A DNA stretch of 64,000 nucleotides from Anaeromyces robustus (lineage: Eukaryota > Neocallimastigomycota > Neocallimastigomycetes > Neocallimastigales > Neocallimastigaceae): positions 1 to 64,000 of the forward strand of contig MCFG01000007.1 in the NCBI GenBank assembly GCA_002104895.1, written 5' to 3'. This document shows, in pieces, positions 1 to 64,000 of this stretch (its first letter is position 1; every line of letters begins with the position of its first letter). The position numbers and the translations under genes were made by a program. A model generated the notes under the pieces. The model saw nothing but the letters and a program-made list of their open reading frames with translations. It had not been told where the DNA came from and made no database searches.

Positions 1-1
1 A

Positions 2-136
2 ACATGTAACTTAATATCACATCAAGGAACTACAGTACCTTGTGCTTTTTGTTTTACAATTAAAAGAGATATATTTGATGTTCCATTGGCTATCGTTGGA
101 AACTTTTTACCTTTATTTGAAAAATTCTCACAATAA
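2..136 (+). CDS. C-terminal end of an unidentified protein (partial, 5' end outside window)
   Basis: An open frame runs in from the left edge and ends at TAA 134-136, giving 44 residues. The composition is protein-like (Cys, Pro, Gly, Phe; ends PLFEKFSQ) and the base content is clearly less AT-rich than the DNA just after it. This is what the terminal exon of a plus-strand gene looks like here. The segment is moderately hydrophobic with no motif I recognise. Product and exon start are unknown. Confidence 0.5.
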   Translation, partial: TCNLISHQGTTVPCAFCFTIKRDIFDVPLAIVGNFLPLFEKFSQ

Positions 137-1892
<1,756 letters not shown>

Positions 1893-2845
1893 ATGTCAGA
1901 TTCAGAAGAATGGGAAGATGCTGTTTCATGTATATATCTATCGAATTTAAGAATATATATTATTTTTGTATATATACATACCTAATATTATTTTATTATA
2001 TAATTATTCAACATTTATGTTTTTTTTTTTTTTTTTGTATTAATCTTCTATCTTTTCTCTCTATCTCTCTTTTTTTTATAAATTTATTGTATTTTGCATA
2101 TATTATTATTATTATTATTTATTAAATAATTAATTAAAAGCATTTTCTGATGATGAATTCAAGGATGCTGAAGATGAAAATTTAGAATATTACTCAAAAA
2201 GAAATCCTAACGTTATTAAAAAATCATTATTTACTATGCCTGAATACAGTGAAGAAAATGATTCTGAATCAGATAATAATGATTCTCTAGATAAAAATAA
2301 AAAATTTAATGATAATAATATTTCCCATATAAATAGTTCAGAAACAATAAATGTTAATTCTTTTAATGATACTGATAATAATGATACCACTGATAATAAT
2401 AATAACAATAATGATAATAAAAGAGAATATTTATCAGCACATAGACAACCTCCAATTGATTTAAGAAACGAGAAATTTAATGTGACGAATATTATGGAAG
2501 AATCATTGAAGGAAGCAACTTCACAAGATACTTTACATGAAGAAGATAAAAATGATAAAGAAATTAGAGAATTAGAAGAAGAGATTGATAAAATACTTTC
2601 ATGTTCACCTGAAGAAATTGAGGTATAATTTATAATTACTAGTTTTTTTTTATTGTTATAATAAACTATTTTAAAAATTTATATAATGAATTTATTATTA
2701 TTACTATTATCATATCTTGTTACTAGTTGTATTATTATTATTATTATCATATCTTGTTACTAGTTGTATTATTATTATTATTATTATCATATCTTGTTAC
2801 TAGTTGTATTATTATTATTATTATTATCATATCTTGTTACTAGTT

Positions 2846-2888
<43 letters not shown>

Positions 2889-2966
2889 CATATCTTGCTA
2901 CTAGTTATATTCTTCTTCTTCTTCTTCTTCTTATTATTATTATATTATCATATTTTGTTACTGGTT

Positions 2967-3003
<37 letters not shown>

Positions 3004-3340
3004 CATATCTTGTTACTAGTTGTATTGTTATTACTATTATTATTTTAAATTTTATTTTATTATTACTTGTACTATAATTTGTTTTAATATTTTATTTTGT
3101 TTTGTTTTATTTTATAGTTTATTAATATTAACTATTATTAATTAATGATATTATTATAGAGTTTAACAAGTGAATCAAAGAAGCATAAAGAAATAGGAAA
3201 TAGTTTTTTTAATGCTAAAGAATATCGTAAAGCATTAGATGAATATCAGAAAGCTGCTGATATTTGTCCTCATTCTCAAAAGGAAGATTTAGCAATATAT
3301 TATAATAATATGGCAGCTTGTTACGTTTATATTGTAAATA

Positions 3341-3395
<55 letters not shown>

Positions 3396-3955
3396 TACTA
3401 ATGATTACTAATTTTTATTAATTATCATTATATATATATATATATTATTTATTAAAAACAAAAATATTCTATAAATAAAATTAAAGGGTTCAAATGAACA
3501 AGTAGTAACATATTGTACTCGTGCAATTGATTGTAATCCAAAATATGTTAAAGCTTTAGTAAGAAGAGCATATGCTAATGAAAAGATTGGAAAATCATTT
3601 ACAATATCTCAAGCTATTGAAGATCATAAAAAAGTATTGGAATTAGATCCCGATAATAATAATGCTTCTCATAATGCAATAAAAAGATTAGAAGTTATGC
3701 ATAAAATTCAACAAGAAAAAGAAAAAGAGGAAATGTTAGGTAATTATAATTATTATATTTAATCATATAAATAATTATAAAGTAATAATTAAATTTTGTA
3801 AATATAATAATTTATATCAAATAATATAATTTTTTATAGCTAAAATGAAGGATGTTGGTAATAAAATACTTGGAAAACTGGGTCTTTCATTAGATAACTT
3901 CAATTTACAACAAAATCCTAATGGTGGTTATTCTATTAATATGAATAATAATTAA
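1893..3955 (+). CDS. TTC1: TTC1-like tetratricopeptide repeat protein
   Basis: Five exons keep one frame: 1893-1929, 2141-2622, 3160-3333, 3487-3739, 3840-3955, about 354 residues. The N-terminal half is acidic and rich in Asp, Asn and Glu (starts MSDSEEWEDAV) and is probably disordered. From exon 3 a TPR block begins (KEIGNSFFNAKEYRKALDEY), continues through NMAACYV, and exon 4 gives further TPR helices (CTRAIDCNPKYVKALVRRA). The C-terminus (MKDVGNKILGKLGLSLDNF, then GGYSIN) matches the characteristic end of the TTC1 family. TTC1 proteins are small cytosolic adaptors reported to bind Hsp90 and Ras/G-alpha type partners; that role is family knowledge. Human TTC1 is 292 residues; the excess is the low-complexity N-terminus. 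Intron 2 carries a minisatellite and intron 3 an (ATT)n tract. Confidence 0.88.
2695..3025. repeat. Intronic minisatellite (about 38-60 bp unit, about 7 copies)
   Basis: Inside TTC1 intron 2. A core close to ATCATATCTTGTTACTAGTT recurs about seven times, separated by (ATT)n of variable length. Copies start near 2708, 2748, 2787, 2828, 2887, 2947 and 3002; the fifth and sixth carry substitutions. One copy is followed by a (CTT)n stretch. Confidence 0.9.
3340..3392. repeat. (ATT)n microsatellite in TTC1 intron 3
   Basis: About 17 tandem ATT units directly after the donor site of exon 3. Confidence 0.9.
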
Positions 3956-4009
3956 TAATTATGTAAATAATATGTAATCTTTTTTTATTATAAATTATTC
4001 CAATTATTT

Positions 4010-4057
<48 letters not shown>

Positions 4058-4696
4058 AAGTTATTAATATTTCTTGATGAAATAATTATATATATATTAA
4101 ATAATTATTTATTTTATTTATTTATTTTTAACATATATTAAAATTTCATTTTTATTTTTTTTTATTAATACAGTGATAATATTTCAAATTAAATGTATAA
4201 TTCTTTAATATTTTTATTATTATTATTATTTTCATTTTAAAATAAATTTTTGATAATATCAAATAATAAATTTTTAATAGATATTAATATAAGAATTTTA
4301 TTATTAATAGTATTAAAAATGATTTAATTGTTTTATTTTATCTTTATTTAATTATTCTTTTTAATATATTAATTTAATTTTTTTTTTTATCATATGCTAT
4401 TCATTTTAATTCTAAAATATATTGAGATATGAATGTTTTGGATTTTGATTATTAATGAATTTAGATTAGTTGTTAATGTATTGAAATAAAAAAAATAATA
4501 TGGATTAGACATTTTATATAATAAAAGAATTCTATATATATATTAAATAATGATTTATATTAATATTAATGTTTTTGATTTTTATTGTATATTGTTATGA
4601 ATTTAAAATTTATAATGGTGGATTTATTATAGATTCAATAAATAGTAATTTTATGATTATATTTACCAAGCTATACTTGAATGAAATGTATAAACT

Positions 4697-4786
4697 TTAA
4701 TTATAATTTTTATGTGAATTTTTGGGTAAAAGATATACAGAAATTTTATCTGTTAGAATTTTCCATAGTGATAAATTTCTTTTCAT
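4697..4786 (-). pseudogene. Short ORF, possible gene relic (29 codons)
   Basis: Reads MKRNLSLWKILTDKISVYLL then PKNSHKNYN and stop. The sequence around the ATG (GCCGCCATGA) is strikingly GC-rich for this region, and the frame beyond the stop stays open for about 30 more codons. This could be the remnant of an exon or a chance ORF. I recognise no family. Confidence 0.2.
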
Positions 4787-4944
4787 GGCGGCGAATAATG
4801 AATAACTTTATTAAGTTAAACTAAGAGATAAAATATATGAATATAGATTAAGTAATCATACAAAAAAAAATTATAATAAAAAGACAGAATTTAAAAAAAT
4901 ATAATTAAATAAATTGCTTCATAAGATATTCCTATATTAAATTA

Positions 4945-5460
4945 TTATGTATGGAAGTTATTATTATTAGAAGAATTTGATCTACTATCTTGTCTTATAT
5001 TATCAGGATTGATGCTCTTGGTTAGATTAGGAACCTATTGAATAATGTCTAAATTTGATTATTGACAGTAGGGTTGATTTTAGACTGTGGGGCTGTAAGT
5101 ACTAAAAGTAGAAAATCTGAAAAAGTGTTATTGATAATATTACTGCTGCTATTAATAACTGAAGTAGTGTTATTGATAATATTTAAACTAAAAATTTTAC
5201 TATTATTACTATTATTATTACTATTATCAATACCAGCTAATGGCTTAAAATTATTTTTTTTTTTAGATTAGAATTAATTTTTATTTAAGATAATTAAATT
5301 TAACATACATGTGAAATATTGATTACATTAATTAAAAGAATATACAATACATGAAATGTAAAATAAATAAAAAGATACAAAAGAAAATAATAAAATTTAT
5401 TACAGATATTAATCAAATAAATAAATAAATATATATATATATATATAAAAATTAAATAAA

Positions 5461-5494
<34 letters not shown>

Positions 5495-5612
5495 AACTCT
5501 AACCTCTCCCATTCGAATTCGTGTTGGAATAAATTTCATGCCTTATCTTTTCGAGGTATTGTTAATATACTAATTGAGGAGAATCCGAAAAGATATATTT
5601 ACAAGAACAAAG
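4945..5612 (-). pseudogene. Decayed Asn/Ser-rich host gene fragment
   Basis: Three coding-like stretches on the minus strand sit in order but are not joined by one open frame. The first (about 5612-5510) reads SDSPQLVY, stop, QYLEKIRHEIYSNTNSNGRG. The second (about 5250-5050) is rich in Asn, Ser and Ile and contains SDFLLLVLTAPQSKINPTVN. The third (5034-4945) follows an acceptor-like CAATAG and reads VPNLTKSINPDNIRQDSRSN then SSNNNNFHT and stop. Codon content and GC are above background, but stops and a frame change break it. It looks like the 3' end of a dead gene for an Asn-rich protein of unknown function. Confidence 0.4.
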
Positions 5613-5970
5613 TATATAGAAGTAATTAAATATTTGAAAGATAATAATTAAAAATGATAAAAAATTATTGAAAATAAAAAAATTGAAAAAATATTAAAGA
5701 GGAAAAAACTTGATGTAAATTAAGTTGAAGAGAAGATAGACTAAAAAATTGGGAAAGTAAATTAAGTATTTCACTGATTTTATATATTTCGCTTTTTTTT
5801 TTGAATTTAATAATCGCTGTATTTCTTAAAATGTAGTACTTCTATAGTTTGCACATAATTGATTTATTGAATAATTAGAATATTTATTACTGATATGGGT
5901 AAAAAAGATTTTGATTTATTTATATGAAAGACAAAAGAAATCTATACAAATATGATACGGTGAATTCTCT

Positions 5971-6205
5971 AAGCATTACCATTACTTATAATGCTTAATT
6001 TTCCCAAACATTATCACTGAGTATAATGCCCAACCAAAGGCTCAGTATACAAATCATTAATTGTTCTTTAAGAAAAGTAATGATTCCTTCTAAGAAATCA
6101 TTATAGATTTTTTTATTGATAAAAAAAAAAAATAGTACTGAGAAATTAACTGACTATTATCATTACGCACAATGCACAATTTGATACAGTACATATATCA
6201 AATTG
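5971..6205. repeat. Group of short inverted repeats (foldback-like segment)
   Basis: Perfect arms at 5971-5978/5989-5996 (AAGCATTA), 6009-6014/6023-6028 (CATTAT), 6016-6021/6041-6046 (ACTGAG), 6078-6085/6096-6103 (TAATGATT) and 6177-6186/6196-6205 (CAATTTGATA). The segment is less AT-rich than its flanks and has no convincing ORF. It could be a decayed foldback or MITE-like element, or a structured transcript. Confidence 0.4.
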
Positions 6206-6206
6206 C

Positions 6207-6241
<35 letters not shown>

Positions 6242-6596
6242 TAAACATTTATTTATTCCATCCTTGGGATTGTAATTAATTATATATAGATGATTACACA
6301 AACAATAAATATAAATTTTCAAGGAATTTTAAACATTCACCTTTAATATCTAAAACTTAAAGTTTATTCAAAATATTATTGATAGGAATACATATTATAG
6401 GCCTTTTTAAGGTCCATAAAAAATATATATATTAATATCTTAATTTCGATATTTAATCATATCAAACTTATTTCATTTTGATATCCTATTTTTTATTTTA
6501 CATGATATAACTATCAACATAAAATTTATTTTTATTACATTATATTTAATTAAAAAGCTAATAATTAGTATATTTTGTTTAACAAATAAACAAACG

Positions 6597-6627
<31 letters not shown>

Positions 6628-7465
6628 AAAAAAATCATTAAAAATAAAAAATTAATAAATATTAAATATTAATAAATATTAATGATTATTAATATTTTTT
6701 CGTAAAACATTTATTTATTTTTTTTTATCAAGAAATAATAAATAAACAATCAATAAACAGTAAAATACATTTTTCATTATATCTATTCTTAAAATCATTT
6801 ACAAAAATTAGAAAATATAAAAAAAAAAAATACAAAATTATCTTTCTTTCATATAACACTTCAAATTTTTATAAACTTTCATCTTTAAATCTCACGTTAT
6901 TGTTATTTTGCTATTATTTATTATTAGTTTTATTTTTTTTTTTAATTTTATATTTTAATTTTTTATTTTTTTTTTATTTTTTATTTTTTATTTTTTTATT
7001 TTTATTTTTATTTTTCTTTGTTTATTTAGTGTGTTTATTATTATTTTTGTTGATATTAAAGAAATATTAAATAAATGTTTATAAATATATATATTATATT
7101 AAAAAACAATATTATTAATTTTTCGTTTACTGTATCGTATATTATATTTTTATGTTTTTATTTTATTGTTTATATTTAAATAAAAGTGTATTTTATGATA
7201 AGTGGATTATATTAGTAAGTGAATATAAATCTACTTTTTATTTTAAAAATTTATTTGTTATTTGATTTAAATTATTTATGATTTTTGTATTAATTTAATC
7301 TTTTATTAAAAAGATATAAAACTAATAATTTATTATTTAACAACTTTATAAAATTAGTTTTTTATATCTTTTTATATTTTATATTTATTATTTTTTGATA
7401 TAAAATTAATTTTTTTAAGTTGTTTATCTAAATTTTCTATTGCTTTTTATAGTTATTAAAGGCGC

Positions 7466-8053
7466 TTAAGCACCACTATCACAAATAAAAAATTTTTTAT
7501 ATTATAAATTATATTAGTTTACTTTTATTTTTATTTTAATTTTTTTTAATTATTATAAAATATTTATAATTTCAATTTCCACTTACACAATGATGTTGTT
7601 GATTGGAATATGAATAAGTTTAACAAAGTAACCAATGAAACCCATAATAAAGAAACCCATAGCAACAGCTCTTGAGATTTGAATGAATTCTATTGTAGGT
7701 AATATATATAAAAAATTAAATATTTATTGTTATGATTAGTTTTTTATTTTATAATAACTATAATATTAAATAACATCCAAACTAATCTATGCTTATTTTT
7801 ATCTTTCTTTTACTAAAAATTTTAGATCTATAAAATATCTTATGATCATCCATTTAACAATTGTTTTAAATTTTATTTAACATATAATATTTCCTTTTCT
7901 TTTTAATCTTTAATTATAATAAAAATATATATTGTCAATTTTATATATACCACGACGATCTGGCTTTGTGCACTTTTGAATGAGTTGCTTAGCATCCTTG
8001 ATGTATTGCTTTTGTTCAGCAACGAATCCAGTTTCAGCGTTCTTTTCAACCAT
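7466..8053 (-). CDS. SSS1: Protein transport protein Sec61 subunit gamma
   Basis: Three exons (7951-8053, 7587-7689, 7466-7475) join in frame to 71 residues. This is the small tail-anchored subunit of the ER Sec61 translocon, which clamps the alpha subunit. The soluble part includes [20 protein letters not shown]. It leads into the conserved transmembrane helix ([20 protein letters not shown]) and the family-typical end INNIIVGA. Length and order match the family. The last exon adds only part of one codon plus Gly, Ala and stop; its acceptor is GATAG. Both donors are GTATAT or GTAAGT. Confidence 0.95.
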
Positions 8054-9572
<1,519 letters not shown>

Positions 9573-12500
9573 TTATTGAGAATTAATAATTAATATATTA
9601 TTAATAATTTCATTTAAGACTTTCATATTATAATATTGAGCAATGTGTTTAAAAGTATTTAATTGAATCATGAATTCATCATAATCCATATATAATTTGT
9701 ATTCACCCCCACAATGACATTTTGCAGAAATATTATCTCCTTTTATATTTCGACATTTTTTACAAACTAAATCTTGAAGTTGATATGCCATGGCTTTATT
9801 TTGAACAATTTCTAATAAACGATCTTCAATAATTCTTAGATCATATTCCATTTTACATCCTGGACAACTCCAGAAAGTTATATTTGTATTCGTAGTTGAA
9901 TTATTAATATTTCTTTTTTTATTATTACTTTGATTTAAGGAATTTGTAGTGTTTTTATTTCCATTACTCATTTTATTTTCATCGTTATGATTTTCGTTAT
10001 ATTGATTTTTCAATTTAACAATAATTGCATTATAGTCTTTAGTGTTATCAGATTCATCATTTTCTCTACAAAGATCAATATCACGACAGTAATTACAATA
10101 TTCACAAATAACTTGTCCTAATTTAAAGGAGGTACATGGATTTTTAAATTTAGCTTCCTCACTAAATTCACGAATATGAATAAGTTCTAAAAGATTACGT
10201 TTTAACACTCTTACAGAATACTCTACAGATTTATCAAGTGAAAGAACATGACAGAAATATTTTATAAATTCTAAAGTAGCATTATCTCTTTTTAAATAGG
10301 CACCTGGGGGTTCTGGAAATTCATAAAGAATAGCATCTTCAGTATCATGACTAGTTTGATATTTTTCGTGAATCGTGCTAACTTCTTCTAACAATGCTCT
10401 TGTTAATACTGTACTAATTAATTTTCGTTTATAGTCAGTATCCTCTTTAAGAGTATTCTTTTTCTGCCCTTCCTTATTAGTATTATTATTTGCTATTATT
10501 TCATCATTCTCTACATTATATTTTTGCTTAGTTTTTGCCATACTAATAGAAAAAAGATACTCAGAAAAATAACGATCGAATAATATTTGATATGCTACTG
10601 GTAAATATTTTTTGATATTCCATTGTGATACAATACATTGAGCTCTTAATTGTTTATTCATTACTACATCTAAAGTGGCATTTGGTGATAAACTAGTAAT
10701 ACCTCCATAATTTGCATAATCCATCCATATTAATGTATCCCAACATTGGGTTGGATTCAATTCTAGTCCGCTAAAAAGCTGTTTTGTAATGATAGTTCTA
10801 ATAACATAATTCATATGATTAACAGCATTAGCAACACTAACTTTTGGTGACATGACTATAATTTTTCTAAAATTAGCATATATAATTTTTAACCCTAGAT
10901 TACGAAATTCTGCTAAAAGTTGCATAAATACCTTTTTCATAATACCATGAATTAAGTTAAAAAGTGCAGGATCGTATAATTTTGAATTTGGACTTGTAAT
11001 CCAGCGATAAAAATGTTCTATCATCATATCAGCAAATCTATTCTTTTTATCACGTACTTCATTATTCCATGAAATAATTAAGGTACGGAATAATTTAAAA
11101 GTTTGAGCAGAAATTGCATTTTCATCCATAATTTGAATCATTGATGTTTGTAAGGTTTCCCTTTTTATGTTATCTGGATCATTTCCATCATTGTTACCTC
11201 CGTTTTCAATTTTATTCATTAAAATATTAGGATCATTAAGATTTTTATTTGCAATCATTGCCATATGATCATTCAAAGTATGTTGTGCCATAGAACTTTC
11301 AAAACCAATACTACCACCTCCTTCAATTTCATTAATTATATTGGCTTGTTGAATTGTATTAACAGCTAAATTTATTAAATCTATTTCCATACTAATTTGA
11401 TCATACATACCGGGGATATTAACTTCAAAGTTTTCTATTTCTTCAATTGAATTATAATTTTCATCATCTTCACGACTACCTAAATCTGGTTTACTGGATG
11501 GTGAATACCATAAAAGCATACCTTCTCTTTGAAGTCTTCTAGAGAAGAAAATATCTGCAATAAATAAAGGATAATCATTTTCAATATTACAAAATGGTAT
11601 ATCTGCATATCTAGCCAAAGCAATACGTTCTGTAAGCCAACCATTAACATTAAATAAGTGTGAAATGATTCTTCTACATATTGGTCTTTGCCAGTCTAAG
11701 GCTGGAAATTGATTATCACGTTTATAAGAAGAAATATAGACAACTGGAAAGTCATTAATACTTGGAATATTTTCTGAGAGTTGTTGCTGATTTAAAAAAG
11801 ATTGAATTATTAATACTGTTGGTTTATGTCTTTCTTCCTGATATTTAGAAAGAATTTTTTGAATATTTTGAAATGCTTTTTCTTTTTCTGAATATATTTC
11901 TGATTGCCATTCAATTGTTTCATGATATTTAAATATATTATTTTCATTAATTTCACCAGATCTAATTTTGTCATTACGTTTTTCAGTATATAATCTATTC
12001 ATATTTGGCATTTGATTTAACTGGGAGACGTCTACTATATTAATATGTGCTTTTGTTGAATCTGTAGTATATAAACAGAATACATGACGACTATCAGCAT
12101 AAGAATGATATAAAAATATATACTCTAGAGCATCTTTATCATTTAAATAAGGTTTTTTTGATACATCTTCTGGTTGAAGATACTCCATAGAAATACCTTT
12201 ATCAATATTTCTTACCATGGAACGATTTACACGTGTTATACAACCAATATCTATTAATACTCTATATAATAAAGGTATTTGGGTTTCGTATACCCCTTCA
12301 ATAGATGGATGACTAATAAAACTAGAAATAACTTTCATATTTTCTTTATAGACAATTTCAGGCATTTGAAATTCATATAGATATAAATTTTTATGGGAAC
12401 GAGGTAAAATTTTATTAACTTTTTTAACACTATATAAATTTTCAATTGAATGTCCATTTTCGTCAACTTCAAAGCCTCCAGATGAAATTTCATCACCTGT

Positions 12501-15500
12501 ATATGGGGTTTTACTATTTACATAAAAAACTCTTGGAACCAGTAACTTAATCATTTGTATTTTATCATCAACCAAAACCCATAAGCGAAATTCTCCTGGT
12601 TTGTCACTTTCTGTTACACTTAAAATTTCCCAACAATTGGACACCACTATATCAGTTTGCTTTTGGAATAAAGATGATAAAGCACCTGCATTTAAAGATC
12701 TATTGAAAATTTTACCATGTGTCTCTTGTAATTTTCTTCTTTTTAATCTATTTATTCTTTGTCTTTTCCATTTTTTTTTCATATATTCAAGCCATGCTTG
12801 ATAATCTACATTCATATCCGACATTTCTCCTAAATCTTCTGTATCATCATTTACTTCTTCTTTATCAATTGCCATATTATCTTCATTTACTTCATTCGAT
12901 TTTCTTTTCTTAGAAACTAACTTTTTATTTACTACTGGTGTTAATTTTGGTCTGCCAATATTTTTATTACTATTTTCATCAATAATCATATCCTCCATGT
13001 CATCAATTAAATCAGCTTGCGATTTAATATTATCATTGCTATTTTCTGAATTATTTATATTGTTTCCGTTTATTAATTCTTTATCATTAGTTTTAGATTT
13101 TATTTGGAACATATCCGTAATATGATGTTGCTTTAATTTATCGTCTCTTGTAACTAAACGTTTAAATAACCATTCAGGATAATGAATACGAGGTACAGGA
13201 TTACGAACTTTTTGCATAGCAGCTGGAATTGTTATTAATTTTTGAATAACTGATCCAAATCTTTCTAGATAATATTGCCAATCTAAAATTGATCTTATAT
13301 CAAAATCTTGTAGATTACTGTCTTTTAACCAGCGTCTTAGGAAATATTTTTTCACACTTGGTTCAGCTTGGAATATAGCTACGGGTATAGCTCTTTCACT
13401 GACAGCATAACCTGCTGGTTTGGCGGAAATAATAAATTTACATGCCAAACCTTTGTCCTTCACCATTTGATCTCCAAGGAATTCTGCTAAACGCTTTGCA
13501 GTACTAATAGATGTAGATTTTTGACTACCATACTCTTCTAATGATTTACTCATACTTCTATTTTCAGAAATTAATTCAAATAATTCATCGTCTCCGACAT
13601 CTTTGCCTTTACTAAATAATAAATCAAGCCACTGATCAGCTACTTTGGCAACAGATGCATAACATTCTTCCAAAGTATTACCTTTCAAAAAATTACTAAA
13701 AAGTGATTTTTGGAAAATTTTAATTAGTTTTAATTCACCACGTCTTTTGACTTCAAAACCTTTTAATTCTGCTAAAGATCCATTTGGATTGAATACTGCA
13801 TAACGTTTTTTTAATAATTTATCTTCTTGTGTCGATGATGGAAGAATCATAGCATAATATGGTCCGTCAACTTCAAAGAAAATACTATTTTCACTTTTAG
13901 TATGATATTCATAAGTATTTTCGTCAACTAATGTTTGATATTGATGGTTGGTATAATTATCATGTACTAAGTGGTTTAACATAACACAAGGATAGGATAA
14001 ATAATGTACTTTATCATTTTTAAATTTAAATATATAATTTTCAGGAAAAGATTTTGGTAGGATACACCAAATACCATCAGTATCTAATTCTAATGGACGA
14101 CCAATTCTTTCAACTAATTGTCGTGCCATTTGAATAATATGGGAACCAGTATAACATACTACACCAGCCATTTCCATCGAATACCATCTTGAACCTTTTC
14201 TCATAACATAACCATAAAATGAATTTAAAATACATTTGTGAGCTAATTGAAGTGAATCATACAGAACAACCATTTTTTTTGCTTTCTCTATTTCAGAATT
14301 ATTTCCAGATTTCACAGCATTTGACAAAGTTCTTTTTGCTTTTTTTAATAATCCCTTATATTCATAACGACGATCACGGAAATTTCTTACAGTGTTAACA
14401 TAAAACGGATGCTCACGCTGACAAACAATGGATTCACGCTCCACAAGTTTTGTTTCTTTTTTTCTTTTATAAACTTTTTGACAGTAATCACCTAAACGTT
14501 TATGAATTAATGTGGCTTGTTCTGATGAAGATAATTGTGAAAAATCTCTTGGTTGACCTCCTTTTACTTTTGATGGAAATTTTTCTGTCATAAGTTGGGA
14601 CTTTATCATATTATATTCAGCTCTTGTACCAGGATAGCATTCACCACGCCAACACCACTGCATTCTTCTTTGACAATTTGAACCATTTTGATTAAAGTCA
14701 CATGAGGCACAATCTTTTTCTGTGACAATGGCATCAGGCTGAAGACGATTGGTCAAAATAATATTTGGATACATAGCACCTACATCTAAGTGATAAATTA
14801 ATGGTGTTTCTTTTCTTATTGGATTTTTTTTTAAATTTATTAATTTATTATAAATATCTTCTCTTATCTGTATATTAATAGTTTAAAAATAATTCAATAA
14901 TATTAAACATTTATTAAATAATTATAGTTTATGTATTATTAATTATTTTTTTTTTATAATTAGTTATAAATTTATTTAACACTATATATATGACGAAATA
15001 TTTATTATACCTCTTCTAAATTTAAAACGTCATCCATTGACTGTTTTCCTTCAACTTCTATACTAAATTTTAAAGCTTTATCCAATTCGTTTAATAACTA
15101 AACATTTTTTATTTTAATATATGAATTATTAGTTAATAAAAAATTTATAATTTTAATATTACATATAAAAAAATTACTTTATCAATAGCAGTAATATCTA
15201 AGTTAAAATCGGTCGGTAAATCACTTCTAAATACACCAGCTTCTAATGCTTCAACATGACCACCAACATATGTTTCTGTATCTAGTAAATGCCCTTCATA
15301 CATCTTTATATCTGGATCAATATGCTTATTAGGCATAATTACACCAGCTAAATAAGCTTGTACCATAAGTAATGATTCACACAATGTTCCTGAACCTTTT
15401 CTTAAAACTTCATCTGGACATAATGGAATAATGTTACAAAGAGAGAAAATAAATGGATGTACATACTTCATATATAAATAGTATGTAGCTACAGCATCAG

Positions 15501-18500
15501 ATACAGAATATTGTGATAGGGTTTGAGGCTGCTCAATAGCAAATCTATATAATTAATTGAATTTTTAATAAATATCAATAAAAAATATTAATATTATATA
15601 CCAATTTAATTGATTATCAATTATTCTATATATACAAACCTTGTCATGTCTTCTGGATCAATTTCCATTGGATTATATCCTAATTTAGCTGTAGTTACAG
15701 CCTAATTTATATTTATTTGATTAATATTATTAATTTTTTTATATCTAACTTATAGAATTAATTAATCATTACCTTTAAACCATGACTTCCGACTGGAAGA
15801 TAACTATCACGTTTTACCCAACATAGACAATCCATGTGAACAGCATATGACGATCTATAACAGCCAACACTTTCATCTTTGTAGAATCCAATTTCCTGTA
15901 ATTTTATTAAAACAATATAATATTTTGTTATTTATTAAGAAAAAATTTAACCAGATCATAAAGTAGATTAAATGAATTAAATAATATAATTTACTTTATA
16001 CATATCAATTCCATTATGTTTTGCTCTTGCTTCGATAAATGGCCAGTCAAAATTGTCACCATTATAAGTTACAAAAACTGAAGGCTTAACTTCAATAATA
16101 TGTTCAAAAAATCTATTTAATAGAGCAGCCTTTAAATACATAATTGATAAAACATATATATAATTAGTTATTATATTAATAATATTTTTAATATAATATA
16201 ATTCATACTTCATCTTTTTCATTAAAAATGATAAATGGTCCTTCATATTCAGGTTTTGGGGTATATTCGAAATCAAGAATATCTTCTGATACAATTTCTC
16301 TATTTGTAATAAGAAAACCCTTTTATTGTAAATATTGACATTAAAATATATATATATCAAAAATGTAAGTACAATTATTTAATGTTATTAAAAATTATAA
16401 TAAATTATATTACTTGTCCATCAATCATATATGAAATCATCATAACTAAATCAATAGAAGAATCTGGGAATTTTAATGGTGATTTTGTTGTTTCAATATC
16501 AAATGCCAAAACAACAGGTTCTGCTGGTAAAACTATATCTGTATTTGGTGTAATTGTTATTTGATTAAATTCTGCTTTAACTGTATACCAACATCCTACA
16601 CGAAAATCTTAAAATATTATATATATAGTAAAGTAATACGTATTAATAAAAAATACTTTATTATAATATATTTACTATGACATGTGATATGACGTACTAT
16701 TATCAATAGCAACACGAATATAATATGGAACATCATATTCTCTTATATCGATAATATTGTTGACAATATCGTTTGTACTTTTTGTATTAAGATTTAATTC
16801 ATTATCATTATCACTGTGGAGAAAAAAAAGATTAGTTAAATATATTATTTTTTTAAATATTATATCATTATATTAAATATATCCTTATTACATTTTAATT
16901 TCTGAATAAGCATTTGTTATTTCCATATTTTTCTTATTTCTTGTTACAACTTGTAATATAAATTTTCTTACAGTTAATAAATCTTTAACATTTCGGAATT
17001 TTAATTGAACAACTGTTCTCATTACACCAAGAAGATGATTTGGCTTTATTATATAATTATAACATAATTGTATATATTATTAAAATCTTGATACCATAAT
17101 ACTTTTATTAAATATATTAGTATTAATAAAGCTAATATCTTACCATGTCTAAATCATCTTTTTCAATCCTTTCAAATTTCGAAATTAAATTTTCATATCT
17201 TCTTTTTAAAAACTCTTCCACCTCGAATTCTGTGTTTTTCTTACACATAATATAAAAATATGGTTCATATAGTACTGTAGTTTTAAATGTTTGACCATCC
17301 TCTTCCAAAAAGAATAAATCAACACCAGCTTTACCAGAAGGCCAGTCATTACTTTTAACTAATGTCTATTTATATATATAAATAAGAAAGAAAAAAATGA
17401 TTCAAAGTACAAATATATTACATTAATTTAATAATGAACAGATAATTAATAATATTTATATATATATGTTTTAAATATAAATGGAAAATAAAATAAAAAT
17501 TAAACAAATTAAAATAATAATAAGGATAGTAAGTATAAAAAGAAAAAAAGAATTAATAACTGGAAAAATTATAAAGAAATTACAACGTTAAAAAAGAAAC
17601 TAAAACATTAAACATATTTGAAAAATGAAAATTATATCTAAAACTTTTAAATTTTTTAAATTTTTTGTATTAAACTATAAAAAAAAATAAAAATTAAAAA
17701 TTAAATTGTAAATTTGTAAATTTGTAAAATGAAAAGTGAAAAGTGAAAATTGAAAAGTGAAAACTGAAAATTGAAAAGTGAAAAGTGAAAAGTGAAAAGT
17801 GAAAAGTGAAAAGTGAAAATTGAAAAGTGAAAAGTGAAAAGTGAAAATTGAAAAGTGAAAAGTGAAAAGTGAAAATTGAAAAGTGAAAATTGAAAATTAA
17901 AAATTGAAAATTAAAAATTGAAAATTAAAAATTGAAAATTAAAAATTGAAAACTTAAACATGCAAATTGAAAATGAAAATTTAGAAAAGAAAATTTTAAA
18001 ATGAAAATTTAAAAATGGAAATTTTAAAATGAAAATTTAAAAATGGAAATTTAAAAATGGAAATTAAAAAATGAAAATTAAAAAATGAAAATTAAAAAAT
18101 GAAAATTAAAAAATGAAAATTAAAAAATGAAAATTTGAAAATGAAAATTAAAAAATGAAAATTTTAAAATGAAAATTTGAAAATTTAAAATAGTATTGAA
18201 TTAAATAATATTTGCTTTTCCTAATTCTTTTATTCATTCTAATTCCAAAATTTTTTTAATATTAACTAAATTTTAAATATAATAAAAAAATTATTTTTAC
18301 AGGTTGTATATTAGTTAACCATCCAATTCTTTCTGGTCCTTCTATATATTTAATTCTTCCTAATTTTTCATCAATTTCATCTTTAATTCTAATTTCTTCA
18401 AATCTTTTTTCTAATGCTGAAAAGTCTTCAGTTCTTACTACTTTATCTCCTAAATTTTTTCCATTTATATTCGATCTTTTTCTTTTCCAGGAACCATTAT

Positions 18501-18555
18501 ATTTGAAATTCTTTCCTGTTGTACTTCCAAATTCATTTCTACTCCTTCTATTCAT
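9573..18555 (-). CDS. POL2: DNA polymerase epsilon catalytic subunit
   Basis: Twelve exons join in one frame to 2372 residues (yeast Pol2 2222, human 2286): 18301-18555, 17144-17365, 16892-17043, 16698-16813, 16414-16607, 16209-16319, 15995-16129, 15773-15895, 15640-15701, 15178-15544, 15011-15097, 9573-14867. It is the leading-strand replicase of the nucleus. Proofreading motifs are intact: Exo I FDIETTK (D285, E287), Exo [11 protein letters not shown] (D378), Exo III YSVSD (Y469, D473). Polymerase motif A is LDVGAMYPN (D636) and motif C is ELDTDGIW (D870, D872). A Cys-rich insert follows motif A (CASCDF, CQRR, CWRGEC), the site of the family's Fe-S cluster. The inactive B-family second half follows. 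The C-terminus has the CysA and CysB modules (ICEYCNYC near residue 2194, WSCPGC, LVCKKC, KCHCGG), which bind the other subunits. A roughly 50-residue Asn-rich stretch separates the two CysA pairs. Intron 1 holds a minisatellite. Confidence 0.97.
17720..18190. repeat. Heptamer-type minisatellite in POL2 intron 1
   Basis: On the plus strand the units are GAAAAGT and GAAAATT (7 bp) in mixed order from about 17727 to 17900. They then grade into GAAAATTAAAAATT units and, to about 18190, GAAAATTTAAAAAT-like units. It fills about half of the 935-bp first intron (17366-18300), by far the longest intron of this gene. It is purine-rich on the plus strand. Confidence 0.92.
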
Positions 18556-19215
18556 ATTAATTACTTATATATTATAATAACATAATAAAAAAAAAAGGCA
18601 TTTTAATTATTAATTAATGATTTGCTTTTAATGTATAGTTTTTTTTACATAAAAATATATTAAAATATATTAAAAATTTACATTATTTTATGTAAACAAA
18701 TATATCATATGTATTTCATATGTATTACTAATAATTAAAATTATATTTAAATAGAATTTTAATTAAAATTTGAACATTCTTTTTTTTAATTATATAATTT
18801 TTTACAAAAAAGGTCACTAAACTTTATTATTGTAATAAAAGGTATTATTTATTTTTTATATCATTTTTTATTCTTTATTCTTTATTCATTATTGTTCGTT
18901 TTTCTTTTTTATTTTCTTTCTCTCTCTCTTTTTTTTTTTTTATATTTTTTTTTTATATTATTATATATAATAATTATTGTATTACATTTATATAAAAATA
19001 TATATAACATATAAAAAAAATATCATAAAAATATACTGTTCATACTTTATTACTTTTGTATTATAAATAAAGTAATTATATTCTGTTAAATTGCTTATTT
19101 TATAATAATAAAATTATATTCAATATTTAATAGTAGAAAAGAGGTGTTAATAATATATTATATTCCATCAAGTTCAAAGCCATTTTTTTTTTAGATAATT
19201 CTATTTGTAAAGACA
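18556..19215. promoter_or_regulatory. Divergent intergenic region, POL2 / RabGAP promoters
   Basis: About 660 bp separate the two divergent start codons. It contains pyrimidine tracts (CTTTCTCTCTCTC near 18917-18935) and AT-rich DNA. No specific factor site can be assigned from sequence alone. Confidence 0.45.
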
Positions 19216-23318
<4,103 letters not shown>

Positions 23319-23936
23319 GTTTTAATTAATTATTAATATTAAATAAGAAGATAAATAGTCATAAATTTAATAAAATATTATCAAATAATTTAGTATTAAT
23401 CTATTATGTGTATTTTATTCATATTATAATTTAATACTTAATGTTTTTATCGAATTTTAAGTACATCATTTTTAAATTTATATATATCATAATTGTAAAT
23501 GTAATAACATCAATAAAAATCCGTTTATTTTTTTTTTTCTTTTTTTTTAAAAATTATAATAGTTATATAATTGTATATATAAATTATATATAAATAAATA
23601 AAATAATAAAAATTTGTATAATTATTAGTTATAATAATAATTATATTATTCTAATCTTATCACTTTTTAATCTATAAATGTTTAATTATTTAATGTGGGT
23701 ATATATATATATATATTATTATTATTATTATTATTATTTTCTTTTTGAAATATTTATAATATTTTATAATATATTTTATATTTATATTTTTTCTAAAAAG
23801 CAAGGGTATGAATTTGCTTTTCAATATTTATTATTTTTTTCTAATAATATTATAAATAAAAAAATAAAAAAAAAAAAAAAAAAAAAAGAAATAGAATTAG
23901 TACAATTATTTTCATTGATATATATTACAAAAATTA
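23319..23936. other. Convergent 3' intergenic region, RabGAP / CCDC77-like
   Basis: The 3' flanks of two convergent genes. It contains poly-T, (ATT)n and a poly-A run near 23869-23887. I see nothing else. Confidence 0.6.
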
Positions 23937-26131
23937 TTATTTAACCTTATATCTATTTATTTCTTCAGTCATTTTTTCTGCACGTTTTCCTGTATTTCGA
24001 GCTATTTTAAACAAAGAATTATAATATATATTATAATATATTACGATATACCAATATTTAGAAGTTTATATTAAAAATACTATAACATATATATATATAT
24101 ATTTGTATAATATAATTTCATTTACCAATATTAAGTAATTCTATTTCTTTATCCATTGGTGTTTCTGAATTAACAAGATGATTTTCAAGAGTTTTTAATT
24201 GTTTTCTTAGCCTTAATATATCATTGGTGAAACCTTCAATTTCATAATCCCTTCTTTTTTTAAGAGCTTTATAATTGGAATTAATTTTTTTTATTTTGTT
24301 ATTTAGTGATTCAATTTGTTTTTTATATTTTTCATCAATATTTTGATTTTTTGATTTTTCTAATCTAAGTTCTTCTTCATATTTTCCTAATTGTTTTCTT
24401 AAATTATTTATCATATCATCATTCTTTTTTGAAAATTTTATTTCCAAGTTCTATTTTGTTAAATGTATTATATAATGATTATATTTAATAAAACAATTAT
24501 TTATAACAATAATAAAAATATATATAATTATTGTTAATAGTATTAGTATTAATATAAGTTACTTTTTTTAGATCGTCACATTTATCTTTCTGCTCAGAAA
24601 AACAACCTTTTAATATTTTCATATCTTCTGCATATTGAGCAAGTTGACATTTTGATTTTCTATCTAATATTTTAGCATTGCTTTTAGTTTGAATTAATTC
24701 TTTTTTTTATTTTTTATTTTTTTATTTTTTATTATTATTATAATTTTATTTATTTATATTTATTGATTTTGATATAATAATAAAAAAACAAATATTAATA
24801 ATGTATTCAATTAAATTTTTTTTAAGTTCATTTTTAATATATAAATAAAATTTAATAAAACCTTTTGTGTTTTCACGACATATTGAACGTAATTTATTGA
24901 TTTTTTCAGTTAATGATATAATTTGTTCGAAATAATATTGTTGTTGACTTTCATTTTCATTTATTCTAAACTGTCTATCTTTTTTAAAACCTTCTATATG
25001 TTTTTTGTTCTCCTTTTTCTAAAATTTGAATATAAAAATATATACAATTTATAAAATTTATATAATTTATATAATTATTAATATTAATTTAATTTTTATT
25101 AATATTCATTAATACTTTTTCTTTACTTGTTCTTCAAGTTGAGCTTTTAATGAAGATATTGTTAATCGTAGTCCTTCAATTTCATCGTTTACTATATAAA
25201 TAGTTTCATTGTCAAATACAACCTCCTTTTTATTCAAATAATCATAAATTTTATGAATCATATATTTTAAATATATATAATATATATTTAAATGATTATT
25301 AGTTTTTATATAATTTATAATTTATTTATTTATTTATATATTACCTCATCCATAATTCCGTTAACTCCTTTATTATTATTTTGTTTTCCTTCAACTTTAA
25401 CAGCAACTTTATTTGTTTTTATATTATCTTTTTCAGAATTACCATTACCAATATAATTTAACATATCATGGTTTTCGTCTTTATTATTTTTTAAAAATTT
25501 TTTATAAAAACCTTTTTTAAAATATGTAATTTCATCAGTTGTATCAACTAATCCTAATAAGTATCTAATTTTTCTTCGGTCTTTAACTTCTTGTACTTTA
25601 ATGATAATTAATAATATTATATATTAAATAAAAAAATATTATCATATTTATTTTTAAATTAATAAATAAAAATTAATATATATTATTACTTTTTAATTCA
25701 TCATTTTCAGCTAGAACTTTTAATAGTTGCTTTCTTTCATCAAAAATTGCTAGTTGAGCATCACTTAATAGTTTTTGTAAATTTGTTACTTCTTTAGTTT
25801 TTTTTTGTAATTCTCGTGTTAAATTAAAATATTCTTCGTGGGATACTCGACAACCATCCATTAATTTTATTGCTTGTTCATAATCTTTTTCAAAACTTTC
25901 TGATATATTAATATATTAAATAAATGTATTATAAATACATATATTTAATATATTACTATGTATGTTATAATTTTATTATTATAATTATTCTATCATTAAT
26001 AGTACCATTTTAATTATTATACTTATTTATATAGTTATGTTTTTACCTAATTTATCTTTATAATATTGTAAAAGTTCTTGAGATAAAGGTAATTTATCAA
26101 TTTCTGATTTTATTTCATTATTTGTTATCAT
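23937..26131 (-). CDS. CCDC77: CCDC77-like coiled-coil (centrosome/basal body) protein
   Basis: Eight exons join in frame to 442 residues (human CCDC77 is about 488): 26047-26131, 25690-25899, 25345-25595, 25127-25225, 24862-25018, 24563-24699, 24126-24450, 23937-24001. Collinear family landmarks as I remember them are all visible. The N-terminus is LPLSQELLQYYKDKL. Next comes LQKLLSDAQLAIFDERKQ with AENDELK. Then QEVKDRRKIRYLLGLVDTTD and EITYFKKG. Later come YKALKKRRDYEIEGFTNDI and LRLRKQLKTLENHL, and the end is NTGKRAEKMTEEINRY. Most of the chain is predicted coiled coil. CCDC77 is found in centrosome/cilium gene sets; a role at the basal body of flagellated zoospores is inference from that. 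It is tail-to-tail with the RabGAP gene. Confidence 0.82.
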
Positions 26132-26701
26132 TTTGGTTTTATATTTTTCTTCAATTTATAATTTTTTATAAATAATGTATTTATATAACTATAGTTATAT
26201 TTTAATATTATATTTTTAAATGAAATAATTTTAAATTTATTCTAAATGTATATATAGTCAAGAATATTTAACTTTTACTTGTTAAATTGTTTACTTTTAC
26301 ATTAAAATGATTATTTTGAAAAAAATGCTGCTGATGAAAATATAAAAAGCTTAATTTAAATTATTTTTAATTAATTATCATAATTATTAAACATTTTATA
26401 TATATTAAAATTTAATAATTTTAAGTTATATAATAAATGTTGAAAAAATTTTATTAAATATTAAAAACAATACAAAAGTTTAATATACACAATATTAATA
26501 ATTTATTAGAAAATAAAAATAAAAATACTTTTTATATAAAAGTAAATGCTTTTAAAAATTCATTTTTATTAAAATTATTTTATACTTTTACATTTTTTTA
26601 TTATTTTTATTTGTTTTTTTATTTATTGCTAACTTTTATTATTATATATTATTAATTTTATTTAGGATTATATTAATTCCTTATTTTATTTTTTTATTTA
26701 T

Positions 26702-26754
<53 letters not shown>

Positions 26755-27018
26755 TTATTTATTTGTTTATTTATTTGCTTCAAAAATTATTTTTTCATTT
26801 TATTTTTTATTTATTTATTTATTTATATTTTAATTTGCTTCAAAAATTACTCTTTCATTTTTTTTTTATTTATTCTTTTTTTTTTTAATTTTCTTCAAAA
26901 ACTATTTTTTCATAAATTTTTAATATTATATCTTTTTTTTTCAAAGAAAAAAAAAGAAGAAAATTATTTTTTATATTTTGATTGTATTATATAACCATTA
27001 ATTCTAATATTATCAGTT
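26132..27018. other. Intergenic region between CCDC77-like and severin genes
   Basis: AT-rich. It holds a poly-T run of about 50 (26703-26752) and a decayed tandem repeat just after it. No gene seen. Confidence 0.6.
26755..26930. repeat. Decayed three-copy tandem repeat
   Basis: The motif TTTGCTTCAAAAATTA, followed by TTTTTCATTTTATTTTTT and ATTT units, begins near 26774. It recurs near 26834 with few changes and near 26892 with more. Unit spacing is about 60 bp. It directly follows the poly-T run. Confidence 0.65.
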
Positions 27019-27040
27019 TTAATTGAAGTATGACTTAAAA

Positions 27041-29759
<2,719 letters not shown>

Positions 29760-30865
29760 CTTGATTAATTATTGTTAATTTATTTAATCAATATATAAAA
29801 AGGAATTACGATTAAAATTTTAACTATTTTTAGATTCGATAATTCTAAAAATTATTTTAAAGAAAAAAAAAAAAGAAAAGAAAAGAAAAAGATAGTTTTT
29901 TCGTTATTCTTTTTTTAAAAGTATAATTTTTTAAAAAGACAAGATAATAATATTTTAAAATTTAATTAATAAATTAATTAATTAAAAAATTTAAAATTTT
30001 CTGTATTAAAAATTTATTTAATTAAATATTATAATATATGAATAAATTCAATATTTCCAAATATAATCAATATATTACAATTAATTGAAATGTTAAATTT
30101 TTTTTATTAAATTTTTTAATAATTATATATATATATATTTTTTTATTTTATTTTTTTTTAAAAAATATTTATTAAAACAAAATTGAAATATCTAACTATA
30201 ACCAAAAAAATTATATTTAAATCTTTTTTTTTTTTTTTTTAACAAAGCCTATTTTTAATAGATATTATATATTAACTTTAATTAATGTATAATAAATATG
30301 CAAAAAAGAAGATTTAAATATTTCTAACGGTCAATTCATTTACATTAAAATTATCAATTAAATTCTATACTTTTTTTTTAAATTGTATTAGAGACTTAAA
30401 TTAATAATAATCCGATTATAATTGTTTATGTTTCTTTAAAAAAAAAATGAAAGTAATACCTTAAATACATTTAAATATTGTGTCATTTATAAATTTCATT
30501 AAAATAGTTTTTCTTTATTGTAGAACAATATAATAAAATTTCATATTATTAAAAAAATTTTTATATCATTTTGACCATAATTATATTTATAATATTATTA
30601 TTTTAATTTTTTTATTTTATTAATTCATTTATTTATTTATTTATTTATTTATTATGATTAATATTATGATTATGATTATGATTATTTTAAATATTTAATT
30701 ATATAAATAAAGGAAAATAAATTATTAAATATAGTAATAAATATACGATAAATATTTTTAAACAAAACTAATTCTACTTTATCTAGATTTTTAAAATGGA
30801 TATAAATGAAAAATTAATAAAAAAATAAATAAATTTAAAGTATTAAATTATAAAATTAAATTAAT
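29760..30865. other. Intergenic region, severin promoter / UTP30-like 3' flank
   Basis: AT-rich with purine-rich AAAGAAAAG tracts near 29870-29890, an (ATTT)n stretch near 30627-30652 and a short (ATTATG)n stretch near 30650-30685. No gene seen. Confidence 0.6.
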
Positions 30866-32882
30866 TTATTCATCATCATCATCTTCTTCTTCTTCGTCGT
30901 CATCATCATCATCATCATCACCATTTTCTTCTTCTTCTTCTTCATCATCATCATCTTCTTCTTCTTGCTCAGCAAATACTTCGTCTTCTTTTTCCTCATC
31001 TTCATTACTTTTATTTATTTGATTAATTTCAATTTTTTTCGCTTCATCTGGAAGTGAAGAATATATTGGTAATGCAATAGATTTATTAGTTTTAATACTG
31101 AGACGTTGAATATTTTTCCACTTTCCTGGAACCTTTTCAACTATATAATTAATTGAGTACATAATATTTTCAGCAATTTCTTGTGGAGTTTGATTTGTTA
31201 ATCCTATTTTTATTGAACTATTTATTTGTAATGCATTAAAAATTAATTATTACTATTCAAAAATGTAATAAATTATTAAAAAATTAAATATATATATGTA
31301 TATATAATAATAATAAATAAATAAATATATACCTGCAACCACCACTATTAACAAAATAAAAAGTAGAATTCAAAACGTTAGTAATTTCCTTCAATAAGAT
31401 ACCTTTCTTTAATTTAATTGGGACTGGTTGCCTAATTATAATATTATCATAAAATAAAATTAAAAATAAAAACAATATGTTTTAAGTTATTATTATAATA
31501 GTCGTTATTTAATCTGCTTTATTTTAATTATAATAATAATTGTAATTTATATTAAATATTACTTCTTTTTATCATAAAAAGATTTTCCAATTAATTTTGG
31601 TAATATTGGAATAATACGATCATCAGCTAAAAAAATATCATATGAATTACAAAGTTGTCTTTTAGCTTCATATGGTTTATACTTTTTCTTTAATTTTGTA
31701 ACACCAATAACCTTTTATATTAAAAAAAAATTTATTAAACATATTAATATTAATAAAAATTATTATTAATATTTTAGATAATAATAAAAAAAAATAAGAA
31801 TAATATATGAATATATATATTAAAAATTATTAAATATATTAAATATATATATAAAATAAAAATTACCTTGCTGATATTTGTTATTCCTTGTTCTTTAAGC
31901 ATTTCTTTATATTCAGATTGTGGATCCTTTGTAATTAAACAGACATCAGAATTCTTATTATAAATTGGATATTTAAGTGGTCTATTTATAAATAAATATA
32001 CGAAAAAAAAATATTTTCAAAATAATGAATAATTAATTTAACTTTATTATCAAAAAAATATGATTATTATTATTATTATTATTATTAAAATATACTATTT
32101 TTTATTAAAAATTTATTAAATAATCATACAAAGAATATTTATATTACATTTTTATTGGTTTAACTTTTGAATTTTCTGGTGGTATTTTTGTTGATAAAAC
32201 AAGCCAAACTGGTGATTCGTCAGCAAGTAAATCATTTTTTTTTGTTTTTTCAAAAAATTCTAATAAAGCTGAAGTAGCTTTATTAACCTATTAATAATGA
32301 AAGTTAATATATTTTATTAATATTTAAATTTATTAATATAAATGAAGAGTAAAATTAAAAGCATAATTAATTATATAATTTCGTTTTTCTTTTCATTCAT
32401 TATTTATAATTGCTTAATAAATAATTAAATTTCCATTTTCTTTTTATTATCTTTAACTAAATATATTTATTACTGAATTTTTAAAAATATATCAAAATAA
32501 TTTAAGTTCAATTTTTAATAATTAATTATAAATTTATTATTGATTGTTAATTATTTCAATTGACTATATATTTCTGTTAATTAGATTCCTTATAAGTTTA
32601 TATTTTTAATTAAATATTAAGTTTTTTTTTGTGTTTATTCAATAAATGAAATGATTCATAAACAAAACATAATATATTAAATGATTGATATTAAAGCATT
32701 GAAAAATTTATTTTATACTTCTGACAATTTCAACTTTAGAAACTATTATTATTTTAATTATTTATTTTTTCACTAACAAAAACATTTATTTATATAATAG
32801 TAATTCTATAAGATGTATAAATTAATTTCAATAAAAATGTAATATTGAAGTCTATAGTAACCTGAGATTCATTAAGTTCCAT
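30866..32882 (-). CDS. UTP30: Ribosomal L1-domain protein, Utp30/RSL1D1 type
   Basis: Six exons join in frame to 291 residues: 32862-32882, 32148-32287, 31867-31981, 31563-31711, 31333-31431, 30866-31217. The start is MELNESQVNKATSALLEFF. The L1 domain follows: WLVLSTKIPPENSKVKPIKI, then LKYPIY, VCLITKDPQSEYKEML, ITNISKVIGVTKLKKKY, FLADDRIIPILPKLIGKSFY, PVPIKLKK, SGGCRSSIKIG and EIAENI. This is the pattern of Utp30/Cic1/RSL1D1 nucleolar proteins in pre-ribosome assembly. The C-terminal 50 residues are almost pure Asp/Glu, an acidic tail usual in nucleolar factors. Cic1 is the alternative within the same family, so the exact ortholog is uncertain. Confidence 0.87.
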
Positions 32883-33862
32883 TTCTTTAATTAAATTATA
32901 ATATTTTAAAATAAATAAAATAAAAAAAAAAAAAAAAAAAAAAAAAAATATTTATATATATGTAATATTAACGAATAAAATTGATTTAAATTTAAAATTT
33001 AAAATTTAAATCAATTAAAACATTTTTTTAGAAAATAATAATTAAAGTTTATATATATATTAAAATAATATAAATAATAAATCAAAAAAAAATTAGTATT
33101 AAATAAACCATAATTATTCACTAAGTAAAATTTATTATGGCAAAATAAATAGGAATAAAAAAAATATATATTATTAATACAATAATTTCAATACATTACA
33201 TTTAAGATTAAAAAATTATCCAATCATATTTTAAATTAATTATTTATAATCCTATTACATTCTAAAATCCATTCAATTTCGAATCAATTTAAAAATAAAT
33301 AATGTTGTATGTATATAATAATAATAAAATATAAAATATATACAGTATATAAAGAAATAAAAAATAAAAATTTGATATTACACAAAAATTATTTAAAAAA
33401 ATTTATTATTATATAAAAATTTATTAATAATCAAAAGAAACTTTTCAATAGATAATACTCTTTTCTTATTACATAATTCTTAAATAAGGAAAGCTTTTTA
33501 TAGTGAAATTTTATTTATAATTTTATTATAATTTTATTATTTATTATTCAACTATTCATAGTAATAAATATAAGAAATATCTTTATTATGAATACATTAA
33601 TATCTATTTCAATATAAATGTTTTGTAGATAATAAATAATTAATTAATATATATTATTTTTATTGTTATTTTTATTTATGTTTTATACATTTATGATATG
33701 GTTAGGTTATAACATAACAATTTATAATTTTCCATTTTTAATATATTTAGCAAATTTAAATCTATTTTTTTTTTTTTTTTTTTTTTGAAATAATTTTTAT
33801 TTAAATATATATATACATATTATAATAATAATATTTTGGAATGTATATAATATATAATTAAC
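32883..33862. promoter_or_regulatory. Divergent intergenic region, UTP30-like / SYF1
   Basis: About 980 bp between divergent start codons. It has a poly-A run near 32923-32948, a short perfect inverted repeat around AAATTTTAAATTTAAAATTT near 32983-33015, and a poly-T run near 33767-33786 close to the SYF1 start. No specific factor site can be named. Confidence 0.45.
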
Positions 33863-36712
33863 ATGCAATTAAAAGAACATAATAATTTAAAAGAAAAACA
33901 GGAACAAACTAGAATAAATGAAATTAAAAACCAATTACAATTAATAAAACTAGATGATATACCATTTGAAGAAGATCTAATACGAAATCCATTTCATTTA
34001 AAAAAATGGTTACGTTATATAGAATTTAAAGAAGAAGATAGTTTTGAAAGTAAAATTTTTATTTATGAAAGAGCATTAAAGGAATTACCAGGAAGTTATA
34101 AAATATGGAAAAAATATTTGGATTTAAGAGTTTCAGTATTGTTGGAAAAAAAAGATAAAGAAAATAATAAAAAAGAAAAAGAAGGATATCAAGATCGAAT
34201 TCCTAAAGTATCATTATTAAGTGTAGAATGGGAAAGAGTTAATAATTGTTTTGAAAGAAGTTTAATATTATTAAATAAAATGCCTGTTATATGGGCATCT
34301 TATTGCGGATTTTTAATGTTTCAACAAAAGCCAACACGTACACGTCGTACATTTGACAGAGCATTAAAAGCATTACCAATTACACAACATTCAAGGATAT
34401 GGGAATTATATAAACAATTTGCAAATAGAATAGGCGGAGAAACCGCAATTAGAATTTGGAGAAGATATCTTAAATTAGATGCAGGTAATACTGAAGATTA
34501 TATATACCTATTATTATCTATGAATCCTCCTAGATATACTGAAGCAGTTAAAATGCTTTCAGGTATTGTAGAAAATCCAAAATTCATATCAAAATATGGT
34601 AAAAGTCCATATCAACTTTGGATTCAGCTTTGTGAATTAATATGTGATCATGCTGATGAATTAGAAACAATTGGCGTAAATTCAAATATTTTAATTTTAA
34701 ATTCAAATGGTGTTACATCTGGTATTAATAATAAAATAGGTACAGTAGAACAACTTGATGTAGAAAAAATCATTCGTTCAGGCATTGCAAGATTTTCAGA
34801 TCAAGTAGGTATATTGTGGAATAGTTTAGCAAGATGGTGGATTTTAAAACAAGAATTTGAAAAAGCAAGAGATATATATGAAGAAGCTATGACAAAAGTT
34901 ACTACAGTAAAAGATTTTACATTTATATTTGATGCATATTCACAATTTGAAGAAAAAATTATAAGTATGAAAATGGAACAATTAAACGAGGAAAGTAATG
35001 AAAATGAGGATGAAGAGGAAAATGAAGAAGAAATTGAATTAGATTTATTAATGGCAAGATTTGAGAACTTAATGGATAGACGTCCATTCCTTGTTAATGA
35101 TGTTTTATTAAGACAAAATCCAAATAATGTACATGAATGGGAGAAACGTGTAGAATTATGGAAAAAGACAAACAAACAAAATAAAGTATTACAAACTTAT
35201 ACTAACGCCATTAAAACTATTGATCCAAAAAAAGCAAGTGGAAAATTAAGTTCTTTATGGATTAGTTTCGCACATTGGTATTTAGAAGCAGATGATCTTA
35301 AATCAGCGCGTACAATATTTGAAAAAGCAACCAAAGTACCATATAAAAAGGTAGACGAACTAGCTGAAATATGGTGTGAATGGTCAGATGTAGAATTAGA
35401 AGCAGGTAATGTTGAAAAAGCTCTTGAAGTCATGGCAAGAGCTACTGTACCTCCAAATCATAAGAAATTAAGTGTTCGTTATACTGATGAATCAGAAACA
35501 CCACAAGCACGTCTTTTCAAGAGTTTAAAACTTTGGGCTCACTATATTGATTTAGAAGAAGCTTTAGGTACTGCAGAAAATACTAGAGCTGTATATGACC
35601 GAATGATGGAATTGAAAATTGCAACTCCTCAAATTATTATTAATTACGCTACATGGCTAGAAGATCAAAAATGCTATGAAGAAAGCTTTAAAATTTATGA
35701 AAGAGGTATTGACCAATTTGGTTGGCCAGTGGCTTATGAAATTTGGAATATTTATTTAACTAAGTTTATAAAAAGATATCAAGGTACTAAATTAGAAAGA
35801 ACAAGAGATCTCTTTGAACAAGCTATTGATAAATGCCCAGAGAAATTTGCAAAAACTATCTATTTAATGTTTGCAAAGGTAGAAGAAGAGTATGGTTTAA
35901 CAAAACATGCTATGCGTATATATGATAGAGCTACTAAAGCCGTTTCAGATGATGATCGTTTTGAAGTATTTAAACTTTATATTGCTAAAGTAAAATCTTA
36001 TTATGGTGTTACAGCCACTCGAGAAATATATGAAAGAGCTATAGAAATATTACCAAATGTTGAAGCAAAGGAAATGGCTTTAGAATTTGTTGAATTAGAA
36101 ACACAATTAGGAGAAATTGATAGAGCTCGTGCTATTCTTTCTTATGGAACACAATTTGCTGATCCAAGAGCAGATACTAATTATTGGAAGGTTTGGCATG
36201 ACTTTGAAGTTAAATATGGTAATGAAGATACATTTAAAGAGATGCTTCGTATTAAACGTTCAGTTCAAGCTAAATTTAATACTGAAGTTCATTATATATC
36301 AGCTCAAATGATGGCAGCAAAGGCTAATAATAATAATAATAATAGTAATAATATAATTAATGAATCCAATGAATCAACAACAGAAGAAACTGGTAATGCT
36401 ATGGAAAGATTAGAAAAGAACATTTTAAATAATGGTGAAGCTTCAAAAACAACAAACTTTGCATTTGGAAAACAATTTGTAAAAGCAACAATTACCCAAA
36501 CAAAACCTAGTGAAGGTGACATGATTAATGAACAAAAGAAAGAAACTGTTACTAATCCAGAAGAAATTGAAATTGATATGGATGATGATGATGATGATGA
36601 TGATGAAAGTGATGAAGAAAAAAATATTGATTTAGAACAAAAATCAGTACCTGAAGCTGTATTTGGTAGTATAAAAGAAAAAGCATCATCACCATTAAAA
36701 AGAAAAAGATAA
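33863..36712 (+). CDS. SYF1: Pre-mRNA-splicing factor Syf1 (XAB2)
   Basis: Single uninterrupted frame of 949 residues (human XAB2 855, yeast Syf1 859). It starts near DIPFEEDLIRNPFHLKKWLRY, the usual N-terminus of the family. HAT (half-a-TPR) repeats run through about residue 800; clear units include IYERALKELPGSYKIWKKYL, RTRRTFDRALKALPITQH, KARDIYEEA, SARTIFEKATKVPYK, NTRAVYDRMMELKIATPQ, RTRDLFEQAIDKCPE and ATREIYERAIEILP. The segment RADTNYWKVWHDFEVKYGNE is typical of the family's C-terminal end. Syf1 belongs to the Prp19/NineTeen complex of the spliceosome and is also linked to transcription-coupled repair in animals. The tail has an Asn run, nine consecutive Asp and ends SPLKRKR, a possible nuclear signal. 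It has no intron, unlike most neighbours. Confidence 0.96.
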   Translation: MQLKEHNNLKEKQEQTRINEIKNQLQLIKLDDIPFEEDLIRNPFHLKKWLRYIEFKEEDSFESKIFIYERALKELPGSYKIWKKYLDLRVSVLLEKKDKENNKKEKEGYQDRIPKVSLLSVEWERVNNCFERSLILLNKMPVIWASYCGFLMFQQKPTRTRRTFDRALKALPITQHSRIWELYKQFANRIGGETAIRIWRRYLKLDAGNTEDYIYLLLSMNPPRYTEAVKMLSGIVENPKFISKYGKSPYQLWIQLCELICDHADELETIGVNSNILILNSNGVTSGINNKIGTVEQLDVEKIIRSGIARFSDQVGILWNSLARWWILKQEFEKARDIYEEAMTKVTTVKDFTFIFDAYSQFEEKIISMKMEQLNEESNENEDEEENEEEIELDLLMARFENLMDRRPFLVNDVLLRQNPNNVHEWEKRVELWKKTNKQNKVLQTYTNAIKTIDPKKASGKLSSLWISFAHWYLEADDLKSARTIFEKATKVPYKKVDELAEIWCEWSDVELEAGNVEKALEVMARATVPPNHKKLSVRYTDESETPQARLFKSLKLWAHYIDLEEALGTAENTRAVYDRMMELKIATPQIIINYATWLEDQKCYEESFKIYERGIDQFGWPVAYEIWNIYLTKFIKRYQGTKLERTRDLFEQAIDKCPEKFAKTIYLMFAKVEEEYGLTKHAMRIYDRATKAVSDDDRFEVFKLYIAKVKSYYGVTATREIYERAIEILPNVEAKEMALEFVELETQLGEIDRARAILSYGTQFADPRADTNYWKVWHDFEVKYGNEDTFKEMLRIKRSVQAKFNTEVHYISAQMMAAKANNNNNNSNNIINESNESTTEETGNAMERLEKNILNNGEASKTTNFAFGKQFVKATITQTKPSEGDMINEQKKETVTNPEEIEIDMDDDDDDDDESDEEKNIDLEQKSVPEAVFGSIKEKASSPLKRKR

Positions 36713-37498
36713 AAAAAAATAAAAATAAATAATTTAATGTAATTTGTTATAATAGAAATAAATGTATATATCTTTTTTATTATCCTTTTTTTCTTAATTT
36801 TTTTTCTCCAAGTTCATAACAATATTCACAATCTATTTAACATATAATATATAAAATAAATATATTAATTATTCATTATATTTATTCATTATATATATAT
36901 ATATTTATATCTATTTATATTTATTTTTATTTTTATTTTTTTTTAAAATAAAAAAAAAAAAAAAATTCAATTTAAATTTGTTACCCCTTATATATTTATA
37001 TTTATTTTTACATAACCATATTTATAAAAAAATAATAAATAAATAAATAAATAAATAAAGAAAAATAAATTATTATAATTCATAATAAATATAAAATTTT
37101 TTATATTTGTTTTGTTAAATTATAGTTATTTTTATCATAATATTAAACAATTGATAATAATTTTATATTTTTTATTTTTTAATAATATTTTTTATATATT
37201 TATTAATTTTATTGAGCAGATCATTTCACATATTTTTTTTTAAATAACTTAAATAAATAAATAAATAAATTATAATAATATATTATTATATAAAAAACAG
37301 AAGATGGTAATAAAAATATATATATACTCTGTAAATTTTTGAAGATTAAACTTTCTATTATAGATAAATATTTATGAATTAAATTATTAAAATTAAAAAA
37401 AATATTTTTAAACTACATTTTTTATATTATATATATATATATTTAAAATAATATTCATTGTTATTTTATACTTCATATATATATACATATAGTTAAAC
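36713..37498. other. Convergent 3' intergenic region, SYF1 / NOP13-like
   Basis: AT-rich 3' flanks with poly-A, poly-T and short (AAAT)n stretches (about 37033-37060 and 37250-37270). No gene seen. Confidence 0.6.
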
Positions 37499-39215
37499 TT
37501 ATTCATCATCATCATCAAACACAGTTTTTTGTCCTTTGAAAGTAACCAACTCACCATCCCATTTTGCAATAGCAATTGGTTTTGGTTCAGCTGTTTTATT
37601 TTCCTTATTATTATGATTATCTTTAGATTTCTTATGTAATTTATTATAACCTCTACGAGTAGCATCTTCACCAGCATATTCCACTCTTAAAACTCTACCT
37701 AATAATTTTGGTTTTTTTCCAGACTTCATAGCTTTTATTGCAGAATCAATATTGGCGAAATCAACATAAGCAAAACTATTAATTTTAAATAAAATAAATA
37801 TAATTTTATTAATATCATTATTTATTATTATTATACATTATCTATTATTATTTATTTATTTATTATTACTATTTATTATATTATTAATCTACTAATATAA
37901 CATATAAACTTACCCTTTACATTTCTCTTGATTATCTTCAAATGTTGCTACTCTAACATTACTAATTTCACCAAATTCTTTAAAGCATTTAGAAATACCA
38001 TCAGCTGTAGCAGCATAAGGTAAATTACCTATGAAAAGAGTTGGACTTTCCTTTTTATTATTTGTATTTGATTTACCACTGTTTCTTGATTGCGCTGAAT
38101 TAGCACTATTATTATTGTTGTTGTTGTTTGAGGAATTTTTAGCTGGTCTACCTCTAAAATCTTTAGAAGATTTAATTAGTAAATTTCTATTTTCAAGTGT
38201 TTGCTCAGATAAAGCAACAGCTTTTTTCATAGATTCTTCATCTTCAAAATCGATATAAGCAAAACTATTTATTATTGTTAAGAAATAATATAATAATACG
38301 CATAATAATAATAATAATAATAATAAAAATGTTAATATTTATAATAAGATTTAGATATTAGCATATATTATATATTTTAATGTCTTTATATATCTATAAT
38401 TTTATAACTATACAAATTAAATTTAATTTTAATAATATAATTAAATTTTTAAAAATAATGATTTAATAATAAATAATATCTTTAAATATAATAAATTTTC
38501 AATTTTATAAGAATTATTGAATTTTTGCTTAACAGAGTAATTATTATTATTATAATTATAAAATTATAAATTATAATTATAATTATAATTATAAAATTAT
38601 TAATTATAATTTTAAATAATTATAAATTATAATTATAATTATAATTATAAATAATTATAAATTAAAAGAAATTATTTATATAAAAACATACCCTTTATTA
38701 TTTTTTGTCTTCTTATTAATTGGTAAATTTATTCTAGTTATTGTGCCACAGTCAGCGAAAAATTTCTTTAACATTTCTTCAGTTGTTGAAAATGCTAAAT
38801 TTCCAACCCAAATACCAAATTCACCTCTTTTTCCATTACCATTAATTTCTTTTTTTTGCTTTTTATTATTATCATCATCTTCAGAATTTAATGGTTCTCC
38901 TGTAATTTCAGCTTCTTCTCTCTTTCTTTTTTTTTCCTTTTTTTCCTTCTTTTTTTCCTTCTTTTTTTCCCTTTTTTCTTTTCTTTTTTCTCTCTTAGCT
39001 TGTTCTTCATCTATTTCTTCTTCTTCTTCACTACTACTACTATCATCACTTTTTTCTTTTTTCTTTTCTTCTTCTTCTCTCTTTTTTTTAGCCTCTTCTC
39101 TTATTTTTTTATGTTCAGCCTTTCTCTTTTTTTTTAATTTCCTTTTAAGTTCATCTTCATCTATTGGAACATTTTGATGCCAATTGTCAAAATCATAATC
39201 GTCTTCGTTATTCAT
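37499..39215 (-). CDS. NOP13: Two-RRM nucleolar RNA-binding protein, Nop13-like
   Basis: Three exons (38692-39215, 37914-38264, 37499-37775) join in frame to 383 residues (yeast Nop13 403). The first third is a highly charged Lys/Glu/Ser stretch with acidic SSSSEEEEE and basic KKEKKKEKK blocks. RRM1 has RNP2 GIWVGNL and RNP1 KGFAYIDF (about residues 130-205). An Asn/Ser spacer follows. RRM2 has RNP2 LFIGNLPY and RNP1 KGFAYVDF. The tail contains GRVLRVEYAGEDATRRGYNK and ends VFDDDDE. The order long charged N-terminus, RRM, RRM, RRGYNKLHKK is that of Nop13/Rnp24 nucleolar proteins. Both introns fall at the same place in each RRM, inside RNP1, which suggests RRM duplication with its intron. Confidence 0.83.
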
Positions 39216-39222
39216 CTTTATG

Positions 39223-39256
<34 letters not shown>

Positions 39257-40417
39257 ATATATTCAGTTATTAAAAATTACGTGAAATTTACGTATAATTG
39301 ATTTAAACAAATATTTAATTTTATATATTATTATTATATATATTTTTTGAAAAATATAATAATAAATTTTTAAAAAATATAAATTAAAATATTTAATTAT
39401 ATTTATAAATTATTATTAGAATATTATATTATTAACAATTCAAATTAAAAAAAAATAAATTTTTATTTTTTATCAATAAAAAAAAGTGTTATTAATTTGT
39501 TTATAAAAGACAATTTACTATAGCTACAGTATAGTCACTTACTTTTACTAAGATATATTTTATAGGAAGATATAATTTATTAGAAGATAAAAATTCTATA
39601 TAATACAAAAAAAAAAAAAAATATAAAAAAAAAAAAATTAAATATACAAAAATTTTAAAGAATTCAAAAAATCTTATTGGTTTGAAGTAAATCATTTTTA
39701 TTTATAAAAAATTTTAAAGTATTTATATATTTAAATAAATCATATATAATAATAAATCAAAATAAGTATTAACACTTTTTTATTCACCAATTTATAAGAA
39801 TATTAATATTTTTTTATTCAACTTTTAATTTTATGTTTCTAGATAAGTTATACATAAATATATATATAAATAAAAATGATAAAGTTGCTAATAACATTGT
39901 TAACTATATATATGAATATTTAACGGATTATTTAAACCATAATCAAAATAATTGCTAATAGTATGAAATATTAAATTCGACAATTTTATGGATAATATAT
40001 TATAATATATTATAATATATTGATGTTTAATTAAATTTATATTATTTTAACTTTTTAAGTAAATGATTTTCTGAAATAATTAATATAAAAATTAAAATTA
40101 AAAATTGTTTCGTTTTTAAATAAGTAAAAACAAAACAAAGGAAAACAAGAAATAAATAAAAATCAAGAAAAATAAACTATAGTTAAAAAGAAAAATAATA
40201 AAAATAATAAAAATAGCATTGTAAGCTTTTTTTATTTTAATTAAATATTATCAATTATTATAATAGTTTGATAATATTTAATTTGTATTAATAATAACCT
40301 ATAATTGTAAGAATATATTTTAAAGATTATAATAAATTATATTTAATAAATTTATATATATGTATTTATTTTTTTTTTCCTAACAAAAGCAATGAATTAA
40401 GAAATATATGTCGTAAT

Positions 40418-40452
<35 letters not shown>

Positions 40453-40794
40453 GACTCTCTAATATTATTTTTTTAATTCAATGGAATTAAATATAGAAAA
40501 ATGTATTTTTTTATATTTAATGTTGATTTCGTATTAATAGAAAAATAAAATATACATTTTATATAAATATATCACATAAAACCAAAATGCTAAATACATA
40601 ATATATAAAGATTATTTATATTGCTTATTTATATGTTGTTTGGAGATATATATAAAAAATACAACTAAAAACTAATAATAAAAAGAGAAATTACAATTAT
40701 ATAATAATATATAATGCACATAAATAATTTATTCATCTATATACTAATACCATATATATTTTACTTTTAATTATTAAATCATAAATTATAATAA

Positions 40795-40841
<47 letters not shown>

Positions 40842-41040
40842 ATTAATTAGAAATTAAGTAAAATGATTTAAAATTCTATTTTTTTATTTCTTCTTCTGTA
40901 TATTATATACACTACTTATTGAATTAACAGAAATGATTATATTAACAAATTTTATTATATGTATTACATTTACATATTATAATTAATAAACAGAATTTGT
41001 ATTTCAGTCTTCCTAAATTAAAAAATAAACCAATACTTTA
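39216..41040. promoter_or_regulatory. Divergent intergenic region, NOP13-like / coiled-coil gene
   Basis: About 1.8 kb of AT-rich DNA with an (AT)n stretch right next to the NOP13-like start (39223-39246), a poly-A run (about 40424-40450) and an (ATT)n tract (40796-40837). No coding or RNA gene seen. Confidence 0.55.
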
Positions 41041-44000
41041 ATGAGTGGCTATTTATCTGAAAAAGATTTGACCTATCTTCAAAGAGTATTTATATATAAA
41101 AATATATATTTTATTTATTTACATTATTTGTTTACTTACAATAATTAATGCTATTATTTTTTTTATTCTATCACAATTGTTTTATATTTTTATTTATTTA
41201 TTTATTTATCATATAAAGGAAGAACAGGAACTTTCTGAAATATCTCAAAGAACGCTTGAAGATATTCAAATTGAAATTAAAAATGTTATAAATTTAGCGT
41301 ACAATTCTACCAATCCAAATAAAATTATAAATGCATTACAACAAAGTATAAACAATAGTTTTATAAATGTTGAATTTTTTAAATAAAATAATAATAATAA
41401 TAATAATAATTAAATAACAATAATATATATTTTTAATATAGTTGAATCATTATCAAATTCATGTAATAATGATATAAGAAAGTATCAAGACGTATGTAAG
41501 GAACTTATAAATGCTGAAAAGGAAAAATGTCAAAGTGAAGTTAATTTTATAAGACAACAGCAAAATGATGTAATAACAAAAAAAAATTTTTTTCATTGTT
41601 ATAAATTTAATATTTATATAAAAATAATTTTATTATTTTACTTAATAGTTGTTTTCTTATAAATATATTATTTCATTTATATAATTTTATTTTATATTTT
41701 TTATAATATTTAAAATAAAGACTGATAATTCATTAGAACGAAAAATACTGTCAAATTACATTACTAATCGTAAAATAGATAGAAAAAGTTATTGGAAATC
41801 TTTTCAATATCTAGCAAATAGTGATTCAATTTTTGTTAATAAATCACCACGTAATTTAACAGCGGCGGAATTATTAGTTACTAATGTTGATTCATTTCAA
41901 AAACAAGAAATCCGTATGCAAGAACAAATTACAAAACTTCTAAATGAAATAGAAAAAATAAAAGCTGAAAGAGATGGTATGACTGATAGTTTTGAAGTTT
42001 TAAATACTAAACTCCAAGCAATACTTATTCAAAAGGAAGATGCTGAAGAAGAAACAAATATAATAAAACAAAAATTAAATGATTATAAAAAAAGTTATGA
42101 TGATAAACTATATGAATTCAAAGAATTGGAAAATCAATTACAGGATGAGAGAACTCGTTGTGCTAATTTAGAACAACAATGTCAAGAATTAACACAACAA
42201 ATTGATGATCAGCATGATGTCGTTGTTTCAAATTTAAACGAACAAGTGCGTGATTTAACTGAACAATGTCAACAATACGAAAAAGAAAAAAGAAAAATGG
42301 CTTTAGATTATGAATTATCTGTTCAAAATTATAATTCTTTAGTAGAAAAAACAGATCAAGATATATCTTATAAAAATAAAGAATTGACTTCTGTTAATAA
42401 TCAATTAAGATCAGAATCAGAATTAGTTGAAAAATTAACTAATGAAAATAAAAAAATTTTAATAGAATTAGAAGAAAAGCGTAAAGTTGTCGAAGAATTA
42501 AATTCTGTTAAAGATGATTATGACAAAGTTAATAATGAATTATCAGCATTAAATGTAGATTATCTTGAAGTTAAAAAGGAAAATGAAAAATTACAAGATA
42601 CAAATATGAAAAACGAAGATCATATTACTAACTTAAAAAATTACCTTAATGAAATTACTGAAAAAAATGAAAATTTAGAAGCTAAATTAAATGAAGTTTT
42701 ACTTAAATGGAATGAAGAAAGAAGCAAACTTATTGCTAAAAGTACTCTTGATAATCAAACTAGTTTAATTGATGTTAACACTGGTGATCATAGTATTAAT
42801 AAAGAAAAAGCACTTGAAAATACAGTATATTATAACAATGAAAATAACTTAGTAATTGAAGAAGTAAATCTTATAGACAGTTTTGAATCCAGTGATACCA
42901 AAAAGGAAATGTTAAATGAAATAGAAAAATATAAAGAAGAAATAGATACATCAAAGAATTTATATATGGAAGCTGATAATAAATATAAGGATTCTATTAA
43001 AAAGTTAGAAAAAACAGAAAAATCACTTCATCAAATGGAAGAAGCTAATTCTAAATTAGAAAAGAAAATAGATCATGTTAAACAAGTCTATAGTAGTATG
43101 TTAGAGGCTGTTCAAACCCAATCACGAATGAAAATTGAAAATTTATCAGAAAAACTTGATTATACCAATGAATGTCTTGAAGACACAAAAAAGAAAAATA
43201 ACGAATTAGAAGCTAATCTTAAAGAAAATGCTACAGATGAATTGAATAAAATTCTTTCAAAGAAGGAAGAGGAAATTGAAAATCTTCGTAGTGAATTACA
43301 ACAATCTATTTCAGAATCAAATAGAAATGATTTCTTAAACCGTGAAAATCAACTTAAAGAAAAGATTCGTGAATTAGAAGGTACAATTTCTAGTAATGAA
43401 ATATCCTGGAATAAGCAAAGTGAAGAATTAAATGCTTTAAATGAACGTAATGCAGAATTACAACAAATTATGGATGATACCAAATTATTATTAAAATCCA
43501 AGGAAGAACAAGAAGAAGAAAAGATACAACGTATTGAATCTCTTGAAAAATCACTTGAAGAAGTAAAAATATCGCTTGAAGAAAAGGTTAAAGAGTTAAC
43601 TCAAAATAACAATGAATTTACCGATATAAAAACTCAAAATCTACACTTTAGTGATAGAGTTAAAGAACTTTCAAGTAAATTAGAAGAAAGTAATCAATTA
43701 GTGGATCATTTAAAAGAAGAGAATAAAACATGTCAAATGGATCTTCTTCATAAGGAAGAAGAAATGAAAACACTTCAACAAAAAGTTGAAAATTATGAAA
43801 AGAATAATTCTAATTCCAATAATAATAATAATAATTACGTAATTACCAATGAACCTGAATCTTTTTCACCAGATGAAGCTAAAGCTTTAAGAAACAATAG
43901 TATTAATAGTACTAATAGTATGAATAGTATTAAAAAGATTGCTATGGTAGATAGAGAACTTTCCAGAAAACTTTCACATGCTAATCATGAACAAATTGTA

Positions 44001-44444
44001 GATTCTCTTTCCAATCAAATATTTAAACTTTATAATGAAATGGATAATATTGAAACGGAAAAGATTAATTTACAAGAAGAATATGAAGCATTGGAAAAGG
44101 AAAAGACTGAAAATGAAGCAAATCTTAATAAAGAATTAAAAGAAATTCGTGAAGAACTTCAAAGTAATAAAGAAACTTTAACTAATCTTCGTAAGAAATA
44201 TGAAACTATAGAACAAGAAACTACAAATTGTAAAATGGAAAATGAAACACTTAAACGTGAATTAGAACGTTATCAAATGAAACTTGAAAATACAAATAAA
44301 AAGATGTTAACTATGATGGAAGAACATGAAGAAGCTCTCAAACAAAAAGATGAGAAATATGATGAACTTTATAAATTAAATAGTCAATTACGTGAAAAAT
44401 ATAACCGTTTCATTAATTTATTAAAACAAAAAGGTGTTCTTTAA
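41041..44444 (+). CDS. Long coiled-coil protein, family not recognised
   Basis: Four exons (41041-41085, 41219-41357, 41442-41569, 41721-44444) join in frame to 1011 residues. The start is MSGYLSEKDLTYLQREEQEL. Exon 4 opens with a non-coiled, possibly conserved segment (RKIDRKSYWKSFQYLANSDS, then PRNLTAAELLVTNVDSFQKQ). From about residue 170 the chain is almost continuous Glu/Lys/Gln/Asn-rich heptad coiled coil, with breaks near an Asn-rich linker (SNSNNNNNNYVI) and near SINSTNSMNSIKK. The end (REKYNRFINLLKQKGVL) shows no GRIP, GRAB or transmembrane signature. It could be a golgin-like tether, a centrosomal or a cortical protein; sequence alone does not decide. The donor of exon 2 (GTTTTATAA) is weak and was chosen because it restores frame. 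Confidence 0.75.
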
Positions 44445-44790
44445 AAAAAAAAAAAAAAAAATATTAATCAATATATATTTATATTTAATCGATATATATA
44501 AAAATTATAAATATATAAATAAATATTATATATAAATTCAAAATTATATAAATAAAATTATAAAAGTAATATAGCAAATAATAAATTATATAACTTTCCA
44601 AAAAAAAAAAGAAAAAAAAATAAAAATAAAAATAAAAAATAAAAATAAATAAATAATAAAATCAATAATTAAATAATCCATAAACAAAAAATTTCAAAAA
44701 TAAAAAAAAAAAAAAAGTTCGTAATAAAACCAAGTAGAAATAATTAAACAAAAATTTTTTTTATAATCCTAATAATGTAATAATAAAAAA

Positions 44791-44833
<43 letters not shown>

Positions 44834-45678
44834 ATATCTATATATAAAATAAATAGATAATAATTAAAATAATAATAATAATAATAATAATAAAATAGTA
44901 AATAAAATTAATATATATATATCCAAAAAATAATAATTTTTGCTTTTTTAAGTAATATTAAACATATCAGTTAATAAATCAATAACTTTTTTTTTTTCTT
45001 TTCTTTTTTTTTTTTTTTTTTTTTCTTTTTGTAATAAAAGAAGGTGAATTTTGCTTTAGTTCAAACATTTATTATCCTTTATCCCTGTACTTACTAGAAT
45101 CCTCCCGGGTTAGATACATTTGTCCTAAATTATTATTTTGTATAGATAGTTAATAATTATTATGCAAAAAAAATAATTACAATAATAATTAATAATTTTA
45201 ATAATAATAACAAGTAATAATAACAATATTTAGAATAATCTAAAAGTAAGAATTTTAATATTGATAAATTGAAAAATTTTATTTAATTTTTTATTTTCTT
45301 TATTAATAGTATGATTTTTTTTATATATATTTATCTGTCGATTTATTTATATTTATTTATTTATTTATTTTTTATTATTTTTGATTTATATTTATTCATT
45401 CATTCATTTATTTTTATTATTTTTTATTTATTATTTAATTTATTTATTTATTTAATTATTTATTTATTTATATTATTATGTTTTTTATTTATTAAGTATA
45501 AAAAATGTATATATAAAAGTTTTTTTTATATATTATTCTATTCTATTCATATATATAAATATCCCTTATAAATTTTTTTATTTTATTATTTACTCATTTA
45601 TTTATCTACTTTATTATTATTTATTTATTTATTTTATTTTAATTCTCGTTTATTATTTAAATAAATATATATTTAGTT
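44445..45678. other. Convergent 3' intergenic region with a GC-richer island
   Basis: Strongly A-rich (poly-A about 44797-44832), then poly-T, then a roughly 100-bp island at 45033-45132 (separate entry), then T-rich (ATTT)n-like sequence to the acyltransferase stop codon. Confidence 0.6.
45033..45132. other. Unexplained GC-richer island, possible ncRNA or orphan mini-exon
   Basis: It stands out from flanks that are nearly pure A and T. It contains CCTCCCGGGTTAGATACA and TCCTTTATCCCTGTACTTAC. On the minus strand a 30-nt segment (45095-45124) is bounded by an acceptor-like ATTTAG and a perfect donor GTAAGT. Two frames are open across it (TNVSNPGGF or QMYLTREDS). No partner exon is visible on either side, and it matches no snRNA, tRNA or SRP pattern that I know. 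Confidence 0.35.
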
Positions 45679-47359
45679 TTATTCTTCTTTTTTATTATTT
45701 GTCTTCCTAAGACTTTTAATTTTTAAAGCAATATTATGACCACAAAACATAATTACAGCAATAATATGTCCTATCCAACCCATGTTATGGTAAGCTATCT
45801 TTATTTTATTCCATGTAAGAAGATCAAAACCAATTAATGGATAAGCTACACTTGCAACAGTCAGTATAGTACAAATTGCATGATATATTATATATAAAAT
45901 CTTAAATGAAGTACTTTTATTTGTTTCTAAATTATTAGCCATGTGTTGATTTAATGGTTTAAACCAATATTTAAGAATATCTTGGAGTATAAATAATACA
46001 AATTCAAAATAAAAACTAAATGGATAACCAATATGGAAACCATGCCATATTGAGAGGAAGGTTAAATTAATAAAAAGTGAAATAAGTTTATTACCTAAGA
46101 ATGCAAATCTTTTATATACATAATGTTTTCCCCAAAGATTTGTTTTAATATTATAAGAACACACTAATTCATCGAGACCAAATACGAATGCAAATTTTGT
46201 TGTATCAACATTATTGATAGCATTCCAATAATAATCATTTTTTTCTGAATTTATACCATCTAATTGTATCATATTAATAATACCTTGAGTTTCTACAAGC
46301 ACCCATACACCGAAATACTATTACATTTATTTAAATTAAATAGATATATAAATATATTATTAGTAAATAATAATTATAATAATAATTATTATTATATAAA
46401 TGTATATATCTACTTTAATATATTATTTTTTTTTATAAAAAAAATATAAAATAAAACAAAATAATATAAAATATAATAAATTTTATATATTATAATATAA
46501 TATAATATAAAACAATAATATAAAACAAAATAATTACTTTAAAAAGTACAAATCTTCCTGTTATCCATACATATATAAATTTCTTAATTATGTTAAATTC
46601 TGTAAATTCTTTAGTTAAAATAAATGATGAATAATAACGTGAACTAATCAAAAAGAATATAGCGGTGTATATTAAACCTTTTAAGAAATGTAATATACTA
46701 TGTTTTCTGGAAGATTCAAGCAATTTTTCAAGGTCTTTTTCCATTGAAATATCTTTAGTATTAAATAATTCAAAACTGATAAATTTTTTATAGCGTCTAA
46801 ATGAAAATTGAGGTCCAACAATAGAGGATCCATAAAAATAGCAATAACCTAACATTTCAATAAGTAATGGTTTTTCTTTAATTGGCCATTCTGTTGGTGG
46901 AGTTAAACCTGTATATACAGTACGACTCTTTTTTACAGCTTTATCATCTTTCTTTTGACCATCAGAATAATCCATACTTATACCAATAAGTCTTAAACAT
47001 ATAACAGATTGAGGAGTTAACCAATTTAAATCATATTCAGTAGAACTATATAAATAATATGATATCAACAAATATCCGAAGTTAAAAACCCAACTTGCTA
47101 TAGTGATATATTTTGGATTTTTAATATGTTGTATTATTATAAAAGTCACAAATACACTTATTAAGGGATGATAGAAATCCTTTCCATTAAAATATAATGA
47201 AATAATAAATCCGGTAATAAAAGTATATATATTTCTCTGTAATTCATTTCCTTTCTTATTTTTGATAAAATGTATTCGATAAAAAATTGAGAATGGAAAA
47301 CCCATTAATAAAGAAATAATCAACCTTACAATTGGCCCTTTTAATAATTCAAGATCCAT
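45679..47359 (-). CDS. MBOAT-family lysophospholipid acyltransferase (LPCAT3/ALE1 type)
   Basis: Two exons (46538-47359, 45679-46317) join in frame to 486 residues, close to human LPCAT3 (487). It is an ER polytopic membrane enzyme that re-acylates lysophospholipids in the Lands cycle. Hydrophobic helices run throughout (for example LIISLLMGFPFSIFYRIHFI near the start). Family signatures are LRLIGISMDYSDG, YCYFYGSSIVGPQFSFRRYK near residue 170-190, VWVLVETQGI after the intron, and SIWHGFHIGYPFSFYFEF, where the His of WHG is the catalytic histidine of MBOAT enzymes. The C-terminus is basic then acidic (KTNNKKEE), compatible with a cytosolic tail. Substrate head group cannot be decided from sequence. 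The intron is 220 bp with a GTAATT donor. Confidence 0.9.
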
Positions 47360-48007
47360 ATTTAATTCTTTAAATAGAAAATAATATAAAATAAAAAATA
47401 TATAAAAATAATAATAAAATAATTTTTATATTTATTATTATAATGTTGTAAAAGAAAGAAAGAAAACAAAATAAAATAATTTAGTCTTTTTTTTTTTTTT
47501 TATAATGTATAAAATTTTCCTGAATTTATTTTTTTTTTTTTAGTATATATAAAAAATAATGAAATAAAATAATTAGATTGAAATTTCAATAGATAATAAT
47601 ATATAATTATATTTATTTTTATTTCTATTGTTATATTATATATATATCTTTATATATATTTTATATTTTGATACTTTTATAATTTTTTTTTTATATTTTT
47701 TTTCTCTGTAATTCTTTTTTTTCTTTTTTTAAAAAAATGGTTTTCTTTTATTACAATATGAAAAATATTCATATGAAATTTTTTTGTTTTGTTTTGTTTT
47801 TATAAATTTCATATGAATAATATTTTCTTAGATTTACATCTATTTCATATAATAAAAATTATATTAATATCAATTTTTATGCATTTATTATGTATGTATG
47901 TATTAATGTATTTTATATCAATAAAAATTAAATTTTATTAATTAGTATTTAAATACAAAAAACAGAAAAAAATAAAAAATAAAAAAAATAAAAAAAAAAA
48001 TTAAAAA

Positions 48008-48057
<50 letters not shown>

Positions 48058-48647
48058 AACAATAATTAATAATAATAAAAGAAAATTAATTATATATATT
48101 ATTTCTTATATTAATTGAATATTCTCTTTATATTAGCTTAATCTTTTAATTTATTATTAATACCATATTCTAATATTATTAAATCTGAAATAAAAAAATC
48201 AATCAAAGGTACATAATAAATAATAAATAGTAATAATAATAATAATAAAAAAGAGTTAACAAAGTGAAATAGATATATTTATTATTATTTAATTAATGTT
48301 ATTTTATTATTTTTATTGTTATTATATATTTTATTCTTTTTTTTATATATATTATTTGATAATAATTGAATTGAAACATTGAAATATTAAATAAATATAT
48401 ATGTAATATGTATTAAAAAAATGTTAAAAAAAAATTATTGAGATTTTTGCTTAAATTTGAAATATATATATTTAATTAGTTATTAAATATATATCATTTG
48501 TAATTCTTCATTTTTCATAATTTAATTTATATGTTGATTTTTAGAAATTCATTAGTAATAAATAATTAGGCATATAATAAAAGATTAATAAATTATTCAA
48601 TCCTTATTTCCTTTTTTTTTTCATAAAAAAAATTATATAACAGGCAT
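47360..48647. other. Intergenic region between acyltransferase and SmE genes
   Basis: AT-rich upstream region of the acyltransferase. It contains a strong hairpin (47759-47827) and a poly-A run of about 43 (48011-48053). No gene seen. Confidence 0.6.
47759..47827. repeat. Inverted repeat / stable hairpin
   Basis: Perfect 15-bp arms ATTCATATGAAATTT (47767-47781) and its complement (47804-47818), extendable to about 22 bp with a 2-nt bulge. The loop is (TTTTG)n-rich. Each arm also contains the self-complementary core TTCATATGAA. It lies about 410 bp upstream of the acyltransferase start on the minus strand. Confidence 0.75.
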
Positions 48648-49153
48648 TTATGCTTGACATTGTTGAATAAGCGTTATATTATCACCCTTTAATAATATAC
48701 GACCTAAATATTATTTGAAATAAAAATATGAGAATTATATATTATTATATAAAATAATTTAATAAATATTTTTAATATAAAAGCTCAAATTATATATACC
48801 TAAAGGCTTTCTTGTTTTCTTTTTCATGGAAACTTCTTCAGCATCCCTTAAAACTAACTAAATGTTTTAATAATTATAAATAAGAATTTTAAATTTATTA
48901 TTAATGAATTAATAATAAAATACTAATTATATATACTCACGTTCATAAATTCATCAAAACCTATAATAACACCTTCAATTCTTGTATCAGTTTGTTCGTA
49001 TAACCAAACTTGAATTCTTGCACTCTAAATACAGTATCATATAAATATTTTTTTAATTTTTTTTTTAAAAAAAAAAAAAATTGTTTAATTCATATTTAAG
49101 TAAATAAAAAAAAAACATTAATAATTATAATTAAGATAAAAAATATATTATTA

Positions 49154-49200
<47 letters not shown>

Positions 49201-50129
49201 AATTCTTTTATTAAATTTACTTACTGATTGTAAATATTTGAAAATTAAATTCTTGTAATATGTAATTTTATATTATTTATACATATAGTTGAAATATATT
49301 AAAAAAAAAAAAGAAAGAAAGAAAAAGTTAATACAATTAGAATATTAATTATTTTAATTTTTATAAATTAATTTTTAGATTGTTGATTAATAAAATAATT
49401 ATTATTAATATTTTAAAATTGTTTCAATAATTAAGTCATTATAACAAAATTCTTTGCATTTTTTTTAAAAAAATAATTATGTCACTAAAATTTATTTTAT
49501 AGATATACATATATATATTCTACTTCTTATTTGAATGATTATCTGATTAATTAATTTTTAATGAATATGAAAATGGTTATAGTTATTAAATTTCTATATA
49601 TATTACTACTTTCTTTTATTTGATTCTTATTTAAATTTGTCGTTGATAATATATAAAAATATTAATTTTCCAGATTCATATACGTTTAGAAAATTAACAA
49701 TTACTTTCAAATATTTAATACTCCAAGATTGTTAAATATTCATTTCTTATAATGAAAAAATGATGAATAATGATCATAAAAAAATGTTTAAAACTATAGA
49801 TGATTGATCCTTCAATTTAAGAAATAAGATAAAAAATACTTTAATTCTTTAATTGAAATTATAAAATCGAGTATATAAATATATTTAAATATCTATCTTA
49901 AAAAATTTTAAACATTATTATTGTAAAAGAAAAAGAAAGGAAAAAAAAAAAATATCAAATCATCCATCAAATTGCATATTAAATTCACATAAAATAAAAA
50001 TTAATTTATTTCATTTTTTTCAAATTATTTTTCTTAATAAAATAAAATATATATAATAGTTTATTTATATAAAAATTTTAAATTTACAATTGGTAATTGA
50101 GAAATCTTCTTGACTTTATTAGCTTGCAT
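48648..50129 (-). CDS. SME1: Small nuclear ribonucleoprotein E (SmE)
   Basis: Five exons (50088-50129, 49225-49251, 48941-49024, 48800-48857, 48648-48703) join in frame to 88 residues (human SNRPE 92). SmE is one of seven Sm proteins that form the ring on U1, U2, U4 and U5 snRNAs. The fold is complete: N-terminal [20 protein letters not shown], then Sm1 with [18 protein letters not shown] and [16 protein letters not shown], then Sm2 with [16 protein letters not shown]. The family-typical GFDEFMN and LLKGDNI are present. Exons are very short (27 nt for exon 2). The intron between exons 2 and 3 carries an (ATT)n tract (about 49150-49199). It is head-to-head with DPH3. Confidence 0.95.
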
Positions 50130-50437
50130 TATTACTTTTGTTAATATGTATTGAAAATAAAATGATTATAAAAAAAAATATGGTATATATTACAAAAGGA
50201 TTAATATTGATGAAAAAAAAATTTTTTTTTAATCTACAAAAAGATTAATACAACATAACACGTGATATATATGTGATTTTTTTATTATACATTTATTTAT
50301 TCTCATTTGTATATAAAAATTTAATTTTTTTTTTTTTTTTAATTTTTTTTTTCTTTTATATTTTATTTAAAGAAATCTTAATAAAATAATTCAATTCTAA
50401 TTTTAAAGTGAAATTTATATATACAACATAATTAAAA
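50130..50437. promoter_or_regulatory. Short divergent promoter region SmE / DPH3
   Basis: About 308 bp between two divergent start codons, with a poly-T/C tract near 50326-50360. This is the shortest head-to-head spacing in the window, so shared regulation is possible. No factor site can be named. Confidence 0.5.
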
Positions 50438-51061
50438 ATGGACACTCCTTATGATGAAGTAAATATATATTTATATTTTAGTATTAGTCTCGAAGAAATA
50501 TTACTTATTTTGTATTAATTTAAAGATAGCAATATTATTTGTATTAATTATAATTAATAAATAAAAAATAGATTTCAAATTTAATTCGAAATTCATTTCA
50601 AAATTTAAAAAAATAAAATTATTTCTTCTTTTTCTATTTTTTTCAATTAATTTTATATATATTATATATTAATCGAATATTTTTATTAAAATTTTTTTAA
50701 ATAGATCGAAATCGAAGATATGACTTTCGATGAAAAAAGACAAGTATATATATATCCATGTCCTTGTGGCGATAAGTTCGAAATTACTGTTGTAAGTTTT
50801 TATTAAATAAATAATATATTTTAATTTTAATATAATTTATAATTAGTTTTGTGTATAAATATAATTATATATAAAATTTTAAAAAAATAAATAATTTTTA
50901 TTTAATATTTATAATAATTTTAATTTTTATATTTAATATAGGAACAATTAAAAAATGGTGAAGATATTGCTCAATGTCCAAGTTGTAGTTTAATTATAAA
51001 AATCATTTATGACCCAAACGATTTCCAAGACGAAGAAGTTGAAGAAGAAGTCGATAATTAA
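50438..51061 (+). CDS. DPH3: Diphthamide biosynthesis protein 3 (CSL zinc finger)
   Basis: Three exons (50438-50458, 50705-50791, 50942-51061) join in frame to 75 residues (family 80-82). Dph3/Kti11 is a small electron carrier that serves Dph1-Dph2 in diphthamide synthesis on eEF2 and also binds Elongator for tRNA wobble modification. The sequence shows [13 protein letters not shown], then YPCPCGDKF, and later [20 protein letters not shown]: the four Cys (CPC and CPSC) of the CSL zinc/iron site. The end is acidic ([10 protein letters not shown]). Exon 1 codes only seven residues. Confidence 0.95.
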
Positions 51062-52485
51062 TTTTCAATCAAATAGAAATTAATTTTATATATGGTATCA
51101 ATAGTGAAAAATTTTATTCCAATTAAAATTAAAAAATTAAAAAGAAAAAAAATTAAATAATAAAATAATAAAAAAGTATCAATAATATTCTATAGTTATA
51201 CAATAAAATATTCTTGCTGCTTTTTATAATCAGGATAAACGAAATGAATAATATAATTAAAATATTATTCAAAAATCAAAAATATTAAACTTATTTATCT
51301 TTAAAATATATTGTATTATTAAAAAAAAAAGCATTCAATACAAATAACGAAAGCTTAATAATAAAATATATATATAATTTATAGTATAAAATAACAAGTT
51401 TATACAGTGAAAATAAAATAGTATAGAATAATATAATTATTAATATAATAATAAATATTGTAATAATAAAAATAATCAAACTAATAAATTGATAAATAAA
51501 ATATAAAAAAATATAATAATAATAAGTTATTTTTTTTATTATATAATATGCTATTTTTTTTCTATATAATATTTTTTTTTTATTTCAAATAATTTTTTTT
51601 TTTTTTAAATTTTCATCATTATTAGTATAGAATTTAATTAATATTTTAATTTAGGGATGTAAAATTTAAAATTTTGTTGTATTTTTTTAACCAATAATTC
51701 GATTTATAATGTTAATTTTTATTGAAGAATCTTAACGAAGTATCGGGAAAAAAATTAAATATTAAAAATATATACATATAATTAAATAAATAAATAAATT
51801 ATATCTTTTTTTTTATAATACAATTTTAAAAGACTTTAATATATATATCTACTACTGATTTAATTGATGTTACTGTAATGATAATTATTCTCATTATATC
51901 AAGTAAAAACATTTTATTATAACTTGTTTAAAATTATTACATTTTAAACTTTTATTTAAATTATTATTAATAATTATTTATTCACGTGTTTCAACCAATA
52001 TCTTATAATATTTAGCCACATTATAATTATTAAATACGCCATATAATGTTTGAAAATATATAAAAAAAATTTTAAAAAACATTATATTATTTTTAATACA
52101 TTACATTTAAAAAATATAAAAGTTTATTTTATAATTATTTTTAAAAAATAATTCAATAAAAAAAGCTTTTACAATTTTGAAAATTATACAATGATTTATT
52201 ATATATAATAATTATATATTTATTTTAGTTTTAATTTTAAAAAATATAAAATATATATATAAGGTTTTTATATTATTAATCTTTTAAAATATTTCTGTAC
52301 ATGAAAAAAAAATAAAAAATATATATATATTATTTAATTAATAAATAAATTGAATAAATAATATATGTAATAGATATAATTGTTAATGTAATAATTAAAT
52401 TATTACTAACACGGCACAAGAGTTAATATAATATTTTTTTAATAATAAAAAAATAGATTAATAATAAAAATAATAAAATAAAAAA
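51062..52485. other. Intergenic region between DPH3 and the SDR-type gene
   Basis: AT-rich with poly-A and poly-T runs. Short less AT-rich patches occur near 51218-51250 and 52408-52425. No gene can be supported. Confidence 0.6.
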
Positions 52486-53160
52486 ATGTTAAAAGTAATT
52501 ATTACTGGTACTAATGGCTTTGTTGGACAAGGAGCTTTACTTGAATGTTTAAAAAGTCCTAAAGTTGAAAAGATATTAAGTGTTACTAGAAAATCTTTAT
52601 ATCGTCAACACGATAAATTAAAAGAATTTATTATTCCAAATTTTAAAGATTTCAAAGAAAAAGATGAACATTTACAAGGTTATAATTGTTGTATTTATTG
52701 TGCAACTAAAAGAAATGTTAATGTAACAGAAGAAGAATATAGAGAATTTACCCATGACATTCCTATTCATTTTGCAAAAGCTTTAGGTGAAAATAAAGAT
52801 ATGACATTCATTTATGTTTCGGGAGCTGGCACTAATAGTAATAGTAAATATATGTGGTCAAGAGTAAAAGGAGAGACTGAAAATGAATTACTTAAAATGA
52901 AAGGCAATGAATTTAAAGATGTTTATTGTATTCGTCCAGCTCTTATGAAACATTCTAGTGAACAACAAAATGTTTCTGGTATGCAAAAATTTTATTCTAT
53001 ATTTTATTGGATAAATAGACCATTTGGTGCTGCAAATTTAATTGAAGAAGTTGGAAAGACATTTATTCAATTAGGATTGAATGGTTATGAAAAAGAAATT
53101 CTTGATCCAAATGATATTAAAATTTGTTCAGAAAAATATGATAAATTAATCGCTAAATAA
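52486..53160 (+). CDS. Atypical SDR / NAD(P)-binding epimerase-like protein, intronless
   Basis: Single exon of 224 residues. The start MLKVIITGTNGFVGQGALLE has the Rossmann motif GxxGxxG (G8, G11, G14). Further on are VEKILSVTRKSLYRQHDKL, a central IYCATKR, then TFIYVSGAGTNSNS, MWSRVKGETENELL and YCIRPALM. This layout is close to bacterial 'NAD-dependent epimerase/dehydratase family' proteins of about 220 residues (HTATIP2/YbjT-like atypical SDRs); the reaction and substrate are unknown. The full family-size protein is present. It is one of only two complete intronless genes in the window, which, with the bacterial look, hints at horizontal transfer, common in anaerobic fungi. Confidence 0.85.
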   Translation: MLKVIITGTNGFVGQGALLECLKSPKVEKILSVTRKSLYRQHDKLKEFIIPNFKDFKEKDEHLQGYNCCIYCATKRNVNVTEEEYREFTHDIPIHFAKALGENKDMTFIYVSGAGTNSNSKYMWSRVKGETENELLKMKGNEFKDVYCIRPALMKHSSEQQNVSGMQKFYSIFYWINRPFGAANLIEEVGKTFIQLGLNGYEKEILDPNDIKICSEKYDKLIAK

Positions 53161-53209
53161 TACTAATATATTTAAAATAATAATAACTAACATATTTGAT
53201 AATAATAAC

Positions 53210-53264
<55 letters not shown>

Positions 53265-54174
53265 TAGAAAATGTTATTATTTCTTTATTATACTATTTAA
53301 TATTATATAAGAATTATTATACCCTTTCATTATAACAATAACAAAAACAGTAATAAAAACACAACAAAAAAATTCAATACAATATACTTATTTTACAAAT
53401 ATTATTTTATTTGTTTATTATTAATTAAATAAGTTTCATATTAGTAAAAAATTTTTTTTATTTTATTTTATTATTATTATTATTATTATTATATAATTTT
53501 ATGTATATTTATATATATATCATGAAATTAATATTGCAATTCTTAATTTTTGTTTTTACATTAAAGGTTTCGATGGATATCCATATGTTAGTCTAATTAT
53601 TTATTTATTATTTATGCCATTAAATGTTTCATTTAAATATTATTATTATTTTATATTACTTCATTAATATCTTTTAATATTTGATGAAGTAATAGTTTAA
53701 TTACCAATTTTATTAAAAAATATATTAAAATATCCACTAAAAAAAATATAAGATATTATAAAATATAATACCCTTTATTTATCTTTTACATAATGTATTT
53801 ATTTATTCCTATTTATATATTTAATTCATTATATATTCATTATTATATTAATTTATACCAATAAATTATATATACATTTTTTTATACAAAACAGTTGTTT
53901 CATATTATATATAATATTATTATATATATTTTCAAATATAATATATAAATATTTTTTTTTTCAAACTGTTACTATACAAATGAAAACTAAAAAAGCGATA
54001 ATTAAAATAAATGAATAAATCTAACAGAAATAATAAATTTAATATTTTTTGTTAAGCAATTTTCATAAAATTTATATATATATTTTTCCTTTAAAAATAA
54101 ATAAATTTTTTTTATAAAAAAATCTTTAAACAAGTTATAATATAATTCTTTTTAAAAATAATAAAATAAAATAA

Positions 54175-54205
<31 letters not shown>

Positions 54206-55403
54206 TATATACATATATATATAAAGTGGATAAAGCGTAAAAAATTAATAATTAATATTTAAAGATTATTATAATTGTACAGGATTATATATGTTACATA
54301 TGTAATACATTCACAGATAAATATATTATATATATTATATATATTATATATAATAATATATATTGTATACTATTTAAATATATTATAATTCTGTATACTA
54401 CCAAGTTTAGTTTAAAAAATAATATTTAATAATTCAAAAATCTTATTCACCAATCTTTAATTAAAAAAAAAAAAACCTAATTTTTTACTATTTTTTAAGA
54501 TTTTTAATTAAATATAATTTAATATAAATTTTATAAATTTTTAAAATAATTCTTTTTCTTTTTTATTTAATTGTGTTTTTAATTATTAATAATTAACTAT
54601 TCTTTTTCTTTTTTTTTTCTTACTATTGTTATAATAATATTACTAAAATATAAAAAATAAAGTGAAAAAAAAAGGAAAAATTAATTAATAATTTATATTA
54701 TATAGATATATATAAAAAAGAATATTAAAAAACTTAACTGTTTTATTAGCTATTTTTTTAAATGTGTGTATTAATATTTATATATTATTATTATTTAATA
54801 AAAATTATTTTAATTAATAAGAAAAAAAAAAAAAAAAAAAAAAAAAACAATATTTTTTTTATTATGAATGGTTATTACAAATTATTAATAATAAATTAAG
54901 TATTGTTTTATAAATATATTATTTATTATATAAAAATTATATATACATATATAATAATTTTTTTTTCTACAAATTTTTTAAAAAATTATTAATTTATTCT
55001 TTTATTCTTTTTTATTTTATTTTATTTTATTTTATTTTGTTTTACTTTTTTTTTTTTTTTTTTTTTAAAGTTTTTTATTTTTTCAAAAGTTATTATATAT
55101 ATCCAATACCAAATAAGATTATAACAATTTTATATATAATAATATTCAAAAAAAAAAAAAGTAAAATTATTATATTCAATTATCAATGGTGGATTTATTA
55201 TATAAAATATATATTAATTCAATTTATATTTCATATTTCAACATTGTGTAATAATTCAAATTTCATGAATTATAAAATCATACTTCATACTTCAGCATTA
55301 TTAATTGATATATCATTGTTATAATAATTTATAATTGCTTTAAATTATAATAAATTTTATCATTTAAATAAAAAAATTTTCACTCTTAATAGCATTAACA
55401 AAG

Positions 55404-55438
<35 letters not shown>

Positions 55439-55542
55439 GAGAGAGAGAGAAACAAAAAATTAATTATATACGAAATTAAACAATTAAATTAAAAAATATA
55501 TATTAATCATATTGAATTATATAAATAACTCTAATTATAGAT
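53161..55542. other. Intergenic region upstream of the first 7TM-RGS gene
   Basis: AT-rich. It contains (AAT)n at 53208-53266, a palindrome-bearing patch GATGGATATCCATATG near 53571-53586, several poly-A and poly-T runs and a (GA)n stretch near 55438-55450. No gene can be supported. Confidence 0.6.
53208..53266. repeat. (AAT)n microsatellite downstream of the SDR-type gene
   Basis: About 19 AAT units within 50 bp after the stop codon. Confidence 0.93.
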
Positions 55543-56684
55543 ATGATTGAAAAAGTAAGTAAAGAATTATAAATCATTATTATTAATCGATATTACTGAT
55601 ATTTATTGATATAAAAATTTTATAAATCGAAATTACTGATATTTATTGATATATAAAAATTTTATAAATTTAATCTATTATTTAAAATATTATGTAAAAT
55701 CTATTAATATATCATAATTTTTTTTTCAAATTAGAGAAATCTATTTAACACTACAAAGGTCTCGGAATCCGAATTCAATAATTATTTAACAAAAGGTTTT
55801 ATTAACGAAGATGAATATTTGGTCGATAGAATAATATATATAATAATTTTTATAATTTTTAATATTATTTTTATTCCGTCTTTAATTTTGTAGGTTATCA
55901 TATTGTTTTTTATTATATTATTTATTAAGTTATTTATATATTTATTTATTAATATATTAATTATTAATTTATTTATTTATTTATTTTATATATTAATTTA
56001 TTACTAATTTATTTATTTATATATTAATTAATTATTAATTTATTTATTTATTTATTTATTAATTTATTTGATATTAATATTATATATATATGTATATTAT
56101 TTGAATATATAATATATAAAAAAAAAAAAAAAAAAAAAAAAAAAGATTTTATAAATTACGTAATTCATATTTTGTACACCAAAGAAACTTTGGTTTGACA
56201 TTTTTTGGTGGAATAATAGCATATATAAATGCTGTTTTTGGATTTGTAAGTGAATTTTTTTATCACATTACTATAATTAATATTTTGTATTAATAAATTT
56301 TAAATTAAATAATATTTAGATACCACAAATAACATTACTTCCATGTCCAGGTATATATAATTAAAAATATATATAAAAATTGATATATATAAGAGTTTTT
56401 TTTTTTTTATTTTAATTATATTGATAAATATTTATAATATAAATTATTAAATTATTTAGTAACTGTCTATTCTACAAATGTGATAAATATTCTTACTTTT
56501 CTTATGTAAGGAATAATAAAAATATAATTAAACATATTCAATAATTAAATTGTATTAACTAAAAATATATAAAAAAATAAAAAAAAAAAAAAAATAAAAA
56601 ATTTAGTTTCTTTACAAGAAGTATTCGTGTCATTTTATTTTATCATTTTAATGTATATAAAGGTATATATTAATATATAAATAT

Positions 56685-56715
<31 letters not shown>

Positions 56716-56994
56716 TTATTTATCTATTTATTTGTTTGTTATTTTTTTTTTCTTCTTCGTTTGTTTGTATATATATATATTTAATATTAATACAAATTAT
56801 GAATAAAACTAATCGATTTAATTAATTTAATAATATCATTGAAGTTTCTTCCATAAATAAAAAGAAACATAGAAATAGTTTATATGGAAAGAAAGAACCA
56901 AATAACTACCTTCCTATTATTTATAGAAAAATTAATAATATAATTTTTTTATTTATTTTAATACCATTTGTAAATATTAATTATCATTCCAAAT

Positions 56995-57036
<42 letters not shown>

Positions 57037-57932
57037 TATATATTCTACTATAGCTATTAACAAGTTTTATATTTTAAAAAAAAATTTTTTATAGTTAATC
57101 GCATTAATTGTTACTGTAACTCTTCATATAAGAAATTATAATGATTGCAAGTAAATATATAAATATCAAAAATATATTTTTAAAAGAAATAAAAATAAAA
57201 TAAAATAAAATAAAAAAAAAATAAAATAAAAAAAAGATAATAATATATTAAATATATTATATATATATATATTTTTTTTTAGGTTTAGTACATTAACCGA
57301 TACCTTGATTGGCTTAAAGCAAAATAGCTTAAAACAATTATATTTTATTGTACAGATTTTTGGAGGTATTTTTATGTTTCTCAGTTTTATTATAGCAGTT
57401 TTATTATTTTTTGTTAAAGATTTTAATAAATATGGGGTTAAGGTAAATTTGATAATCATTTCATTATAATTATTATTATTTATTATTTATTATTTATTAT
57501 TTATTATTTATTATTTATTATTTATTATTGTCATTATTGTTATTATTTTTATTATTTTTATTATTATTATTATTGAATTATTCTTTTCTCTAATATTTAT
57601 GTATAAAATATTATTATAAATACTATATAATAGTTTGAATGTATTAGTACTTCCATAATGATTTTAATTTTTAGTATTATCAATGTTATACTTCAAAATA
57701 ATGCTACTGATAATCCAAATATTAAAAAAGATGAACACATAAGAATGTTTCTAAATTTATTTGAAATAACTAAAGGTGGAAAAATACTATTTAATATTAT
57801 TTCAATTTATATACTATTTGTTTCTATAACTTTACCAATTCTACAATATTATAAATCAAAATCAGAAATTAGTAAAAATTCTGAAGAAGTAAATATATAT
57901 TATATATTATTCTTATGATTTTTATAATTATG

Positions 57933-57964
<32 letters not shown>

Positions 57965-58428
57965 ATTTCATATAAATTATGATTAAATTAATATATACTA
58001 TATAATTATATATTTTATATTATTTTAATGAAATAATAATATTATATCAATATATAGGTATATTCAATACAATATTTTTATAAAATTCTAAATACACCAT
58101 CTTTATTAAATCAATTAAGAGATATAGCGATAAAGGAATTTTCAGTAGAAAATATTTTATTTTATGAAAATTATAGAGTTTTACAAAAAATGGTATTTCG
58201 TTATCAATCAGAATATAATAAAGCTAAAGAAACTGGTAATGAAAATGAAGAAATTCAGTATAATTTTGAAGAATATTATCAAGAACAAATACAATCAATC
58301 ACAACATCATCAATGGATAGTGTTTCATATGATCCAACCATGCCAGTACCAAAAGAACTAAAATCATATTTTACTTCATTTTATGAAATGTAAGTAGAGA
58401 TATTATAATATTAATAATAATAATAATA

Positions 58429-58477
<49 letters not shown>

Positions 58478-58545
58478 CGACGATAATTAGTATTTTAATA
58501 ATTAAAAAATTACTATTATTATTATTGTTGTTGTTGTTGTTGTTG

Positions 58546-58612
<67 letters not shown>

Positions 58613-58929
58613 AATAATAAATCTATTAAATGTATTAATATTAATAATATTTATTATTATAAATATATATAACAAAATATAAAACAAAAACAAAAACAAA
58701 AAATTTTATTTTTAATAAACTAAGGTTTATTGATTACAATGGACCAGCAGCGGTTAATATTGCTGGACAAACATCAAAATATATTTCAAATGCATTATTA
58801 AATAATCCAACCATTGGTATATTTGATATGGCTAAAAATGAAGTTGTTGAAATGATGTTTTCTACTATCTACCCAATTTTTCTAAGACAAAACAAAAAAT
58901 TTCTAAATATAACTTCAGTAATTTGTTAA
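55543..58929 (+). CDS. Seven-transmembrane protein with C-terminal RGS domain (copy 1)
   Basis: Twelve exons join in frame to 510 residues: 55543-55554, 55735-55889, 56146-56245, 56320-56350, 56460-56505, 56607-56662, 56845-56969, 57095-57150, 57283-57442, 57634-57888, 58058-58389, 58725-58929. I count seven hydrophobic segments: exon 2 end, FGLTFFGGIIAYINAVFGF, NVINILTFLIFFT, IFLFILIPFLIALIVTVTL, IFGGIFMFLSFIIAVLLFF, IMILIFSIINVIL, and IISIYILFVSITLPIL. From about residue 340 an RGS domain follows: SLLNQLRDIAIKEFSVENIL, FYENYRV, a variable linker, PKELKSYFTSFYEMFIDYNG, NNPTIGIFDMAKNEVVEMMF and IYPIFLRQNKKF. The core FSxENILF fits the family. RGS domains speed GTP hydrolysis by G-alpha subunits; a 7TM-RGS fusion resembles plant AtRGS1. 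Ligand is unknown. A paralog follows in tandem. Confidence 0.88.
58412..58615. repeat. Compound trinucleotide microsatellite in 7TM-RGS intron 11
   Basis: (AAT)n, then (GAT)n, a break, then (TTG)n and (TTA)n, all between the donor at 58390 and the acceptor before 58725. Poly-Met and poly-Leu frames here are intronic artefacts. Confidence 0.93.
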
Positions 58930-59239
58930 AAATTTAATTATTCTTCAGAATTTTTTTTTTTTCTTTTATTTATATATATATAAATATTTATTTATCTATT
59001 TATTTATATATCTATTTATTTATTTATTTATTTATTTATCTATTTATCTATTTATTTATTTACTTATTAAATTAATATATTAATTTGAAATTATTCAAAC
59101 GAATTATATTAATAATTAAAGTAACCTTCACATATATCTATCTTTTATATATAAATATAAAAGATACATAAAGTTATTTTAAATATTTAATTTATTTAAA
59201 TGTAATAAAAAAAATTAAAGGATTAATAAATAATTATAA

Positions 59240-59270
<31 letters not shown>

Positions 59271-59566
59271 ATATAAATCATTTAGTATATAAATGATAAA
59301 AATAAAAATAATAATAAAAATTAAAAAATAAAATAAAAAGCTTTAAATACTTAAAAAAAAAATAGTTCTATTAAACATATAAAATATTATAAAATATTAT
59401 CAATTCAATATTTTTGTTAAAAATATTTTTTTAATTCTGCTAATTAAATAGTCTTATTATAATAACTTAATAATTCATTATTATAATTAAATTAATAATA
59501 ATAATAAATAAAATGGTATAATATATTAATATCATATATTGGTGTTACTGTATTAAATATATATAG

Positions 59567-59686
59567 AATTATACCGACTTTATTCAAGACTTTTGATATT
59601 CTTGCAGATTACTATGATAAAGGTTAGATATCTCAGGGAGATTTTAAAGGTGTTAAATTTAAATAAAGTTTTCATTATTTTATTGC

Positions 59687-59728
<42 letters not shown>

Positions 59729-59749
59729 TGTAGACATTGAAATGATAAG
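59567..59749 (+). pseudogene. Isolated dead exon of an unidentified host gene
   Basis: Bounded by an acceptor-like ATATAG and a donor-like AAG/GTATAT. It reads RIIPTLFKTFDILADYYDKG, a stop, then ISQGDFKGV. After the insertion at 59654-59719 it continues DIEMIR to the donor. Codon use and GC content are exon-like, yet no partner exons are found, and it carries an in-frame stop. I do not recognise the family. It does not resemble the RGS genes on either side. Confidence 0.5.
59641..59731 (+). mobile_element. Tiny poly(A)-tailed retro-insertion with 13-bp target-site duplication
   Basis: The 13-mer ATTTTAAAGGTGT occurs at 59641-59653 and again at 59719-59731 (the first base of the second copy is shared with the A run). 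Between them lie 34 bp of unrelated sequence and an A run of 32 (59688-59719). An AATAAA polyadenylation signal (59662-59667) sits 20 nt before the A run. This is the hallmark of LINE-type target-primed reverse transcription of an mRNA 3' end, strongly 5'-truncated. The source transcript is unknown. The dead-exon reading continues across if the insertion is ignored, so it landed inside an exon. Confidence 0.75.
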
Positions 59750-59992
59750 GTATATAATTAATTTATTTTAATACGGATACTTGGAGAAAAGCTTGAAGTA
59801 TTAATACTTCCTTTTTTTACTTGATAGATATTATTATTATTTTTTTTTTCTTCTCTCTTTTTTTTTTTTTTTTTAATTATATTCATATAATTAAATATTT
59901 TAAAATTTAAAAAAAATTGGTTAGGTTTATTAATTATTAAAATATATATAGAAAATTCCTCATTTTTATTTTTTTTTTGTCCTACTTTATAT

Positions 59993-60061
59993 TTAGGGAT
60001 TATTTATATTTAGTGTTAATCCTTAAGTATTATTTTTTTTTTCAGTATAAATAATCCCTAA
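59993..60061. repeat. Inverted repeat with 16-bp perfect arms
   Basis: TTAGGGATTATTTATA (59993-60008) is matched by its exact complement (60046-60061) with a 37-nt spacer that includes a T run. It could be a miniature foldback element, a transcript hairpin or chance; no clear target duplication is seen. Confidence 0.7.
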
Positions 60062-61810
60062 TATTTAATCTTAATAAATAGAATTTATATATTACAATTT
60101 AATTTAATTTAATTTTGAATTAAATACAAATATAAATAAAAATTAAATTGTTATTTTAAAAATTAATTTATATAAAACATAAAAATTTCGTTTGGTATTA
60201 TATTTTTCTTTATATTATTATCAGGCCACATTAATATAAATGAAAGTAATTTTTTAATTGAAGAAATTCTTTAAATTGTGTAAATATAGATGAATAATAA
60301 TTATAATAATTTTTATTTAAAAGAAATAAAAAAAATAAAAATAATAAAAAAGGCTTAATTAATAAAGTAGTTAATATTTTTTACAATAAAACTAATTAAA
60401 GTAAAAAAAGAAAAACTCTAAAGATGTTTTATTTTTTAGCTATCAAATCCTATATAATATTATTTAGTGGTATAAACACTGTTTTTTAATAGTATTTAAT
60501 TAATAATAAATATTTTGATTATTAATTTTTATAATTTTATTTTTATTAAATGTTTAATTAATTAATTAATTAATTAATTATTTATTTATTTATTTATTTA
60601 TTTAAAATGTCTTATTATTATTATTATAATTATTATTATTATTTTTTTTTTTTGGAACATATTTTTAATAATTAAAGTATTCATATAATTCATATATATA
60701 ATATGTAATGAGTATTCTTTTATAATTAATAATGAATAATAAATATATTTATATTAACAAATATTTTTATTTCATATTTATTATTTATTAATTAATTAAA
60801 TATTTTTTATTTTAATTTTTAATTTTTTTATTTTTTTATTTATTTATTTATTTTTTTTTTCTTTTTTTGAATCAAATAGGTTGGTATAAATTGAAATTAA
60901 ATAATACCTTTTTTGGTAATGTGATTTTGTATTCATTTAGAATAAAAAATTTCGATTACACAAAATAATAATTTTATTTGATAAAATTTAAAATAAAATA
61001 AAAAAATTATATTTATTTATATTAAAAGTTTAAAAATTTTCAAAAATATATTAGTTATATGAATAATATATAATATATAATCTAAATAATATATTATAAA
61101 ATATATTATTTTATAATACATATAATTGTTTACATATCATTATAGTATATAATAATATATTATTATTATTATTATTATTGTTGTTATAGAAGTAAAACAA
61201 TAATAAGAACTCAAAGATATTAAATAGAATCTAAAAATAAAAAAATATATAATTAATTTTAAAATAATAAAACATATAATTAATTATTATTAAAAGAATA
61301 ATTAAATAGTTTTTTAAATTATTATAAAATTATTTAAGTTATTATTAAATATAATTAAAAATAAAGAAAGAAAGAAAGAAAGAAAAAAAAAAAAACTAAT
61401 AATTTTACATATTTAAAATAATTAAAGGATACTTTAAATTATTTTAACCTATTCCGAATATTTAAAAAAAAACATTTCCAATTTTTAATTTTGCTAGAAT
61501 AGTTAATATAAAAAAAATGTCATTGATGATGATAATTTTATAATAAATAAAGTTTAATTAATAATTTATATTATTATAATATATTATAATATATTATTAA
61601 ATATAATATACAAAGAATATTTATATTATGATCTTTAATTAAATTTTTCTTTGTTTTAAACTTTATTTATTATATTTTTATAAATTTTAATTTTATTTGT
61701 ATTCAGGTAATTATTTAGAAAAGAAAAAATTTTTATATTCATTAACTATTGGAATTTTTTTTTACATATTTAATTAATGTTTTTTAAAATATTTCCTTTA
61801 TTTTTTATAT

Positions 61811-61930
61811 TAATAATAAATAGTAATAAATAATAAATAATAAATAATAAATAATAAATAATAAATAATAAATAATAAATAATAAAATAATAAAATAATC
61901 AATAATCAATAATCAATAATCAATAATAAA
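61811..61930. repeat. AAATAAT heptamer array followed by CAATAAT heptamers
   Basis: About ten AATAAAT-phase units (61811-61885), then about five AATCAAT-phase units (61896-61930). The two share period 7, suggesting spread of a variant unit. Confidence 0.85.
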
Positions 61931-63021
61931 TAAATAATAAAAAAAAGTAAATATATAAATATATAAATATATAAATAAATAGCCATACTTTAGGTATGAA
62001 TTGTTATATTATTGTTATATTTATATTATTCTTTATTGGTATTATTGCTTTTTTATTATTATTTAATATAAATTATTCATTAGATATAAAAAAATCATAA
62101 ATTTGAACATTAAATATTTAAATATTAATTTCCCATTGGTATATTATAATTTCTCAAAAATAACTATTGTATGGTTTAATATTGAATATATCATAGAAAA
62201 TAAGGAACAATAACAATTAACAATAATATTAATTAGTAAAATTTAATATTTTATATTAAAAAAAATTTTTTTGAAAAAAAATGAGAGGTTTTACAAAAAA
62301 TCAATAACAATTTTATATTAATTAAGGTTTATATTCAAACATAATTTATTTAATTATATATTTATAAAATCCAAAACTCATGTGGAATAAATAATTAAAG
62401 ATTTTATTATTCTTATTTTTTTCTTTTATTTACTGTAATATTCCTTAAATTTAATATAATAAAAAAAAAAAAAGAATAATAATTTTAGATTTAAAATCAA
62501 TAAACATATTTATCTTTTAAATGTTTAAGAAATTATAAATTTATAAAATATAATTTGTCAGGAAAAATATATATTTAATAAATATAAATTTAATTATACC
62601 CTGAAACAATAATAGCAAGAAAGAAAAAAAAAATACATTATGGTTTTATTTGAATTTGAAATAATGAATATTAAACAATTAAAATCTGATAATGAATTTT
62701 AGACAATTTTAAAAAAAAAAAAAAACATTTTTAAAATATATTAAATTTATGTATTTTATATATAAACATTAATCAAAGTGCTATTATTTCATTGAAATTG
62801 TAATAATTTTTAGAATATATATTCAATTTATTATGATATATATTTTTTCATATATTAAAAGAATAAAATAAGATAAATATAATTCAGAAATAAAAAAAAA
62901 AAAAGTTTCAAGAAATAAAAATAAATAAATAAATAAATATTATTGCATCAATAAACTAAAATATAATTAAGATAATAAACAAATTAAAAGTTTTTAATAT
63001 AAGTAATAAATAATATTAATA

Positions 63022-64000
63022 ATGACACTAATAGGAAAAGTAATATTTTAAATTATATTATAAATAATATAATAAATACAACTGATAATAATTTAATTAT
63101 GATAAAATATGATAATTTTGGTTCATATTATTGAATAAATTTATTTTTTATTTCCTTAATAAAAAAAAATAGGATGGAATTTTTAATACCACAAGAGTGT
63201 CAAAAGAAGAGTATGATGTATATATACATAGGGGATTTGTACAAGAAAAAGATAAATTTATTGTAGAAAAAATATTATATAAGATTGCTTTTGTGGTTTT
63301 TAGTATTTTTTCTATAGTTTCCTTAATCTTGTAAGTATTTTAAAAAAATATTATATGCTGTATAAAATTTTAATTTATATTTAAATATAAATTTTAATTA
63401 TTATTATTATTATTATTATAAATGTTAAACTAAATTATATATATTATAATATATAGTTTTTATAAATTACGTAAATCATATATTATTCGTCAAAGAAATT
63501 TTTGTTTAACTTTTACTGGAGGAATATTGACATACTTAAATACTTTTTTTGGATTTGTAAGTTTCTTTTTTTTTTTTGTAATACTTTTTTTCTTCTTCAC
63601 TATTTTTCTTAAATATGTATTAAATTAATCGATATTAATAAATATTGTATATTTTCATTTTTGTAGATACCACAAATGTCAAAAATTCCTTGCATATGTA
63701 AATATATTATCCATTATTATTTATATTTAATAAATTTATAGTAGCATTATGATATTAATATAATAATATTTTATATATATTTTATTCAATAGTGTCTGTA
63801 TTTTCTTCAAATATTTTAAATGTTGCTGTTAATTTTATGTAAATATTTAAATAATTTAATATAATATTTTTTTAAAATAATTATTAATATATACATCTAT
63901 ATATAAATAATTATTATTTTATCATTATAAATGTATTATACTAATATTAATATATTTTTATATTTTTTATACATATATGTTATTAATTTAGTTTTTTAAC
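63022..64000 (+). CDS. Seven-transmembrane RGS-type protein (copy 2), N-terminal part, cut by window end
   Basis: Six exons in frame: 63022-63039, 63173-63330, 63457-63556, 63667-63697, 63793-63838, and 63992 to the window end. The start MTLIGK is chosen because it is followed by a donor in the right phase, mirroring copy 1. Exon 2 reads DGIFNTTRVSKEEYDVYIHR, GFVQEKDKFIVEKI and then a hydrophobic helix; exon 3 reads FYKLRKSYIIRQRNFCLTF, TGGILTYLNTFFGF; then IPQMSKIPCI and SVFSSNILNVAVNF. Exons 3, 4 and 5 have the same lengths as in copy 1 (100, 31 and 46 nt) and exon 2 differs by one codon. The RGS domain would lie beyond the window; its presence is inferred from the paralog. Confidence 0.85.

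Follow-up and report, generated by a model that had tools for sequence, protein, structure and literature searches.

A tandem array of genes for seven-helix proteins with a C-terminal RGS domain in Anaeromyces robustus: candidate receptor-controlled GAPs in an expanded fungal family

Proteins that combine a seven-transmembrane (7TM) part with an RGS domain are already known from plants and moulds. The plant protein AtRGS1 is described as a GAP for AtGPA1, and glucose decouples the two (PMC3718340). Among fungi, class 6 G-protein-coupled receptors (GPCRs) have been reported in Ascomycota and in early-diverging lineages (PMC12842992). For the class VI receptors of Aspergillus oryzae, loss of a Glu-Asn pair is reported to abolish RGS function (PMC10794492). 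In Naegleria, the RGS domains of 7TM-RGS proteins are reported to show GAP activity towards part of its own G-alpha set (PMC9283941). In the fungus described here, it is the size of the family that stands out.

The window, that is the whole stretch of DNA analysed, comprises 64,000 nucleotides of one contig of Anaeromyces robustus. Copy 1 of the family occupies positions 55543-58929 of the forward strand, from the ATG at 55543 to the end of the stop codon at 58929. The spliced model contains 12 exons separated by GT..AG introns and amounts to 1533 nt, encoding 510 residues:

55543..55554, forward strand, copy 1 exon 1 (12 nt, encoding MIEK; spliced model)
55735..55889, forward strand, copy 1 exon 2, N-terminus and TM1
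56146..56245, forward strand, copy 1 exon 3 (100 nt), TM2
56320..56350, forward strand, copy 1 exon 4 (31 nt)
56460..56505, forward strand, copy 1 exon 5 (46 nt), TM3
56607..56662, forward strand, copy 1 exon 6 (56 nt), TM3
56845..56969, forward strand, copy 1 exon 7, loop and start of TM4
57095..57150, forward strand, copy 1 exon 8, TM4
57283..57442, forward strand, copy 1 exon 9, TM5
57634..57888, forward strand, copy 1 exon 10, TM6 and TM7
58058..58389, forward strand, copy 1 exon 11, first part of the RGS domain including the Glu-Asn pair
58725..58929, forward strand, copy 1 exon 12, last part of the RGS domain and stop

Copy 2 follows in the same direction, about 4 kb downstream as the earlier note had placed it: its ATG lies at 63022, 4.1 kb past copy 1, and the gene runs beyond the window edge. 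Completed from the contig sequence downstream of the window, its full product measures 524 residues. The following exons fall inside the window:

63022..63039, forward strand, copy 2 exon 1 (18 nt)
63173..63330, forward strand, copy 2 exon 2
63457..63556, forward strand, copy 2 exon 3 (100 nt)
63667..63697, forward strand, copy 2 exon 4 (31 nt)
63793..63838, forward strand, copy 2 exon 5 (46 nt)
63992..64000, forward strand, copy 2 exon 6, truncated where the window ends (full length 56 nt, to contig position 64047)

Both genes share one exon plan. The common exons of 100, 31 and 46 nt and their phases, on which the note had based its comparison, were confirmed, and the 56-nt exon comes next. 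A tiny first exon such as that of copy 1 also precedes copies 6 and 7. For copy 2 and for a further member, C668, the aligner placed false introns into open frames, and both frames were read through by eye. The two proteins are 54% identical over their whole length, which supports the view that the duplication is not recent and rules out a recent one.

The earlier description of a tandem pair understates the locus. On extending the contig to the right, at least seven family copies were found, all in one direction, between 55 and 112 kb, and the reading of a mere pair is thereby ruled out. Elsewhere in the genome, ten more members could be modelled, together with one very divergent relative; the resulting family size of about 18 is a lower bound. 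In the tree the array copies form a single clade (support 89/91), which supports the local expansion that had been suggested. Seven intron positions are common to array and dispersed members. The conserved intron plan noticed in the first two genes therefore extends beyond them and is older than the array. Two intact members, located on different branches of the tree, are intronless and are probably retrocopies. A single origin of both is rejected: well-supported branches demand that the change happened twice, and trees with a single change make up 0% of 200 bootstrap replicates. Tandem duplication, together with probably two retrocopy events, would have built up the family. An NCBIfam search with copy 6 returned no match, and 75 pattern matches in viral contigs included no relative.

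Copy 1 was predicted to be a complete fusion of seven helices and an RGS domain, and the analysis bears this out. The RGS profile PF00615 (Pfam cut-off 23.9 bits) matches residues 339-498 of the 510-residue product above the cut-off (36.4 bits, E 7.9e-9), so the possibility that no true RGS domain is present can be discarded. The profile is also above the cut-off in copies 5 and 6 and in two other members (C379 and C75). Copy 2 (21.8 bits, E 2.6e-4) lies slightly under it, as do C668, C690 and C109; these four matches range from 20 to 22.3 bits. Ahead of the RGS domain, hydropathy averaged over seven members displays seven peaks, the first centred at residue 49. The predicted helix count is upheld at this level, as none of 1000 column shuffles exceeded five peaks of at least 1.6, where the real alignment has seven. 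Taken alone, copy 1 shows seven peaks when the threshold is lowered; since 121 of its 500 shuffles also reach seven or more, the single-sequence test is a weak one.

The reading that we favour, with a probability of roughly two in three, is that these proteins are receptor-controlled GAPs of the AtRGS1/GprK kind which underwent a lineage-specific expansion to at least seven tandem and about 11 dispersed genes. The product of each complete gene is a seven-helix membrane protein whose N-terminus is short and whose C-terminal part is the RGS domain. In the presumed membrane orientation, the 7TM part would sense a ligand or another cue and position or gate the RGS domain, which in turn would accelerate GTP hydrolysis on G-alpha and thereby reset the signal.

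The RGS interface gives both support and some difficulty to this picture. The Glu-Asn pair, on which GAP activity depends, is kept in 11 of the 14 RGS domains read, and most members also retain the VN in the next loop. The genome holds eight G-alpha genes: four lack the switch-I glycine, while the other four keep the RGS-sensitive TTG switch-I motif and are the putative partners of the 7TM-RGS proteins. However, of the 12 RGS domains whose counterpart of the animal D-S-Y-P-R stretch was read, none keeps the Asp, all have Ile or Leu in place of the Ser, and one keeps the Arg. Such replacements may weaken or redirect G-alpha binding. They would suit an RGS domain that has become a docking module devoid of GAP activity, either as a scaffold or effector site or as the regulatory tail of ordinary exchange-type GPCRs. 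The same explanation could account for three C171 members in which the Glu-Asn pair is changed, and for array copy 7, which persists although no RGS part is detectable in it. We consider it unlikely given how widely the Glu-Asn pair and the VN are retained, and given the four G-alphas with an RGS-sensitive motif.

Is the 7TM part itself more than a membrane anchor? If it senses nothing, the expansion would reflect dosage or drift among RGS proteins that are simply tethered to the membrane. In A. oryzae an RGS domain without its 7TM part is reported to have restored the phenotype (PMC10794492), and a large extracellular ligand-binding domain is absent from copy 1 and the family. Conservation points the other way: the 7TM part is preserved in all seven array members, RGS-less copy 7 included, and it holds two cysteines that are invariant in the seven-member alignment. 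In addition, the class C GPCR profile PF00003 (7tm_3) aligns collinearly with two members out of 12, copy 7 at 29.9 bits (E 5.7e-7) and copy 4 at 23.6 bits (E 4.7e-5), both below the cut-off of 33.5 bits. Shuffled and reversed controls of copy 7 gave no match to this profile (0 of 10). E-values near 1e-3 mean little here because a DUF with no relation to the family was hit by one of the shuffled controls (E 0.0033). Other searches returned little: none of the Pfam 7TM models matched copy 1, Dicty_CAR had no match anywhere (its controls were likewise silent), and the sole match of the 7TM profile in the PDB was a designed protein (E 0.16). Kinship with class C was also tested by profile-profile and local HMM comparison against domains of that class in this genome, with negative results. 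On balance, an inert anchor seems improbable to us.

That the array is largely decaying, with one or two working copies only, is very unlikely: in copy 7 no RGS part could be detected despite a GTAAGT donor site after its last modelled exon (scores of 64 and 93 in the next 6 kb fall within the background of 55-108 from 17 stretches, so a hidden RGS part is ruled out there), the first exon of copy 5 was looked for and not found, and copies 3 and 4 are not readable to the end, but copies 1, 2 and 6 are open from ATG to stop, copy 5 is open from exon 2 onward, and dN/dS is below 1 in all six pairs tried (NG86, without a significance test).

Receptor-controlled GAPs in such numbers would make the family a set of sensory candidates in a group of gut fungi that penetrate the plant fibre eaten by herbivores. 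For the speculative role in zoospore chemotaxis to plant fibre raised in the earlier note, the type of organism is the one thing that fits: the genome agrees with Neocallimastigomycota, the anaerobic gut fungi, and is rich in dockerins. About 18 7TM-RGS genes, eight G-alphas divided by their RGS-contact residues and 127 class C GPCR matches in one genome offer a natural system in which to examine whether receptor-GAP and receptor-exchange control share the work. A bolder proposal, which we regard as a long shot, is that G-protein signalling in this lineage works largely by receptors that control how the signal is switched off, that the remodelled RGS interface coevolved with a G-alpha set split into four members that keep the RGS-sensitive switch and four that no longer have it, and that the 7TM domains stand near enough to class C GPCRs to be living intermediates, connecting 7TM proteins fused to RGS with receptors of the glutamate type. 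Such a link in early eukaryotes has been proposed in work cited by PMC4608122.

Among known systems, class C (glutamate-type) GPCRs are approached by the sub-cut-off matches of copies 7 and 4 only, the other ten of 12 members having none, and the large ectodomain is missing here. AtRGS1 has the same domain order, and the likeness to it drawn in the earlier note is borne out for architecture only. The plants tabulated in PMC3386157 mostly have one 7TM-RGS gene, in contrast to the large family and eight G-alphas of this fungus. Naegleria, which belongs to another supergroup, likewise possesses a large 7TM-RGS family (PMC9283941). Compared by architecture, the fungal class VI receptors GprK and GprR of Aspergillus share the N-terminal 7TM part and the C-terminal RGS domain, and their Glu-Asn pair is retained in most members of the present family. 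Whereas three class VI genes are reported for A. oryzae (PMC10794492), about 18 genes are found here, in part as a tandem array.

Copy 1 lies in the window, which is bases 1-64,000 of a contig of 419,830 bases, in an assembly of 70.2 Mb and 769 contigs. Its gene (55543-58929, plus strand) has 12 exons coding for 510 amino acids, and every intron is of the GT..AG type. The model was first built by hand and the same result was then obtained with a purpose-written spliced protein-to-DNA aligner. Pfam places the following genes upstream in the window:

9576-14882, minus strand: DNA polymerase epsilon
21800-22252, plus strand: Rab-GAP TBC piece
33851-36709, plus strand: Syf1
38679-39254, minus strand: RRM protein
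45682-47425, minus strand: MBOAT acyltransferase, two pieces

The fusion of seven helices with an RGS domain, as read in the earlier note, is borne out. The sole Pfam domain in the 510-residue product is RGS (residues 339-498, 36.4 bits, E 7.9e-9). Among PDB sequences, RGS proteins account for 21 of the 22 matches listed up to E 10 for copy 1 and for all 22 with the RGS part of c6, the sixth copy. N-terminal to this domain, hydropathy averaged over seven members displays seven peaks; none of 1000 column shuffles produced more than five that reached 1.6. Single sequences give seven peaks in c1, c2, c5, c6, c7 and the C668 member and five in the C379 member; since shuffled c1 reaches seven or more in 121 of 500 trials, this count is weaker than the family average.

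The two genes had been described as a tandem pair. They are indeed in tandem on one strand, but 'pair' falls short: a profile from copies 1 and 2, run over both strands of 154 kb of the contig, located seven places, and rightward extension brought in c3-c7. Clear matches are on the plus strand only, with scores elsewhere of about 115-342.

Array copies located by the profile scan (contig C667)
55.5 kb, plus strand: c1, open from ATG to stop
63.0 kb, plus strand: c2, open from ATG to stop
~73.0 kb, plus strand: c3, 7TM part read
~80.5 kb, plus strand: c4, 7TM part read
100.4 kb, plus strand: c5, open from exon 2 on
104.9 kb, plus strand: c6, open from ATG to stop
110.1-112.2 kb, plus strand: c7 (locus L024), 324 amino acids modelled

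Only the 7TM parts of c3 and c4 are readable because the sequence beyond reads N, and such stretches may hide further copies. The first exon of c5 was looked for and not found. A full 7TM part is present in c7, with a GTAAGT donor after the last modelled exon; an RGS part was looked for over the following 6 kb and not found, the scores of 64 and 93 lying within the 55-108 spanned by 17 background stretches. Copies c1 and c2 share 54% identity, c5 and c6 73%, and NG86 dN/dS, as point estimates on divergent copies, ranges from 0.29 to 0.53 in six pairs tried. Between c4 and c5 the array is interrupted by an open frame of 752 codons whose N-terminus is hydrophobic (contig C667, 93423-95678, loci L022 and L023).

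Searching the assembly with c6 and c1 yielded dispersed members, whose counts are lower bounds, on contigs C379, C668, C109, C690, C171 (three), C281 (two) and C75, as well as a highly diverged member, partly N, on C78. The family thus comprises at least 17 modelled members, several in part only, plus that on C78. In a maximum-likelihood tree of the 17, the array forms one clade (89/91), which C379 adjoins (98/97); C668 falls inside the other large clade (99/98) and C75 is a long branch. Scored as residue/phase on copy 1, seven intron places (90/0, 100/1, 115/2, 134/1, 248/0, 332/0 and 443/2) are common to array and dispersed members, and the introns are therefore old. It follows that the C379 (L011, 511 amino acids from ATG) and C668 (L059, 535 amino acids) genes, both intact, intronless and in one open frame, lost all of theirs, most simply and probably through two separate retrocopy events on different branches. 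The 443/2 intron occurs in c1, c2 and the C281 genes and is absent from c5 and c6, so loss also took place within the array. Two other loci, L005 (C292) and L017 (C379, ~24 kb), encode hydrophobic stretches followed by RGS sequence of another type (46.9 bits in L005); resembling the family above only weakly, they may form a second class of 7TM-RGS protein.

The genome setting comprises 127 class C GPCR matches, partly in local clusters (e.g. contigs C8, C590, C752 and C390), the fungal dockerin family (150 of 150 scored matches, 683 candidates) and a very AT-rich window (G+C 10-29% per 2 kb), which fits Neocallimastigomycota. Kinship of the 7TM part with class C receptors is suggestive only. 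All seven aligned members retain two cysteines (residues 98 and 193 in copy 1), placed where GPCRs have their disulphide between TM3 and the second loop. Among 12 members scanned with class C profile PF00003, c7 (29.9 bits, E 5.7e-7, profile positions 9-219) and c4 (23.6 bits, E 4.7e-5, positions 13-183) matched below the 33.5-bit cut-off and the other 10 gave no match; nor did any of nine segment-shuffled and one reversed c7 controls. When the family was compared profile to profile with five class C domains from the same genome, the probability was 0.2%, and HMMs from four or eleven such domains did not score the family above shuffles. An earlier proposal (cited in PMC4608122) had class C receptors distantly linked to 7TM proteins that carry a fused RGS domain.

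MoRgs7 is a class VI protein. A 2025 census records class 6 receptors with an RGS domain from Ascomycota and early-diverging fungi alone, its main text leaving Neocallimastigomycota unnamed (PMC12842992). A count of gut-fungal membrane proteins lists 53, 25 and 34 GPCRs for the three strains covered, all of them class C or rhodopsin/CAR-like, and its main text does not mention RGS (PMC5168858); the part seen of PMC10406608, which treats Neocallimastigomycota, RGS and GPCR, contains no such family. In the literature searched, which lay mostly outside subscription journals, no work joining 7TM, RGS domain and early-diverging fungi, and no earlier description of this expansion, was found.

Thirty G-alpha profile matches in the assembly correspond to eight genes when grouped by place, four weak mid-profile places (probable small GTPases) being left out. 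Switch I was located with a sequence pattern instead of an alignment; it reads TTG in the G-alphas of C534, C445, C16 and C223, and TTE (C79), TTQ (C679), TKK (C21) and TQR (C545) in the others. In these latter four (L033, L034, L036 and L038), E, Q, K or R thus replaces the glycine, and in two the preceding threonine is also changed. The second T of TTG is probably the threonine altered in grass G-alphas.

The RGS8 stretch D-S-Y-P-R, whose residues face G-alpha in the RGS4 complex, is T-I-Y-P-I in copy 1. Across 12 members (C281b and C75 left out), Asp never occurs, Ser is always replaced by Ile or Leu, and Arg is found once (C171c). Of the 14 RGS domains read, 11 retain the Glu-Asn pair; in the three C171 genes it is altered. 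The best account is that the 7TM-RGS proteins would act as receptor-controlled GAPs whose targets are the four G-alphas that keep an intact switch I, with activity, partner choice and ligand all inferred; a role in zoospore chemotaxis is a guess. In known systems, the switch-I glycine is given as the RGS-insensitivity site (PMC9283941), grass G-alphas are uncoupled from RGS by change of a switch-I threonine (PMC3386157), and Glu-Asn to Ala-Ala substitution is reported to abolish both the GAP activity of human RGS4 and the RGS function of A. oryzae class VI receptors (PMC10794492).
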